Assembly: GCF_913776295.1 (NCBI RefSeq)
Contig: NZ_CAJYOJ010000015.1
Span: 1-64,000, forward strand
Direction of reading: 5' to 3'
DNA length: 64,000 nt
Source of the DNA: an uncultured Pedobacter sp.
GTDB taxonomy: Bacteria; Bacteroidota; Bacteroidia; Sphingobacteriales; Sphingobacteriaceae
Shown here: piece by piece, positions 1 to 64,000 of the stretch
Numbering within the stretch: the stretch's first letter is position 1
How the letters are laid out: every line of letters begins with the position of its first letter
Program-made: the position numbers and the translations under genes
Notes under the pieces: model-generated
What the model was told of the DNA's origin: nothing
Database searches by the model: none
The model's input: only the letters and a program-made list of their open reading frames with translations

Positions 1-1
1 T

Positions 2-70
2 AAATCAGAATCATACGCTTCTGAGGCTATTATGAAAGCGGAGCAAAATGCTATGGTTTTAGCAAAATAG
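2..70 (+). CDS. 3' end of an unidentified gene (partial)
   Basis: An open frame enters from the left edge and stops with TAG at 68-70, giving a 22-residue tail that is alanine- and glutamate-rich and ends in AMVLAK. It is followed 21 bases later by an intrinsic terminator, which supports a real gene end. The tail looks helical, but it is too short to assign a family. Confidence 0.5.
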   Translation, partial: KSESYASEAIMKAEQNAMVLAK

Positions 71-91
71 AAGATTATTTATTTAGATGAA

Positions 92-122
92 TAAAGCTGC
101 CTGTTTTGGGCGGCTTTTTTTG
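92..122 (+). terminator. Intrinsic terminator of the upstream partial gene
   Basis: AAGCTGCC pairs with GGCGGCTT (one G-T pair) around a short T-rich loop, followed by a run of T. It separates the gene ending at base 70 from the Ter operon that starts at 411. Confidence 0.75.
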
Positions 123-325
123 TTTAAGGAGATGATCCAAAGAATATTTTTGTATGATGTGAAGCTAGCCGATGGTAAATTTTAATTGGATTTTAATCCT
201 TTTACACCTGTCTCCGCATTGAGCAGGTGATATACAGGGCTTAATTTTAGATGACTGGTTCCAATGAGGAAAATGTGATGGTTTCTAAAAATTAAATCAA
301 AATTTTATTGCCTATAATTTTCTCT

Positions 326-370
326 TTACGGTTTTCCGTAAGGATTGCCGTTGCCGTGCTTATACTTTTG
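326..370 (+). promoter_or_regulatory. Regulon promoter site A, upstream of the TerD/tubulin operon
   Basis: A perfect inverted repeat, TTACGG-TTTT-CCGTAA (326-341), is followed by 21 bases and then the -7 box TACTTTTG (363-370). No good -33 TTG lies at the usual distance, so the palindrome abuts the -33 region, as expected for an activator-dependent promoter. The start codon is 40 bases after the -7 box. The same layout and spacing occur at five other promoters before base 22800. The protein that binds it is unknown. The rest of bases 71-410 shows no gene. Confidence 0.7.
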
Positions 371-410
371 GTTAACTAAACCATACTTAAAGCACCAAAA
401 TGTATAAATT

Positions 411-1949
411 ATGAAAACAGGCAATACCCGGAACTTTATCAGGATCATGGGATTATTGGGACTATTTGCAATTTCAGCTTGTAAAAGTTCCGGAGAATCT
501 CAATCAGAAGATCCCTTCGCAGCTATAAATTTCAACCTTTATGATCAGGATTTAGGAAAACGTATTGAAGCCTACCATAGCGCGAATACTCCCGGTAGTG
601 AGACCAAAAAAGGCACTCCTGCACTTTATATTGATTTTTCCTCTGGGATAAACAAGGCTTTTAGCGACCCTGCGATTAAAAGTATGATGTCAGCCTGCTT
701 CAATACCGTTCTTACGCAACAGTTTGAAGTTTACAAATTAGGGTCAAATAAAATATCATTACTCAATGTAGCCAACACGACTGAACTGGGGCAACAGGTG
801 AGCGACCCGAAACAATATGCAGACATTTGGGCACCTTTGCAGGCAACAGTAGAAAAAATTGTTGCCGGTAACAGCGATGCACTGCTGATAACTGATTTTG
901 AGGAGTGGCAAAAAAATATCGAGGTGACCAATACCGCCTTCCTGAAAATCCCATTCTCCAGGTGGCTTGAAAAAGGAAATTCCATTCACTTTTTTATTGC
1001 CGATTACCAGGAAGGTAAGGTGAATAAACATCTTTATTTTACCATATTCAGTTATGGTCGTTCTGATGCGGGAAGTTTGATCTCAAAACTCGAATCGAAG
1101 CTTTCACCATCAACAACACGGTTTGATTTATCCAATAGTACTTATCAGCTATCTACGGCCTATCCTTCCGAAAAATCGGGAGGTATTTTTTACGATGAGA
1201 CTGCAAAATCTGAAAAGGCCAAAAATATACTTGATTTAAAAGAGGGTTACATTAATGGGCTTAAAAACGGACAGGACTTTGAGTTTTATCCGCTTGGGTT
1301 GGATTGGAAAAACATCGATCAACTGCACCATACTTATGCCGCACAAAACCAGTTTAACGATTTCTTCAGGAAACTTTTTATTGACCTCAATAATGAAGAT
1401 AGTTACACTTTTGGAAACTTCAAAGTGAAAGTTTCGGATGTGACAGCTGATTTCGAAAACTTTGCAAAAGCAGAAGAGGCTAAAAAACACCAGCCAAAAC
1501 TAAGCAAGGGCAGTAATGGCGAGGCCAAGTTTTCTGATCAGGAAAAGGATGCAATTGCATTATCCTGTTATAATGCCGATGGAAAATTAAAAGAAAAATG
1601 GATTTATAAGGCACAGGCATCCAACCTGCTTAATGAGGTTTTTACCCTCAACCAAACCCTTTTCGCCAATACCAGGGCATCCAACCCTAAACACGTAGAA
1701 TTTGGTGTTTCTTTCGACCCTAAATTCAGTATAGCCAACATCCCTAATCCTGATGGGTTAATAAAGGTAGAAATTTTACCCAGCACGGTCACACCAAATT
1801 TGCAGGGCGCTAAAATGACGAAATTCGAGTGGATAAATTCAAAAAATGCCCCAAATACCGCTTTGTCAGAATCGATAAAAAATACTTTACAGGAACTCAA
1901 ACCTGTAGATAAAGTAGTGTACTCTTACTACATCAAAACTAAACAGTAA
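411..1949 (+). CDS. Lipoprotein heading the TerD/tubulin operon, possibly vWA-like
   Basis: This 512-residue protein starts with a lipoprotein signal: basic N-terminus, hydrophobic stretch at about 13-22 and a lipobox ISAC with the acylated Cys at 24. The mature part carries a segment near 70 (ALYIDFSSG) and one near 163 (ALLITDF) that resemble the strand-plus-acidic-loop pattern of von Willebrand A folds. That is only a tentative fold guess. There is no recognised enzyme motif. It is the first gene behind promoter site A, with 26 bases to the next gene, so it probably supplies the envelope-anchored part of the system. The ATG at 411 gives a good signal peptide. Confidence 0.7.
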   Translation: MKTGNTRNFIRIMGLLGLFAISACKSSGESQSEDPFAAINFNLYDQDLGKRIEAYHSANTPGSETKKGTPALYIDFSSGINKAFSDPAIKSMMSACFNTVLTQQFEVYKLGSNKISLLNVANTTELGQQVSDPKQYADIWAPLQATVEKIVAGNSDALLITDFEEWQKNIEVTNTAFLKIPFSRWLEKGNSIHFFIADYQEGKVNKHLYFTIFSYGRSDAGSLISKLESKLSPSTTRFDLSNSTYQLSTAYPSEKSGGIFYDETAKSEKAKNILDLKEGYINGLKNGQDFEFYPLGLDWKNIDQLHHTYAAQNQFNDFFRKLFIDLNNEDSYTFGNFKVKVSDVTADFENFAKAEEAKKHQPKLSKGSNGEAKFSDQEKDAIALSCYNADGKLKEKWIYKAQASNLLNEVFTLNQTLFANTRASNPKHVEFGVSFDPKFSIANIPNPDGLIKVEILPSTVTPNLQGAKMTKFEWINSKNAPNTALSESIKNTLQELKPVDKVVYSYYIKTKQ

Positions 1950-1975
1950 TCTAAAATCATTAAAATCATTCTAAA

Positions 1976-2314
1976 ATGGAATCAGCTTCAGCGTACATCA
2001 TCTCAATCATCACCGCATTGATCTTTCTTCTTTTATCTGCCATCATTGCAAATGCCATCAAATTTGAAGGAGGGAGTAACCCCAAAGATCCGCAGGCACG
2101 TAAAACCTGGTTCTGGATACTGGCTATCCTAAATCCGGCTGTATGTTTTTTATTAGGCTATTATGCGTTTAAGCCCGATGCAAACATCATGGTCGTAAAT
2201 AATTATGTTACAGCCTTGAGTATTGGTACCGCTATCGGTTTTATGCTCTACATTCTAATCGGTTTTGTCATGAGCAAAATATTTGCCACCGGAAAAATCG
2301 GACACTGGTTTTAA
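1976..2314 (+). CDS. Small integral membrane protein of the Ter operon
   Basis: This 112-residue protein has three predicted membrane helices, at about 8-30, 43-66 and 78-106. The first loop carries a short charged stretch (NPKDPQARKTW). No family was recognised. It sits between the lipoprotein and the tubulin-like gene with gaps of 26 and 18 bases, which fits a single transcript. Its position suggests a membrane anchor or channel partner for the cytoplasmic cytoskeleton-like proteins encoded after it; this is inference. Confidence 0.7.
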   Translation: MESASAYIISIITALIFLLLSAIIANAIKFEGGSNPKDPQARKTWFWILAILNPAVCFLLGYYAFKPDANIMVVNNYVTALSIGTAIGFMLYILIGFVMSKIFATGKIGHWF

Positions 2315-2332
2315 TCCCTAATCATAATAGCA

Positions 2333-3976
2333 ATGGATAAATTATTTGTCATAGCCATAGGCGGTACAGGGATGCGCTGTCTGGAAGCCTTTACCCACCT
2401 GTGCGGAATTGGGATGTTCGACAATCAGGAAATCGAAATCCTCACGCTTGATACCGACCAGAATAACGGGAACAAAGGGCGGGTTGAAGAATTGATCAGC
2501 CTTTACAACCGGATCAAAACAACCGGCGCCAGCCTGGGCGGAACCCCAAACGCAAATACCTTTTTCTCGGCAAAACTGAATTTACACCGGTTTTTCACCA
2601 ATTATGCTAGCCCTGGAAGAGAAACCTATAAAAACATCAGTAAAATTACAACAGGTTCGCCAGAACAGCAGAAAGCCAATAAATTAATTTCGGATCTGTT
2701 TTTAGACAATGGCTCGGTACAGGAATTTGCTTTAGAACATGGCTACCGGGCGCAAACTCACCTGGGTTCTATGCTGATGTATCACGGCATAGTAGAAGCT
2801 GCCCGAAATATCGTCAAAGGTTCCGCAATCGAATTGCAGGAACGCGAACTGGATACTTTTATGGGCAAACTCGAGGGGGCGGGTGCAAATGCCAGGGTTT
2901 TTATTTTTGGTTCTATATTCGGTGGTACAGGTGCCTCATCCATCCCCGTGATCCCGAAAGCGCTACAGGATTTTGTAAAAATCCGCTCTAATGGCAACGC
3001 CAGTATCGATTTCGCAAAGGCCAAATTTGGTTCAACTTTATTAACGGAGTATTTCACTTTTAGTAAACCCGATGATAAACAGAAGGCCAGCAAAGCCAAT
3101 AGCGTAATTGCCGATTCGTCGTTTTTTCCGCTAAACAGTCAGGCGGCGTTACAGTTTTACCAAAGCGATCCTACTGTTCAAAGGTGTTACAAACTGCTTT
3201 ATCATATTGGCTGGCCAATAGAAAGCAAAAAAATTGATGGCAACAACGTTTCCAATCAAACCATCACCGGTGGGGGCGAACAGAAAAATCCTTGTCACAT
3301 TACAGAATTGTTATGTGCCTGTGCGGCTTACGATTTCTTTACCCGCAACGATGGTTTTAGCAGCGCAAAGGCCGATTACCTCTATAAAGCGGTAGAATTT
3401 AAGGATAATTCGTTCAATTTCTCTTTTGACGACTTTATAGGCAATGAAAATCAATCGGGCGAAATCTTTGTAAATAAATTAGGTGCTTTTTTCTCCCTGG
3501 CACACATTTCTTTAACCAAAAACGGTGGCGCTTTTGATGATGCAGGCATAAAAGGATTCATTAAACAATGCGAAAACCAAAAACTCAACCAATACAGTAC
3601 CATTACCGATGCGGAATGCAAAGACATCAACGAATATTTTAAACTCTTTGCCTACACCTTTAAAGATGCGAAATTTATACCAGGCTGGCTTTATCAGGTG
3701 AGGAATTCCGTTGCACCGGGCCGGTTCCTTTTTGATAGCAAAGCTTTTCCAGATAATCCTTCCGAACTAAAAAAACTGGATGTTGGTACCATTTTCCTTG
3801 ATGAAAAACACCATTGGAGCAAAGGACGATTTTTTAGCGATCGATATAATGTTTTTGTGGAGAATCTGATCAATACCAATCCAAAAGAGGAGCAAAAAGT
3901 AAATACCACCAAAGAGAAATTCCTCGCTCATATTTTTAACGCACTTACCATTTCACAAAACTTCGATATAAACTAA
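2333..3976 (+). CDS. Tubulin-like GTPase-fold protein
   Basis: This 547-residue protein shows a tubulin/FtsZ-type nucleotide site. The N-terminal strand and loop VIAIGGTGMR lie at about 6-15, an acidic segment TLDTDQNN at 38-45, and a glycine-rich T4-like signature FGSIFGGTGASS at 192-203, related to the GGGTGTG loop of tubulins. The order and spacing of these elements fit the bacterial 'tubulin-like' family rather than FtsZ itself, because the C-terminal half is not FtsZ-like. It probably binds GTP and may polymerise or act as a switch. It lies 6 bases upstream of the giant actin-fold gene, so a tubulin and an actin homologue are made side by side. Confidence 0.8.
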   Translation: MDKLFVIAIGGTGMRCLEAFTHLCGIGMFDNQEIEILTLDTDQNNGNKGRVEELISLYNRIKTTGASLGGTPNANTFFSAKLNLHRFFTNYASPGRETYKNISKITTGSPEQQKANKLISDLFLDNGSVQEFALEHGYRAQTHLGSMLMYHGIVEAARNIVKGSAIELQERELDTFMGKLEGAGANARVFIFGSIFGGTGASSIPVIPKALQDFVKIRSNGNASIDFAKAKFGSTLLTEYFTFSKPDDKQKASKANSVIADSSFFPLNSQAALQFYQSDPTVQRCYKLLYHIGWPIESKKIDGNNVSNQTITGGGEQKNPCHITELLCACAAYDFFTRNDGFSSAKADYLYKAVEFKDNSFNFSFDDFIGNENQSGEIFVNKLGAFFSLAHISLTKNGGAFDDAGIKGFIKQCENQKLNQYSTITDAECKDINEYFKLFAYTFKDAKFIPGWLYQVRNSVAPGRFLFDSKAFPDNPSELKKLDVGTIFLDEKHHWSKGRFFSDRYNVFVENLINTNPKEEQKVNTTKEKFLAHIFNALTISQNFDIN

Positions 3977-3982
3977 AGCACC

Positions 3983-6900
3983 ATGTCTGATAAAAGAATC
4001 AAAGCACTGGCGATAAAAGTTCATCCCAAAACAGAGCCGAATGGCGTCGAATTTGCCTGGGATAAAATCCCTCAGCTGGAAGTATTTACCAAAAACATCC
4101 TGATCCCTGAAATTGCTGTTGATCAGGATGGTAATGCTGCTGTTAATATCGGAACGATTGTCTCAGGTATACCATCTGTATTTGCCCGTGCTAATTTATT
4201 CAAAAATGCGATAGATAACATCCGCGATAAAGATGCTGAAGCATCGGGTTTAATGTTATTCTATAAGTCGCTCATAAGCGAATGGAAAGGCCTGATCAGT
4301 TGCATAGCCTTAAACTATAAAGATATAGAAGTTAATAGGATTCATCTATCTTATTCAGATGGCCAGCACTTAAATACCACTGCAAACCTATACGAGCCTA
4401 CTGGTGCATTTGGCAACATGCTATTCGAGCGTAAGCCTTTGTGGTGTGATCAATCATTGGCTAATAATACCGACAGGATACCCTTTATCGACGTCATTTC
4501 GTTTAAAGGTCATGTTATCGGCGGAACCTCTCCTGATAGTTTTGTGTTTACTTCAGTATCTTACCAGATCAGGGAGAAATTTCCCTTTATCAATGTTCAG
4601 AATGGAAAATTTATCGATCCTTTGCAGTCGGAGATTAATCCGCAGGAACTCTCTACACTTTACGGATATGCCAGGCACATTTTAGATCACATTGAAAGGT
4701 TCAGGTTAAATTATGCTGGTGTAGACGAGCTGATCAGGCCGGAGTATGGCAATATTTCGACTTGTATCCAGGCCTGGATGAACGAGATGGTGATTTATCA
4801 ACAGACCAAAGGTTACCATAAACTTGATCAATCCACTCCGCCTGAAGTCGGTTCGTTATTTAATTATCCTTTTAGCCTGCTTTTTAATTATTCTACAGCA
4901 TTATTTGGTTCGGAAGGAATGATCTACAACGAATCGAAAGAAGGCAGTATCCTGTTTGATCCGAAAGATCTACTGCTTCCTGATACTACCGAAATTGCCC
5001 AGATCGATTTTGGCAGGGATGGAATGGAAACCTGGAACTTCCTGAAATCAAAACCTATACTGCTCCTGGCCGCCGAAACCAAAGGGCAACTGAACAGCTA
5101 TGCCTATTTTACCCTACCCTTAACGCCACTGGCATTAAATGTTTTCGGTGCCACGCTTGATGCATTGGTGGGTATTTCCGAATCATCGAACGTAAAATCG
5201 CGGATTAACGCCATTTACGATCCGGCAGATAAAGACGGCGAACGCCTGATTGTTCAGTTAAAGTTATATACCGAAACCGGAAACGAAATTGTCAAAGAGG
5301 TTATTTATAAGATAACCGCCGAATCGATCAGCGGCAAGGATATTTTAATGTGGCCAAATTTTATTTCCAAACAATGGAACCGATACTTCCTGTATTCGGA
5401 AATACCACATAACGATGCTAAGTTTCAGGCTACGCCATTTATCGGCAATGTGGACGACGATTTTTTCAGAATCGCACTGGATGAAAAAGGCATTCCTTTA
5501 TACCTGGCAACTAACGGAAAAGCAGTAATAATCCCCGAAAAATATGGCAATATTAAAGCCCGGTTGCATATTGCATCCAACAATGCAGTGGCCGACAATA
5601 AATATAAATATGAAATATACGAAAGCAATAAACCGTTTAAAGGCGTAAAATTTGCACATGCTGGGGTTGATTGCGGTTTTGGTATTATCCGTTACGATGG
5701 ATCGGGCAATACGCAGGCTTTACCCGTAAATATGTTAAGTGCGCCAAGGGCACTGTCACCAGCCTTTTTAGGTGTCGATTTTGGCAGTACAAATTCTTCT
5801 ATTGCTTATTTTTCCGATCAGCGGAACGAGGTTTGCGAAAACCTGAAACTCACCAATAAAAGGGTCTCATTATTGTCTACAGACAGTAAAAATAACGACG
5901 AACGTCCCGCTGTTGAAGATGAAATTTTCTTTTTCCAGAACGACGAAATCCTCACCAATTCCATCAAATCAGTATTAACGATTCACGATCCGAGAAGAGT
6001 GGTAAATGATGGCAACATCCAGGTCAATTCTTTATTGGCCCAGGCCGTAAAAGGTGGTTTCCCCTGTTTTGAGAAAAACCTGCCCATCGAAAATGCAGAA
6101 AACAACCGCTACATTTTAGGGTATAACCGGATTGGCCGGGCGGAGCTGGTGTACAATATGAAATGGTCGACCCAGCAGATTGATAAAAGTTATAAAACAG
6201 CATACCTCAGTACCTTACTCTTACATGTGTACGCACAGTTATTTATTGAAGGACATGAGCCACATACTTTAAAATGGTCGTACCCTTCATCAATGGGAAA
6301 AGAATTGTTAAGTGAATACAGGGGAATATGGGATTCGCTTAAAGAAATATCGCCAATTGAAAGCCAGGTGAAATTAAAAACCTTCCCTCCTTCCGATCTT
6401 TCTGATCTCGGGGATACGTCGGGCAGCAGCTGGAGCACTTCGGCTGCGCAGTCTGATGGATGGGGCAGTCAAGCTTCAACACCTGCGGCTACGCCCTCGG
6501 CATGGGGTTCAACAGGTACCGGAAATAGCACCTGGGGCGAACAAGCCAAAGCAGGGGAAGCCACTGGATGGGGAAATGATGCAAGAAAAACACTTACAGC
6601 TGTTGACATCAAAACGGAAACCGGTCCGTTAAGGTTCGATTTCAAAAAGTTGAGCAATGAAGAGTCCTTATCAGAAGCATGTGCGGTAGCCAATTATCTG
6701 GTACGCCCGAATGGAGGATATTCCATTAATCCCGGCGAGTTGGTGCTTTGTTTTGATATTGGAGGGAGTACAACAGATATTACTGCCCTTTGCCAGATGG
6801 AAGGCGGAAAGGCCATGATCAAACAGAATTCCATCCGCTTTGCGGCCGAACGGGTGGCGCAGGCAACGAAATTTTCTCCAAATTTTAAAAATGTACTGCT

Positions 6901-7888
6901 CCGGATTTGTGAAAAGAAAAAAATATCGATCCAAGGGCTAAATTCCGGCACTCCTAAATTCAACGAAAATACCGCACCCTATTATTTCGAACAAGTGGTT
7001 GATCGGTTGCAAGCTTCAGATTTTGAAACTTTTTATCTCTTAATCGCCGCCGAATGCAAGGAAATGATGAGCATTAACCTCTACGTTACCGGCCTGATTA
7101 TGTTTTACGCAGGTCAGCTGGCCTATAAACTACGGAATGAAATTGTAAAATCAGAAGATGCACCACCTGCCGTTAAAGCCATTCCACCGAAAATAAAAAT
7201 AGCATTTGCAGGTAAAGGCGCAAGAATATTCGACTGGTTTACCGCGGTAAATCCGGCCGCAGCTGATGATTATTATACGCAGATGTTTATCAGGGGAATG
7301 GGTGGAGAAGCAGTGGCGAAACAAACCATTAGCCCCATTACCACAAGCCCTTTAAAAATAATCGATATCAATTCGCAACGCGGAACAGATAACGCGGATG
7401 TTAAATACGAAGTGTCAAAAGGTTTGGCCATCCCAACCAATATCACCAGTATTCTGGTGCCGACCAACAAACAGGCCATTGAAATATTAGGCGAAGATAA
7501 TTTCTGTGTGGTTACGCCAAATGGCGAATTTAAATACCTTGAATCAACTAATTCCATTACGCCCGAAATGCTGGAACACATTGGCAATCATTTTATCTGT
7601 TTGCCAAAGGAAGGCAAAGCGCATTGCCCAAGATTTATGGATTTTGCCGATCTGTTTTACAAGGTTTCCTCCAGCATGTTCGGTTTAAAAATGAACGCCA
7701 CAGATTTTATGGCCGGTTTTCAGGATATGAACATCGAGAACTATATCAAAGGAGAACCCGATTTTATCAAAGCACAAAAGCGGAAACAAGATGATCAGAA
7801 AGATTTTGATTATGTAGTGCCGATCATTATTCTGGAAGGGATGAAATTCTTTGAAAAACATTTGCTTAAGGGTATTCAAAAACAATAA
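3983..7888 (+). CDS. Giant actin/Hsp70-fold ATPase-like protein (SrfB-like)
   Basis: The protein has 1301 residues. The C-terminal half carries the actin-fold ATP site in order: phosphate-1 loop GVDFGSTNSS (about 597-606), phosphate-2 loop DIGGSTTD (about 924-931) and an adenosine-type motif FAGKGAR (about 1074-1080). Between the first two sits a low-complexity insert (about 813-868) rich in Trp-Gly, Ser and Thr. The first 590 residues match nothing I recognise and may be a large sensor or partner-binding region. Size and motif layout recall the 'virulence factor SrfB' family, which is a tentative assignment. The stop overlaps the next start, so the two genes are translationally coupled. Confidence 0.75.
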   Translation: MSDKRIKALAIKVHPKTEPNGVEFAWDKIPQLEVFTKNILIPEIAVDQDGNAAVNIGTIVSGIPSVFARANLFKNAIDNIRDKDAEASGLMLFYKSLISEWKGLISCIALNYKDIEVNRIHLSYSDGQHLNTTANLYEPTGAFGNMLFERKPLWCDQSLANNTDRIPFIDVISFKGHVIGGTSPDSFVFTSVSYQIREKFPFINVQNGKFIDPLQSEINPQELSTLYGYARHILDHIERFRLNYAGVDELIRPEYGNISTCIQAWMNEMVIYQQTKGYHKLDQSTPPEVGSLFNYPFSLLFNYSTALFGSEGMIYNESKEGSILFDPKDLLLPDTTEIAQIDFGRDGMETWNFLKSKPILLLAAETKGQLNSYAYFTLPLTPLALNVFGATLDALVGISESSNVKSRINAIYDPADKDGERLIVQLKLYTETGNEIVKEVIYKITAESISGKDILMWPNFISKQWNRYFLYSEIPHNDAKFQATPFIGNVDDDFFRIALDEKGIPLYLATNGKAVIIPEKYGNIKARLHIASNNAVADNKYKYEIYESNKPFKGVKFAHAGVDCGFGIIRYDGSGNTQALPVNMLSAPRALSPAFLGVDFGSTNSSIAYFSDQRNEVCENLKLTNKRVSLLSTDSKNNDERPAVEDEIFFFQNDEILTNSIKSVLTIHDPRRVVNDGNIQVNSLLAQAVKGGFPCFEKNLPIENAENNRYILGYNRIGRAELVYNMKWSTQQIDKSYKTAYLSTLLLHVYAQLFIEGHEPHTLKWSYPSSMGKELLSEYRGIWDSLKEISPIESQVKLKTFPPSDLSDLGDTSGSSWSTSAAQSDGWGSQASTPAATPSAWGSTGTGNSTWGEQAKAGEATGWGNDARKTLTAVDIKTETGPLRFDFKKLSNEESLSEACAVANYLVRPNGGYSINPGELVLCFDIGGSTTDITALCQMEGGKAMIKQNSIRFAAERVAQATKFSPNFKNVLLRICEKKKISIQGLNSGTPKFNENTAPYYFEQVVDRLQASDFETFYLLIAAECKEMMSINLYVTGLIMFYAGQLAYKLRNEIVKSEDAPPAVKAIPPKIKIAFAGKGARIFDWFTAVNPAAADDYYTQMFIRGMGGEAVAKQTISPITTSPLKIIDINSQRGTDNADVKYEVSKGLAIPTNITSILVPTNKQAIEILGEDNFCVVTPNGEFKYLESTNSITPEMLEHIGNHFICLPKEGKAHCPRFMDFADLFYKVSSSMFGLKMNATDFMAGFQDMNIENYIKGEPDFIKAQKRKQDDQKDFDYVVPIIILEGMKFFEKHLLKGIQKQ

Positions 7889-9171
7889 TGATGGGGTTTT
7901 GTGTGTTGGCAAAAATATCGAAGCGGACGGTTACTATCTGGTATCAATCAGACAGTAACCCTTATGCCCCATTAAAAATGAGGGAGTCGAACGAAGTTCC
8001 CCTGTACTTTTATGTAAATGGCAACGATTTTATTTTTGGTGCCGCAGCAAAGGAACGCTTTTACAAAAACGATCCTTATGCTTATGGCAATTATTTCGAA
8101 ATAGTAAAAGATCCGGCGAAACATTTCAGTATATATGGCAATAAAAAACCAGTTAAACAGCTATTTTATTATGGTATTGAACAATACTTATCGTACTTTT
8201 TAAACACGGTATTATACAAATCAGATTCTATCGAATCGTACAGACAGCAGTTCCCTTTGCGCTTTTTATTTGATGATGATATTGAAGACAATGAGAAGTC
8301 GCTGATTGAAAACCTGTTTCTGGAGGCTGGCTATTTTAATGTAGGCCGTATTGGATATCACCGTGCCCTTTTTAATACACTCTCCCAAAAGCAGATTTTA
8401 TCCAACGATAAGGCCATTTTATTTATGAATGGCGTTGATGATGTACTTTATTTAAACCTCTACAAAAATATCAGGGAGGAAGCGCTTGGTACAGCTAAGC
8501 TACCCGGTCAGGGTGCTGACCCCAGGGTAAAAATCCTGGCCGATATGGTTGTAGAATATATCATCCTGCAAAATTCTTATCTGTCTGTTGATAAAAATGA
8601 AGAAATCGCTTTCCTGCTTCCCTTCTGTGCGGCTTTGCTTCAAAACATCAGTCCGATTATAAAAGGCGAAGCCGAACTATCCGATGGAAACCGGTATTGG
8701 TTTAACCTAAGAGAAAGAAATCTGAACGACAGGCTACAATATTATGCCAATGACGGGATGATTTTAACGGCAATAGACGATCTGCTGAAGACCAACAATT
8801 TGCAGGCAAATGCTGTGATGATCCTGCTGGGATCAGAAGAAATCAGCACCTCGTATTTTTCTGACAAACTATTAAAAAAGTATCCTCATGTTAGGGCTTT
8901 GCAGCCTGCCGATATTAAAGATACTATGCTGGCGATTTTCCAGGCAATTGCCAGTGCCGGGTACAAAGTTGAAGCAAAAGTGCCTGCTCCGCCTCCGGTA
9001 TTGGTTCGTCCTCCGCTCCCAGCGCCAAAATTGCCACCACCATTACCACCAAAAAAGCCAGGCGATATCCCAAAACCCATAAATATCCCCAGGTTGCCTG
9101 AAATAAAAGCAACACCAAACACTAAAAATAATCCGGTAAAACTACCGCCCTTACCTCCAAAAAAGAAATAG
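7888..9171 (+). CDS. Degenerate actin/Hsp70-like protein with proline-rich tail
   Basis: This 427-residue protein begins in a TAATG overlap with the preceding stop. Near the N-terminus VPLYFYVNGNDFIFGAAAK has the shape of the Hsp70 segment after the first phosphate loop, and a late segment (MILLGSEEISTSYF) resembles the final adenosine region. The phosphate-binding DxGT residues are missing, so ATP binding is doubtful. Residues from about 370 on form a Pro-rich tail with repeated PPLP/PPKK units, a probable flexible linker or docking arm. The fold assignment is inference from pattern only. It may act as a non-catalytic partner of the giant actin-fold protein. Confidence 0.65.
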   Translation: MMGFCVLAKISKRTVTIWYQSDSNPYAPLKMRESNEVPLYFYVNGNDFIFGAAAKERFYKNDPYAYGNYFEIVKDPAKHFSIYGNKKPVKQLFYYGIEQYLSYFLNTVLYKSDSIESYRQQFPLRFLFDDDIEDNEKSLIENLFLEAGYFNVGRIGYHRALFNTLSQKQILSNDKAILFMNGVDDVLYLNLYKNIREEALGTAKLPGQGADPRVKILADMVVEYIILQNSYLSVDKNEEIAFLLPFCAALLQNISPIIKGEAELSDGNRYWFNLRERNLNDRLQYYANDGMILTAIDDLLKTNNLQANAVMILLGSEEISTSYFSDKLLKKYPHVRALQPADIKDTMLAIFQAIASAGYKVEAKVPAPPPVLVRPPLPAPKLPPPLPPKKPGDIPKPINIPRLPEIKATPNTKNNPVKLPPLPPKKK

Positions 9172-9196
9172 GGCGTATAAACTAAAAATTGATGAA

Positions 9197-9766
9197 ATGG
9201 CTATACAAATAGAAAAAAGAAAACCTGTTTCCCTAATCGGGGAAGAACCCGGCTTAAAACACATTATTGCAGGCCTGGGCTGGGATACTGCTGTTGTAAA
9301 CGGACACCCCGTAGACCTGGATCTCTCGGTATTTATGCTGGGCGAAAACGGTAAACTACTTGCTGATGAATACTTTGTTTTTTATAACAATGATACCAGC
9401 CCTGATGGTTCAACCCACTACCCTGGCGATAGCAGGGGTGGCGAAGGCGAGGGAGATGATGAGGTCATCCACATCGATTTATCCAAAATAAATCCGAAGG
9501 TAGAGTTCCTTTATTTTGCCGTAACCATTGATCAGAGTGAAGAAAGAGGACACCATTTTGGCCACGTTCAAAACTCCTATATCAATATCAGAAACCGTGC
9601 TGATCAATCGGTTTTATGCCAATACCAGCTTAAAGAGGAATTTACAAATGAGGATTCCATTATGATTGCTTCCATTTCCAGAAACGGGGGATCATGGAAT
9701 GTTGAGGCCCTTGGTCAGGCCTTTTCGGGCGGTTTAAATACACTAATAGCATTATATCAATCATGA
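9197..9766 (+). CDS. TerD-family protein (first of a tandem pair)
   Basis: This 189-residue protein has a single TerD domain. Family hallmarks are GLGWD (26-30), the acidic strand DLDLS (40-44) and the second acidic segment GDDEVIHIDLSKINP (86-100). In TerD homologues these acidic loops bind calcium. The family is tied to tellurite, oxidative and phage stress phenotypes, and is proposed to work at the inner face of the membrane as a metal-sensing scaffold. It lies 25 bases after the proline-rich protein, and its stop overlaps the start of the second TerD gene by four bases (ATGA). Confidence 0.92.
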   Translation: MAIQIEKRKPVSLIGEEPGLKHIIAGLGWDTAVVNGHPVDLDLSVFMLGENGKLLADEYFVFYNNDTSPDGSTHYPGDSRGGEGEGDDEVIHIDLSKINPKVEFLYFAVTIDQSEERGHHFGHVQNSYINIRNRADQSVLCQYQLKEEFTNEDSIMIASISRNGGSWNVEALGQAFSGGLNTLIALYQS

Positions 9767-10416
9767 GCAGTTTTAATTTGAATAAGGGAGACCGGTTCTC
9801 TCTGTCCAAGGCAGCACCAGGACTCACTATTGTAAAAATAGGAATGGGCTGGAACCCTAATGAAGAACCAGGCGGTCCGGAGTTCGACCTTGATGTTTCG
9901 GCGTTTTCGATCGGAGGCGATTTCAAGATCCCTTCCGACTCATACTTCACCTTTTACGGGCAAATCCGAATGGGTAACAAAATTGAGGATAAAGTAGAAA
10001 AAGGTCTCTTTAGGCCATTTACAGAAGACGGTGCCATTATCGGCGCCATTGATGATCCGGACGGGAGCAGAAGCGACGGCGACGATGATGAAGATATGTT
10101 TATCGATTTATCAAAAGTTAACCCTAAGGTAGAGCAGATTATTATCTGCTGCACCATCTGTAAATACCCTAACGACAATAAAAAAGACAGGAGAACATTA
10201 GACCTGAATTTTGGAAAAGTGAACGACTGCTACATCAGGATTGTGGATGAAAGCAATGGTTCGGAAATCCTGCGCTACGATCTTAAAGACCAGTATACAA
10301 ATGAAGATGCCGTAGAGTTTGGGCGTTTGTTCCGTGTGGGAGAAAGCTGGGAGTTTGAAGCAATGGGCAGGGCACATACAGGCAGTTTGCAAACTTTGGT
10401 TGATATGTACACCTAA
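9763..10416 (+). CDS. TerD-family protein (second of a tandem pair)
   Basis: This 217-residue TerD domain protein opens with the typical FNLNKGDRFSLSK lead and continues with GMGW (27-30), DLDVS (42-46), a very acidic loop DGDDDED (105-111) and IDLSKVNP (114-121). The acidic loops are the known calcium ligands of the family. It is longer than its neighbour because of an insert before the acidic loop. The two paralogues have clearly diverged, so they probably form a heteromer or have different partners. It starts inside the stop of the first TerD gene and is followed after 12 bases by the OmpA-domain gene. Confidence 0.93.
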   Translation: MSSFNLNKGDRFSLSKAAPGLTIVKIGMGWNPNEEPGGPEFDLDVSAFSIGGDFKIPSDSYFTFYGQIRMGNKIEDKVEKGLFRPFTEDGAIIGAIDDPDGSRSDGDDDEDMFIDLSKVNPKVEQIIICCTICKYPNDNKKDRRTLDLNFGKVNDCYIRIVDESNGSEILRYDLKDQYTNEDAVEFGRLFRVGESWEFEAMGRAHTGSLQTLVDMYT

Positions 10417-10428
10417 GAATAGAAAATT

Positions 10429-11139
10429 ATGGCATTCGATTTAAATAAAAACGATGGTGCTAAAACAGCCCCATCTAAATTTGATCTTTCAAAAGGAGAG
10501 ATTGAAAAAACCGCTGGCAGATCGAAGGGATGGCTACTTGGTTTATTCGGGGTACTGGTTGTTGGTGGTGGCATCTGGTATTATGCAACAGGTAAAACAG
10601 ATCCTGCAGCAAAGGCATCCATACCTGCTGTTTCTTCAAATACGGCTTCAGTTGTTGTTCCGGAAACACCAGCTAACAAAAACGTTGACGGTATGGATAC
10701 CACGGCTGTTATCCAGGCAAAATCACCTGCAGTAAAAGAAGATTTGACCATTAAAACCCGCCAGAAGGCAGCGCCTGTTAAATTACCAACCAAAGCGCTC
10801 AGGGATTTAAACCATAGCATACCCGTAACATTTGTACAGGGTTCATCATCTTTTGCAAACACTAATGAAGTTTTGATCAGGCGCATTGTGACTTATTTGG
10901 TTAACAACCCAATGGCATCCATACATATTGATGGTTATGCCAGCAGTGATGGTCCGATAGCGCTAAACCAGCAGATATCGCAGGCAAGGGCCGATGCCTT
11001 CAAAAATCACTTAAATGAATTAAATATCGATGCAAGCAGGATAAGCACCACAGGAAAAGGAATTAAAAACCCTGTTGCCTCCAATAAAACCGCCGGTGGA
11101 AGAAAAAAGAACAGGCGTGTTGAGATAACATTGCTATAA
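10429..11139 (+). CDS. Membrane-anchored OmpA-domain (peptidoglycan-binding) protein
   Basis: This 236-residue protein has one membrane helix at about 34-54, a Ala/Pro/Thr linker and a C-terminal OmpA-like domain (about 125-236). The domain carries IDGYASSDG (about 165-173) and the final N-x-x-R motif in KKNRRVEI, which in OmpA/Pal domains contacts diaminopimelate of peptidoglycan. It probably links the inner membrane to the cell wall. The cytoplasmic N-terminus has the phrases FDLNKNDG and FDLSKGE, which copy the N-terminal lead of the TerD proteins encoded just upstream. It is the last gene of the operon. Confidence 0.87.
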   Translation: MAFDLNKNDGAKTAPSKFDLSKGEIEKTAGRSKGWLLGLFGVLVVGGGIWYYATGKTDPAAKASIPAVSSNTASVVVPETPANKNVDGMDTTAVIQAKSPAVKEDLTIKTRQKAAPVKLPTKALRDLNHSIPVTFVQGSSSFANTNEVLIRRIVTYLVNNPMASIHIDGYASSDGPIALNQQISQARADAFKNHLNELNIDASRISTTGKGIKNPVASNKTAGGRKKNRRVEITLL

Positions 11140-11290
11140 ACCTAAATTCGATTAATATTTATTCTTAAGGACTAATCTTGGACTAATGAGTCTAGCGCGA
11201 TCGTTATGCTGAATTTATTTTACAAGTAGTGCTAGTATTTTTTAATTGCATTGTAGCTACTGCGTGGTCAGCATCTTTCCTCCTAGATAG

Positions 11291-11319
11291 ACCCTGAAAT
11301 AAATTCAGGGTGACGACCA
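11291..11319. repeat. Short dispersed hairpin repeat (CCCTGAA/TTCAGGG)
   Basis: CCCTGAA and TTCAGGG flank a short AT loop, followed by GTGACGAC. The GTGACGAC end is shared with longer intergenic repeats elsewhere in the window (near 32098 and 59011). It lies 150 bases after the OmpA gene and could also act as the operon's 3' hairpin, but it lacks a T run. Confidence 0.5.
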
Positions 11320-11403
11320 TGAACTAAAAATATCTTCAAGAGACTGTTTAAGGGTATATCAATTATCGGAATCAGGTTATTAGTTAATCATTTAAAAAAA
11401 ATT

Positions 11404-11610
11404 GTGGCAAAAAGAAGGACTAGGAAAACAAAACAAAGGGGTTTTAAAGAAACCTTAATCTTTTTGGGGATGCTTTTTAGCGGCATCCTCTTTATCATCA
11501 AAATCATTTTCGGGCGCATAGGCTGGGTAGAAGTTTTTGCGCCTGTAATCATCGTATTTCTGATCCTTTTCCTCCTCTCAGTATTAAGAACGGCAGTGCG
11601 GAAAATTTAG
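11404..11610 (+). CDS. Small two-helix membrane protein
   Basis: This 68-residue protein starts at GTG. The first 14 residues are strongly basic (Lys/Arg/Thr), followed by two hydrophobic helices at about 15-34 and 41-61 and a basic tail. Composition and membrane topology support a real protein over a random frame. It stands alone between the Ter operon and oppositely oriented genes, 264 bases from the former. No function can be inferred, and no homologous family was recognised. Confidence 0.5.
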   Translation: MAKRRTRKTKQRGFKETLIFLGMLFSGILFIIKIIFGRIGWVEVFAPVIIVFLILFLLSVLRTAVRKI

Positions 11611-11832
11611 TTAAAAAAAATAAAAACCCTGTGCTAAAGGTTATAGTTGGCCAGCTAGCGCAGTGGTTTAATGGTTAAACTTGTGGCATGGTAAAGTTTC
11701 CGCTAAAGTCGATCACACAACCAGCATAATCTAAATTAATTACGTTGTTTAAGAAGATCTTTACCGTATCATCATAACCGGTTGTTGGTATGGTAAATAA
11801 TTTTAGGGAAAGTTAGACTTCCCCTAAAATTA

Positions 11833-12102
11833 TTACAATTTTGACATCACACATTCAACAAATTGCTTTCTTGGTCTGGGTGCAGGCACTGTTTTGCAAC
11901 ATGCATCAATAGCATTCCTGATTTCTTGATCCGAATTGCTTTTGTGCTTTTTGATTTTGGCTACCAGGTAATCTACTTCCCATTTCTCTTCGCATGAAAA
12001 GAATCTACCATCTCTTCCATCTCTGATTTTTCGATTGTCGTAATCTTCCCAATCTTCATTTAAAATTCTTTGTGGCATAATTGATTTTTTAAGGTTTAAC
12101 AT
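11833..12102 (-). CDS. Small hypothetical soluble protein under the shared promoter
   Basis: This 89-residue protein is charged and contains a Cys pair (DACCK) plus a further Cys near the C-terminus (FVECVMSKL). No family was recognised. An in-frame ATG at 12078 (protein then starting MPQRILNEDW) is an equally good start, since an A-rich stretch precedes it. It has its own promoter (site D at 12120-12164) with the regulon spacing. The ATG at 12102 would leave about 17 bases after the -7 box, and 12078 about 41. Confidence 0.55.
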   Translation of the reverse strand: MLNLKKSIMPQRILNEDWEDYDNRKIRDGRDGRFFSCEEKWEVDYLVAKIKKHKSNSDQEIRNAIDACCKTVPAPRPRKQFVECVMSKL

Positions 12103-12119
12103 TATAGCTTTCGCTACCT

Positions 12120-12164
12120 TAAAAGTGCAAACATCAAGTCAGTTTATTTTACGGGAAACCACAG
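12120..12164 (-). promoter_or_regulatory. Regulon promoter site D
   Basis: Read on the - strand: CTGTGG-TTTC-CCGTAA (12164-12149), 21 bases, then CACTTTTA (12127-12120) in the -7 position. The left half-palindrome and the -7 box are weaker than at sites A and B, but the half-site CCGTAA and the spacing are exact. It drives the 89-residue gene. Confidence 0.5.
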
Positions 12165-12208
12165 GGGACCGTTTTACTTAATTATACTTTGTAAGCAGCA
12201 TCGGGCTG

Positions 12209-12733
12209 CTACTTTGCTAAAACATGCTTCATCCCTCGCCATTCCCATGGGGCAATCGCAGTGCTGTCCTGCCATAAACCTGTTTTGTTTTTCCTGGCGG
12301 TCATTTCCAATTGAGCATAAAGCGGATCGCTGGAGTACTTTTTGAAATGCCAGGCCATGCCCTGTTTAATCATTTCCTGATTGATTACCTGTTTTTTATC
12401 GTTAATCACCAGGGCGATCAGTCTTTTATAGCGGTCATATTTTTGGCCCTGAACCGTAACTATTCGTCCAAAGCATAAATCAGATAAGGCCTGTTTGGCT
12501 TGGGTACCAAAAGGCTGGTGCCTGCGTTTCTCGGGGCAATCAATATGTGCCAACCGGATTTTAACCGGGTGGTTCTGGTACAAAACTTCCATGGTGTCGC
12601 CATCTAAAATGCGGATCACTTTGGCGGGAAAAACCAGGTTGCTATAATCGATGCCTATGTTTCCAGCTGGCTGGATGAAGCATGACTGGAGCGTAAGCAG
12701 CAACAGCAGCAGGCTTACTTTTCCCAGGCGCAT
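12209..12733 (-). CDS. Lipoprotein staphylococcal-nuclease-like nuclease
   Basis: A thermonuclease (SNase) domain protein. Core motifs are VIRILDGDTMEV, KIRLAHIDCPEK and, later, DRYKRLIA with the catalytic Arg/Glu/Asp pattern of the family. It probably cuts DNA or RNA in the envelope. The start chosen is ATG at 12733, because it opens a lipoprotein signal with lipobox TLQSC; a longer frame to 12793 would add 20 basic residues and hide the signal. The start overlaps the end of the small Cys-rich gene by 19 bases. It appears to be the last gene of the TerY operon, so an exported nuclease would share its regulation. Confidence 0.82.
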   Translation of the reverse strand: MRLGKVSLLLLLLTLQSCFIQPAGNIGIDYSNLVFPAKVIRILDGDTMEVLYQNHPVKIRLAHIDCPEKRRHQPFGTQAKQALSDLCFGRIVTVQGQKYDRYKRLIALVINDKKQVINQEMIKQGMAWHFKKYSSDPLYAQLEMTARKNKTGLWQDSTAIAPWEWRGMKHVLAK

Positions 12734-12927
12734 AACGTTTTGCCGTCTTTTTTGGCTTTTTCGATATCTACCTTTACAATTTTGTAAGTACAATTACTTA
12801 ATCCGCGACAATTTGAGCTATTGTGGTATTTTTTAGCTCCAGGGCTGTTGCAGATGTATACGGTTGTAGTTTCTTTGCAGGTAACGTTTACGAAGAAGAA
12901 GATGATTAGGGAGAGGGTTTTCATCAT
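12715..12927 (-). CDS. Small secreted Cys/His protein
   Basis: This 70-residue protein has a signal peptide (MMKTLSLIIFFFVNVTC) and a compact body containing YICNSPGAKKYH, CRGLSNC and a C-terminal TLCAWEK. The regular Cys and His spacing suggests a small metal-binding or disulfide-bonded domain, similar in outline to the Ada-like metal-binding domains often found next to SNase-type nucleases. That likeness is a pattern judgement. The Cys at the end of the hydrophobic stretch could be a lipobox. Its 3' end overlaps the nuclease start, so the two are likely made together. Confidence 0.65.
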   Translation of the reverse strand: MMKTLSLIIFFFVNVTCKETTTVYICNSPGAKKYHNSSNCRGLSNCTYKIVKVDIEKAKKDGKTLCAWEK

Positions 12928-12942
12928 TAATGAAGTTTTATA

Positions 12943-13242
12943 TTATCTTGGTAAATTTTTTGTTTTTCTATAAATTGAAAGGATTAGTCCAATCGCCACT
13001 AACACATCTATCATATTCCATAGGTATCTACTGAATGCGATTTTAATTATGGGCTGAAACAAAACAGCCAACGCAGTGTAAATAATAGCGACGTTAAGAT
13101 GGCCTTTACTGCATGTCCGATATGCTAAAATTCCAAATCCTATCATTGCTAAAAACCTAACCAGTTGGTAGTAACCATAAGGCATATTTATAAGGCAAAT
13201 CAATAAGAGTAGTGCTAAGGAAACCTTTATTTTATTTTCCAT
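12943..13242 (-). CDS. Small multi-helix membrane protein (DUF6804-like)
   Basis: This 99-residue protein is almost entirely hydrophobic, with about four short membrane helices. The opening region with MPYGYYQLVRF followed by GFGILAYR resembles the DUF6804 family of small membrane proteins; this is from memory and not certain. It lies 35 bases after the DUF4407 gene and 15 bases before the small Cys-rich gene, so it probably belongs to the TerY operon. Function unknown. Confidence 0.6.
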   Translation of the reverse strand: MENKIKVSLALLLLICLINMPYGYYQLVRFLAMIGFGILAYRTCSKGHLNVAIIYTALAVLFQPIIKIAFSRYLWNMIDVLVAIGLILSIYRKTKNLPR

Positions 13243-13277
13243 TACAAATTATTTTTGAGAATAACTCTTCGTTAAAA

Positions 13278-14765
13278 TCAGGATGACTTTTCAAATTCAA
13301 GAATTTCATTTGTCAATTTATCTTTTAACTTTAAATAATTATCAGTTAATTCAAGTATGATATACTCCGTTTTATTGTCCAACAAATCAATATCAATTTC
13401 ATGTTTACTCCTATATCCCCATTCTCCCTTATTGTATTGATTATTTTTGAGGTGAAGTAAGGAATTTCCCTTTAACGAGCCATTATGGAAATAATATTCA
13501 GTATTATCTACCGCCCCCTTCTGCATCCAAAATATGCCAGATATCTTGTTATCAGATTCAGTAAGCAGACCTGGATTCTGGAAATTGGTATTGGTTGTTA
13601 TGTATTGAGGCTTTTGATTTGATTTTAACTTATTCAGCTCGTCATCATACCACTTTTTCACTGCTATTTTAGCAAGATTTGCCTGTTTTTGAGAAATGTC
13701 TTGAAGAAGACTTTCATTTGCTTTTATCTCCGCATCGAGTTTAGTTTTATTTATTAAAAGCCGAGTTTCACTTTTGAGCTTAGTTATTTTGTCTATTTCT
13801 TCCAAAAGATTATTTATCTCAGAATTTTTGTCTGAAATAATTCTCTTTTGCTCAATAAAAACTTCGTATTCCATTCTGTCTAAAATTTCATCATAAGGCC
13901 CTCTTGGAATCATGAGTTTAACAATTAAAGGAAGTATTTCAAGCGAAATAAAAAGCAAAGTTATCACCCAATGGAATACACCAAGTTCATACAACGCACC
14001 AATCCGCATTTCTGCTCCATCAAATTTTTGTATAATTCCCTTATCATATAATTTTTCAATAGATAATCCATCTTGACTATTCATTAATTCATCATTCAAT
14101 TTTACAAGATTGGAATTTAGTGAATCAACTAATTGGCTATAACGAAAAGATTTAGTTTCCCATTCTTTTGCTTTTGGTCCATACCTTTTTATTCCTGTTA
14201 GGCCTTTTCCATTTTTTTCTGCAACTGCCTTTGCATAAGCATCATCTCTTAATGATGTATTTAGCACTATCTGTTCTTTCGTATTTGCAATCTGATTTTT
14301 AAGAGGGATGGTTGTTTGATTATTCAGCCCAATTTGTTGACTAAGAATTTTCTCTTCAATTTTTTGGGTAATTTCTTTTTCAAAAAACTTCATCTCTAAA
14401 GGGGTTGATATGACAATTCCTATAAACAAAGCGAGAATAAACCTTGGGTATGCTTTTTGTAATTCATTCTTTAAAACTCCTGTTTTACGAATAGTGGATA
14501 CAATATTTCTATCTACAGTAAAAATAATTATACCCCATAAAATGCCGCATAATAGGTATTGCCAATGAATATCGAAAGATAGCTCATTTGCGTTTTTCTT
14601 TGCGAATGCATAAGTTATAAAGAAAGTCGAAGATATAACTGATAGGATTGACACAAAAAATACCGCCATTCCCATTCCAATAAATTTTCCTTTTTCAATA
14701 GGACATTCTGAGAGGACTTGTTTTTTTGCGCCACTACACCAAATAAAAAAATCTCCAATTATCAT
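13278..14765 (-). CDS. DUF4407 membrane protein with coiled coil
   Basis: This 495-residue protein begins with a short cytoplasmic segment containing FFIWCSGA, then three membrane helices (about 29-55, 65-85, 107-125). A long coiled region and a fourth helix near 240-265 follow, then another coiled coil to about 370 and a C-terminal beta-rich tail. FIWCSGA and VDRNIV are shared with the second DUF4407 protein in this window (43925-45049), which confirms the family. The biochemical role of DUF4407 is unknown. It overlaps the kinase gene by four bases (ATGA) and is probably its membrane effector or receptor. Confidence 0.82.
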   Translation of the reverse strand: MIIGDFFIWCSGAKKQVLSECPIEKGKFIGMGMAVFFVSILSVISSTFFITYAFAKKNANELSFDIHWQYLLCGILWGIIIFTVDRNIVSTIRKTGVLKNELQKAYPRFILALFIGIVISTPLEMKFFEKEITQKIEEKILSQQIGLNNQTTIPLKNQIANTKEQIVLNTSLRDDAYAKAVAEKNGKGLTGIKRYGPKAKEWETKSFRYSQLVDSLNSNLVKLNDELMNSQDGLSIEKLYDKGIIQKFDGAEMRIGALYELGVFHWVITLLFISLEILPLIVKLMIPRGPYDEILDRMEYEVFIEQKRIISDKNSEINNLLEEIDKITKLKSETRLLINKTKLDAEIKANESLLQDISQKQANLAKIAVKKWYDDELNKLKSNQKPQYITTNTNFQNPGLLTESDNKISGIFWMQKGAVDNTEYYFHNGSLKGNSLLHLKNNQYNKGEWGYRSKHEIDIDLLDNKTEYIILELTDNYLKLKDKLTNEILEFEKSS

Positions 14766-16261
14766 AATATATGTTTTATTTGATCTAATACTTGCGATAT
14801 CCGATGAATCTTAGGATTCTCCTTAATAAGCTTTTCTGATGTCAGTGAAATATTATTTGTTTCAATATTGATTGATAAATCAAGGTTAAAGCCTTGAAAG
14901 GTCAACCTATCCATACTGTAGTATTGTTGAATCTCTGGAGTGGGTACTATTAAGGATTCTATTATCGGGGTTGGAAAGACTTTAATCTCCAATTGTGATT
15001 CCGTTTGCCCGTAATACCCTATTGCTGTAAGCTTAAATTTTTGATTTTTAGCAGGCTTAGTTTTCACCGAACCCTTAGATTTTAATTGGCCTAAGTTTGG
15101 ATCGATTTCAATTGTATGTGCATTCTCAACTTCCCAACTCAGTTCCACATCCAAACTATCAATAATTGCATTTTTATCAGTTCTAAAGAATAGGATTTTT
15201 GGCGGTTGTTGTATTGCAAATAGGGCAGATTTCCAATCGCTGTAAGAAGTTCTAGCAACAGGGTTTTTGTACCCGAAATTTATCGTATGAGCCAGCTTTT
15301 CTCTAACTAGCTGTGGTATTGCTAAGTTAAGCCAAGGTAAATATTGATCGTAAATGGCTTCATTTGCTTTTTGAAAGTAGGACGCACTTTTGTTAATATC
15401 AGGCCATTGATTTTGAGGAGTAAAATACTGCTTTGATATCCTAGGAGATAATTCCGTTAAGAAGAATAATGGATGGAATGTGGTCATTAGATAATGAATG
15501 CCAACAGCAACAGACCATCTATCAGAATAAACATCAACTTTTATTTTATCCCCTAGTTGTATATTTGTTTGTTGCTCCCATATCTCAGGTGCAACCCAAT
15601 CGTTCGCAGCACCCCAAGTTGATGGCTCGTCATCTGGGTTTTCAGTTATAACCCCGCTATCAAAATCAATTATAGCGACTTGTCCCAATGTCAAGTTGAT
15701 AAATAACGCCTCCGGCTTTAAATCTGCGTGTATAAATTGAAAATCTTCCAATACTTTAAATGCTGAAACCAATTGATAGGCTATTTGCATTTTTTTTTCA
15801 ATTGGAAAGTTTTGATATTGGGCCAAATATGACGGATTTTGCAAGAAATGCTGGAACTCAGTAAAACCAAGGCTTACAAGGTTGTCTGCCATAAATCCAG
15901 AGATTTGATTCCCGTTAACGACTCCCTTAAAACTGTATTGTGGTATCCCAGCGAAAGCAGGATAAATTTCTATAATGTCTTGACTTTTTTGTGCCAAGAG
16001 TGTCTGGTTTTCATTGTTGACTTTTTTCTGAAGTCTTTGCGTAGTTTTGAAGCTGTGCTCTTCAGAACCTTTTAGATTGTCTTTGAAAATTTTGACAACC
16101 AATTTTTTAACCGTAGGAATTCCATTAATGGAAATGCAGTGATAAACTTCTCCAAATCCACCAACGGCAAATGGCTTGTCTTCGATTTCGATTGAATTTA
16201 CAAGATCAAACTCTGTCCTGATGCCGCTTGATAAGCCACTGTTAACTAATATCTTCTTCAT
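14762..16261 (-). CDS. Atypical Ser/Thr protein kinase of the TerY-phosphatase-kinase triad
   Basis: A kinase domain covers about residues 25-330: Gly loop VGGFGEVY (33-40), Lys57 in VVKIF, catalytic loop HADLKPEA with Asp180, DFD in place of DFG (199-201) and an APE motif (224-226). The magnesium-binding Asn of the usual HRDxKxxN loop is Ala185, and the DFG Gly is Asp. The enzyme may therefore be weak, altered or a pseudokinase, although Lys57, Asp180 and Asp199 remain. The C-terminal part looks like an Ig-type beta domain. It overlaps the phosphatase gene by 20 bases. Kinase, PP2C and TerY form the known 'TerY-P' triad. Confidence 0.85.
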   Translation of the reverse strand: MKKILVNSGLSSGIRTEFDLVNSIEIEDKPFAVGGFGEVYHCISINGIPTVKKLVVKIFKDNLKGSEEHSFKTTQRLQKKVNNENQTLLAQKSQDIIEIYPAFAGIPQYSFKGVVNGNQISGFMADNLVSLGFTEFQHFLQNPSYLAQYQNFPIEKKMQIAYQLVSAFKVLEDFQFIHADLKPEALFINLTLGQVAIIDFDSGVITENPDDEPSTWGAANDWVAPEIWEQQTNIQLGDKIKVDVYSDRWSVAVGIHYLMTTFHPLFFLTELSPRISKQYFTPQNQWPDINKSASYFQKANEAIYDQYLPWLNLAIPQLVREKLAHTINFGYKNPVARTSYSDWKSALFAIQQPPKILFFRTDKNAIIDSLDVELSWEVENAHTIEIDPNLGQLKSKGSVKTKPAKNQKFKLTAIGYYGQTESQLEIKVFPTPIIESLIVPTPEIQQYYSMDRLTFQGFNLDLSINIETNNISLTSEKLIKENPKIHRISQVLDQIKHIL

Positions 16262-17150
16262 TTATAGGGTTGCTTTTCAGCTGTTTCTCATAAATCGTCT
16301 GATGATATCCTATTGTATTTTCTGAAATTATAATACCAATGGTCGTATCATCATGCATGATAGTTTTTTCTTTTAATTCACATAGATATTGGATTAAAAC
16401 ATGTTCGAGATCTTCGGCCGTCGAATCCTTGGGATTTCTGCTAAGAAAATTTGAAAGTTGCGAATAAAGAATTGGCATGGTTTCTTCTCCCTTAATCCAT
16501 ATCGTATTATTTGAGTCTTTCCCAATTGGGATGGCATCATTACTAAATACACCGTCTGTGGTGGCTAAAATTATTTCGCCAGGTGGGAATTGATTTTTGT
16601 TTAAAATCAAGATAGTTGGTAGGTACTGTCTATCCGATATCGATAGATAACGATATAAGGCAGCTTTCCCGTCTTGTTCAATCGTATGTGGATTTAACAA
16701 GTTTACCGAATTCCATGGTAGATAGAAGTTTTTGCTAAATGTATTGAACCTACCATCTACATGCCATATAGATCCATTGCCAGAATATGCAATAAGATAT
16801 GTATTGTCACAATCGAGGATGCAAATAAGAGTTGTACCTAGTGAGGAGTTCTTGTCAATCGTATTAAAGTCAAACTCACTACTATTTTTGGCAAATTCCA
16901 TTAAAGATACTTTGACATCTTTATATAGTATTTCAAGATTTAGTTCTTCAATTGTTTGTATTTGTTCTATTAGTTCTTTTAATTTACTAGAACAAAATTT
17001 AGCAGCAATCTCTGATTTGAAGTGAGAACCAATGCCATCAGCTATAATTACACCAGAAATACCTAAAAGTTTGTTCTTCACTACTAGGCAAAAATCTTGA
17101 TTTATACTATTTTTGTTCGTCTCAGTCGCGCATGCTATTAGCTTTCCCAT
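16242..17150 (-). CDS. PP2C-family Ser/Thr phosphatase of the TerY-P triad
   Basis: This 302-residue protein has PP2C metal-site motifs: NQDF with Asp19, the ADGIG motif with Asp38-Gly39, TTDGVF in the second half and HDDTTIG near the end. These residues bind the two metal ions of the family. It should remove phosphate placed by the neighbouring kinase, or act on TerY itself. It starts two bases after the TerY stop and overlaps the kinase gene, which indicates tight co-expression of the three. Confidence 0.87.
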   Translation of the reverse strand: MGKLIACATETNKNSINQDFCLVVKNKLLGISGVIIADGIGSHFKSEIAAKFCSSKLKELIEQIQTIEELNLEILYKDVKVSLMEFAKNSSEFDFNTIDKNSSLGTTLICILDCDNTYLIAYSGNGSIWHVDGRFNTFSKNFYLPWNSVNLLNPHTIEQDGKAALYRYLSISDRQYLPTILILNKNQFPPGEIILATTDGVFSNDAIPIGKDSNNTIWIKGEETMPILYSQLSNFLSRNPKDSTAEDLEHVLIQYLCELKEKTIMHDDTTIGIIISENTIGYHQTIYEKQLKSNPINEEDIS

Positions 17151-17152
17151 GT

Positions 17153-17815
17153 TTAGTCAATTTTAATTCCAGCTGATTGGCTGATTGAACGTTCAAAGAA
17201 AGCCCTTAATGCTTCACCATCATAAACTGTTGTGTAGAAGGTAGCCGGATCTGTACTAACTTCCTTTAATACTTTCTGAGCATCAGTACTCGTTTCACCA
17301 ACAGTTCCAAAATATGCGCAAGCTATGTTTATCTTTGGATTTGACTTTAGATTTGCTGCAACACTAATAGTTGTTTGAGGTTGGAAACACATACCATCAG
17401 ACATCAGTAGTATTAGTACTTTATGAGGTACTCCGTCTATTGGGTTACTGTTTAAGAAACTTTCGGCAAGTTTCTTTGCTTCATTTAATGCTTCAAAAAT
17501 TTGTGTTCCACCACCTTTTCCAATAGTCGGATCATAGTCCTCACCCATTAGGCGATTAAAGTCGAAGGATGTTGGTGGTAATGTCACCGTAGCAGTTTCG
17601 TCAAATTTTATACAGGCAAAAGAAAAATTCTGTTTTACGCGACTAACATTTAGTCGGTTGAATAATTCTACCACACCAGAATTAACCTCTTTTGCTTTTG
17701 TCGAGTTCATAGGGGCTTTGTCTGTCATTGAGCCACTGCCATCTAAAACGAGAATGCCCAGTTGATGAAAGTACCTCGGTATTACCGGAGTTCCAATAGG
17801 AGCGTTTGTTTCCAT
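17153..17815 (-). CDS. TerY-like von Willebrand factor A protein
   Basis: This 220-residue protein is a single vWA domain with a complete metal-ion-dependent adhesion site: DGSGS (25-29), the Thr in GGGTQIFEAL and the Asp in LLMSDGM. TerY-type vWA proteins sit next to PP2C and kinase genes in tellurium-resistance-related clusters, and are thought to be phosphorylated or to present metal-dependent binding surfaces. There is no signal peptide, so it is cytoplasmic. It is the first gene of the operon behind promoter site B, which closely matches that of the TerD operon. Confidence 0.88.
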   Translation of the reverse strand: METNAPIGTPVIPRYFHQLGILVLDGSGSMTDKAPMNSTKAKEVNSGVVELFNRLNVSRVKQNFSFACIKFDETATVTLPPTSFDFNRLMGEDYDPTIGKGGGTQIFEALNEAKKLAESFLNSNPIDGVPHKVLILLMSDGMCFQPQTTISVAANLKSNPKINIACAYFGTVGETSTDAQKVLKEVSTDPATFYTTVYDGEALRAFFERSISQSAGIKID

Positions 17816-17850
17816 TTTAATTTAAGATAAAGTTGATAATGTTAACTATT

Positions 17851-17895
17851 CAAAAGTATAGAAGCCCAAGCCTCAAACCTTACGGGAAACCGTAA
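17851..17895 (-). promoter_or_regulatory. Regulon promoter site B, upstream of terY-like gene
   Basis: On the - strand, the perfect inverted repeat TTACGG-TTTC-CCGTAA (17895-17880) is followed by 21 bases and the -7 box TACTTTTG (17858-17851). The decamer TATACTTTTG and its distance to the palindrome are identical to those upstream of the TerD/tubulin operon. The start codon is 35 bases downstream of the -7 box. Confidence 0.7.
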
Positions 17896-17986
17896 CGCCA
17901 AAAAATATTTCCTTAGAAATAACCATTGTAAATGGTTTATTTTCAATATCTTAAATTTGTCAGAATCTTCAATGAGAGAAAACCTG

Positions 17987-18325
17987 TCATTCTTTTATCG
18001 GTTTGATATAATCTTCCGATTTTTCTTTCTTCCACCAGCTATTATCGAGGCGTTTAATAGACATAAATGTTCGGGTTATGCCTGGTTTCATGGTGGCAGT
18101 ATCGAGGTGCCTGGGCCATACGTGGATAATGGTATCGGGGCCGATTCGTACCCACCAGAATGTTTTGCCATAACGTTTGGTCGTGTAAACTTCGCTAATG
18201 GTTCCTTTAATTGTTTTCGTGTTAAAACCAGCCTCCATGAGTTGATAGGTGATTACTTTCTTTTTTTGAGCCCGGGCGTAGCCTGTGGCAAATAGCGACA
18301 ATAGCACTATGATCAGGTTTTTCAT
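17987..18325 (-). CDS. Small secreted hypothetical protein
   Basis: This 112-residue protein has a clear signal peptide ending near YARAQ. The mature region is basic and Trp-rich (TFWWVRIG, SWWKKEK), with no recognised domain; it looks like a small beta-rich periplasmic protein. A frame on the opposite strand (17957-18295) is its shadow and has no such signal. It has its own copy of the regulon promoter (site E). The -7 box ends only 4 bases before the ATG, so the transcript may have almost no leader. Confidence 0.7.
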   Translation of the reverse strand: MKNLIIVLLSLFATGYARAQKKKVITYQLMEAGFNTKTIKGTISEVYTTKRYGKTFWWVRIGPDTIIHVWPRHLDTATMKPGITRTFMSIKRLDNSWWKKEKSEDYIKPIKE

Positions 18326-18329
18326 TGTG

Positions 18330-18374
18330 CTAAGGTATTCAGGCTAAAAACGGATTCTTTACGGCTAACCCCAG
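18330..18374 (-). promoter_or_regulatory. Regulon promoter site E
   Basis: On the - strand: CTGGGG-TTAG-CCGTAA (18374-18359), 21 bases, then TACCTTAG (18337-18330). The right half-site and spacing are exact; the left half is degenerate. The -7 box is so close to the ATG at 18325 that a leaderless message is likely. Confidence 0.5.
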
Positions 18375-18516
18375 CGAGGATTATTTTAACCAAAGAAGGT
18401 TGGATGGTAGATGTATATTTAAGGGAATAACATACAATAGAAAATGAGAGATTGTTCTGTCTGCTCACAACAAACAATGAAACAACCTCTACATTTCGAG
18501 AGCATGAAGCGTTTAT

Positions 18517-19581
18517 TTAATAATTCGTTATGGTTTGATGTAGTTGATCCCTGTAATTGTAAAGCTCATCAAGACTGAACAACTGTTTTTTCTCGCCGGC
18601 GTCTTTTCCGTTGTGGAAAGTTTCGAGGTATTTATTGGTCGTATTAAAATAGAACCTGCAGATCGGTTTGCGGTTATTGTCATCCAACAGTACCCCAAAG
18701 TAAGATTGGGTATCACGCGCGGCAATGCGTGCCGCAGGAATTTTTTCGCGTAAAATGGCCTTTACAATCTGGAAGGCTTCCAGTTCCTCTTCGGTTGTTA
18801 CAATTTTTGAGGCATCAGCATCTCCAATAACGGAAATCACTTTATCTTCTTCCTTTTTATCTATTTTCTCATTAATGTTCAATGCTGATTTTAAACGGTC
18901 GCTGATGGATTCGTTAATGGAAATGGCCAGGGCTTTTTTGGTATATTCTTTAAAGGCAATCATCCGGTTTGCAGTTAAAGGCTTATTGAAAAACCGGTTC
19001 ACCAATAACTTTACCATTTCATCAGAGGGGCTATCTGTTTCTTTTTCAAATTCCTTTCTGATGGCTTTGATGTATTTTAAACCTTCGGCCGAATCGAGGA
19101 TTGTTTCCAGGTTATACTCGTTTTTGGTAAAACTTTCGAGTATTTTGATGGCGTTATCCTTCAAATCCTCAATATCAATGGTCAGGAAAGGTTTTTCATC
19201 CATAATGTTCGGTTTTTCAAGGTCGGCGTAAAAATTATAAACCGTACCGTTGGTTAATACGCCAAACCTGGCTTTAGACACATGATAATAACGGTGCAAC
19301 TGAGAATTGTGCGCATCGGCATTTTCTTTCCAATGTTTACATTCAAAGATCAGAATGGGCTCGTTGTTTTTACGGATCACGTAATCTACTTTTTCCCCTT
19401 TTTTGGTGCCGATATCACAAATGTGCTCCGGGATTACTTCTGTGGGATTAAAAATATCGTAACCCAGGATTTGAATAAATGGCATTACAAATGCATTTTT
19501 CGTCGCCTCTTCGGTATTGATCTGGTCTTTTAATCCAACCACCCGCTGGTGGAGTTGTTCTAATTTTAATTTAAGATCCAT
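18517..19581 (-). CDS. HsdR-N-like PD-(D/E)xK nuclease
   Basis: This 354-residue protein begins with a helical stretch and then a type I restriction R-subunit N-terminal fold. Asp66 in VDYVIR and Glu80-Cys-Lys82 in LIFECKHW give the PD-(D/E)xK catalytic set. The helicase part of HsdR is absent, and no methylase or specificity gene is nearby, so it is a stand-alone nuclease-like protein. The C-terminal 100 residues form a separate small domain. Such solo proteins are often annotated 'type I restriction enzyme R protein N-terminal domain'. It carries promoter site C, so it is probably co-regulated with the Ter operons and may be their DNA-acting effector (inference). Confidence 0.78.
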   Translation of the reverse strand: MDLKLKLEQLHQRVVGLKDQINTEEATKNAFVMPFIQILGYDIFNPTEVIPEHICDIGTKKGEKVDYVIRKNNEPILIFECKHWKENADAHNSQLHRYYHVSKARFGVLTNGTVYNFYADLEKPNIMDEKPFLTIDIEDLKDNAIKILESFTKNEYNLETILDSAEGLKYIKAIRKEFEKETDSPSDEMVKLLVNRFFNKPLTANRMIAFKEYTKKALAISINESISDRLKSALNINEKIDKKEEDKVISVIGDADASKIVTTEEELEAFQIVKAILREKIPAARIAARDTQSYFGVLLDDNNRKPICRFYFNTTNKYLETFHNGKDAGEKKQLFSLDELYNYRDQLHQTITNY

Positions 19582-19607
19582 TTAAGCGTTGCTTTTGGTT
19601 TGTTGAG

Positions 19608-19652
19608 CAAAAGTAGTGCGGCTGAAAATGTTATCCTTACGGGAAACCGTAG
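19608..19652 (-). promoter_or_regulatory. Regulon promoter site C, upstream of the HsdR-N-like nuclease
   Basis: On the - strand: CTACGG-TTTC-CCGTAA (19652-19637), then GGAT and 17 more bases, then TACTTTTG (19615-19608). Eleven of the twelve palindrome-arm bases match site B. The start codon is 26 bases after the -7 box. Confidence 0.65.
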
Positions 19653-19848
19653 CAGGGCGAAGATCATGGCATTAACTGTTTGAAATTGATTCAAACTGTG
19701 TCTCCATTAATTTCTGATTTTATGTGGATTGATAAAATGCTTATTGCAGCAACGAGTTCTTCATTCCCCTTACAATGGAGGCCGGGGGAATATGCATTCA
19801 GCACTTTTAATCAATTGACCCGCCAATTGCTTATCGCCAGACACCGTT

Positions 19849-20514
19849 CTAAATAATCCCGATATCTTTACAATAGGCAATGAGCTGTTCGTTTTTGGAG
19901 AAACCTAATACCTCTTTCATCAAATTAAGACGTTTTTCAATGCTGCTGAGGCCTGATGGCTTAATGTTGTGCTCCTGCAGATAATAGGGGATATTTTTTT
20001 GAGGTGTCCCCTCCACGAGTTGAGAAATAATGGCAATATCTAAATCTGTAAAATCGTGCGAATTATTTTCTTTTCTGGCCTGTTTTAGGTCTGGTGAAAG
20101 GTATTTCTTATGATTGTAGATGGCATTAATGGCCAGCTTGAGGTACTGACCATCGTGGCGGGCTTTTCTGACATAGCCGTCTATATTCATTTCTTTGAAT
20201 AACATGTCGATAACTGCCGGTTTACTTTCTCCCGAAAACACCAGGATTTTTAATTCAGGCTGTAATGTTTTGGCCGCTGTAATGAGTTCGGCACCTCCGG
20301 CAATTTTTTGCCGGTTATGGTCTTCCTCAAAATAGAGGTCGGTAATCAACAAATCGTAAGGGCGCTCCATTTTAATGGCATTTTTTATCCAGGTTAGGGC
20401 ATCATCGCAATAATAAACATATTCAGGTTTTTCTGAACCCAAATCGGCCAGTGTTTTCTGTAGCGAAATATTCTGTGTTTCTTGATCTTCGGCAATGAGT
20501 ATTCTTTTAAACAT
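19849..20514 (-). CDS. Response regulator (REC plus LuxR-like HTH)
   Basis: This 221-residue protein has a receiver domain with the acidic pocket ED at 9-10 and phospho-acceptor Asp59 in LLITDL. A C-terminal helix-turn-helix region (about 155-215) resembles the NarL/LuxR type. ATG at 20514 is chosen because MFKRILIAED is a standard receiver opening; a longer frame would run back into the kinase gene. It lies 10 bases after the sensor kinase gene, so the two form a two-component pair. It sits in the middle of the six regulon promoters and is a candidate for the protein that binds them, though nothing here proves it. Confidence 0.85.
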   Translation of the reverse strand: MFKRILIAEDQETQNISLQKTLADLGSEKPEYVYYCDDALTWIKNAIKMERPYDLLITDLYFEEDHNRQKIAGGAELITAAKTLQPELKILVFSGESKPAVIDMLFKEMNIDGYVRKARHDGQYLKLAINAIYNHKKYLSPDLKQARKENNSHDFTDLDIAIISQLVEGTPQKNIPYYLQEHNIKPSGLSSIEKRLNLMKEVLGFSKNEQLIAYCKDIGII

Positions 20515-20524
20515 ATTAATACAA

Positions 20525-22171
20525 TTAGGAAACCGGAAAAGAGATTTTGATTTTAAGCCCCTTTTCAACTTTGGTATCAAAGGTAATGGTACCACCAATC
20601 GCATCAATACGGGTTCCCGTATTGGTAAGTCCGTTGTTGGGTTGTATTTCACCCCTGATACCGATCCCATTATCAGTATAATAAATGTTTATTTTTTGCG
20701 CTGCCTGTTCAAACCTGATCACCACATCGCTTGCCTGGCTATGTTTACCCATGTTTACCATCAGTTCCTGAAGGATGTGTGCTATCTCATTTTTTGCCTG
20801 TTCGGAAACTTTTTCCCATAATGGAGCAGAATTGCCGACCAATATCACTTTGGTGCTTTCTGAAGCAAAGGATTGCAGCAGTTCGGATATTTTCTCGTTG
20901 AAAGGAAATTTTTTTGATCCCGGTATTTCATAAGAAATATCCCGCGACTGTTCATAAAGCGCTTCAATCTCATTAACTATAGGATGGTCTTTCAGCGTTT
21001 CCTGATTGTCGAGTTTGCTCATGATTCTGTACAATCCATTGGCAACCACATCGTGCACTTTTTGTGAAGTTTTGAGTTTGTTATCGCGGATGGTATTTTG
21101 TGCCTGAAGTTCTATCCGTTGTTTCCTTTTCTTATAAAGAATGGTTCCGGTAACCGATATTAAAACAATACCAAAAGCCAGAATGATGATTTGATATCTT
21201 TTACCATCATTGTCCTTTTGCAGCACCAGGTTGTCGGCTTTACTTTTTTCGGTTTCATAACGGATCAGTGCGAACTGGTTTTTGGCGGCGCTGCGTGCGG
21301 TTTGAATGCTATCGTTTAGTTTTTCGTAAACTTTGAAAAATGTTTTTGTTTCTTTAGGTGGACTTAGTTTGATCAGTTTCTGCAGGGCTTCCAGGCGATC
21401 ATCCGGACTAGCTAATTTTTCTGCAATTTGATACATCTTTTTCGCATACATTAATGCTGAGTCTGGCTTCTTCTTCTCGTAGTAATCTGAAAGGTGAGCA
21501 TAACTTGCATTTTGCCCCCATTGATCTTTTTCTATCTCGCGGATATGTAGTGCTTTTAAAAATTCAGGAGCTGCATTATAATTGGGATTTTGAAGCCATT
21601 TAGTTTTGGCAAGATTAGAAAGTACCCTAGCATATTCTTTTTTACTAGTGATTTTCTTTGAAATAATGCCCGAATAAATCTTGATTGAAGCATTGTAATT
21701 CCCTGCCTTCTGATAGGCCAATGCTTTGTTATTTAGGAACATTGATCTGAAGGAATTGTTATTTGAGAATTTGATAGCAAGTTCATGAAAATCTACGGCT
21801 TCGTTGTATTTCCTTAAATTAATGCTATTTAATCCAAGCTCATTATAATCAGATGATATACAGCTGAAATCTGTTTTTCGATCGTCATCTAAAAAGTTTA
21901 ATGATGCAATTAAGCTTTCTTGAGCTCCAAAGTAATCCCCTGCGTCAGATTGCATAACGGCCATATAATTATAAGCCATAGCTACTTGTAGACTATCCTT
22001 AGGATTGGTAGTAACTTTACTAAAATAATAAAAAGCTGAATCAGTATTTTTGTTTAGATAAGACTCTGCGATACTATAATTAGTATCCTTAACGATATTT
22101 CTATTGTTGATGTCTTTTTTACAGGCAAGTATTGCTAAAACAAAGAATAAAAATGCGGACGATTTTTTCAA
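20525..22171 (-). CDS. Lipoprotein TPR sensor histidine kinase
   Basis: This 548-residue protein starts with a lipoprotein-like signal (LAILAC, Cys17), followed by a TPR-type helical sensor region (about 25-300), one membrane helix (about 322-345) and a cytoplasmic kinase. The kinase shows an H box KVHDVVANG (His near 370), an N box with Asn in ELMVNMGKHS (near 475), DNGIGI (near 500) and a G box NTGTRIDAIGG. This layout, with a HisKA_3-like core and short HATPase, is typical of Bacteroidota partners of LuxR-type regulators. Both a lipid anchor and a membrane helix would be unusual, so the N-terminus may be only a signal peptide. A -7 box TATATTTG lies at 22198-22191. Confidence 0.85.
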   Translation of the reverse strand: MKKSSAFLFFVLAILACKKDINNRNIVKDTNYSIAESYLNKNTDSAFYYFSKVTTNPKDSLQVAMAYNYMAVMQSDAGDYFGAQESLIASLNFLDDDRKTDFSCISSDYNELGLNSINLRKYNEAVDFHELAIKFSNNNSFRSMFLNNKALAYQKAGNYNASIKIYSGIISKKITSKKEYARVLSNLAKTKWLQNPNYNAAPEFLKALHIREIEKDQWGQNASYAHLSDYYEKKKPDSALMYAKKMYQIAEKLASPDDRLEALQKLIKLSPPKETKTFFKVYEKLNDSIQTARSAAKNQFALIRYETEKSKADNLVLQKDNDGKRYQIIILAFGIVLISVTGTILYKKRKQRIELQAQNTIRDNKLKTSQKVHDVVANGLYRIMSKLDNQETLKDHPIVNEIEALYEQSRDISYEIPGSKKFPFNEKISELLQSFASESTKVILVGNSAPLWEKVSEQAKNEIAHILQELMVNMGKHSQASDVVIRFEQAAQKINIYYTDNGIGIRGEIQPNNGLTNTGTRIDAIGGTITFDTKVEKGLKIKISFPVS

Positions 22172-22201
22172 GATTGAGCTATTAATTAATCAAATATAAA
22201 A

Positions 22202-22237
22202 AAAGAAAGGCAGTTTTTAGGCTGCCTTTCTTTTTTT
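22202..22237 (-). terminator. Intrinsic terminator of the small acidic gene
   Basis: Twelve base pairs (AAAGAAAGGCAG with CTGCCTTTCTTT) close an 8-base loop, with T runs on both strands. It begins just after the stop of the small gene at 22239 and lies before the sensor kinase gene. It can work in both directions. Confidence 0.85.
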
Positions 22238-22238
22238 A

Positions 22239-22436
22239 TTAAGGGTTTTTAGGTGGCACGTGAGCCCCTTCGCCTCCAGTATCGTCGCCTGGGTCTGTGT
22301 CTCCCGGGTCACCGTTATCATTAGGGTCGGTATCATTAGCGTTTACTACTGTACCACTGTTGTGGCCGCAATTGTTATTTGTATTTGCAGGCGTTGCCAG
22401 GCCAAGTAAAATGGCAATAAAAAGAGGTAAAAACAT
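22239..22436 (-). CDS. Small secreted Asp/Gly-rich peptide
   Basis: From the ATG at 22436 the product is 65 residues: a hydrophobic signal (MFLPLFIAILLGLA), then a tail dominated by Asn, Asp, Gly and Pro with repeats such as DPGDTDPGDD. A longer frame to 22481 would bury the signal. The acidic repeat could bind calcium or simply be a disordered surface peptide. A strong hairpin (22472-22492) lies just upstream, and a terminator follows the stop directly, so it is a one-gene transcript. No family was recognised. Confidence 0.55.
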   Translation of the reverse strand: MFLPLFIAILLGLATPANTNNNCGHNSGTVVNANDTDPNDNGDPGDTDPGDDTGGEGAHVPPKNP

Positions 22437-22471
22437 TTTGTCAAAAATTTTAGAATGAAATACTCGTAGTT

Positions 22472-22492
22472 CCCCACTCACCTTGAGTGGGG
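22472..22492. other. Strong hairpin upstream of the small acidic gene
   Basis: CCCCACTCA and TGAGTGGGG form a perfect 9-bp stem with a 3-base loop. On the - strand it sits about 35 bases before the ATG at 22436, where it could be a leader structure or an mRNA-stabilising hairpin. Bases 22495-22745 otherwise show no gene; from about 22700 they are full of ATTCC and GAATTC motifs. Confidence 0.45.
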
Positions 22493-22749
22493 GCTGCTAC
22501 ATGGATTTCAGAAGGCCTTCTGAAAATTTTTGGGAAGTGTTCGAGTGTCTGTCGCGGGAGTCAATAACTGCTTCCCAAACCGGCTATTCACAACCGCGAT
22601 TTCTACTCTTTTTTAACTTTTAATTCTTGCTTGGATTATCGTTTGAATCGTTGCTTGAATTAATTGTTGGGACAAATATCCAAGCTTCAAACTGCTAGTT
22701 TTCAGATAATTCCAAAGATTCTAAAGAATTCTTTTTAAATTCCAAGGAA

Positions 22750-22794
22750 TTCCGGAAACCCGTAAAGATTCCAGAAATTCCATTTCTATTTTTA
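22750..22794 (+). promoter_or_regulatory. Regulon promoter site F
   Basis: TTCCGG-AAAC-CCGTAA (22750-22765), 21 bases, then TATTTTTA (22787-22794). The right half-site and spacing match the other five promoters; the left half and the -7 box are weaker. The ATG follows 19 bases later. Confidence 0.5.
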
Positions 22795-22813
22795 CGCCTA
22801 AAATTTTTGAAAA

Positions 22814-23875
22814 ATGCCTGAAGATTATCAAGACATAGTATTGGCTGCCTATAAAAAAATGAGAGATAATGGGAAGCTACATGCTATTTTGCCAAGAGAG
22901 ACTACTACCAAATTAAGAAGTGCATGTTTAAATGTTTATGCAAACAGATATGACCCTAAGGATGCGGATGTACTTGCAATGTACTTTGATGTAGATAAAA
23001 TTGGGGTCGATTTCCATAAAAAAATAATCGCTTCTGAGCCTGATGATTACAGAGCTCTTTGGAAACACATCAAAGGTGAAACAGAAACAACAGATGAAAG
23101 AAATAGTAATCTTTTAGCATGGTTAATAGATTTGGAACCTAGACCTAGAAGTTCTTATTATTATTCAAGTACTGAAAAAACAATTAAAATAGGTGGGGTA
23201 CCTATAGATGAACTTTTTCCTTCTCCAACCCCGCCGGATAAGGATACCACAAAGCCCGACCCTAGACAACCTAGGGGACAAGTATATGTTCCAAAATTCT
23301 CCCAGCCTTATATCACTATTTTCTGCATCATTTTATTATTTGTTGGCACCACTTCTTTTGCGGTTTGGGAACGTAGGACCAAAATCAGGATGCCAGAACC
23401 AGATGAAAAATATATGTATTGGGATGAAGATCACTATGAGCCCATTAAGGATGGAAAACAAAACGTTGGTGCGCCAATCATTCCTTTAAATGAGAAAACG
23501 CTAAGGCAGCAACAGAAAATAACTTTACCCGATACCTTGACCAGTTATTCGATTGGTAAAGTGTGGTATAAAGGCCATGGAAAGGATCATGAGTTTTTTA
23601 CTGATAGCGGTGCTTATCCTAAAGATTTACAAAGAGTGCTAAAACCACTCACCAGTAACATTTTAACTAAATATACTTCTAATGACAGGTATATGCTTAC
23701 TCGTTTAGTGTGGTTTATATGTGCAGCTTTTTTTGTAGGCCTTTGTGGTTTTGCTGCGAGTAAGATGGAGAAAGAAGAAAAATTACCGACGAAACAGGGA
23801 GGTGCAGCTGATACAGGTCCAAAGGTAACAGAAACTGTAGATAGAATAAATGAAACTGAATTAGAACCCGCATAG
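22814..23875 (+). CDS. Two-helix membrane protein of unknown family
   Basis: The protein has 353 residues. The N-terminal 110 residues are helical and charged, with the look of a small protein-interaction domain. A Pro/Asp linker follows (near 138-155), then a membrane helix at about 165-185, a soluble segment of about 110 residues, a second helix at about 295-315 and an acidic tail. No catalytic motif is visible, and I do not recognise the family. It is monocistronic and its promoter (site F) has the Ter-regulon layout, so it may be a membrane component of the same response. Confidence 0.65.
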   Translation: MPEDYQDIVLAAYKKMRDNGKLHAILPRETTTKLRSACLNVYANRYDPKDADVLAMYFDVDKIGVDFHKKIIASEPDDYRALWKHIKGETETTDERNSNLLAWLIDLEPRPRSSYYYSSTEKTIKIGGVPIDELFPSPTPPDKDTTKPDPRQPRGQVYVPKFSQPYITIFCIILLFVGTTSFAVWERRTKIRMPEPDEKYMYWDEDHYEPIKDGKQNVGAPIIPLNEKTLRQQQKITLPDTLTSYSIGKVWYKGHGKDHEFFTDSGAYPKDLQRVLKPLTSNILTKYTSNDRYMLTRLVWFICAAFFVGLCGFAASKMEKEEKLPTKQGGAADTGPKVTETVDRINETELEPA

Positions 23876-24010
23876 AATGTACCAGCATACAAAGGGTAGA
23901 GCGACTTGAAAAAGATATTTTCAAGTATTAGGATAATCACCTGGCTTTGGGTCATACGCTCATATTTTAAGCGTTCATGGTCCGGAAATTCGTTGCACTG
24001 GATTGAGCTT

Positions 24011-25042
24011 TTATCGTAACGGATCAATTAAACCATACACTTCCCCCTCATATATACCCTTTAATAACCGCACCGCCATTTTACTCCTTTGCCCGGTTTG
24101 GCAATAACAAACCACTTTTTTATGTTTTGGAATAGCGGTGAGCGAATTTTTTAGTTCATATAAGGATATGTTTACCCCGCCCATATTGTTTTCTTCATGT
24201 TCATAATCTTCGCGTACATCAATTAAAAAAACTTTATCAGGCGATTCAGAAAGCCATTGATCCAAAGTGGCCTTGTCAATTTCCTGTATTGCCTTCGTTT
24301 CGGATGTAATGATTGTTGTTTGCCTTTCGGAAGCAATTTTATATACGGATATTCTGTTGGTCAAGGCATCGATCGTCATCAATTTCCCAGAAAGCGTTTC
24401 GCCGATGCTGCAAATTAGTTTAATGGCTTCATTGGCCATATATAATCCGATAATTCCGGGTAAAATTCCGATTACGCCGCCTGCTACACAATTCATACTT
24501 TCGGCTGGCGGTGCCGGGTAAAGGTCTCTGTAATTAGCGCCACCTTGATGATTGAACACCGCAACTTGTCCTTCAAAAGCCAGGATGGAGCCGAATACCA
24601 AGGTTTTGCCTAAGCTTATACAGGTATCGTTCACCAGGTACCGTGTGTTAAAATTATCAGAGCAATCCATCACCAGATCATATTCCTGGCAGATAGATAT
24701 TGCATTTTCTGCAGTAAGGCGTTCGTTATAAGCCGTAAAATTTACGTGTGGATTAAGCAATGCAAGTTTAGTAGCCGCTACCTTTGCTTTTGCCAGGCCA
24801 ATATCGTTATCGTTATATAAAATCTGCCGGTGCAGGTTGCTTAACTCCACTGCATCATCATCTACAATACCTATTTTGCCCACGCCTGCTGCGGTGAGGT
24901 ATTGTAATATAGGGCAGCCCAGGCCACCGGCACCGATAACCAATACTTTGGCCGCCTGCAGCTTTTCCTGTCCCTCCAGGCCCAGTTCGGGCAAGATCAT
25001 TTGGCGGTTATAGCGGTTTAATTCTGTTTTAGCTAACATCAT
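24011..25042 (-). CDS. thiF: ThiF/MoeB-type adenylyltransferase fused to rhodanese
   Basis: An E1-like domain (about 1-240 from the chosen start) shows RYNRQ, the nucleotide loop GAGGLG and DLVMDCSDNF. A rhodanese domain follows, with active Cys in CYCQTGQRS. It adenylates the C-terminal glycine of ThiS, and the rhodanese part can pass on the sulfur. The CxxC zinc pairs of E. coli MoeB and ThiF are not visible. The start is ATG at 25042, which overlaps the thiH stop (ATGA); a frame to 25066 would add eight residues. It is the last gene of the thiamin operon, and MoeB-type use in molybdopterin synthesis cannot be excluded. Confidence 0.88.
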   Translation of the reverse strand: MMLAKTELNRYNRQMILPELGLEGQEKLQAAKVLVIGAGGLGCPILQYLTAAGVGKIGIVDDDAVELSNLHRQILYNDNDIGLAKAKVAATKLALLNPHVNFTAYNERLTAENAISICQEYDLVMDCSDNFNTRYLVNDTCISLGKTLVFGSILAFEGQVAVFNHQGGANYRDLYPAPPAESMNCVAGGVIGILPGIIGLYMANEAIKLICSIGETLSGKLMTIDALTNRISVYKIASERQTTIITSETKAIQEIDKATLDQWLSESPDKVFLIDVREDYEHEENNMGGVNISLYELKNSLTAIPKHKKVVCYCQTGQRSKMAVRLLKGIYEGEVYGLIDPLR

Positions 25043-26157
25043 TGACGGATTAAACTCCTGTCCCAATCTTTCCAGATGGGTTCATAACCTTGTTTTCTGA
25101 TCATGGCAGCAATTTCCTGTGCCGATCGCTCATCAGATATTTCGAACTGCTCCAAAGATTGAGGCGCTACTTTGTAACCGCCCGGATTGGTTTTAGAACC
25201 CGCGCTAATGGCCGTAATCCCCAGTTTAATAATATGGTTCCGGAAATTTTCTGTCTCGCGGGTGGAGATAGACAGTTCCACTTCACTGTTAAATAACCGA
25301 TAGGCACAGATCAGCTGTACCAGTTCCTTATCATTCATCACCACTTTAGGCTCCAAACCGCCACTAAATGGCCGCAACCTTGGAAAGGAGATGCTGAATT
25401 TACTCTGCCAATACTGTTTTTCGAGGTAAGATAAATGTAGGGCCGTAAAAAATGAATCTGTTCTCCAGTCTTCGAGGCCAATGAGCACGCCGAGCCCCAT
25501 TTTATGGATGCCAGCCTGCCCCAAACGGTCTGGAGTTTCTAAGCGGTATAAAAAGTTAGCTTTTTTGCCTTTCGGGTGGTGTTTTCGGTAATCGTCCTGA
25601 TGATAGGTTTCCTGGTAAACGAGTACCGTATTTAAGCCGTGTGGAATGAGTGTCTGATAGTCTTCCACATCCAAAGGCTGTACCTCCATGGCGATATGGG
25701 CAAAATGTGGACTGATGAGATCCAATACTTTTTTAAAATAACCGGTGTGTACCGTTTGGTTGGCTTCGCCCGTTACCAGTAATACGTGGTCGTAACCCAT
25801 ACCTTTAATTACGGCCACTTCCTGCATAATTTCCATGGGGCTAAGGGTCCGGCGTCGCACTTTATTATCGTAACTGAAGCCGCAATAGGTGCAGATATTA
25901 TTACACTCATTAGAGAGGTAAAGCGGAATATACATTTGGATGGTCCGGCCAAAGCGATCTAAGGTTAAACGCTGGCTGATCTGCGCCATATCTTCGAGAT
26001 AGGGCAATGCGGCGGGCGAGATCAAGGCTTTAAAATCTTCCAGTGTCCGCTGCGGATTGCTCAAAGCCTGCTCTACATCTGCTGCTGTTTTGTCGTAAAT
26101 ACTGGCTTTGGTATCGTCCCAATTGTAGGACTCAAATACTTCGTTAAAACTCTTCAT
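25039..26157 (-). CDS. thiH: ThiH, 2-iminoacetate synthase
   Basis: A 372-residue radical SAM enzyme that cleaves tyrosine to dehydroglycine (2-iminoacetate) for the thiazole ring. The iron-sulfur motif CNNICTYC is clear, followed by GFSYDNK as in ThiH. Choosing ThiH over the oxidase ThiO implies an oxygen-sensitive route that uses tyrosine and S-adenosylmethionine. The start overlaps the 3' end of thiG by 14 bases. Length is normal for the family. Confidence 0.95.
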
Positions 26158-26923
26158 CTAGAAATGCGGTTAATGGACTGCTTGCCGTAGCGTAATGTTG
26201 TTGGGTACCCAATTTAGATTCGAAGGCCATTCTGCCGGCTTCAACAGCCAGTTTAAAAGCTGTCGCCATATCAGTTGGGTTTTTAGCAATGGCAATCGCA
26301 GTATTCACTAAAACGGCGTCTGCCCCGATTTCCATCGCTTTTGCAGCGTCAGAGGGTGCACCAATGCCTGCATCTACAATTACCGGTACCCGGCTCTGGC
26401 TGATGATGATCTCCAGAAAATCGATTGTTCTTAAGCCTTTGTTGCTGCCAATTGGCGATCCTAAGGGCATTACTGCTGCGGTTCCCACATCTTCCAAACG
26501 TTTGCATAAAACGGGATCGGCATGGATGTATGGCAGCACTACAAAACCAAGTTTAACCAGTTCTTCGGTCGCTTTTAACGTTTCGATCGGATCGGGCAGA
26601 AGATATTTGGGATCCGGATGGATTTCCAGCTTGATCCAGTGGGTTTCCAGGGCTTCCCGTGCCAGTTGAGCGGCAAAAACGGCTTCTTTTGCATTACGCA
26701 CACCAGAAGTATTGGGCAATAAATTAATGTGCGGGTATTTAAGGTGATGAAGGATATCATCATCTTTGCTTTTTAGATCTACCCGTTTGAGGGCCACCGT
26801 CACCAGTTCGGAACCCGAAGCAATGATAGCATTTTCCATCTCTTTTGCCGAACTGAATTTTCCGGTTCCGGTAAAAAGGCGTGAACTAAAGGTTTGATCT
26901 GCTATAGTTAACATATCTGTCAT
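26144..26923 (-). CDS. thiG: ThiG, thiazole synthase
   Basis: A 259-residue TIM-barrel enzyme that joins deoxyxylulose phosphate, dehydroglycine and ThiS-borne sulfur into the thiazole phosphate. Family segments include [10 protein letters not shown], the Lys in [26 protein letters not shown] and [20 protein letters not shown]. An alternative in-frame ATG lies three codons in. It is three bases from thiE and coupled to thiH. Confidence 0.95.
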
Positions 26924-26926
26924 TTT

Positions 26927-27562
26927 TTAAATCGAATGAATATTGAATTTGCTGTTGATCTCATCAAGAACCGCAGCTGTTTGTGTTTGGTTGGTGAGTG
27001 CCGCTGATAGGGCAATTCCGTAAATTCCGGTTTCGAGTATAGCCGGAATATCTGCTGTTTCGATACCGCCAATGGCAATTATAGGTGTACTGATTCCGGC
27101 TTTCCTTACTTGATCCATCAACTTCTGGTAACCTTCCAGGCCTACAACAGGACTTAGATTTTCTTTTGTTCGCGTAAACCTGAAAGGCCCCAGGCCAATA
27201 TAATCTGCTCCTTCAGCTACCCTTTGCTGGATATGTTCGAAAGTATTTGCCGTACCTCCGATGATCTGGTGTTTAGCGATAATTTTTCGCGCTTCGGGAA
27301 TAGGCATATCCTGCAGGCCTAAATGCACGCCATAACTGTTTACGGCTTTTGCCAGGTGCGGGTAATCATTGATAATCAGTTTGGCCCCGTAGCTTTCGCA
27401 TAAAGCCTGTGCAGTTTTTGCAAAAGGCAGGATTTCGGCTTCTGCCTGGTTTTTAATGCGGAGCTGGATCCACTTTCCACCGGCCCGGAGTACCTGCTCA
27501 ATGGCATCAATATGGTTGCCTGTTTTAGGGGATTGCGAGATGTATTGGATGTGCTGAATCAT
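26927..27562 (-). CDS. thiE: ThiE, thiamin phosphate synthase
   Basis: A 211-residue TIM barrel that couples the pyrimidine pyrophosphate to thiazole phosphate. Typical parts are WIQLRIKN, KLIINDY, GVHLGLQD, GADYIGLGPF and IIAIGGI. The phosphate-site segment IIGGTANTFE departs from the more common G-x-S sequence. It overlaps the upstream TenI-like gene by four bases (ATGA). No ThiD domain is fused to it. Confidence 0.92.
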   Translation of the reverse strand: MIQHIQYISQSPKTGNHIDAIEQVLRAGGKWIQLRIKNQAEAEILPFAKTAQALCESYGAKLIINDYPHLAKAVNSYGVHLGLQDMPIPEARKIIAKHQIIGGTANTFEHIQQRVAEGADYIGLGPFRFTRTKENLSPVVGLEGYQKLMDQVRKAGISTPIIAIGGIETADIPAILETGIYGIALSAALTNQTQTAAVLDEINSKFNIHSI

Positions 27563-28173
27563 AATGGTATGGTTAAATTTTCTTCATAAGCAAGGCATTT
27601 TGCCTGTGCTTTTTTAAAATTAGTCAGGGCTTGCGAAGGATCGCTCCAGATGCAGCCCAGTAGCGCAACACCATCGAAAGCCATTGCCTTTACCTTATCG
27701 ATTTCGGTTAAGCCGATGCCGCCAAGGGCGATGATTTTAGGTTTGGCAGACTGTTTTCCCAAACGGAAATCTGGCGGAATTATACCCCGGTAACCAGACT
27801 TGGAAAGGCTATTGAACACCGGACCAAAAAAACTGTAATGGTATTGCCCGATCTGAGTGCTATCATCCAGGTGATGGATAGAAGTGCTTAAAATTTGGCT
27901 TTCGGGCAATTCTACATTATTCCTTTCCTTCCTGAAACTTTCGGTATGGTGGATGCGATGGATATGGTAATTATTAGCAAGCGAATGGAAATGATGCAAA
28001 GCAATCCGTGGATGATATCCGGTTGAAATACCATCCATAAATTTACGATGTGCAGTTTCATCTGCGGCTGGTTTACGCAAATGGAAAATGCTTAAACCGG
28101 CTTCGAAAAGCTGGTTAACGAAGTGGCATTCTGCTTTAAAAAAGTCGGGCCTGGAGATTACGATCAGTTCCAT
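27559..28173 (-). CDS. TenI/ThiE-like protein
   Basis: This 204-residue protein is a divergent member of the ThiE/TenI barrel family. FHLRKP replaces the QLR(x)K motif, IALHHFHSLA aligns with the substrate loop, and FFGPVFNSLSK and IIALGGIG are the phosphate-binding strands. The Asp-rich pyrophosphate site of true ThiE is poorly kept, so it more likely acts as a TenI-type thiazole tautomerase than as a second synthase. It lies between thiC and thiE, six bases from thiC. Confidence 0.85.
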   Translation of the reverse strand: MELIVISRPDFFKAECHFVNQLFEAGLSIFHLRKPAADETAHRKFMDGISTGYHPRIALHHFHSLANNYHIHRIHHTESFRKERNNVELPESQILSTSIHHLDDSTQIGQYHYSFFGPVFNSLSKSGYRGIIPPDFRLGKQSAKPKIIALGGIGLTEIDKVKAMAFDGVALLGCIWSDPSQALTNFKKAQAKCLAYEENLTIPL

Positions 28174-28179
28174 GACAGG

Positions 28180-30278
<2,099 letters not shown>

Positions 30279-30349
30279 ATTAAAAAAAATTGGAAAAACT
30301 ATAGAGATTGCCCCAAAATGGAGATCGAAAAGACAGCAATGATAAGATT

Positions 30350-30427
30350 GCTTTCACTTTTCCCTTCGGCAGTACTAACTGCATCAGGTTCAAAGGGTAT
30401 TTCTCAGCACGTAGGCACCCCTAAAGT
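30350..30427 (-). ncRNA. TPP riboswitch (THI element)
   Basis: On the - strand the conserved parts appear in order: GGGGTGCC, CTGAGA with ATACCC, TTTGAACCTGAT, GTTAGTACTGCCG and AAGGGA. This is the standard thiamin-pyrophosphate aptamer. A hairpin AGCAAT/ATTGCT (30336-30353) followed by TCTTTT lies just downstream and may be the terminator or expression platform. It controls the whole thiS-to-thiF operon. Confidence 0.95.
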
Positions 30428-30434
30428 TTTTTTG

Positions 30435-30465
30435 TAAATATAGGCGATTAAATTTTTAATGCCAA
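30435..30465 (-). promoter_or_regulatory. Promoter of the thiamin operon
   Basis: On the - strand, TTG (30465-30463), 20 bases, then TATATTTA (30442-30435) match the Bacteroidota -33 and -7 consensus. Transcription would start just before the riboswitch. Bases 30466-30763 show no gene. Confidence 0.65.
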
Positions 30466-30763
30466 TAAAAATTGATGTATAGATTTTGTTTATAACTAAG
30501 TTGGATATAATAATTAATGACTATATCGTATTTTTTCTTGCTGAACATAGTGGGGAGCCAGGAGTAGGCTATGCGAGGCAATCCATCATTAATGAGCAAG
30601 AAATTACAAACCTATTCAATCAAGATCCCTGATTGTACTCAGGATTGACAATTTTTAAGAATAAAACAAGTAATTTCAGCCTTTCAGCCCTTCCCTCCCA
30701 CTTCTGCCAGAAAACTTCAAACCAAATCCTTTATCTTCGGTCCAAATTATAAAACCAATATCT

Positions 30764-32062
30764 ATGCAAAGCTTGTTAGCGCTTCGAAATGGCGAACTAA
30801 AAGGCGCTGTATCCTTAAAACTTTCTGAAAACCTGACCGAGTTCCCAAAGGAAATATTTGAACTTGCTGATACTTTGGAAGTGCTGGATTTATCTTTTAA
30901 CAAATTAAATGCATTGCCGGCAGATTTCGGCCGGTTAAAAAAGCTGAAGATTTTTTTCTGTTCCGAAAACCTTTTTACGGTTATGCCCGAGCAATTGGCC
31001 GATTGCCCTTTGCTTGATATTGTGGGTTTTAAATCTAACCAGATCATATCGGTGCCAGCTAAATCCCTGAATCCTAATCTCCGCTGGCTGATTTTAACAA
31101 ACAACAATATTGCCGAATTACCCAAAGAAATAGGTCTGTGCGGCAGGATGCAAAAGCTGATGTTATCGGGTAACCGTTTATCGGCGCTGCCCAAAGAATT
31201 AAGCAATTGCAGGAATCTGGCTTTATTGCGGATCGCAGCCAATAAACTTCAGGAATTACCATGGTGGATTACACAATTGCCAAAATTATCGTGGATTGCC
31301 TTTTCGGGCAATAATTTTAGCAAAACACCTGCTGTTGAAACACTTTCACTGATCAATTGGCATGATTTAGAAGTCAGCCATTTATTGGGCGAGGGTGCTT
31401 CGGGCATCATTTCGAAGGCAAACAGAACCATTGGTGATGAAACCCGTGAAGTGGCCGTTAAAATATTTAAGGGCAAGGTAACGAGCGACGGTTTGCCGGA
31501 AGATGAAATGAGCGCTTATATTGCCGCAGGATACCATCCCGGCCTGGTTAATTTAATCGGGCAGATTGCCCTTCATCCGGAAGATAAAAAAGGATTGGTG
31601 ATGGACCTGATTCCGCATCATTTTTATAATCTGGGCCTTCCGCCGAGTTTAGAAAGCTGTACCAGGGATGTTTTTCCTCCTGAACGAAAACTTTCCGAAA
31701 AACAGATTACCGGCATTGCCAAAACGATTGCCTCATTAGCTGCCCAATTGCATGAAGCAGGCATAATGCATGGCGATTTATATGCGCACAATACTTTGAT
31801 TGATGACGAGGGCCACACCTTGTTTGGCGATTTTGGTGCTGCCAGCTTTTACGATAAAACAGCTGAGGCTGCCGCTGTGCTTGAGCGGATAGAAGTAAGT
31901 GCTTATGGATACCTGCTGGATGATTTACTTTCTTTAAAAAACGAAACAGTAAGTGAGGAGGTTTATACGGCTATCAGCGAAATTAGGAATACCTGTTTAA
32001 ATCCGGTGCCTTTGGAGCGGCCAGCTTTTCAGGAATTGGTTGATCAGTTGGTCAAGATCTGA
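30764..32062 (+). CDS. Leucine-rich-repeat protein kinase
   Basis: This 432-residue protein has about six or seven LRR units in the first 195 residues (for example VLDLSFNKLNALP and LMLSGNRLSALPKEL). They are joined to a eukaryotic-type protein kinase: Gly loop LGEGASG, Lys near 232 in VAVKIFKG, catalytic HGDLYAHN (Asp near 338, Asn present) and an intact GDFG (near 355). It has no membrane segment, so it is a cytoplasmic kinase with an LRR sensor. It stands alone, with no partner gene nearby. The kinase looks active, unlike the TerY-linked one. Confidence 0.88.
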   Translation: MQSLLALRNGELKGAVSLKLSENLTEFPKEIFELADTLEVLDLSFNKLNALPADFGRLKKLKIFFCSENLFTVMPEQLADCPLLDIVGFKSNQIISVPAKSLNPNLRWLILTNNNIAELPKEIGLCGRMQKLMLSGNRLSALPKELSNCRNLALLRIAANKLQELPWWITQLPKLSWIAFSGNNFSKTPAVETLSLINWHDLEVSHLLGEGASGIISKANRTIGDETREVAVKIFKGKVTSDGLPEDEMSAYIAAGYHPGLVNLIGQIALHPEDKKGLVMDLIPHHFYNLGLPPSLESCTRDVFPPERKLSEKQITGIAKTIASLAAQLHEAGIMHGDLYAHNTLIDDEGHTLFGDFGAASFYDKTAEAAAVLERIEVSAYGYLLDDLLSLKNETVSEEVYTAISEIRNTCLNPVPLERPAFQELVDQLVKI

Positions 32063-32097
32063 GAATAATAGATGATTAATTTAAGTTTATAGAAAAA

Positions 32098-32196
32098 TCG
32101 TCATCCCGACTGGAGCAAAGCGAAATGGAGAGACTTATAATCAAGTTAAAAAATTCTCCCCGCCTGTACGGGCGGCGCTACGGTCGAAATGACAAC
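32098..32196. repeat. Dispersed palindromic intergenic repeat (CGTCATCCCGAC type)
   Basis: The ends CGTCATCCCGACTGG and CGGTCGAAATGAC are imperfect inverted copies. The middle holds CCCCGCCTGTACGGGCGG, which is nearly the same as in the copy at 59011-59117. It is probably transcribed as a long hairpin between the LRR-kinase and DUF1349 genes. Confidence 0.7.
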
Positions 32197-32212
32197 CACT
32201 TGATAAAAAATA

Positions 32213-32875
32213 TCAATGCTGTTGTTTTTTTGCCCAATCCAGCCGGCGCTGATCAGGTGTGGTGGTCACCTTAAAATTTTCGAAAGTAGCGTTAAAACCC
32301 TTGCCATCCGGGCACGCCGCCACCAGGCCCACCATTACAGGTGCATTGTCTTTAAAATAACAGGTGCGTAACATGGTATATTTTTGATCATCAAATGAAT
32401 AGAAAATCTCGACTGCGTCCAGTTTTCGAACGGCTTTCATCCAGATTGATGCAGGGGCTTTTTCCAGTTCTACTACACTCCAGTCGCTGGTTTTATGTGT
32501 TACCACAGCACTTACGTGCTGTTTTCCATTTACAAACTCAACCCCGGCCTTTATCCATTCTTCTTCATTAATGCGGAGCATTAGTCCCATCTGATCAAAA
32601 GTGGTTACATAATTTCCCGTGATTTTTACTTTTACCTCAAATTCACCGCCATAAGTAGCGTAATAAAAAGGGGCATCATCAACGGTAAAACCATAGTGTG
32701 ATATCCGCCAGTAATCGGTTTTGGCCGGAACAAACATGCTAAAGGTGTTTTTATCCCTGATCTCCCATTTTTCAGGTTCGTTAAACCAGTTCATTTTGGC
32801 TAAACTTTGGGCATGCGCGTTTGGAATAAATAAATAAGATAATGCGGCAATTAATGCTGGAAATTTAAGTTTCAT
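32213..32875 (-). CDS. Secreted DUF1349 (concanavalin-like) protein
   Basis: This 220-residue protein has a signal peptide ending at AHAQ. The body matches DUF1349: WFNEPEKW, DYWRISHYGF, YEFEVKV-like strands, DQMGLMLRI, and a final FENFKV strand. The fold is a concanavalin-type beta sandwich usually linked to carbohydrate or enolase-type modifiers. It is divergent from the Crp/Fnr regulator gene, and the intervening palindrome could control both. Confidence 0.85.
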   Translation of the reverse strand: MKLKFPALIAALSYLFIPNAHAQSLAKMNWFNEPEKWEIRDKNTFSMFVPAKTDYWRISHYGFTVDDAPFYYATYGGEFEVKVKITGNYVTTFDQMGLMLRINEEEWIKAGVEFVNGKQHVSAVVTHKTSDWSVVELEKAPASIWMKAVRKLDAVEIFYSFDDQKYTMLRTCYFKDNAPVMVGLVAACPDGKGFNATFENFKVTTTPDQRRLDWAKKQQH

Positions 32876-32941
32876 CTGTGTGTTCGTATGTGTGTTGCTG
32901 CAAACATAAAACAGGAAAGAAATTTAGGAAAGGACATACAT

Positions 32942-32967
32942 CACTATTTTAGTGTGATGATGATCAC
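32942..32967. promoter_or_regulatory. Candidate Crp/Fnr operator in the divergent intergenic region
   Basis: GTGAT-GATG-ATCAC (32954-32967) is a perfect palindrome that fits TGTGA-N6-TCAC(G), the Crp-type box. It adjoins a second inverted repeat CACTA-TTT-TAGTG (32942-32954). It lies between the DUF1349 gene and the Crp/Fnr gene, so autoregulation is plausible. Confidence 0.5.
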
Positions 32968-33042
32968 GCAAATATTGGGTCAAAACAAGAATATCAGGTT
33001 TAAAAATCTTGAATAAACAGTACATTTGTTTGCATCAGACAC

Positions 33043-33609
33043 ATGGAACTAGATTTTTTAAGAGCGCATATCCATCAGATCGTTTGTTTAACAGATGAAG
33101 AATTTGATTATGCTGCATCTTTTTTTACGAGGCGGAAATACAAAAAACACCAGTATATTATCCAGTCAGGTGATACGGCCAGTCAGGAACATTTTGTGGT
33201 AAAGGGCATTGTTAAATCTTCATACACCGACCATGAAGGAAAAGAATATATTTTACAGTTGGCTATGGAAGAGTGGTGGTTTTCTGATCCAAATGCTTTT
33301 AATACGGGGATGCCGGCAACCTTAAATGTCGATTGCATTGAAGACACAGATACACTTTCCATCTCTTTTGAAAATAAAGAAAAGCTCTGCGCCTCTTCCC
33401 GCAAAATGGAGTATTTTTTCAGGAAAAAATATACAACCGGCAATATGGCCTTACAAAAAAGGGTATTGGCTTTATTAAGCAACAATGCCGCCGAGCGTTA
33501 TAAGCAGTGGCGTAACCAATACCCATCTTTACAGAAAAGAATTCCGAAAACCCTTATTGCTTCTTATCTTGGGGTAACAAGGGAAACTTTAAGCAGGTTA
33601 TCGCTTTAA
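33043..33609 (+). CDS. Crp/Fnr-family transcription regulator
   Basis: This 188-residue protein has a cyclic-nucleotide-binding-like beta roll (about 25-110), a dimer helix, and a C-terminal helix-turn-helix ending IASYLGVTRETLSRL, the usual recognition helix. Length is normal for the Bacteroidota group that lacks iron-sulfur Cys ligands. The ligand is unknown. It is divergent from the DUF1349 gene. Confidence 0.88.
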   Translation: MELDFLRAHIHQIVCLTDEEFDYAASFFTRRKYKKHQYIIQSGDTASQEHFVVKGIVKSSYTDHEGKEYILQLAMEEWWFSDPNAFNTGMPATLNVDCIEDTDTLSISFENKEKLCASSRKMEYFFRKKYTTGNMALQKRVLALLSNNAAERYKQWRNQYPSLQKRIPKTLIASYLGVTRETLSRLSL

Positions 33610-33765
33610 AATTTTTAGTTGTTTTTGGTGGCTCCATTTTCCGGCGCAAAGGTTGCAAAAGAAAGTTTGGACGACACAAAGTGGTAGCCTATCGGAGATC
33701 ATGATCTAACTGCTGATTTCAGATCAAACTCACGGTTCTGATGCATCCCGATTAAGCAATCCAAT

Positions 33766-34632
33766 TTAAAAACATTCTACTTCCCAAAACCGCGACCAGG
33801 TTCCACCTGCATCAAGTTTTATGATGCCCTCTTTAGCTGACAGCTCCTGGTTATGATTAATTCCATCGGCCACTCCGCACCAAGGTTCTAAACATACAAA
33901 AGGCGCATCTGGCGCAGCCCATATCCCGAAATAAGGAAACTTTTCAAAATGGAAGTGTAGGCCGTGATCGTTTTTGCTGTTCAGTAAACTAATACAATTA
34001 CTCTGCAGGTTCTTAAAAACCAGCGCATCGTTATAAAACAGCTCGTGTGTAAGCTTTAGCTTATGTGCGTTAAGTTCAATATTTTCAGTTTCGTTGGCCA
34101 CCAGGCCGTCTGCCAGTTTCCAGAAAGTTAATTTTTGATCGGCATTAAAGGTCAGGTAATAATCTTCGTAAACGGTATCGGGCGTATTGGGAACCGCAAA
34201 TGCCGGGTGTGCGCCAATCGAGAATAAAAGTTCACTGGTACCGGTATTTTTTACCTCGTAGGTTAACTTCAGCTTGCTGTCTGTTAACTGATACCTTAGT
34301 TTCAGCTCGAAATAGAACGGATATCCTTTTAAGGTATCTGCATTTTGGGTTAACGTAAAAACACCCTCTCCTTCACTTATTTTTTCAAAATTAAAAACAT
34401 GATCCCGGGCAAAACCATGACGGGGCAATTCATAGTGCTCGCCCTGGTAAATAAAGCTGTTGTTTTTTAATGAGCCAACAATAGGAAACAACACAGGGCT
34501 ATGTTTTGCCCAATACTTGGGGTTGGCATTCCATAAATATTCAAGTTTGGTTTCTTTACTAAATAAACCTTGAATTTCTGCGCCTTTAGCCGCCAGGCTA
34601 ACCTTTATATAGTCGTTTTCGAGAGTTATCAT
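33766..34632 (-). CDS. Aldose 1-epimerase family protein
   Basis: This 288-residue protein has the galactose mutarotase-like fold. PRHGFARD and SIGAHPAF carry the catalytic and binding His residues, and FVCLEPWCG carries the Glu base. It interconverts alpha and beta forms of an aldose or a sugar phosphate. The short length and the EPWCG motif fit the LacX/YeaD-like subgroup rather than GalM. It lies downstream of pepT with 125 bases between. Confidence 0.88.
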   Translation of the reverse strand: MITLENDYIKVSLAAKGAEIQGLFSKETKLEYLWNANPKYWAKHSPVLFPIVGSLKNNSFIYQGEHYELPRHGFARDHVFNFEKISEGEGVFTLTQNADTLKGYPFYFELKLRYQLTDSKLKLTYEVKNTGTSELLFSIGAHPAFAVPNTPDTVYEDYYLTFNADQKLTFWKLADGLVANETENIELNAHKLKLTHELFYNDALVFKNLQSNCISLLNSKNDHGLHFHFEKFPYFGIWAAPDAPFVCLEPWCGVADGINHNQELSAKEGIIKLDAGGTWSRFWEVECF

Positions 34633-34757
34633 TACAGGTTAAAATTAGCAAAATTTGTGCTTTGAAGCTATCTTTTGTTAAAAAATGAATCCCACCGGAT
34701 TTGGCGTTTAGCGATGGATATTTGGTGTTATTATGACTCCAAACACCCGGCTTCAAA

Positions 34758-36011
34758 CTAACCCTTCTCCTCCCAAATGCAGGCAATATTAATAATGGTT
34801 TGTACAGCCTTTTCCATATCCTGTACGCTTACCCATTCCTGCTTGCTATGAAAAGCATGTTCTCCGGCGAAAATATTGGGGCAAGGTAAACCCATATAAG
34901 AAAGTCGCGAGCCATCGGTACCACCACGGATGCTTTGTTGTTTGGGTACTACGCCAGCCCTTTCAATGGCCTCAACACCATATTGTACAATTTTAGGGTG
35001 CTGATCCAATACCTGTTTCATGTTGCGGTATTGTGCTTTAACAGTAAGCTGATAGGTTGATTTCGGATAGTTAGCCATTACATTCCTGACAGTCTCTTCC
35101 AGAAACTGGCTGTGCTCGGCTAATTGTTCATCGGTAAAATCCCTGATGATAAACAGTGCTTCTGCCTCTTCTACCTGTCCGGTTATACTTACCGGGTGGA
35201 TAAAACCTTCCTTTTGATGGGTAGTCTCTGGAGTAAGGGTATCTTTTGGCAGCGAATCTAAAATTTGGGCAAGGATCTTAATGGCACTTTCCATTTTTCC
35301 TTTTGCGAAGCCCGGGTGTGTACTCACCCCATAAATTTTGAGGGTTGCCCCGTCCGCAGAAAAAGTTTCGTCTTCAATAGATCCGAGTGTTTCCCCATCA
35401 ATCGTATAACCAAAATCGGCTCCTAATTTCTTTAAATCTACTTTGTCTACACCTCTGCCTATTTCTTCATCAGGGGTAAAAAGAAGCTTTATAGTCCCGT
35501 GTTTAACTTCAGGATTTTTCATTAAAAAAGCTGCTGCTTCCATAATTTCGGCTAATCCCGCTTTATTATCTGCCCCTAATAAAGTTGTACCGCTTGCGGT
35601 GATAATATCATTGCCAATCTGCTGTTCCAGGTCTTTGTGTTCAGAAAGTTTGATTACAATCTGGTGATCATCAGGCAGAATCAAATCTTGCCCTTGATAA
35701 TGATTATGAATGATCGGTTTGACATTTTCACCACTGCAATCAGGTGATGTATCCATGTGCGAACAAAAGAAAATCACCGGTAACGATTTATGTGTATTTG
35801 ATGGAATTGTACCATACACGTAACCATTATCATCGATTTCGGCATCGTAAACGCCAATTTCCAGTAATTCCTGAACCAATACTTTACCCAGGTTCTTTTG
35901 TTTCAGGGTTGAAGGGCAGGTGGGAGAATTTGGATCGGATTGGGTATCAATTTTTGCATATTTGATAAACCGCTGCTCGAGCGATTGGTTTAAGTTGACG
36001 TATGTACTCAT
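34758..36011 (-). CDS. pepT: PepT, tripeptidase
   Basis: This 417-residue M20-family metallopeptidase removes the N-terminal residue of tripeptides in the cytoplasm. Zinc-site motifs are SHMDTSPD, LLGADNKAG and TPDEEIGRG, and the C-terminal EHAFHSKQEW completes the site. Length fits PepT (about 410). No signal peptide. Confidence 0.95.
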   Translation of the reverse strand: MSTYVNLNQSLEQRFIKYAKIDTQSDPNSPTCPSTLKQKNLGKVLVQELLEIGVYDAEIDDNGYVYGTIPSNTHKSLPVIFFCSHMDTSPDCSGENVKPIIHNHYQGQDLILPDDHQIVIKLSEHKDLEQQIGNDIITASGTTLLGADNKAGLAEIMEAAAFLMKNPEVKHGTIKLLFTPDEEIGRGVDKVDLKKLGADFGYTIDGETLGSIEDETFSADGATLKIYGVSTHPGFAKGKMESAIKILAQILDSLPKDTLTPETTHQKEGFIHPVSITGQVEEAEALFIIRDFTDEQLAEHSQFLEETVRNVMANYPKSTYQLTVKAQYRNMKQVLDQHPKIVQYGVEAIERAGVVPKQQSIRGGTDGSRLSYMGLPCPNIFAGEHAFHSKQEWVSVQDMEKAVQTIINIACIWEEKG

Positions 36012-36070
36012 AAATCAAAGGTAAAAGTTAAAGATATTCGATAAACATATTATTTTTGTAAAAAAACGAT

Positions 36071-36799
36071 ATGATTTTTAATTTACTGAAAGCCATTTAT
36101 ATAACGCTTTTACTTGTTTTTATAGGAAGTTTTTCATTTGCCCAATCCAACTATTTTAAAATGTCGTTCGGTTTGGGCGGAGGAATAAACAAGTCTTATG
36201 CCGATGTAAAAGGAGGTTTGGGGCATACCATATATGGCGTATTCGATTTTCATATCACTCCATTTGTAACCGTAGGTTTAGAGGGCCAGTATGGCATGGT
36301 TCAGGGCGGTGACATAGTAACCGACCCACACAACCGTCAGTTTGTAAATCAATACAAAGCGCTCAGTGCCAATGTAAAGCTGATGCTTGGCGAGGTGGTT
36401 GACTATGATAAAAGTGAATTTTTATACAATATAAGAGGTTTGTATGCCGGTTTGGGTGTAGGTATAATTGATAATAACATCACCGATATCGTAAGGTATA
36501 AACCAAGCTGGGCCGCATCCAATCCGGGCTATGGTCCGTTTCCAGGCGAGGATAAGAGTTTGGAACTGATGATTCCTTTAAATTTCGGTTTTAATTATTA
36601 CATCAATGATGGTTACGGCTATATGCGATATGTCATCAATATCAATGCGCAGACAAACTTTACTTTTGGGGAAGGACTTGATGGCTATAATGATTCCAGA
36701 TCAAAATTTAGAAACAACTCTCCCGATGTTTACAGTACCTTTACCATAGGGTTCAGGTATATGTTCGGTAACATTAAGTTCTATCGCAGAACACTTTAA
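36071..36799 (+). CDS. Secreted outer-membrane beta-barrel-like protein
   Basis: This 242-residue protein has a signal peptide (cleavage near SFAQ) and alternating aromatic strands, such as FVTVGLEGQYG and LYAGLGVGI. It ends in a strand finishing with Leu after aromatic residues, typical of small barrels (OprD/PorT-like 'outer membrane protein beta-barrel domain'). The exact family is uncertain. It lies 25 bases before the M14 peptidase gene. Confidence 0.75.
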   Translation: MIFNLLKAIYITLLLVFIGSFSFAQSNYFKMSFGLGGGINKSYADVKGGLGHTIYGVFDFHITPFVTVGLEGQYGMVQGGDIVTDPHNRQFVNQYKALSANVKLMLGEVVDYDKSEFLYNIRGLYAGLGVGIIDNNITDIVRYKPSWAASNPGYGPFPGEDKSLELMIPLNFGFNYYINDGYGYMRYVININAQTNFTFGEGLDGYNDSRSKFRNNSPDVYSTFTIGFRYMFGNIKFYRRTL

Positions 36800-36824
36800 T
36801 AAACAGTTGATACATTCTTAAGGT

Positions 36825-38564
36825 ATGAGAAAACTCTTTTTATTGTGTTTGCTATCCATGCGGCTAAAAGCCATTGCGCAAAAAACACCTTTCGAATTAA
36901 GTGGAAAAACAGCAACCACAACCTACACTGAAGCCATATCTTATTACGAGAAACTGGATAAAAGCTATCCAGCGGCTAAACTGTTAACCTATGGGCATAC
37001 CGATTTTGGAAAGCCATTACATTTATTGGTTTTATCACGTGATGGGGTTTTTGACCCGGTTCAGCTCAGAAAGCAAAATAAAAGGATTTTATTGATCAAT
37101 AATGGCATTCACCCAGGCGAGCCAGAGGGTATTGATGCATCAATGATGCTGGCCCGCGATCTGCTTAAAGCGGATAATTTGCCTAAAGATGTAGTGATAT
37201 GCATCATCCCGATTTACAATATAGACGGCAGTTTTAACCGTAGCGGAACCTCAAGGGCTAACCAAAACGGGCCCCTTGCTTATGGTTTTAGGGGAAATAG
37301 CAAGAATCTCGATCTGAACCGCGATTTCATTAAAACAGATTCGAAAAATTCAGCAGCATTTCAACTCATTTTTAATACCTGGCAGCCCGAAATATTTGTA
37401 GACACCCATACCAGCAACGGTGCCGATTATCAATACGTGATGACACTTATCCCCACGCAAAAAGATAAGCTAAACCCAATCCTTTCTGATTATTTAACCA
37501 AAACATTGGTGCCTGATTTATATCGCCGTATGGAAAAACTGGGTTATCCGATGATCCCTTATGTCAACTCAATAGGCGAAACCCCGGAAACCGGGATAAC
37601 AGGTTTTATTGAATCGCCACGTTACTCAACCGGTTATACCACGCTGCACAATACCATCGGCTTTATGCCTGAAACACATATGTTAAAATCTTATGATTTA
37701 CGTGTGGATGCCACTTATAAGCTTTTACAAACCTATATGGAGGTGGTAGAACGGGATGCCAAAATTATTGGGGCGAATAAACGAAAGGCCGATCAATCTG
37801 TTGCGCTGCAAAAGGAATTTCCGTTAACATGGAAACTGAATAAAGACCAGGTTAATAATATAGATTTTAAGGGATTTGAAGCGGGGCAAAAGCCCAGCGA
37901 GGTGAGCGGTGCCGATCGGTTATACTATGATCGTAGCAAACCCTACATCAAAAGCATCAAAGAATGGGACAAGTTTGAGCCTGCTTTAACTGTTCAAAAG
38001 CCTGTTGCCTACCTAATTCCGAAAGCCTGGGACCGGGCAGTTACGTTGCTCAAGCTCAATCATGTTAAACTGAGGGAATTAAAAACCGATCAGAAAATTG
38101 CAGTAGAAAGCTATTATATCGGCGATTTTAAAACAGGAACCAGGCCATATGAAGGACATTACCTGCATTCTGGCGTAGAACTACGTGCTGTTCCACAGCA
38201 ACTACAATATTACGCCGGCGATTATGTGGTTTATGTAAACCAACCGACTAACCGCTATATTGTAGAAACCTTGGAGCCTCAGGCTACAGATTCTTATTTC
38301 AACTGGAATTTTTTCGATTCTATTCTGGATATGAAAGAACACTACTCGGCCTATGTTTTTGAAGATACTGCTGCAGAATTGTTAAAAAATAATTCTGATT
38401 TAAAAAGTAAATTAGAAGCCAAAAAGCTGGCCGACCCGGAATTTGAAAAGAATGGAGCCGCACAACTTGATTTTGTGTATAAAAATTCTGATTATTACGA
38501 AAAAACACACAACAGATATCCGGTTGCACGTTTGGTTACAGATGTAAAACTGGATTTAAAATAA
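36825..38564 (+). CDS. Secreted M14-family zinc carboxypeptidase
   Basis: This 579-residue protein has a signal peptide (to about residue 19) and an N-terminal M14 domain. The zinc motif HPGEPE lies near 95-100, the third ligand in VDTHT near 193, and an active-site Glu is likely in FMPETHM. The domain is followed by about 250 residues of unassigned C-terminal sequence. It probably trims peptides in the periplasm or outside the cell. Six bases separate it from the rhomboid gene. Confidence 0.9.
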   Translation: MRKLFLLCLLSMRLKAIAQKTPFELSGKTATTTYTEAISYYEKLDKSYPAAKLLTYGHTDFGKPLHLLVLSRDGVFDPVQLRKQNKRILLINNGIHPGEPEGIDASMMLARDLLKADNLPKDVVICIIPIYNIDGSFNRSGTSRANQNGPLAYGFRGNSKNLDLNRDFIKTDSKNSAAFQLIFNTWQPEIFVDTHTSNGADYQYVMTLIPTQKDKLNPILSDYLTKTLVPDLYRRMEKLGYPMIPYVNSIGETPETGITGFIESPRYSTGYTTLHNTIGFMPETHMLKSYDLRVDATYKLLQTYMEVVERDAKIIGANKRKADQSVALQKEFPLTWKLNKDQVNNIDFKGFEAGQKPSEVSGADRLYYDRSKPYIKSIKEWDKFEPALTVQKPVAYLIPKAWDRAVTLLKLNHVKLRELKTDQKIAVESYYIGDFKTGTRPYEGHYLHSGVELRAVPQQLQYYAGDYVVYVNQPTNRYIVETLEPQATDSYFNWNFFDSILDMKEHYSAYVFEDTAAELLKNNSDLKSKLEAKKLADPEFEKNGAAQLDFVYKNSDYYEKTHNRYPVARLVTDVKLDLK

Positions 38565-38570
38565 GCCCAG

Positions 38571-39185
38571 ATGGAATACTTCAATATTGCCCCCGTTGCT
38601 TCCGTAATTTTTGTTTTTACCATTATTACCAGCCTATATGCTTTCTACGATCATTCAATTTATGGAAAATTTATGCTGCATCCTTTTAGTGTTTCTAAAG
38701 GACAGAATGTATATACTCTAATTACCAGCGGACTTGTGCACGCCGATTGGATGCACCTGTTTTTTAACATGTTTACCTTTTATGCTTTTGCCTTTGCACT
38801 TGAAAGTATGATGGGAAGCTGGCGCTTTGGATTACTTTACTTTTTGGGGCTGGTGTTGAGCGATCTACCTACGGTGATTAAACATAAAGATAACTTTCAC
38901 TATAATAGCCTGGGCGCTTCAGGAGCAATCAGCGCAGTGTTATTCAGTTTTATCTTGTTTAATCCGGTTTCCAAAATTTATATCATGTTTATTCCTATTG
39001 GAATTCCGGCATGGATATTTGGTATTATCTACCTCATTTATTGTGCTTACGCTTCCCGCAATTCAAGGGATCATATCAATCATGATGCACACTTTTTTGG
39101 TGCCTTAACCGGATTGATTTTTACGATCATTTTCGTGCCAGGTATTTTACAGAACTTTATCACCATGTTAACAGGCAGCAGGTAG
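38571..39185 (+). CDS. Rhomboid-family intramembrane serine protease
   Basis: This 204-residue protein has six membrane helices. The catalytic Ser is in LGASGAIS (near 116) and the His in HDAHFFGALTG (near 170), and the WMHLFFNMF loop with HxxxN is present. It cleaves membrane-spanning segments of substrates. It is translationally close to the M14 peptidase gene. Confidence 0.93.
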   Translation: MEYFNIAPVASVIFVFTIITSLYAFYDHSIYGKFMLHPFSVSKGQNVYTLITSGLVHADWMHLFFNMFTFYAFAFALESMMGSWRFGLLYFLGLVLSDLPTVIKHKDNFHYNSLGASGAISAVLFSFILFNPVSKIYIMFIPIGIPAWIFGIIYLIYCAYASRNSRDHINHDAHFFGALTGLIFTIIFVPGILQNFITMLTGSR

Positions 39186-39199
39186 TTCCTCATTAGAAA

Positions 39200-39240
39200 G
39201 AGTCGTCATTCCCCTGAAAGCGGAATCCTGATGCAAGAAG
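39200..39240. repeat. Partial copy of the GTCGTCAT intergenic repeat
   Basis: AGTCGTCATTCCCCTGAAAG followed by CGGAATCCTGATG resembles one arm of the longer elements at 32098 and 59011. The other arm is missing. Confidence 0.4.
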
Positions 39241-39298
39241 TTATATGTTTTTCGCTTTAAGGCACAAATCAAGCCAAGTACAACGAATAACAAAGAGA

Positions 39299-40282
39299 TT
39301 ACCCTGCTGTAGGCAGATAAGGTTTCTCAAAGAAACTCATTGGTTCATCAGGGTTTTTAATAATCTCGAACACCACATAACCCCAAGGTTTCCAGAAATT
39401 TTCCAGCACCTGGGCATATATCTTATGCTGCCAGACATCAAAAAGTGGTTTGGTCATGTTGCCACGCAGCGGCATTGCCTCAATATAGGTAGTACCCTCA
39501 ACAGGCATAAAGGTATATTCGGGTAAACGGTTAAAGAGATAAGCCGAATAATAAAAGCGGGCGCTCAGTTCTTCAAACTGCTCAGCCGTTAAGGCCTTTC
39601 CATTTATCTCCTTGATGATATCCTGGTGGTAGCGTTTATTGGTGCCATTATCCTGTAAACAGGCGATGATCCCAAAATCTTTCATTTTTAACGAGAAAGT
39701 CAACGTATTAATTTCATCACGGAAACTGAATGGTGTTTCTGCGTTTTCCAGTTTTACCACCGTAATAGACCACGGTGTAAAGTCTTCAAACTCCAGGCTG
39801 GTGTACAGGTTTTGCATCATGAAATTCAGGTTGGCAAATTTCATCATCAGCGATTGCGACATGTTTAACCCATCGGCAGTCATTTCTTTACGTAAAGCCG
39901 AATGCATTTCGATGTAGACAAAGCCATACAAAAATTTGCCGATCCAGTTAAAAAGGTCCAGTTCCGGCAATGCAGACACCGCATCATAACCTTGTCCGAA
40001 TGCCGCTTCTATTTTATCTTCCAGCGGATTTAAAAACTGTTCGTTAATCTCGGTATTCACCGGAATAACGAGTGTATTGTACGAACGGATACTTTCATCC
40101 AAAAACTGGATTTGCTCTTCGCCGCTTAAACCTGCCTGTTCCAATAACCATTTTGGAAGCAAAGGCACCTGAATAACAGGAGAATTAAATGTTTTTCCGC
40201 TTAAAAAGCAGGTTTTATATAAAAAATCGAAATTCTGGAAAGGATTATATAAGCCGGTATTCATTATTGCAATATTAGCCAT
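39299..40282 (-). CDS. Conserved hypothetical soluble protein
   Basis: The product is 327 residues from the ATG at 40282 (MANIAIMNTGLYN); a longer frame to 40303 adds seven unlikely residues. There is no signal or membrane segment. It contains FDFLYKTCFLSGK near the start and a C-terminal YVVFEIIKNPDEPM. No domain was recognised. It is flanked by repeat-rich sequence on both sides. Confidence 0.7.
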   Translation of the reverse strand: MANIAIMNTGLYNPFQNFDFLYKTCFLSGKTFNSPVIQVPLLPKWLLEQAGLSGEEQIQFLDESIRSYNTLVIPVNTEINEQFLNPLEDKIEAAFGQGYDAVSALPELDLFNWIGKFLYGFVYIEMHSALRKEMTADGLNMSQSLMMKFANLNFMMQNLYTSLEFEDFTPWSITVVKLENAETPFSFRDEINTLTFSLKMKDFGIIACLQDNGTNKRYHQDIIKEINGKALTAEQFEELSARFYYSAYLFNRLPEYTFMPVEGTTYIEAMPLRGNMTKPLFDVWQHKIYAQVLENFWKPWGYVVFEIIKNPDEPMSFFEKPYLPTAG

Positions 40283-40550
40283 TATATTTTTATGGCTGAG
40301 CAATGATGTTTTATTTTAACGCAGCGATTACAACCACCTCAGCCTGTACTGGTATCGTTTATCTCAATGATCAGTTTTTATTTGGAGCGCAAGGCCTTTG
40401 TTAAATAGGGAAAGGTGTTCCTGTCTTTTCCTTTTACGCTTCGCCACCTCGTACCTCGTTGCTGCAGGGTAATGCTTCAGCCCCGCCTGCAACGGGCAAG
40501 AGGGCTATTGGCTTCGGCAGTATTTCATGGCGGAGTTGTAAGGCGCATAA

Positions 40551-40660
40551 CCTTTGTGCCTAAACCCGACAGTAGCGGCAGCCTCCGATCCGATTTTAAA
40601 TCGGAATTAATCGGAGCTATAGCAAATGGCGGGACTGCATGCCACCAAGAATCACAGTTC
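40551..40660. repeat. Dispersed repeat family 2, copy 1 (inverted)
   Basis: The reverse complement shares long similar blocks with 50964-51068, including TCCCGCCATT, CTGTCGGGTTTA and ACAAAGG. It contains an internal palindrome (TCCGATTTAAAATCGGA type). A frame running over 40415-40678 is an accident of this repeat. The rest of 40304-40828 shows no gene. Confidence 0.55.
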
Positions 40661-40828
40661 CCTCATTTTCTAAAATAAGCCTTTTATGTCAGTAATTAAG
40701 AAACCAACCGATCTGATAAATTGGTTTCTATCAATAGTGCCTTTACGAACACGGCATCTGATGTGGAATTACACCATCGTATACCTAATTAATAAATTGC
40801 GCTGTTACATCGTTTAATATAGAGAAAT

Positions 40829-41965
40829 CTAGTAATTATTGTAATAATAACTGATATCATCAACAAGCTGGTTATAAATAGGTTTAGTAAATTCTAAAAA
40901 CAAAGCATTGGGCGGAGGCGGTAATTGCTCCCTGCGTTTGGTAATGGCCAGTTGTTGTTTAGTCAGGGCCCTGTCATCGCCCTTATAACTGGCCCAGCTG
41001 TCTCTCCAAACATAAGTTCCGGGAAATTTCTGTTGGTGAACCAATTTTTTTGTTTTCCAATCCGTGATGCTCATGTCCAACAATCCTGACGATGAAATAT
41101 TCTTTTCAAAAATGCTCAATGTTGCTTTCACTGTGCCGTAAATTGGTTTTTTATTGCGTGTTTCGCCAATCACTACACTATCGCGTTCTAACTTTTCAAC
41201 ACGTTCTTTCACATAGGTTTGGCCCACTACAAAATCGTCGAAGTTTAAACTCAGTACCTGGTCGGGAACAATTTTTTGCCCGGTAGCCTGCGCTTCACCA
41301 TAAAAAATCACAAACTTATTTCTGGAATATTTTGCAATATACTGGTCAATCTGTTGTTGGAAATGATCAGCGCTTAATTTATACAAACTGCTGTTTACCA
41401 GTATTGGCTGCACTACAACCCTGGTTACTGCTGCCCAATATGCATCTTCCATTTTTGCTTTGGCATCTTTATAATTAGGCTGAAGATTCAGGGTTTTTTC
41501 AAACTCATAATATGCTTTTTTGGCGGCCTGGCGGCTGTTTCCCCTTAAGTAGTCCAAACCAGCATGATATCTTGCACCGGCAGCATTGTATTTAGCATCA
41601 GCCAGTTCGGTAATGTATTTTGAAGGATTGGGAACAATCGCTAAACAGGCCGGACAGCTATTGATATCGTCTGCCAACTGGTTTATTTTTTGGTAATCGT
41701 ACATCACCGATTCCCACCTGAATAAATCGTTCGACATTTTGGCTTCTTCTATTTTTCGCAGATGATTCTGCAAAGCCAGACTGTAGGCATTTTTTAACAC
41801 TTCAATGGCTTCACTGTTTTTAGGCGAATTTTGCAACCTGCTCACCGATTTTTCAACAGAAGCATCATAGTCACCTTTTTGTAAGGCGTTTTTTCCTGTG
41901 GTACATCCTCCAATAATTATTAAGGATAAATAAATAAAATACCGTAATCTTGAACTGTTTTTCAT
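40829..41965 (-). CDS. Lipoprotein with TPR-like helices
   Basis: This 378-residue protein has a lipoprotein signal (LSLIIIGGC). The first half carries TPR-like repeats (ALQKGDYDASVEKS, AKKAYYEFEKTLNLQP), and the C-terminal half is beta-rich with no known domain. It is probably an outer-membrane lipoprotein that binds other proteins. It is transcribed away from the dipeptide epimerase gene. Confidence 0.8.
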   Translation of the reverse strand: MKNSSRLRYFIYLSLIIIGGCTTGKNALQKGDYDASVEKSVSRLQNSPKNSEAIEVLKNAYSLALQNHLRKIEEAKMSNDLFRWESVMYDYQKINQLADDINSCPACLAIVPNPSKYITELADAKYNAAGARYHAGLDYLRGNSRQAAKKAYYEFEKTLNLQPNYKDAKAKMEDAYWAAVTRVVVQPILVNSSLYKLSADHFQQQIDQYIAKYSRNKFVIFYGEAQATGQKIVPDQVLSLNFDDFVVGQTYVKERVEKLERDSVVIGETRNKKPIYGTVKATLSIFEKNISSSGLLDMSITDWKTKKLVHQQKFPGTYVWRDSWASYKGDDRALTKQQLAITKRREQLPPPPNALFLEFTKPIYNQLVDDISYYYNNY

Positions 41966-42043
41966 GGCGATGGCGTTATGTTAATAAACAAAGATAATTG
42001 GTAACAAGATAATTTACTTTATATATTTATAAGACGATTGATC

Positions 42044-43075
42044 ATGAAAATTAGTTGCAGGCCATTTGAATTAGCACTAAAACATCCTTTTTCAATTTCG
42101 AAATTTACCCGTACCAGCACACCGCTGATGTTATTAAAAATAGAATATGAAGGTGTAAACGGTTATGGTGAGGCATCTATGGTGCCTTACATGGGTGAGA
42201 GTTATGAAAGTGCAACCGCTTTTCTGCAACTTGTAGATTGGGGTAAGATCCAATATCCATTCGATTTTGCAGCAATAATCGCTTATTTAGATAGTCTTGC
42301 CCAGGGCCAGCCAGCTATTAAAGCGGCTATCGATATTGCGCTTAACGATATTCAAGGTAAACTGTTAAATAAACCCTGTTATGAAGTTTATGGTGCCGAC
42401 CCGGCTAAAATGCCGGTAACTTCCTATACCATTGGTATTGATACCCCTGAAGTTATCCGCGAAAAACTGAAAGATGCTGAAGCTTTTAAAGTGATTAAGG
42501 TTAAACTGGGGCGGGATAACGATCGGGAAATTATCGAAACCATCCGCAGCATGACCAATGTGCCCTTATATGTAGATGCGAACCAGGGTTGGGCAGATAA
42601 AATTAAGGCTATTGATTTAATTTACTGGTTGCATAACCAGGGCGTGGTATTAATTGAGCAGCCTATGGATAAGAACAACCTGGATGGTAACGCCTGGTTA
42701 ACCGAGCGCAGCCCAATTCCGTTACTTGCTGATGAAGCCGTACAGCGTTTAGCCGATATGGATCAATTGAAGGGAGCCTATCATGGGATCAACGTAAAAC
42801 TGATGAAAAGCTGCGGAATGTATGAAGGCCATCAGATGATTTTGAAGGCCCGTTCTTTTGGGATGAAAGTGCTGATTGGTTGTATGAGCGAAACCAGTTG
42901 CGCTACCTTGGCCGCCGCAGCTTTGGCTCCGCTATGTAATTGGGCCGATTTAGACGGGCCATGGCTCACCAAAAATAACCCGTTTAAAGATCCGGCCTTT
43001 GAAAACGGGAAGTATATTTTAAATGACCAGCCAGGTTTAGGCTTAGCGGATATTACTTCTGATCTTTTTCCTTAA
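42044..43075 (+). CDS. Dipeptide (L-Ala-D/L-Glu-type) epimerase
   Basis: A 343-residue enolase-superfamily enzyme. The catalytic Lys pair is in VIKVKLG, metal ligands are in VDANQGW, LIEQPMD and LLADEAV, and the second Lys is in GINVKLMK. It epimerises Ala-Glu and related dipeptides, usually for murein peptide recycling. ATG at 42044 is preferred to the TTG two codons upstream. The 3' end overlaps the convergent small gene by 23 bases. Confidence 0.93.
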   Translation: MKISCRPFELALKHPFSISKFTRTSTPLMLLKIEYEGVNGYGEASMVPYMGESYESATAFLQLVDWGKIQYPFDFAAIIAYLDSLAQGQPAIKAAIDIALNDIQGKLLNKPCYEVYGADPAKMPVTSYTIGIDTPEVIREKLKDAEAFKVIKVKLGRDNDREIIETIRSMTNVPLYVDANQGWADKIKAIDLIYWLHNQGVVLIEQPMDKNNLDGNAWLTERSPIPLLADEAVQRLADMDQLKGAYHGINVKLMKSCGMYEGHQMILKARSFGMKVLIGCMSETSCATLAAAALAPLCNWADLDGPWLTKNNPFKDPAFENGKYILNDQPGLGLADITSDLFP

Positions 43076-43250
43076 AGCTTTTTCTGATGTCTTTCGTAAG
43101 CTGATACTTAAAGTAGAACAAACAGGCCGTTACACCTACCAAAAAACCGGCTGGAAGATATTTGTGATTATTGTAACACCAAACCAGCCCGAAAATAGAA
43201 AGGATAATGGCCAGGTTATAGAAAATATTTAAAGCAAATTTTTTTCCCAC
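43053..43250 (-). CDS. Small two-helix membrane protein (DUF6358-like)
   Basis: This 65-residue protein starts at GTG and has two membrane helices (about 8-25 and 31-47), then a basic tail (LTKDIRKSFKEK). It resembles small proteins of Pedobacter annotated DUF6358, from memory and not verified. It is convergent with the epimerase gene. Confidence 0.55.
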   Translation of the reverse strand: MGKKFALNIFYNLAIILSIFGLVWCYNNHKYLPAGFLVGVTACLFYFKYQLTKDIRKSFKEKDQK

Positions 43251-43477
43251 AGATAGAGGATTTTAGTTTTACGAGAACTTATGTGCAAAGTACCAATTAG
43301 CAATAATCAATTTTCAAACACCATCCTGAGCTGAAATATTCAAAAGGTTTGTTCCTGTAAGGTTAAAGTTTGAAAATTGATCTTTGTTTGTGCTATAAAA
43401 CCCTTCTCCGATTGATCATTGGAGTTTGGTTATTGGTCATTGTTTTCTGGATAATTGGTTATTGAATACTGTTTATT

Positions 43478-43795
43478 CTAATAAACCGGCATATTCGGGT
43501 CAAAAGCTTCTTGCCAGGCTAAAATACCGCCTTTTAAGTTATAAAGATTGTCAAATCCATATTGTTGCTCCAACTGCATTACCGCTGCGGCACTTCTTTT
43601 TCCACTGCGGCACTGGATAATTACCGGTTTATCTTTCGCAACCTTGTCAGCTTCAATTAAAATTCCGCCTAAAGGGATATTCTCACCTTCCAGATTGGAA
43701 ACCTCATATTCGAATGTTTCACGAACATCGATTAATTGAAAATCTTCTTTGTTATCGATTTTCTCTTTTAGTTCTTGTACCGATATTTCTTTCAT
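43478..43795 (-). CDS. Single-domain rhodanese
   Basis: This 105-residue protein has one rhodanese domain with LIDVRETFEYE and the active-site loop IIQCRSGKRSA (catalytic Cys). It transfers sulfur from a persulfide donor. Cytoplasmic, single-gene transcript. The upstream stretch 43251-43477 holds only imperfect TTGGTTATTG-type repeats. Confidence 0.93.
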   Translation of the reverse strand: MKEISVQELKEKIDNKEDFQLIDVRETFEYEVSNLEGENIPLGGILIEADKVAKDKPVIIQCRSGKRSAAAVMQLEQQYGFDNLYNLKGGILAWQEAFDPNMPVY

Positions 43796-43924
43796 TTTGT
43801 TAAATGTATTTATGCAAATATAGGAAAATCAAATTTACGCTCCCACATTAAAAAAATGCCATAAAATTTTGTCTGAAACTGTAACAACTATTGTCCTTAG
43901 GCGTTTAACTATAAATAGTTACAA

Positions 43925-45049
43925 ATGGACAAACTGAACCGTTTCTTTTGGTTTTGCTCTGGCGCTCACATCCCGACACTGGAAAAATATCCTTCAGAAC
44001 AAAATAAATATACAGGCATTGGTGCCACCATTTTTTTTACCGGCTTATTTGCTGCGCTTTCCGGAGGCTACGCCATGTATTTTGTTTTTAAAGGCAACGA
44101 TCTGGCAGTGGTTTTTGCCATTGTTTTCGGCCTTTTATGGGGAGCAGCCATATTTAATATGGACCGGTACATTGTATCCAGCATAAATAAAAGTGCCGGT
44201 ACCAGTAAACAATTATTGCAGGCTACACCGCGTATCCTATTGGCTGTTATGATCGGTATGGTCATTTCAAGGCCGATAGAACTAAAGATTTTCGATAAAG
44301 AAATTAAAGAACGCCTGAAGGTGAGTTACCTCAATGGCCAGCGTGCTAAAATCGATACCCTGAACAAAGCTTTTGAAAAAAAATATCAGGTAGAATTTGG
44401 CAGGTTAAATCAACAAAAAGCCACGCGCGATTCTCTGGAGAAAGGCATTAAAGCGGATCGGCAAAAGCTCAATTTTGAGATCTTCGGAAACAAAACCACC
44501 GAAACATCTGGTGTAATGGGTTATGGGCCATATGCCAAACGCAAGGAAGCCGAAATTGCACAGCGCACGGCCGAATTGGATTCGCTGAAAGCTTCCATCA
44601 ATAAATCGGAAAGTTTTGTGGATAAACGCAAGGAATTTGATGGCCTGTTTACTGAAAAGCTGTACACCAAAAAACAGTTGGATAGTTTATCAGATATTGC
44701 TGGTTTTGCCGATCGCAACTGGGCATTAGGGCAGCTTAAATTCAATGTAGATGGCACGCGGGATAACAATACGGCAATTGCGGTAACTTTTATCGGGCTG
44801 CTATTTATATTCTTTGAATGTTTACCCGTTTTTGTAAAACTGATGAGTTCCCGGGGCCCTTATGATTATGCGATTGCTGATGGTGATGAGGTATCAATCT
44901 ACCATTCTAAAAAAGATAAGGATTTCCATTTCGAGGTGGCCGATAATGTTCACGAAACCAGAGTTGATTCCGAGTCGTCAAAGAAAAAAGAAATTATTAA
45001 GGGCAAAGCCTATCGCGATCTCGAAAAATACGATTGGGACAAGGAATAA
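43925..45049 (+). CDS. Second DUF4407 membrane protein (stand-alone)
   Basis: This 374-residue protein has the same layout as the DUF4407 protein of the TerY operon: RFFWFCSGA near residue 6, membrane helices at about 30-55, 62-85 and 102-122, a coiled coil, and a fourth helix near 283-305 with ECLPVFVKLM. It lacks the long C-terminal tail of its paralogue. No kinase, phosphatase or Ter gene is near, so it may have a housekeeping version of the same membrane role. Function unknown. Confidence 0.85.
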   Translation: MDKLNRFFWFCSGAHIPTLEKYPSEQNKYTGIGATIFFTGLFAALSGGYAMYFVFKGNDLAVVFAIVFGLLWGAAIFNMDRYIVSSINKSAGTSKQLLQATPRILLAVMIGMVISRPIELKIFDKEIKERLKVSYLNGQRAKIDTLNKAFEKKYQVEFGRLNQQKATRDSLEKGIKADRQKLNFEIFGNKTTETSGVMGYGPYAKRKEAEIAQRTAELDSLKASINKSESFVDKRKEFDGLFTEKLYTKKQLDSLSDIAGFADRNWALGQLKFNVDGTRDNNTAIAVTFIGLLFIFFECLPVFVKLMSSRGPYDYAIADGDEVSIYHSKKDKDFHFEVADNVHETRVDSESSKKKEIIKGKAYRDLEKYDWDKE

Positions 45050-45187
45050 ATGGAAAATGTATAATGTGAAAGGGATAGTGGAGTATTGGAGAGGAAGCCT
45101 GCTATGACCATCAACTATGAACGATCAAAGCATTAAACCATAAACTATCAGCCAAAAAGCCTAAATTCACACTTCTATAGATATAAT

Positions 45188-46495
45188 ATGAAAAAAATAC
45201 TTTTTTTTACCCTTGTCGGGATGACAAGTTTGCAGCTTAAAGCGCAAAACATCGATAAAATCATCACCCGCGAATATACTGATCACCTGATCAAAACTTT
45301 AAGCGCGGATGATATGCAGGGACGTGCAACTTTTACGCCCGGAATTGATAAGGCAGCGACTTTTATCGAATCTGAGTTTAAAAAAATTGGTTTGCAGCCT
45401 CTACCTGGTGAAAAAACTTTCCGGCAAACGTTTTATAAATACCAGGTTAGCCCATTAACCACAAGCGTTAAAATAGACGGACAGGAAATTGCCCCGGAAA
45501 ATTTAATGGTTTCAGGTGTAACTTCAGAAAGTATTACCCTTGATCAATCGAATACTACCGTTGTGAAATTAGATCCTGAAAAACCTTTTGTGGCGCAATT
45601 GAGAACAATGATGGGGGCCGGTAAAAATCAGGTTGTATTGGTAGATCGTAAATTTGCCGATCTTTTTAACCGTTACAAAGGTTATTTTGGTAAACCGGAA
45701 ATTGTTGATGAGAAAGAGGTGAACGCAACCACGAGCGCTGTACAGGTATTTGTTTTAGGTAAAGATGCCGCAACAGATTTTTCAGCAACATTTAAAAGTA
45801 AGGTAGATAAAATGCCTTTGTTTAATGTGGCTGGAGTAATTCCTGGTAAATCAAAAGCGAAAGAAATGGTTATTTTCTCCGGTCATTACGATCACCTGGG
45901 TTTCTTAAAACCGGTAGATGGCGATAGTATAGCCAATGGTGCAGATGATGATGCCTCGGGTACAACAGCCATGATTGCCCTGGCCAAATATTACAAAGCA
46001 CAGAAAAAAAATGAGCGTACCTTAATCTTTGTAGCTTTTACTGCTGAAGAAATAGGTGGTTATGGTGCAAAATATTTCTCTGCAAAACTGAATCCTGATG
46101 ATGTGGTAGCCATGTTTAATATTGAGATGATTGGCAAAGATTCGAAATTTGGTAAAAATACCGCCTTTATCACGGGTTATGAAAGATCTGATTTCGGAAA
46201 GATTTTGCAGAAAAACTTAGCCGGAACTGAATTTACATTCCACCCGGATCCCTATCCAGATCAAAACTTATTCTATAGAAGTGATAATGCAGCTTTAGCC
46301 GCCTTAGGTGTGCCCGCACACACCATTAGTACGGATAAAATTGATATCGATAAACTGTACCACAGCGTGAAAGATGAATATAGTTCTTTAGATGTGGACA
46401 ATATCCTTTCTACCATCAAAGCAATTGCTAAGAGTGCAACCAGTATCGTAAATGGTACAGATACACCAACAAGGATTCCGAAGTTGAAGCAATAA
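45188..46495 (+). CDS. Secreted M28-family aminopeptidase
   Basis: This 435-residue protein has a signal peptide (to about residue 20). The M28 zinc site is complete: GHYDHLG (near 230), ANGADDDASGT, AFTAEEIGGYGA with the catalytic Glu, FNIEMIGKD and a final HTISTDKI with the last His. It removes N-terminal residues from peptides in the periplasm or outside the cell. Confidence 0.92.
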   Translation: MKKILFFTLVGMTSLQLKAQNIDKIITREYTDHLIKTLSADDMQGRATFTPGIDKAATFIESEFKKIGLQPLPGEKTFRQTFYKYQVSPLTTSVKIDGQEIAPENLMVSGVTSESITLDQSNTTVVKLDPEKPFVAQLRTMMGAGKNQVVLVDRKFADLFNRYKGYFGKPEIVDEKEVNATTSAVQVFVLGKDAATDFSATFKSKVDKMPLFNVAGVIPGKSKAKEMVIFSGHYDHLGFLKPVDGDSIANGADDDASGTTAMIALAKYYKAQKKNERTLIFVAFTAEEIGGYGAKYFSAKLNPDDVVAMFNIEMIGKDSKFGKNTAFITGYERSDFGKILQKNLAGTEFTFHPDPYPDQNLFYRSDNAALAALGVPAHTISTDKIDIDKLYHSVKDEYSSLDVDNILSTIKAIAKSATSIVNGTDTPTRIPKLKQ

Positions 46496-46507
46496 TAGCG
46501 ATTAAAT

Positions 46508-46540
46508 AAACCTATCAGGTTTTTAAAACCTGATAGGTTT
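46508..46540. repeat. Perfect 16-bp inverted repeat after the M28 gene
   Basis: AAACCTATCAGGTTTT and AAAACCTGATAGGTTT flank a single T. It is likely a mobile hairpin repeat and may also end the M28 transcript, although no T run follows on the + strand. Confidence 0.6.
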
Positions 46541-46550
46541 AAACGCGATC

Positions 46551-46585
46551 GTAAAAAATGGCCAGTGATGATTTCACTGGCCATT
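46551..46585 (-). terminator. Intrinsic terminator of carB
   Basis: AATGGCCAGTGA and TCACTGGCCATT form a perfect 12-bp stem with a 5-base loop. On the - strand it is followed at once by a run of T, 28 bases after the carB stop. Confidence 0.85.
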
Positions 46586-46612
46586 GCTATTTTTATAATC
46601 TCTGTGGGCAAA

Positions 46613-49450
46613 TTACTTGCTTAGATACATCGATTTGTCTTTGTAAAGCTTGCGGAAGTAAGGATCTTCCAAATCTTTGATAAAACGGATCGCCTCGCCT
46701 GTAGATTTCATTTCAGGACCTAATTCTTTCGTTACTTCAGGGAATTTCTCGTAAGAGAAAACCGGCTCTTTAATGGCATAACCCTTAAGTTTACGTACGA
46801 TGGTAAAATCTTTCAGTTTGGCAGCGCCCAGCATTATTTTAGCCGCAATGTTGATGTATGGAACATCGTAAGCTTTTGCAATGAAAGGAACCGTACGCGA
46901 TGCCCTTGGGTTTGCTTCGATTACATAAACTTTCTCATCCTTAACGGCAAACTGAATGTTTAATAAACCACGTACATCTAATGCTTTTGCAATCTTGATG
47001 GAGTATTCTTCCATGGCTTTAGTTACCTTTTCTGATAAGCTGAATGTAGGTAATACTGCAAATGAATCTCCCGAGTGGATACCTGCAGGCTCAATGTGTT
47101 CCATCATACCTACAATATGTACATCCTCCCCGTCAGAGATCGAATCAGATTCTGCCTCTTCTGCCCTATCTAAAAAGTGATCGATCAATACGCGGTTGCC
47201 AGGCAAATCGCCTAACAATTTTACTACTGCTTTTTCCAGGTCCTCATCATTAATTACGATGCTCATCCCTTGCCCGCCCAACACATAACTCGGACGAACC
47301 AGTACCGGATAACCGACCTCGTTTGCTACAATGATGGCTTCTTCGGCATTTTCTGCAACGCCATATTTTGGATAAGGAATCTCTAATTCTTTTAACAAGT
47401 CAGAGAAACGGCCGCGGTCTTCAGCAATATCCATATTTTCGAAAGAAGTTCCGATAATTTTGATACCGTTTTGGGTCAGTTTTTCAGCCATTTTCAAAGC
47501 AGTTTGACCACCTAGCTGAACAATTACACCTTCAGGTTTCTCCAAATCGATAATTTCGCGAACATGTTCCCAGAAAACCGGCTCGAAGTATAATTTATCA
47601 GCCATGTTGAAGTCAGTTGAAACCGTTTCGGGGTTACAATTAACCATAATGGCTTCGAAACCTGATTCTTTTGCAGCCAGTAAACCGTGTACGCATGAGT
47701 AATCGAATTCGATACCCTGACCAATGCGGTTAGGACCCGACCCCAAAACAATCACTTTTTTCCTGTCAGAAGGTTTCGATTCATTCTCTTCTTCAAAAGT
47801 AGAGTAATAGTAAGGCGTTCTGGCCGGGAACTCTGCTGCGCAGGTATCAACCATTTTATATACTCTTTTTATGCCTAAAGCTTTACGGCGCTCATAAACT
47901 TCATCTTCCGTAACGTTGCCTAACAACCAGGAGATCTGAACATCAGAGAAACCTTTTTGTTTAAGTGTTGCAAAGAAATCCTGAGGGATATTGTTTAGTG
48001 AGTATCTTTTTAATTCCGTTTCCAGCAATACCAGTTCCTGAATCTGGTTTAAGAACCATTTGTCGATTTTGGTTACCTTACGGATAGATTCCAAAGGTAC
48101 GCCCATAGCCATGGCATCTTTTATCAAGAATAAACGGTTCCATGAAGCATGCTCCAAACCGTCCATAATCTCTTCTATATTGCGTACCTGTCTGCCATCT
48201 GCCCCTAAACCTGCACGGTTGATCTCTAAACTCTGACAAGCTTTTTGTAATGCTTCAATAAAAGTACGGCCAATGGCCATTACCTCACCCACCGATTTCA
48301 TCTGCAGGCCAAGCTCTTTGTTAGCGCCTTTAAATTTGTCAAAATTCCAGCGTGGAACCTTAACAATTACATAATCTAAAGTAGGTTCGAAATATGCTGA
48401 AGTCGTTTTGGTAATCTGATTTTCGATTTCATCGAGATTATAGCCTATAGCCAGTTTGGCTGCAATTTTTGCAATCGGGTAACCGGTTGCCTTACTGGCC
48501 AGTGCTGATGAACGTGATACGCGCGGGTTGATTTCGATGGCGATAATTTCATCGTCTACCGGGTTAACCGAAAACTGAACGTTACATCCGCCGGCGAAGT
48601 TACCAATGGCGCGCATCATTCTGATCGCCTGGTTTCGCATATCCTGGTAGCAACGGTCAGACAGGGTCATTGCCGGCGCAACTGTAATTGAATCTCCTGT
48701 ATGGATTCCCATCGGATCGAAATTTTCGATCGAACAGATGATAATTACGTTATCGTTGCTATCTCTTAATAACTCTAACTCGTATTCTTTCCAGCCTAAA
48801 ACCGCTTTCTCTACCAGTACTTCGTGTGTTGGCGAAGCTTCCAGACCGCGTTTTAGCGCCGCATCGAAATCTTCTTTTTTGTGTACAAAACCACCACCAT
48901 AACCACCCAGAGTATATGATGGGCGAATTACCAAAGGGAATCCGATTTCCTGAGCCGCTTCTTTACCTTCCAGAAATGAGTTAGCAATTTTAGATTGAGC
49001 AACACCCACACCGATATCAACCATTAACTGCCTGAAAGCTTCGCGGTTTTCTGTTTTCTCGATTGCATCAACATCAACCCCTACAACTTTAACCCCATAT
49101 TTTTCCCAAACACCACGTTCCTCAGCTTCTTTACAAAGGTTTAGTGCTGTTTGTCCCCCCATTGTAGGAAGTACAGCATCAATTCTAGGTAGATCCGCAG
49201 ACTCGATATGATCCTGTAAAATCACCTCTATTGAATCAACAGTTAACGGGCGTAGATAAACATGGTCACCAATAACCTTATCCGTCATAATCGTGGCCGG
49301 ATTGGAATTGATAATGGAAACGGTTACTCCTTCTTCTTTTAAAGAAAGCGCCGCTTGAGAACCTGAGTAATCAAACTCACAGGCTTGGCCAATAATAATT
49401 GGTCCAGATCCGATAATCAGTACTGAGCGAATGGAAGTGTCTTTAGGCAT
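46613..49450 (-). CDS. carB: CarB, carbamoyl-phosphate synthase large subunit
   Basis: This 945-residue protein has two ATP-grasp halves, each opening with a VLIIGSGP- or VIVLGSGP-type strand. The first forms carboxyphosphate and the second carbamoyl phosphate for pyrimidine and arginine synthesis. The E. coli protein has about 1070 residues; here the C-terminal methylglyoxal-synthase-like allosteric domain is missing, and the chain ends soon after FIKDLEDPYF. Short CarB proteins are usual in Bacteroidota, so this is probably normal. carA is not adjacent. Confidence 0.96.
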   Translation of the reverse strand: MPKDTSIRSVLIIGSGPIIIGQACEFDYSGSQAALSLKEEGVTVSIINSNPATIMTDKVIGDHVYLRPLTVDSIEVILQDHIESADLPRIDAVLPTMGGQTALNLCKEAEERGVWEKYGVKVVGVDVDAIEKTENREAFRQLMVDIGVGVAQSKIANSFLEGKEAAQEIGFPLVIRPSYTLGGYGGGFVHKKEDFDAALKRGLEASPTHEVLVEKAVLGWKEYELELLRDSNDNVIIICSIENFDPMGIHTGDSITVAPAMTLSDRCYQDMRNQAIRMMRAIGNFAGGCNVQFSVNPVDDEIIAIEINPRVSRSSALASKATGYPIAKIAAKLAIGYNLDEIENQITKTTSAYFEPTLDYVIVKVPRWNFDKFKGANKELGLQMKSVGEVMAIGRTFIEALQKACQSLEINRAGLGADGRQVRNIEEIMDGLEHASWNRLFLIKDAMAMGVPLESIRKVTKIDKWFLNQIQELVLLETELKRYSLNNIPQDFFATLKQKGFSDVQISWLLGNVTEDEVYERRKALGIKRVYKMVDTCAAEFPARTPYYYSTFEEENESKPSDRKKVIVLGSGPNRIGQGIEFDYSCVHGLLAAKESGFEAIMVNCNPETVSTDFNMADKLYFEPVFWEHVREIIDLEKPEGVIVQLGGQTALKMAEKLTQNGIKIIGTSFENMDIAEDRGRFSDLLKELEIPYPKYGVAENAEEAIIVANEVGYPVLVRPSYVLGGQGMSIVINDEDLEKAVVKLLGDLPGNRVLIDHFLDRAEEAESDSISDGEDVHIVGMMEHIEPAGIHSGDSFAVLPTFSLSEKVTKAMEEYSIKIAKALDVRGLLNIQFAVKDEKVYVIEANPRASRTVPFIAKAYDVPYINIAAKIMLGAAKLKDFTIVRKLKGYAIKEPVFSYEKFPEVTKELGPEMKSTGEAIRFIKDLEDPYFRKLYKDKSMYLSK

Positions 49451-49605
49451 GATAAAGCTTAAACAATAATTAAAATTCTAAAGTATTTGAACCCGAAGGT
49501 GAAAGAAGCAAGAGGTCTTATGCTTGCGAGAAGAAAATCCCAACTGTTCTGTCGGGATGCAAAGATACATCTTTAGATGTGATTTGAGGCGTTTTTTTTA
49601 AAATA

Positions 49606-49634
49606 AAAAAGAGCGCTATTTCAGTGCTCTTTTT
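49606..49634 (-). terminator. Intrinsic terminator of the small secreted gene
   Basis: AAAAAGAGCGCT pairs with AGTGCTCTTTTT (one G-T) over a 5-base loop. It lies just after the stop of the gene at 49658-49975. Confidence 0.75.
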
Positions 49635-49657
49635 AGATTTTCCTTTTGCAGAATGGC

Positions 49658-49975
49658 TTACTGTTGTAATTTAATTTCGCCTAAATCGGTAGTGGCGCTA
49701 TCTTTTACGGCAACCTTTTCCAGCACTGCATCTTTATATGGTGCATTGGCTTTTATCACTACAGTATAAACCCCTTCTTTGAGGTCGGTAAAAGTAAAAA
49801 CACCTTGATTAATCTGTGTACTTAGCGTGTCTTTTGTTGCTACAAGAGATACGGAAGCAGCCGCATCAATTGGTGTGATTTTCCCAATGATACCACCCAT
49901 TTTAACATTTTTAAAGGCAACAGAACCTAAAGCAAATATGATCAGTAGAGATAGTACAACACACAAATTTTTCAT
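49658..49975 (-). CDS. Small secreted protein with carboxypeptidase-regulatory-like fold
   Basis: This 105-residue protein has a signal peptide (to about residue 20) and a single beta-sandwich domain: GGIIGKITPID, then TFTDLKEGVYTVVI and a closing LGEIKL. The pattern is that of CarboxypepD_reg-like domains common in Bacteroidota envelopes. No catalytic residue. It ends at its own terminator. Confidence 0.78.
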   Translation of the reverse strand: MKNLCVVLSLLIIFALGSVAFKNVKMGGIIGKITPIDAAASVSLVATKDTLSTQINQGVFTFTDLKEGVYTVVIKANAPYKDAVLEKVAVKDSATTDLGEIKLQQ

Positions 49976-50116
49976 GGTATAACGTTTTAGTTGCTAAATG
50001 TCTTAAATACATAACAGCGGTTAGGGCAAATAGTTTTAAATAGTGAACACTATTTTTCTGTTTGTACTATAAATTATACATAAATGTAAAATCAAAATGT
50101 GTATATTTGTCACAAA

Positions 50117-50363
50117 CGTTAATTCGTGTTAAGCAATTTTGTCAATATAAGGGCTGTTGGTCAGAATTAAGTCACGAAGTTGTGATGAGCCGATTATTGG
50201 CAACAATGTTGTAATAAGCAAAACATATACGCGTTTTGTATATACTTTAGACAATGATCTAAAGCTTCCTCCGCGGATTAGTTACCCGCCATGAGGATTT
50301 CTTCATAAATAGTTTGTTTGGTTTATTATCCGGTTAGAGGAGCCCTCCTCAACCGGATTTTTT
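50117..50363 (+). ncRNA. Candidate structured small RNA
   Basis: No coding frame is visible here, but an intrinsic terminator ends the stretch. Upstream of it lie a perfect 7-bp hairpin CTTTAGA/TCTAAAG (50245-50264) and a longer stem built from CCTC, GCGG, CCGC and GAGG (about 50268-50305). A -7-like box TATATTTG (50102-50109) would start transcription near 50117; another, TATACTTTAG (50241-50250), overlaps the first hairpin. The 5' end is therefore uncertain. It does not match 6S, SRP, tmRNA or RNase P RNA in any way I can see. Confidence 0.5.
50328..50363 (+). terminator. Intrinsic terminator of the candidate RNA
   Basis: ATCCGGTT-a-GAGGA pairs with TCCTC-a-ACCGGAT around GCCC, followed by TTTTTTC. 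No protein gene precedes it on the + strand for several kilobases, so it most likely ends a non-coding transcript. Confidence 0.8.
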
Positions 50364-50411
50364 CTTTTAAGGCTTTTTCTTTTACATTTGACCGTATCCA
50401 GAAAACGTATC

Positions 50412-50942
50412 GTGAATAAAAATATAAAAAAGATAGCTATTGTTGGGCCGGAAAGTACGGGGAAATCTACCATATCTCAGTTACTGGCCAAATACTACAA
50501 AGTTTCGTGGGTGCCAGAGTATGCCCGTTATTACTGCGAAAATCTGATTACCGATTATACATTGCAAGATGAAATAAATATGTATTACGGGCAGGTAGCG
50601 TTAGAGGATGCAATTTTGGTTACCGCCGAGAGTGATTTTATTATCTGTGATACCACTTTTATTACGGTAAAGATATGGAGTGATGAAGTGCTTGGCGAGA
50701 CACCGCAGGTTGTATTGGAGGCACTGCCCAAAAAGCCGTACGATTTGTATCTGTTAATGGATATCGATTTGCCATGGCAGGACGATCCGTTGCGCGATTT
50801 TCCGGAGAAACGCGAATATTTTATGGAGGTTTGGCATAAAGAATTGCAGGCGCTCCGGGCCAATTATAAAGTTATCGGAGGTTTAGGTGAAGAGAGAGTC
50901 GCAAATGCCATTAAAGCCATCGATGTTTTTTTGGGTAAATAA
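50412..50942 (+). CDS. NadR-like nucleoside kinase/ATPase
   Basis: From GTG at 50412 the product is 176 residues; a TTG at 50388 would add eight and falls in the run after the terminator, so GTG is preferred. The P-loop GPESTGKST is followed by WVPEYARYY and LLMDIDLPWQDDPLRD, the pattern of the ribosylnicotinamide-kinase domain of NadR (AAA_28-like). It probably phosphorylates nicotinamide riboside or a similar nucleoside. The NMN adenylyltransferase and DNA-binding parts of full NadR are absent. Confidence 0.85.
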   Translation: MNKNIKKIAIVGPESTGKSTISQLLAKYYKVSWVPEYARYYCENLITDYTLQDEINMYYGQVALEDAILVTAESDFIICDTTFITVKIWSDEVLGETPQVVLEALPKKPYDLYLLMDIDLPWQDDPLRDFPEKREYFMEVWHKELQALRANYKVIGGLGEERVANAIKAIDVFLGK

Positions 50943-50963
50943 AAGGTTTGCCTTTTTTGGAAA

Positions 50964-51068
50964 CGATTGTCAGTTGGTTTTGGCGGCCGGCAATCCCGCC
51001 ATTCGCTTTAATCACCCGATGAAAAACCGGGATTCGTGTTCGCTGCTGTCGGGTTTATTGAACAAAGG
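50964..51068. repeat. Dispersed repeat family 2, copy 2
   Basis: Similar, in inverted orientation, to 40551-40660. Shared blocks include TCCCGCCATT, a CCGAT-type palindrome and CTGTCGGGTTTA. It directly follows the NadR-like gene and begins the gene-free stretch to 52051. Confidence 0.55.
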
Positions 51069-51093
51069 CTTGTTAATATGATGTCCGCACATG

Positions 51094-51274
51094 AAACGTT
51101 CCTACGGAACGAAAAAAACATTTTTTTCTACCGGGCATTCGTCCTGATGGGACGAAACGTAACTGTAAAATTAATATTCGCCCTTACTGGTTCGTATGAA
51201 AAATGTTCGTCCCGTTGAGACGCCTCATCGTTATCCGGTTATATAATTTGCGGTTGCGTTCCGTAGAAACGTTT
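51094..51274. mobile_element. MITE-like element with 18-bp terminal inverted repeats
   Basis: The left end AAACGTTCCTACGGAACG (51094-51111) and the reverse complement of the right end (51257-51274), AAACGTTTCTACGGAACG, match at 17 of 18 positions. The 181-bp body has inner inverted pieces such as GGGACGAA and CGTCCC and no coding capacity. No transposase is in the window. Confidence 0.55.
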
Positions 51275-51555
51275 GGTGTTTTACCGTTGATATCTGTCCC
51301 TGCCTAACCACCTGCTGTCTGTCTTGTCTGACTCAGTTGGCCAACCGGATGAACCTGAAAGGAAACTTTTCAGTCTGAACATGACTTCAGCATTGTTACC
51401 TTTTGTTTCTTACACAATTACTCGTTCATAAACCTTTCTTTCTTTCCGTTCAAAGCCAGCTAATTACCTGACCAGAACCGGGACACAGTTTGCTGCCACT
51501 ACTTGCACTGCAACAGTGATAGGCCACACTGCTACAATAACTAATCAACATTGCG

Positions 51556-51731
51556 ATTGCGCTTCAAAAAAATAGAAATAATAATTTGAGATTATGTAAT
51601 TAACCGAACCTGGCTAACCCGAACTAGCCTAGATAAAACTCACCTCTGTGTAACTCGAAATATTGAGTTTGAAAACTCAATCCTATTCGTCAATCCGTAG
51701 AGACGCTGCGGTTAACGCTACGCACAGGAAA
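51556..51731. repeat. 175-bp direct repeat, copy 1
   Basis: It begins ATTGCGCTTCAAAAAA and runs to ACAGGAAA. It is repeated with few differences at 51868-52041. Shared blocks include AATTAACCGAACCTGGCTAA, CTAGATAAAACTCACCTC and TCCTATTCGTCAATCCGTA. Non-coding. Confidence 0.75.
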
Positions 51732-51867
51732 ATATGGTCAGGAAAGGGGATTCATAGTCGCACAGGCTCCAGCCAACATAGCCCTGATTGAAGTGGAAGC
51801 CCGCAAGCGAAGCATGAGCGCGGACTTATAACGGAAAGCAGGACAGGAATAACCGATCAGTACTACA

Positions 51868-52041
51868 ATTGCGCTTCAAAAAATAGAAATAACAATTTAT
51901 GATCCTTTAATTAACCGAACCTGGCTAACCAAACTTACCTAGATAAAACTCACCTCGGTTTAGCTCGAAATATTGGGTTTGAAAAATCTATCCTATTCGT
52001 CAATCCGTAAAGACGTTGCGCTTAACTCTACGGATAGGAAA
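51868..52041. repeat. 175-bp direct repeat, copy 2
   Basis: Second copy of the repeat at 51556-51731, in the same orientation and starting 312 bases later. It ends 11 bases before the lipoprotein gene's stop codon. The 136 bases between the copies are different sequence. No gene is seen in 50943-52051. Confidence 0.75.
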
Positions 52042-52051
52042 TAAAAGGAAA

Positions 52052-52435
52052 TTACTGCGCGCAGGGCCCGTCCGGAATCTCTTTGCTTATTTTGATTACT
52101 TTGGTAACCACCAGGGTAGAATCGAAATCGGCGGCAACCGTAGCAGTATCCGTTTTGGTAAAATAACCTTCTAACTCTACGTATACCGGCTCGTAAGGCT
52201 TTTCGAATCCTAAATTACTGTATGATAACTCTAATTTTTTTACACTGTCTGCCACCCAAAATTCCCGTGTATCCTCGCATAGCGTAATTGATTTCATTTC
52301 GGGGCCAAATGTATACAAGCCCTTTACAGTTTTAATATTGTTCTTTTCTCCCTCGGCTTTATCATTCCTGTTACAAGCTGTAGCAGCTACGCCAAGGAGC
52401 ACAACGATTACAATTGCTTGCTTAAATAACTTCAT
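52052..52435 (-). CDS. Small lipoprotein (NlpE-like fragment possible)
   Basis: This 127-residue protein has a lipobox AATAC (Cys21). The beta-rich body contains GLYTFGPEMKS, TLCEDTREFWVAD and VYVELEGYF, and a terminal GPC. The pattern recalls the copper-homeostasis lipoprotein NlpE C-terminal region, but only loosely. It starts one base after the stop of the ABC permease gene, so the two form one transcript. Confidence 0.75.
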   Translation of the reverse strand: MKLFKQAIVIVVLLGVAATACNRNDKAEGEKNNIKTVKGLYTFGPEMKSITLCEDTREFWVADSVKKLELSYSNLGFEKPYEPVYVELEGYFTKTDTATVAADFDSTLVVTKVIKISKEIPDGPCAQ

Positions 52436-52436
52436 T

Positions 52437-53672
52437 TTATATCGTTTGATTAATTTGATCTATCTTTTTAACGCTTAAATTGGATGACAAAGCAGATGCC
52501 AAAAATGAGAAGATACCTACTGTAATAAAAACCAGTACAAAATCTTTCCATTTTAGTGCAATCGGATAGGCGCTTACCAATGTTTTATTTACTTCATCGC
52601 CCATTTTAATCCAGCCATAGGTGTGCTGAAAATAATAAAATATGATCCCAATAATTAGCCCCAGCACGCAGCCAGACATGGTAATCATCATGCCTTCAAA
52701 TAAAAATATGCGTTTGATTAAATTTTTCCCTGCTCCTAAACTACTCAGAATGGCCACATCCTTTACCTTATCGATCACCAACATGGTTAATGACCCTATG
52801 ATATTAAATATGGCAATAATCAGGATAAAAGTAAGGATAATATATACTGCCCATTTTTCTGTATTTAAAATGTGGTAAAGTGACTTATTTTGTTCGGCCT
52901 GATTTCTGACTTCATATTCTTTACCGGTCTTTTCGATTATTTCGTTTTTAAAATCATCTACATCAACACCAGCTTGCAGATTGATCTCTATAGCAGACAC
53001 ATTTTTTTCTTCTCCAAGCAGCTCACGGGCAAAGTTTAGCGGAACAATAATCCCGTTGTCGAAATCTTGCTGCACCTCAAAAACACCGCTAACCCGGATG
53101 TTTTTCACCACAAAATCGTCGGCCGGATTGACCGTATTTACTGCGATATCTTTTTTGGGCGAATAAATTTCCAGTTCGGTAAAAGGATCAACCGTATTAA
53201 CAGCCAGATAACTTTGTAATGCCGAACCGATTACTGCGTTATCACCACTTTTATTATGCAATATAAAACGGCCTTCTTTGATGGTGCTATCTAATTTGGC
53301 ATTCTTCAAATAGTCTAAACTTACCCCTTTAACCATCCCGACAGCTTGTTTGTTGTTGTATTTCAGCAATGCATTTTCTTGCAGCACCTCGGTAAAGGCA
53401 GCAACCCTTTTATCCTTTCTGAGCTGGTTAAAATAGTTGGTGTTCGGATCAAAAGTTTTTCCCCTGGCCGGTGTAACCGCAATTTGCGGGGTAATGGTAT
53501 CAAACATATTCAATACCACTGTTTCTAAACCGTTAAATACCGAAAGGATAATAATCAGCGCAGCACTACCTACCATTACACCAACCATTGATATGCCCGA
53601 AATCAGGTTAATGGCATTGGTTGATTTTTTGGCAAAAAGATACCTTTTGGCAATGTAAAACGATGTATTCAC
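52437..53672 (-). CDS. FtsX/LolE-type ABC transporter permease
   Basis: This 411-residue protein starts at GTG. It has an N-terminal membrane helix (about 20-45), a large periplasmic domain (about 50-265) and three more helices at about 270-300, 320-345 and 370-400, the MacB/LolCE layout. The opening FYIAKRYLFAKKS and GISMVGVMVG are typical of lipoprotein-releasing permeases. It probably moves lipoproteins from the inner membrane toward the outer membrane. No ATPase gene is adjacent. Confidence 0.9.
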   Translation of the reverse strand: MNTSFYIAKRYLFAKKSTNAINLISGISMVGVMVGSAALIIILSVFNGLETVVLNMFDTITPQIAVTPARGKTFDPNTNYFNQLRKDKRVAAFTEVLQENALLKYNNKQAVGMVKGVSLDYLKNAKLDSTIKEGRFILHNKSGDNAVIGSALQSYLAVNTVDPFTELEIYSPKKDIAVNTVNPADDFVVKNIRVSGVFEVQQDFDNGIIVPLNFARELLGEEKNVSAIEINLQAGVDVDDFKNEIIEKTGKEYEVRNQAEQNKSLYHILNTEKWAVYIILTFILIIAIFNIIGSLTMLVIDKVKDVAILSSLGAGKNLIKRIFLFEGMMITMSGCVLGLIIGIIFYYFQHTYGWIKMGDEVNKTLVSAYPIALKWKDFVLVFITVGIFSFLASALSSNLSVKKIDQINQTI

Positions 53673-53760
53673 AGCAGTAAAGATAAATAAAAGGTTGAGG
53701 GTTTAAAGGTTGAAGGCTTAAGGTTATAAACACTTTAAAAATAATGCACCTTTAATCCAC

Positions 53761-54399
53761 CTAAAAAAACGGGTTATGTTGTTTTTCAAAACCAATGCTG
53801 GTTGCTGGTCCATGGCCAGGATAAACTTTAGTTTCATCAGGTAAGACAAAAAGCTTATCAGAAATGTTTTGAATTAGTTGCTGGTGGTTGCCGCCTGGCA
53901 GATCTGTACGTCCGATACTTCCATAAAACAGCACATCGCCACCTATTAAAATATGATCAGCTGCGCTGTAAAAACACAGGTGCGCAGGCGAGTGTCCTGG
54001 CGCAAAAATTAAGTTAAGCCTGCTATTGCCAAAAGAAACGGTTCCTGTTTCGGGCAAAAATGTATCTGGCAAGGGAGACACTTCATAACGGGTAAAGCCC
54101 ATTGACGGTGCGTAACCCGGAACGGCATTTAAAATCGGTAATTCGCCCTGATGGAACTGGGGTTTTAAACCGTAAGTTTCAGCCACAAATTTATTCCCGA
54201 AAACATGATCAAGATGGCAATGTGTATTCAGCAATAAAACAGGCTTTAAACCTTCCTGTTTGAGGAAATCTGCCAATTCATTTTGCTCAAAACCTTCGTA
54301 CATCCCCGGATCGATAATTGCACACTCCCTGGTTTCGTCGTAAAGTACATAGGTATTTTCGCTGTAAGCATTAAAAGTAAAGGTTTTTACGGTAATCAT
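53761..54399 (-). CDS. Metallo-beta-lactamase-fold hydrolase (glyoxalase II-like)
   Basis: The product is 212 residues from ATG at 54399 (MITVKTFTFNAYSENTYV); a longer frame to 54459 would run back into the gldD stop. The HxHxDH motif is in NTHCHLDHVFGN, later ligands are in APGHSPAH, GGDVLFYGSIGR and VYPGHGP. It probably hydrolyses a thioester such as lactoylglutathione or a related compound. It lies 47 bases after gldD. Confidence 0.9.
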   Translation of the reverse strand: MITVKTFTFNAYSENTYVLYDETRECAIIDPGMYEGFEQNELADFLKQEGLKPVLLLNTHCHLDHVFGNKFVAETYGLKPQFHQGELPILNAVPGYAPSMGFTRYEVSPLPDTFLPETGTVSFGNSRLNLIFAPGHSPAHLCFYSAADHILIGGDVLFYGSIGRTDLPGGNHQQLIQNISDKLFVLPDETKVYPGHGPATSIGFEKQHNPFF

Positions 54400-54446
54400 A
54401 AGTCTTAGAAAATGCCTGTTTGCATAAACAGGATCACATAAATAAA

Positions 54447-55034
54447 TTAATTCTTCCACCTGAAGGTAGCAATCAGGGTATCGATATCTTTTTTGATAAA
54501 TTTAACAACAGGCTCAATAGAATCATATTGCGGACGTTCGTTAAAATATAAAGCTCCTCTAAAATAATGCTTAGCGCTATCTGTTAAAAAAAACTGGACA
54601 GATGAAGCCGTATTCCCTTCAATGGCGTAGTAAATGCCATAAACTTTATGGTTTGGGTAATTGATCATTTTTTGATCAATCGCGCTTGCTTTTATCGTAT
54701 GTTTAAAGGCCAGTTTTCTTGCGTCTTCCACCATTTCATCATATTCGCTTTTACCTGAAACATCATAGTAAGTTAAATGCAAAAAGCCATTAAATTGTTT
54801 AAAGTGCAAATTGTACCAGTTTTTTCGGGCATCCCGGCTTTGATCTTGCTCTACTGTGGCATAGGTAGGATACTTAAATGTAAAAGGAACTGCTTCAGTA
54901 AACGGGGTATAGTTTTTTTTAGGGAATACAATCCTGAAATAGGCTTTTGGCTTAGGGCTATAATCGTGGTTTTGACAGGCTGTTACGCATAAAAGCAGTG
55001 CAAAGAGTAAAAAAATCAGCTGTTTTAGTTTCAT
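54447..55034 (-). CDS. gldD: GldD, gliding motility lipoprotein
   Basis: This 195-residue protein has a lipoprotein signal (LLLCVTAC) and GldD-specific stretches: AYFRIVFPKKNY, WYNLHFKQFNGFLHL, KVYGIYYAIEGNTASS, FFLTDSAKHYFRGALYF. GldD is essential for gliding and type IX secretion-linked motility in flavobacteria. Other gld genes are not in the window, so its role here may be in the conserved secretion function rather than visible gliding. Confidence 0.92.
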   Translation of the reverse strand: MKLKQLIFLLFALLLCVTACQNHDYSPKPKAYFRIVFPKKNYTPFTEAVPFTFKYPTYATVEQDQSRDARKNWYNLHFKQFNGFLHLTYYDVSGKSEYDEMVEDARKLAFKHTIKASAIDQKMINYPNHKVYGIYYAIEGNTASSVQFFLTDSAKHYFRGALYFNERPQYDSIEPVVKFIKKDIDTLIATFRWKN

Positions 55035-55078
55035 TCTTCAGAATAGCTTAATGGTTAACAGGATAAAGATAGGCCAAA

Positions 55079-55822
55079 TTATTTATTCCAGATGGCCCAG
55101 GCTTTTTCGGCCTGCTGATGCAACATTTCGAGTCCGTTTTTAGTTTTTGCTCCGCCGGCTGCAGCCTTAATCAGAAATGCAGTTTCGAGTGGGTTATAAA
55201 CCAGATCGTAAGCCAGGTGTTCTGTTCCAACCAAACTGTAATCAATATCCGGAAAGGTATCTATATTTGGCGACATGCCCAATGGCGTGGTATTGATTAA
55301 TAATTGATGCGAAGACAAAATTTCTGGTGTAATGTCAGCATACAAAATAGCATCAGGAGCTGCAGTTCTCACCACCACCTGATATTGGATATCCAACTTT
55401 TCCAGAACATATTTTACGGCTTTGGCCGCACCACCATCGCCAAAAACCAGGGCTTTGGTATGCTGTGGTTCTAATAACGGTTTTAGCGATTCTTCAAAAC
55501 CATAAGCATCGGTATTATAGCCTTTTAAATAGTTTTTCCCTTCAAAGTTTTTAATCGAAATACAGTTTACCGCACCAATTTTATCGGCAGCTTCATCTAC
55601 CTCGTTTAAATAGCAAAGTACATTTACTTTGTGCGGAATAGTTACATTTAACCCCTGCAATGATGGGTTATCGTTTAGTAAATCGGGCAGCGATTTAATA
55701 TCTTCAATTGGAAAAAGCTCGTATTGATGATCGGCAATGCCTTCATTTAAAAACTTTTCGGTAAAATATTTTTTAGAGAAAGAGTGAGAAAGCGGGTAAC
55801 CGATTAAACCGTATGTTTTCAT
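55079..55822 (-). CDS. aroE: AroE, shikimate 5-dehydrogenase
   Basis: The product is 247 residues from ATG at 55822; a TTG two codons earlier is also in frame. Shikimate site SHSFSKKYF, catalytic Lys and partners in NVTIPHK, NTDAYGF, and nucleotide loop GDGGAAKA. It reduces dehydroshikimate with NADPH in aromatic amino-acid synthesis. Bases 55823-56380 hold no gene, only GTCATCCTGAG-type fragments and an inverted repeat. Confidence 0.95.
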   Translation of the reverse strand: MKTYGLIGYPLSHSFSKKYFTEKFLNEGIADHQYELFPIEDIKSLPDLLNDNPSLQGLNVTIPHKVNVLCYLNEVDEAADKIGAVNCISIKNFEGKNYLKGYNTDAYGFEESLKPLLEPQHTKALVFGDGGAAKAVKYVLEKLDIQYQVVVRTAAPDAILYADITPEILSSHQLLINTTPLGMSPNIDTFPDIDYSLVGTEHLAYDLVYNPLETAFLIKAAAGGAKTKNGLEMLHQQAEKAWAIWNK

Positions 55823-56295
55823 ATTCAACTAGAAACAAGAAACACTGCATATTAGGCAGATGTCATCCTGAGTGATAATTTATTTTAAAAATATCAATAT
55901 AATGATGTTTTTCCCTTCGCACAAGTTTTGCCTCCGCTACCGATGAAAAATCGGTACAGGTCTGCCGCCGCCGAAGGGCTCTTTCTTTTTGGCATCAAAA
56001 AGAAACAAAACCGAGGCTCTGCTGAGTTCATTAATACAAATGAAACCATAGAAAACCATTAATAAAATGCCGGCTGAAAATTTATTCATTTGTGGTTATA
56101 GTTTCCAGCTGCATTCATGAGGGCTTCGCCGTTTTCTTTCAAAGTCAGTTTTAGGGCTTGGGTAGTGGATACCAAAAAATTTTTTAGGCCCGATGTAATT
56201 AGAACGTAGATACAGTGCGAAGACCTTGTTAGATGGAAATGAACATTTCACAAGTCTTTTACAGGTAAATAATTAAACGATGATGTCAATAGTAA

Positions 56296-56329
56296 CCTGT
56301 CGAAGGATTTTGCAAAGCATTTCGACAGG
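56296..56329. repeat. Inverted repeat CCTGTCGAA/TTCGACAGG
   Basis: Nine-bp arms flank a 16-base loop. It lies between aroE and the phosphosulfolactate synthase gene and is probably another dispersed intergenic hairpin. Confidence 0.5.
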
Positions 56330-56380
56330 CTCAATTTTAAAGATCAAGAAATGATTTAAATACTGTTGCTTTATATCTAA

Positions 56381-57148
56381 TTATTTTACCTGGTTCAGGA
56401 AATAGTCGAAAGTATCTCCACGCAACCCCAAACGGATGGTTTCTAATGGAATTACTTCGGCCGGGGCAATATTACCCAGGTTTACATTGCTGCCGATTAA
56501 TTTAATAAACCAAACCTGCTGTTCTTTTTGAGGGGCTTCCCAGATAATACTTTCTTCAGGAATCTGTGTTAAAATTTCATCAACCAAACCTTCGCGTACT
56601 TCGCCGCTTCCACGGTAAATACCAACGTTGCCACCTTCCCGTGCTTCGGCAATCACTTTCCATGAACCTGCATCAATTTCGGCCTTCATTAATTTAATCC
56701 ACTTATATGGTGCAAATATCTTAGCGGCATCTTTGCTGCCTACTTCAGAGATAACCGTTACCTGCTTGGCCAGTTCGCTAATGAACTCACATTTTTTATC
56801 GTGCTCAATTTCGATGGATCCATCAGATACTTCTGCGTATTCCATTCCGTATTGATCTAAAACGCGCTGGTAATCTGAAAATTGGTTACGGATAATAAAA
56901 GCCTCGAATAATGTTCCACCGAAATAGGTAGGAATACCTGCACTTTTATATAAAGCTAATTTCTCTTTCAGGTTTGGTGTTACATGCGATGTTGCCCAAC
57001 CTAATTTTACGATATCTGTATGTATGCCGGCAACTTCAATAAAATCTTCAACCTGGCGTAGGCTCAATCCCTTATCCATAACCATTGTTAAGCCCTTTTG
57101 GCGTGGTTTAGTCGGACGTTCGGGAACGTTTAATAATGGATAATTCAT
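56381..57148 (-). CDS. Phosphosulfolactate synthase-like (ComA family) protein
   Basis: This 255-residue TIM barrel shows VMDKGLSLRQVEDF, DIVKLGWATSH, PTYFGGTLFEAF, EVSDGSIEI, KLMKAEIDAG and EAREGGNVGIY, all typical of the ComA family. ComA adds sulfite to phosphoenolpyruvate as the first step toward coenzyme M in methanogens. In Bacteroidota it cannot serve methanogenesis, so it may feed sulfolactate or sulfonolipid synthesis (inference). It is 60 bases downstream of a TPR gene in the same direction. Confidence 0.87.
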   Translation of the reverse strand: MNYPLLNVPERPTKPRQKGLTMVMDKGLSLRQVEDFIEVAGIHTDIVKLGWATSHVTPNLKEKLALYKSAGIPTYFGGTLFEAFIIRNQFSDYQRVLDQYGMEYAEVSDGSIEIEHDKKCEFISELAKQVTVISEVGSKDAAKIFAPYKWIKLMKAEIDAGSWKVIAEAREGGNVGIYRGSGEVREGLVDEILTQIPEESIIWEAPQKEQQVWFIKLIGSNVNLGNIAPAEVIPLETIRLGLRGDTFDYFLNQVK

Positions 57149-57208
57149 ATGCGTACAAAAGTGAAAAAAAATTTCAGATTTATCAGTTAAATTTTTCTCA
57201 CAAGGTAG

Positions 57209-58612
57209 TTACCTTATATACCGGTTTATAACATTCAAAATAGCACTGTTATCCTGTAATTGCGGTAAATATTCAAATAAAATATAGTGTTTGTCAGGGT
57301 CAGTTGTTAATGCGGTTTCTAAATAACCCAATGCATCACCATAATTTCCTATGGCAAAAAGATAGGCCACCATTCTATAATATAATTCTGCAGCTTCAGG
57401 GTTATTTTTAATCGCCTCTGCCATTGTTTCCGCAGCTTCCAATAATTTTCCCTGTTCGTAAAGCACCGTACTAAAATCCAGCCAGGCTTCAATATCCAAA
57501 GGATTAAACTCCAATACTTTTTCGTATGCCTCGATCGATTCGTCAATCTGGCCTAGTTTATAATAAGCATCGGCCATGGCAAACCAGAAATCTGCATTCT
57601 CAGCTTCTAAATCAATCGCTTTTTTATAAAAGTGCAGCGATTCGAAATAACGTTCTTCAAAATTCAGGGTAACACCAATCCCAAACCAGGCATCAGCCAT
57701 CTTAGGATCCATTTTTACCGATTTTTTATAATAAGAACGGGCTTCGTCCATTTTTTCCAGTTTCTCGTAACATTCACCAATGGCGCAATAAGTATCGGCA
57801 TTTGGCTGTTCGTACTCAAAAGTCTGTTTATAAACTTCTATGGCCTCATCATATTTGTCAAGCTGCACCAGTGCATTTCCCTTGTTAAAATAGGCCGAAC
57901 TAAAATCTTCTTTAATTAAGATGGCATAATCGTAAGCATCGATCGCTTTTTCGAAAAGGTTTAGCTTATGGAAACTATTGCCCAAATTATACCAGGCTGC
58001 ATACGAATACGGATCAGTATCGATATACTGTTGATAAAATTTGATGCTTTCCTCCTGTTTATCTAGCACGTCATAACAAAATGCAAGCTCATATAAACCA
58101 TCCTGATTTTCCATATTCTGCTCTAAACTGAGCTTAATATAGGTAATGGCACTTTCATAATCGCCCATGCTCTGGTAAACATAAGCCATCTGTAATAAAA
58201 TTTCGTCAGTACTTTCAGCCAGTCCCAGAGCTTTTTCATAATTTTCCAAAGCCTCATCAAAACGTTCGGTATTCTGAAAAATATTACCGCGCAGTAAATA
58301 AATATCCGGTTCAGACGGTTCCAAAAGTTCAGCCTTCTGCAAAGCAATAAAAGCCTTTTCGCTGTTGTTCGTTAAGATGTAAAGGTGAGCCTGTTTAATT
58401 AAAAATATTGTAGCATAAGGATGTTGACTGATGGCAAAATCGACTACCTGTAACGCTTTGACCGGATCATTTTTCTCTATGTAAAAATCTACAATGTATT
58501 CGAATGCCCCTGCATCGAAAAAATACTGATCATGATTCCGGAGCATTTCTTCGTAACGTTCTACTGAGCGCTGTGCATCTTCGTTGGATTCAAAAAAGAA
58601 TTCTTCTTCCAT
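57209..58612 (-). CDS. TPR-repeat protein
   Basis: This 467-residue protein is made almost wholly of about 11-12 tetratricopeptide repeats of 34 residues (for example AWYNLGNSFHKLNLFEKAIDA). An acidic N-terminus rich in Glu and Phe precedes them. There is no signal peptide, so it is a cytoplasmic scaffold. It is upstream of the ComA-like gene and possibly co-transcribed. Bases 58613-59010 show no gene. Confidence 0.9.
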   Translation of the reverse strand: MEEEFFFESNEDAQRSVERYEEMLRNHDQYFFDAGAFEYIVDFYIEKNDPVKALQVVDFAISQHPYATIFLIKQAHLYILTNNSEKAFIALQKAELLEPSEPDIYLLRGNIFQNTERFDEALENYEKALGLAESTDEILLQMAYVYQSMGDYESAITYIKLSLEQNMENQDGLYELAFCYDVLDKQEESIKFYQQYIDTDPYSYAAWYNLGNSFHKLNLFEKAIDAYDYAILIKEDFSSAYFNKGNALVQLDKYDEAIEVYKQTFEYEQPNADTYCAIGECYEKLEKMDEARSYYKKSVKMDPKMADAWFGIGVTLNFEERYFESLHFYKKAIDLEAENADFWFAMADAYYKLGQIDESIEAYEKVLEFNPLDIEAWLDFSTVLYEQGKLLEAAETMAEAIKNNPEAAELYYRMVAYLFAIGNYGDALGYLETALTTDPDKHYILFEYLPQLQDNSAILNVINRYIR

Positions 58613-59010
58613 ATATTATACTATTAAAGAACCGTGCCAATTAGCAGGAAAACACATGATAAGTTTACCAATTTTAATTATCCATTTTTAAAATAATTAT
58701 TAACATCAACGGATGCAAAAATCGTAAACAGCTGAACATAAAGCCTGTTAACTGTAGTTAAGATGTGTGGATAATCGATAGATTTATTGCAACATCGCGG
58801 TTCCTTTTCCCTTCTTTTACAAAAATACTATAAATTTATGGGATATACCAGCGAACAAGTAATGAAGGATTCACCATTTTCGCCATTTTTTACTATGTTT
58901 TGTCACAAATGGCATTGCCCAAAGGGATGAAGAAACCAAGAAAGAGCGTGGTATAACCATAATTTTGTATAATCCCTAAGGTTTTACGAGATGGCGTGTG
59001 AATAAAAAAA

Positions 59011-59117
59011 GTCGTCATCTCGACTGAAACGCAGTGGGATCCCCGCCTGTGCGGGCGGGGAGAGATCTGTCCAATACAGGTTTCTCCACTTCGTTGCACT
59101 CCGGTCGGAATGACGAC
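59011..59117. repeat. Dispersed palindromic intergenic repeat (GTCGTCAT type), full copy
   Basis: The ends GTCGTCATCTCGAC and GTCGGAATGACGAC are inverted copies. The middle has CCCCGCCTGTGCGGGCGGGG, itself a hairpin, also seen in the copy at 32098-32196. Total 107 bp, downstream of the M1 peptidase gene. Confidence 0.75.
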
Positions 59118-59142
59118 CTTGCTGGTGTTGGAGGAATAAGGA

Positions 59143-61650
59143 TTAATCTTTTCCTAAACCAGCAGAACCTTTTTCAAATAATTCGGCCTGCTTGTCCAAT
59201 TTTGCTTTTGCTTCTCCACTTGCAGCAGCCGCCTGTTTTGCTTTGCCCTGTGCAGTTGCAGAATAAGCAGCAGCAAGTTGTTTATTTAAATAAGGTTGTA
59301 ATTTTAACCTTTCAATGGCCTTGCCAATGTTTGTTATACCTTGCTCGGTAACTGCAGGGTTGGTATTGGCTCTTAAATACTGAAAATACTGACCTACTAC
59401 ACCAAATACCATATTCCGATCACCTGTAAGCATAATGTTATCGTAAAATGCCTGGTAGTCGTCTTTTGGTTCATTGATGTACAATGAGGCAATTGATGGT
59501 GCAATATGCGTTCTGGTATCATCATCCAGTGATGCGATGGCCGCAATAGTTTCCTGTGGTGCCAGTTTAGCCAGGCCATCCACACCGGCAGCAATTACCC
59601 TGTACGATCTGTCTTTTAAACTTTCTAAAACCAATGCTTTATAGGCCTGGTCTCCGGTTTCGGCCAATTTTACGATGGCAGCAGATCTTGCTTCGGTATT
59701 TTTATCTGTTTTGGCGATCTGAAGTAATACCGGCAAAGCGGCTGCTTTTATACGGGCGTCTTCTAAATTAATGCCGGCAATACTTAACGCGCGTAAATCT
59801 GCCGATTTATCTTTTAAACCTTCCAACAAAACCATCTGGCCACTGTTCGCTTTGCTCTGCATAATGAACTGGATGGCCTCAATCCTATTGGCATAACTTG
59901 GCGCATTTTTGTATTGAAAATAATAGTTTTCTGCAGTTTTATTGTCATTGGTTTCGCCAACCAAGATTTTATCTACATCAAAATCGATTAAATCTGGTTT
60001 AGCACCCACCTCAAAACTAAAATTCTGCTCGCGGCTATTGATCAGAATTTCTTTTCTGATTTTTTTACCGCCGGCATAAATATCAAGTTTAACCGGCAAT
60101 GTAAAAGTTTGCACGCTTGCATCCTGTGTTTGTTTAACTTTGATGGTTGCCTTGCCATTTTCATAACCATAATCAATACTTAAAATTGGGTGACCACCAT
60201 TATAATACCACTGATTGAAATAAGGGCTCCAATCTTTTCCGGTAACATCTTCCATTGCCAAACGCAATTGGTGTGTTTCGCCATTTTTAAAGGCATTGGT
60301 TGTCAGGTAACGGTTAAGCGATTTGTAGAAAGCCGCATCACCCATCTGGTTTTTTAAGGCATATAGAATAACGGATCCCTTGGCATAACTGATATTATCG
60401 AACATATCTTCCTTGTCATTATAATAAAAGCGGGCCAAAACCGGGCTCTCGCCATTTTTAGTTGAACCTAGGTAAGATTGTAATTTTTCGTATCGCGATT
60501 TATCTTCCGCATCCTGACCTGCATCACGCCCATGCCAGATGATCTCGCCAAAGGTGGCGAAAGATTCGTTCATGGTTAAATTAGACCACGACTCGGCCGT
60601 TACATAATCGCCAAACCACTGGTGAAAAAGCTCATGTGCAATGGTACCCTCTTCGTTTCCATCCAAAAGCTCGCGATCTGTTTTTTGTACCTGCTCTCCA
60701 TGTAGGGTAGCTGTTGTGTTTTCCATGGCTCCTGAAACATAATCGCGGGCTACTACCTGCGCATATTTGTTCCATGGATAATCGACACCTAATAAATTAC
60801 TGTAAAACTGGATCATATCAGGCGTTTTGCCAAAAATCTGTTTCGCATATGGTGCATATTTTGGCTCCAGGTAATAACTTACTTCTTTACCCTTATAACT
60901 GTCTTTGGTGATTTTAAACTCGCCAATAGCCATCATAAATAAATATGGCGAGTGTGGTAAATCCATTTTCCAGGTATCGGTTCTGGTGCCATCGGTATTG
61001 GGTTTCTGGCTCACCAGTTTCCCGTTTGACAGAGTAGTATATTTCGATTTTACCGTCATCGAAATTTCCTGGGTCGTTTTCTGATCGGGTTTATCGATGG
61101 TTGGAAACCAGGCCGATGAAGACTCTGTTTCACCCTGTGTCCAGATCTGTGTGGGCTTGTTTTGATCAGTACCATCAGGGTTGATAAAATATAAACCTTT
61201 AGCGTCGGTAATGGCTGCACTGCCCTTCACTTTCAGCTCGTCAGGTTTTGCCGTATAAGCAATATATACGGTGTATTTTTCGGCATCAGTATACTTTTTA
61301 TTTAAATTGATATACAACTTATTATCGTTATAGGTATATTTAAGCGGGGTATTCCCTTTTGCTCCAACCAGCGCAACCGTTTTGATATCCATTCCCTGCG
61401 CATCAAGGGTTAGCGAATCGGTGGAATAAAAATGAGGCTTTAAAGTTATCCAAGCTTTACCGTATAGGTAGCGTTTGGCATAATCAAATGAAACATCAAG
61501 CTTGGTATGTACAAGATCGTTAATTTTAGTTGGAGTTACGCGGTAAACACTCAGGTTTGATTTTTCTGGAGTTTGTACCTGTGCGAAAAGTGGATTGGTT
61601 GCAAAAACAGCCGCCAACAGTATTCCACAGGCAATATTTTTTTTATTCAT
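59143..61650 (-). CDS. Secreted M1-family aminopeptidase
   Basis: This 835-residue protein has a signal peptide (to about residue 23). The substrate motif GAMEN, zinc site HELFHQW (His near 336) and the downstream Glu in TMNESFATFGE are all present. The C-terminal part (about 580-800) is a helical HEAT-like region, as in cold-active M1 enzymes. It releases N-terminal residues from peptides in the periplasm. It runs in the same direction as the TraB/GumN gene. Confidence 0.94.
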   Translation of the reverse strand: MNKKNIACGILLAAVFATNPLFAQVQTPEKSNLSVYRVTPTKINDLVHTKLDVSFDYAKRYLYGKAWITLKPHFYSTDSLTLDAQGMDIKTVALVGAKGNTPLKYTYNDNKLYINLNKKYTDAEKYTVYIAYTAKPDELKVKGSAAITDAKGLYFINPDGTDQNKPTQIWTQGETESSSAWFPTIDKPDQKTTQEISMTVKSKYTTLSNGKLVSQKPNTDGTRTDTWKMDLPHSPYLFMMAIGEFKITKDSYKGKEVSYYLEPKYAPYAKQIFGKTPDMIQFYSNLLGVDYPWNKYAQVVARDYVSGAMENTTATLHGEQVQKTDRELLDGNEEGTIAHELFHQWFGDYVTAESWSNLTMNESFATFGEIIWHGRDAGQDAEDKSRYEKLQSYLGSTKNGESPVLARFYYNDKEDMFDNISYAKGSVILYALKNQMGDAAFYKSLNRYLTTNAFKNGETHQLRLAMEDVTGKDWSPYFNQWYYNGGHPILSIDYGYENGKATIKVKQTQDASVQTFTLPVKLDIYAGGKKIRKEILINSREQNFSFEVGAKPDLIDFDVDKILVGETNDNKTAENYYFQYKNAPSYANRIEAIQFIMQSKANSGQMVLLEGLKDKSADLRALSIAGINLEDARIKAAALPVLLQIAKTDKNTEARSAAIVKLAETGDQAYKALVLESLKDRSYRVIAAGVDGLAKLAPQETIAAIASLDDDTRTHIAPSIASLYINEPKDDYQAFYDNIMLTGDRNMVFGVVGQYFQYLRANTNPAVTEQGITNIGKAIERLKLQPYLNKQLAAAYSATAQGKAKQAAAASGEAKAKLDKQAELFEKGSAGLGKD

Positions 61651-61732
61651 TTTTTATGATTTTATAAGTCAGTATCTGGAAGGCAAGATATTAAGAATTG
61701 TGGTATTTACCATTCACTTTTTATACCCTCGT

Positions 61733-62611
61733 CTATTTCGTTGCTATCGGTTTTAAGGTATAACCTTTAACTTGCAACCCTTTTATCAGTCCCTCTGTTC
61801 CCACCAAATGGCCAGCGCCAACCGCTATAAACAATGATTCTTTTTCCATCAGGGCAGGGAGTTGATCCAGCCAGCGCTGATTCCTGTTTTTGAGCATTTC
61901 GGTCATAAACTCTTTGGTTTCTTCGTCCTGTGTTTTAAAGAAATCGGTTAATTTATCGATATCCTGCGCCAGGTAATTGGCAGTTAGTTCTTTTAATTTT
62001 ATCTTATTTTTATCTGATTCCCTGATTGATTTAAGCAAGGCTTTTTTCTGTTTTTGCAGGTCGTCATCAAATAACAGTGCACCCTGGTATTCGGCCGTTT
62101 CTAAACCATGTATGGATTTAGCGTTGTTTTTGGCATATTTCTGAAAGCTTTCGTCCAGGCTATTCGTCAGACTTCTCATTTCGGGGTTATCAAGAAGCAT
62201 AACCAGCACGCCTACCATCGCTGGTTTAAACTTATTTAATTGCTTTAAGTTTACAGCCGGATTCCTGGCTTTAATATAATCGTCTACCTCTTTGTATTCG
62301 GCCGGAGTAAATAAACTATCCAGCGTATTGTCTTTCATCACTAAAAACCGCGCCATCCGCGCTTGCAAGGTGCCATCCATTACAATTTCACCCACTACCC
62401 CGTCCACCGATTTTAATTTCTCCTGTAAAATCTGCATCGTATCTGCAAACTGCTTATCGGTAAAATGATGTGTTCCAAATAAATAAGATGGTTTCTTTAA
62501 CCCGTTTCCGGATACTTCCCAAAGCAGGGTGTTGGTCGCCTTTTTAGTTTGTGCGTTAAGGCTAAGCCCGAAGCCTAAAAGGGCAATAAATAATATTCTG
62601 AAGTTTTTCAT
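61733..62611 (-). CDS. Secreted TraB/GumN-family protein
   Basis: This 292-residue protein has a signal peptide (to about residue 21) and the GTHHF motif near 47 with downstream FIAVGAGHLVG, the two signatures of the TraB/GumN (Tiki-like) family. Related proteins in animals and bacteria are proposed to be metal-dependent peptidases. The function here is unknown. Confidence 0.88.
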   Translation of the reverse strand: MKNFRILFIALLGFGLSLNAQTKKATNTLLWEVSGNGLKKPSYLFGTHHFTDKQFADTMQILQEKLKSVDGVVGEIVMDGTLQARMARFLVMKDNTLDSLFTPAEYKEVDDYIKARNPAVNLKQLNKFKPAMVGVLVMLLDNPEMRSLTNSLDESFQKYAKNNAKSIHGLETAEYQGALLFDDDLQKQKKALLKSIRESDKNKIKLKELTANYLAQDIDKLTDFFKTQDEETKEFMTEMLKNRNQRWLDQLPALMEKESLFIAVGAGHLVGTEGLIKGLQVKGYTLKPIATK

Positions 62612-62728
62612 TGAATAGTCGTATAGCGGTATCTTAGCCGAAGATATTAAGAATTGTGATAAAGTTAAGGGCCAAACGTAACCTGCTTTCCTTTATTTTT
62701 TCGTTTTTTTGTGTAAACCGATAGCGAT

Positions 62729-64000
62729 ATGACTACAGATATTCAATCTATTTTAAACAGATTAGGCGTAAAGGCGCAAAATGGAGCCTACAGTACCGGA
62801 TGTAATTGGGGTGGAGCTGCAAATACGAAAACATTGGAAAGCTATTCTCCGGTTGATGGCCAGCTGATTGCTTCGGCTAAAGTTGCCAGCAACGCTGATT
62901 ACGAAACTGTTGTAATGAAAGCACAGGAAGCTTTCAAAACCTGGCGTTTGGTTCCGGCTCCTAAAAGAGGGGAAATAGTGCGCCAGTTTGGCGATGCGTT
63001 ACGTGAAAATAAAGAAGCTCTGGGTACCCTGGTCTCTTACGAAATGGGAAAAAGTTTACAGGAAGGTTTGGGTGAAGTACAGGAAATGATTGATATCTGT
63101 GATTTTGCAGTAGGTTTATCGAGGCAGCTGTATGGTTTAACTATGCACAGCGAGCGCCCGAGCCACCGCATGTACGAGCAATGGCATCCGCTGGGAATTG
63201 TAGGAATTATCTCTGCATTTAATTTTCCGGTAGCCGTATGGAGCTGGAACGCCGCCCTGGCTTTGGTTTGCGGCAACGTTTGCATCTGGAAACCATCAGA
63301 AAAAACACCTTTAACCGCCATAGCCTGCCAACATATTATAGCAAAGGTTTTTAAGGATAACGATATAGCCGAAGGCGTATGCAGCCTGGTTCTGGGGGAT
63401 CGGGAAATTGGTGAATTGATGACCAATGATGGAAGGATTCCTTTAATTTCAGCAACCGGATCAACACGGATGGGCAAAGAAGTGGGGGCTGCTGTGGGCG
63501 CAAGGCTAGGAAAAAGCCTGTTGGAACTTGGTGGCAACAATGCGATTATTATTTCAGAACACGCAGATCTAGACATGAGTTTAATCGGTGCGGTATTTGG
63601 TGCGGTTGGTACAGCAGGCCAGCGATGTACGTCAACCAGAAGGTTAATTATTCACGAAAGTGTATATGATGCCTTTACCGCGAAACTGGTTAACGCTTAT
63701 GCACAGTTGCGCATTGGTAATCCCTTAGATCAGAATAACCACGTAGGACCATTGATTGATACCGGGGCGGTTGCAGCCTACTTAGATTCGATCGCTAAAT
63801 GCCAGGCCGAAGGCGGCCATTTTTTGGTAGAAGGTGGCGTTTTAGCCGGCGATGACTATACAAGCGGATGTTACGTAAAACCATGCATTGCAGAGGTTCA
63901 GAATGATTACAAAATTGTTCAGCATGAAACGTTTGCCCCGATTTTGTATCTGATTAAATATAAAACATTAGAGGAGGCCATTGCCTTACAAAATGCGGTT
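62729..64000 (+). CDS. ALDH7-type aldehyde dehydrogenase, 5' part (partial)
   Basis: The first 424 codons are present and the frame is open at the window end; the family is usually about 510 residues. Catalytic Cys300 is in TAGQRCTSTRRL, general base Glu266 in LLELGGNN, and NAD-site segments FNFPVAVWSWN and KPSEKTPL are intact. The GQRCTSTRRL form is typical of the ALDH7 group, such as alpha-aminoadipate semialdehyde (piperideine-6-carboxylate) dehydrogenase in lysine breakdown. Start ATG at 62729. It is divergent from the TraB/GumN gene. Confidence 0.92.
   Translation, partial: MTTDIQSILNRLGVKAQNGAYSTGCNWGGAANTKTLESYSPVDGQLIASAKVASNADYETVVMKAQEAFKTWRLVPAPKRGEIVRQFGDALRENKEALGTLVSYEMGKSLQEGLGEVQEMIDICDFAVGLSRQLYGLTMHSERPSHRMYEQWHPLGIVGIISAFNFPVAVWSWNAALALVCGNVCIWKPSEKTPLTAIACQHIIAKVFKDNDIAEGVCSLVLGDREIGELMTNDGRIPLISATGSTRMGKEVGAAVGARLGKSLLELGGNNAIIISEHADLDMSLIGAVFGAVGTAGQRCTSTRRLIIHESVYDAFTAKLVNAYAQLRIGNPLDQNNHVGPLIDTGAVAAYLDSIAKCQAEGGHFLVEGGVLAGDDYTSGCYVKPCIAEVQNDYKIVQHETFAPILYLIKYKTLEEAIALQNAV

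Follow-up and report, generated by a model that had tools for sequence, protein, structure and literature searches.

The stretch of DNA analysed here (the window) comprises 64,000 nt of an uncultured Pedobacter sp. (NZ_CAJYOJ010000015.1, assembly GCF_913776295.1, positions 1 to 64,000). The locus under study lies between a 105-aa ORF on the minus strand (49658-49975), which adjoins it, and a NadR-like gene on the plus strand (50412-50942; AAA_28, PF13521, E = 3.5e-29; presumed GTG start); an upstream ORF of 945 aa, also encoded on the opposite strand, presumably specifies a carbamoyl-phosphate synthase large chain, which it was judged by eye to resemble. No gene precedes the locus directly on the plus strand, as the initial annotation had stated, and no plus-strand ORF of at least 60 aa was found there. 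The feature in this space is a predicted small RNA of about 144 nt (50224-50367, plus strand), here designated type A, whose position was derived from its promoter. A small protein gene was rejected, as the three plus-strand frames of at least 20 aa that overlap 50180-50375 all have TTG starts and none spans the core described below. A known RNA family was ruled out by Rfam scans (Rfam 15, 4227 models), in which the RNA stretch had no match at the gathering score and, up to an E-value of 10, a single match at chance level (E = 4.1); four further loci (one of type B, one of type C and two of type A) gave chance-level matches plus sub-threshold TPP riboswitch matches elsewhere in the locus. Over the entire window, Rfam gave a single match at the gathering score, a TPP riboswitch at 30344-30432 on the minus strand. 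Two non-coding stretches that look similar by eye, CGCTTCAAAAAAATAGAAATAA... and AATTAACCGAACCTGGCTAACC..., are also found in the window in one long intergenic region, at about 51560-51650 and 51865-51955.

In its predicted fold the RNA forms three hairpins, leaves 30 nt open, which include the entire core, and ends in a terminator. The 5' hairpin (50225-50243) was found in the minimum-energy fold, while the second, a perfect 7-bp hairpin CTTTAGA/TCTAAAG (50245-50264), can be read directly from the sequence and is also part of the fold. The third hairpin (50267-50297) pairs TCCTC with GAGGA around an inner GCGG/CCGC stem and is also predicted in homologues. The intrinsic terminator (50328-50363) consists of a 13-bp stem with one bulge, reading ATCCGGTT-A-GAGGA-GCCC-TCCTC-AACCGGAT at 50328-50358, followed by a T run. 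The region 50100-50370 folds at -71.4 kcal/mol, compared to -55.3 kcal/mol (sd 4.1) for dinucleotide shuffles (z = -3.9; 0/200 as low), and the shorter region 50250-50370 has a z-score of -3.4, with none of 200 dinucleotide shuffles equally low. The initial annotation had proposed a small RNA of 120 to 250 bases with a perfect 7-bp hairpin, a longer GC-containing stem and its own intrinsic terminator; all of these elements were located at the positions given above, and the comparative data support such an RNA. That proposal did not include the 5' hairpin or the single-stranded core, and its span (50100-50363) is longer than the predicted unit, which runs from about 50197, where the promoter begins, to 50367.

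The core, UUCAUAAAUAGUUUGUUUGGUUUAUU (50302-50327), is near-identical within the genus and has a mean unpaired probability of 0.67, versus 0.40 for the rest of the RNA. Of 41 relatives, 21 gave a match to the DNA of the region: 20 belong to the same genus, which is represented by 25 genomes (own genome included), and the remaining match, elsewhere in the class, is weak. When a sample of the family was scanned for the core, with up to 3 mismatches allowed over 24 core bases, it was present in 19 of 20 genus genomes, where 28 of 31 places had no mismatch, 3 places had three mismatches, and none had one or two. Outside the genus, the core was found in 6 of 131 family genomes, with 2 to 3 mismatches, and in 6 of 293 genomes of a phylum sample. 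An exact 21-base stretch of the core is carried by at least 118 stretches in the genome collection and by none of the virus contigs. Of the 118 listed stretches, 112 are titled Pedobacter, the others being from Nubsella, Sphingobacteriaceae, a Flavobacteriaceae and a Bacteroidota bacterium; they split into 83 of type A and 35 of a second type, B. Because these loci were selected by the exact 21-base stretch, they cannot themselves serve as proof of core conservation. The core is altered in a few species (L017, L018 and L020). Among seven genomes from other genera of the family, a covariance model picked out weaker relatives with a similar layout of GUUUGGUUU plus terminator (E = 2e-4 to 8e-3), some of which are unconvincing by eye. 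Taken as a whole, the comparison of sequences indicates that the locus very probably encodes a small RNA of Pedobacter, a genus of soil bacteria, that has been kept across the genus.

Comparison among the listed type A loci also bears on the structure of the RNA. In 76 of 83, the core is less paired than the remainder of the RNA, and it occupies an internal position behind the hairpins. Folding predicts the TCCTC..GAGGA hairpin for 79 of 83, and its inner stem ranges from none to GCGG/CCGC, GTGG/CCAC or TGCAAT/ATTGCA; literal CCTC..GAGG arms are present in 76, and the four loci in which the hairpin was not predicted (L097, L123, L135 and L169) were left out of the alignment. By comparison, the 5' half of the 7-bp hairpin is absent in many distant homologues. 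Near-identical loci had been thinned from 83 to 62 before the hairpin-less loci were removed. In 59 aligned sequences, 5 of the 10 consensus pairs of the terminator show changes on both sides; compensatory changes, by which the initial annotation had proposed that the stems be checked, are thus found in the terminator. RNAalifold on the MAFFT alignment did not recover the upstream CCTC hairpin, it seems because its arms were misaligned, and this hairpin was therefore assessed one sequence at a time. A simple terminator scanner did not report the terminator at 50328-50363, probably because the stem is bulged. The possibility that the CCTC hairpin and the terminator take part in antitermination was judged by eye and dropped, because in distant species the complement is gone from the terminator although the hairpin is retained.

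A sigma-54-type promoter element (-24 TTGGCA, -12 TTGT) is located at 50197-50212 on the plus strand, and the 5' end of the predicted RNA (50224) was placed 12 nt behind its -12 element. The -12 element of the window reads TTGT, versus TTGC in the sigma-54 consensus, and the -24/-12 spacing is correct. Across the homologues, 71 of 83 listed type A loci match at least 10 of 13 consensus positions, mostly as TTGGCA-N6-TTG[TC]A, and the other 12 are without a good site; in contrast, none of the 35 listed type B loci reached 10 and none scored above 8, and the maximum in a reversed-sequence control was 9. One rpoN gene is present in the own genome. Judging from these motif scores, the sigma-54-type element is the likely promoter of the type A RNA. 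In one species group of type A loci (L087, L093, L101 and similar ones), an upstream gene of the same orientation extends up to the RNA and apparently contains the sigma-54 site, so that the site could there be explained by coding constraint and a 3' UTR may be a further source of the RNA. Upstream of the promoter, an inverted repeat, GTCACGAAGTTGTGA (50171-50185, plus strand), is a candidate binding site for a sigma-54 activator; among 49 homologues with sufficient flanking sequence, 18 have a repeat of the type TCAC-N4..8-GTGA ahead of the sigma-54 site, and it lies at -26 in all carriers among the 40 rows listed. The possible -7 box TATATTTG of the initial annotation is present (50103-50110) but poorly conserved, the sigma-54-type element being conserved instead; it was ruled out as a promoter, as only 5 of the 49 homologues with sufficient flank have a TAnnTTTG in the 130 nt that precede the sigma-54 site, three of these at a similar position.

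In addition to type A, the core is found in other RNA genes of the same genomes, with AGUUUGUUUGGUUUA common to three gene types (A, B and C) in different settings. The own genome carries type A on C15, type B on C9 and type C on C5, each with an exact AGTTTGTTTGGTTTA, as well as a diverged type D (L456, G000:C37:24905, 24905-25013), in which UUCAUAGUUUAGUUUGAGGUUUAGG precedes the terminator, as it also does in L457, L458 and L460. Counting RNA genes and complementary sites together, the exact 15-mer was found in 53 of 60 genus genomes, compared to 6 places in total for the reversed control. In type B, the core is followed directly by a terminator of the GGGGCUUAUGGAUUUAAGCCCC type; the core was unpaired in the fold of one example and has a mean unpaired probability of 0.66 over the 35 listed loci. 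AAAC-N17-GTT occurs within 50 nt upstream in 33 of the 35 listed type B loci, as opposed to 1 of 83 listed type A loci and 0 of 35 reversed type B sequences, and all 35 carry the motif if the spacer is allowed to be 15 to 19 nt. Type B lies behind a gene that we take, by eye, to encode a metallo-beta-lactamase-fold-like protein in 32 of 35 listed loci, while the downstream genes vary. In type C, AGUUUGUUUGGUUUA is followed by a further hairpin. Among 16 divergent type C copies chosen by the core plus the loop TGTGGTG, all 8 pairs of this hairpin are formed in every copy and two pairs are changed on both sides; all 16 have AAAC followed after 15 to 19 nt by GTT, GTC or GTGT upstream. Judging from these motifs, the promoters of types B and C appear to be ECF-like. 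The divergent type C copies share the loop UGUGGUG, with which they were picked, and many (e.g., L304 and L393) carry a second segment, ACAGGGAU; in L393, two copies of type C are separated by about 1.1 kb.

Since conservation by itself cannot separate DNA from RNA, the core could in principle be a DNA element, such as an operator or a recombination site, beside an ordinary terminator. This seems highly improbable, given that in types A and B the core lies directly 5' of the terminator in a single orientation, that the predicted start of type B is at the core, that the core is not palindromic and that the flanking stems keep pairing. The genes downstream of type A raise another alternative, namely that the RNA is a cis-acting, riboswitch-like leader or attenuator of pnuC/nadR with a conditional terminator, in which the core senses a ligand or aids antitermination. 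The next downstream gene is indeed pnuC-like (a label we assigned by eye) in 43 and nadR-like in 28 of the 83 listed type A loci. However, 65 of 81 listed type A loci have a TAnnTTTG box in the 100 nt that follow the terminator, versus a mean of 6.5 and a maximum of 14 in mononucleotide shuffles; in the window this box is TACATTTG (50383-50390, plus strand), likely the NadR-like gene's own promoter box. The position of this box behind the terminator is indirect evidence that the type A RNA is probably not a leader of nadR, and the NadR-like gene is regarded as a neighbour outside the RNA unit. Moreover, the core and its own terminator recur at the type B locus beside unrelated and even opposite-strand genes, the core recurs again at the type C locus, and it stays constant while the terminator sequence varies (in sequences picked by part of the core). 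A leader function is therefore quite unlikely, and we hold with high confidence that 50224-50367 is a real, independent small RNA gene. In the window the NadR-like gene follows the RNA directly, and pnuC has possibly been lost or moved in this genome.

For an independent small RNA, the single-stranded core is a candidate pairing seed. Its complement often lies 15 to 47 nt before the start codons of genes for membrane or secreted proteins. The 13-mer complement AAACCAAACAAAC has 54 places in 10 genomes, of which 16 are type A or B genes and 6 are type C genes; among the 32 that remain, 15 (14 without one spurious case) have an ATG-initiated ORF of at least 80 aa within 60 nt downstream, compared to 4 of 21 places for the reversed pattern, although these sites are not independent because orthologues were counted separately. 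The genes concerned, which were named partly by eye, presumably encode SusC-like receptors, porin-like and other signal-peptide proteins, and GldL. A wider census of 87 loci, with places already known excluded, yielded 9 complement sites before genes (one, L279, is the site of L221 and had been counted before), 6 of them before signal-peptide or SusC-like genes and 2 before gldL. As a conserved target gldL was rejected, its site being kept in close species, altered in others and absent in L333-L337.

The SusC family has 53 matches above the family cut-off in the own genome. Of 56 SusC matches, 30 loci and 20 stretches were taken and 6 others were left out; 9 were dropped for unresolved starts and 41 were used. 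The predicted pairing of these 41 leaders with the 26-nt core averages -11.4 kcal/mol, versus -8.3 kcal/mol (sd 0.9) for shuffled cores (0/300), and the 39 leaders without the exact 13-mer still average -10.96 versus -8.23 kcal/mol (1/200). Leaders of 45 other genes of the window gave -8.95 versus -8.26 kcal/mol (29/300). A second control set of 68 genus genes, which was not purged of TonB receptors, gave -8.92 versus -7.83 kcal/mol (1/200), a smaller gain than for SusC, and with a 15-nt core 53 of 200 shuffles did as well. The reversed core, however, paired with the SusC leaders at -10.0 kcal/mol (-9.92 without the exact-match genes), with 15 nt the reversed and true cores were alike (-8.09 versus -8.15 kcal/mol), and on the 45 window genes the reversed core was better than the true one (-9.14 kcal/mol). 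As the reversed core is nearly as good, much of the SusC effect reflects base composition, and together with the control genes this makes the predicted pairing with SusC leaders moderate evidence for targets.

An RNA with an exposed U/G-rich core might also act as a decoy that titrates a protein, as CrcZ does with Crc/Hfq. The own genome encodes one RRM_1 protein, which could be the partner, and has no match to Hfq, and the presence of several RNAs with identical cores would suit such a role. On the other hand, each RNA carries a single core, strict identity over 24 nt exceeds what an RNA-binding protein usually needs, and complements of the core are found before start codons, which makes titration unlikely.

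Our preferred reading, to which we give a probability of roughly two in three, is an independent trans-acting small RNA whose core pairs with envelope mRNAs and lowers their translation in the manner of FopS. Conservation, structure, the promoter motifs and the shared core come out of the comparison itself, and independence from nadR is supported; for transcription, pairing, repression and the signals we infer the following course. Sigma-54 RNA polymerase, with an activator bound near 50171-50185, would start transcription at about 50224 and stop at the terminator at about 50363. The RNA would present the 26-nt unpaired core between protective hairpins, and the core would pair with A/C-rich leaders just upstream of the start codons of envelope mRNAs, above all those of SusC/TonB-dependent transporters, and thereby lower their translation. 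Paralogues B and C would bring the same core under ECF-like promoters, such that different envelope or nutrient signals could act on one target set.

Several elements of this proposal have counterparts elsewhere. The Qrr small RNAs of Vibrio have a sigma-54 promoter, several copies, an identical pairing core and an intrinsic terminator, features shared by the Pedobacter family (the promoter by type A), but they belong to another phylum, depend on Hfq and have quorum-sensing targets. RybB and MicA of enteric bacteria, with an ECF-type promoter, a 5'-terminal seed and outer-membrane protein mRNAs as targets, are similar to the scheme put forward here for types B and C, although they are unrelated in sequence and Hfq-dependent. 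Close in design, as far as the accessible text of that report describes it, is FopS of Bacteroides thetaiotaomicron, a set of 14 paralogous small RNAs in which a single-stranded 5' seed is combined with a terminator; they are transcribed from a sigma-ABfr promoter and repress SusC translation, with the RRM protein RbpB countering them (PMC11697453). Likened by that description and not by sequence, the Pedobacter family also has multicopy paralogues sharing one seed per genome (A, B, C and the diverged D), a single-stranded seed that precedes an intrinsic terminator (immediately in type B), SusC start regions as predicted targets, supported by the moderate pairing evidence, and an RRM_1 protein without an Hfq match. 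It differs from the FopS described there in the extra 5' hairpins of type A and the further hairpin after the seed in type C, in having sigma-54-type (A) and apparently ECF-like (B and C) promoters, and in its 3 to 4 copies in the own genome instead of 12 to 15. The Rfam scans found no match to a FopS-type family, in a library that may not contain FopS. In the portion of the Flavobacterium psychrophilum study available to us, this organism is described as using sigma-54 and CGT-box ECF promoters, each of which also precedes one putative RNA (Rfp36 and Rfp11), and its small RNA Rfp18 is said to use the third stem-loop for pairing, its targets being metalloprotease mRNAs (PMC9723704); the Pedobacter RNA is likened to Rfp18, by description and not by sequence, as a genus-wide small RNA in Bacteroidota.

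A wider and more doubtful possibility is that of a regulon throughout the Sphingobacteriaceae, in which one near-invariant seed, carried by sigma-54- and ECF-dependent genes, makes stress and nutrient circuits converge on all SusC/TonB transporters; such a counterpart of FopS might have arisen with promoters of another kind, or the two might descend from a common ancestor in early Bacteroidota. A description of the Pedobacter RNA was not found in searches of the open-licence literature, and trans-acting small RNAs of Bacteroidota have, in the sources accessible to us, been described from Bacteroides and Flavobacterium. Pedobacter adds a family spread over a whole genus, in which the seed is nearly letter-perfect, the promoter type can be named and a small number of targets are open to testing. 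If the proposal is true, control of SusC by paralogous small RNAs would extend beyond gut genera, and one seed would be seen to be wired to two alternative sigma factors.
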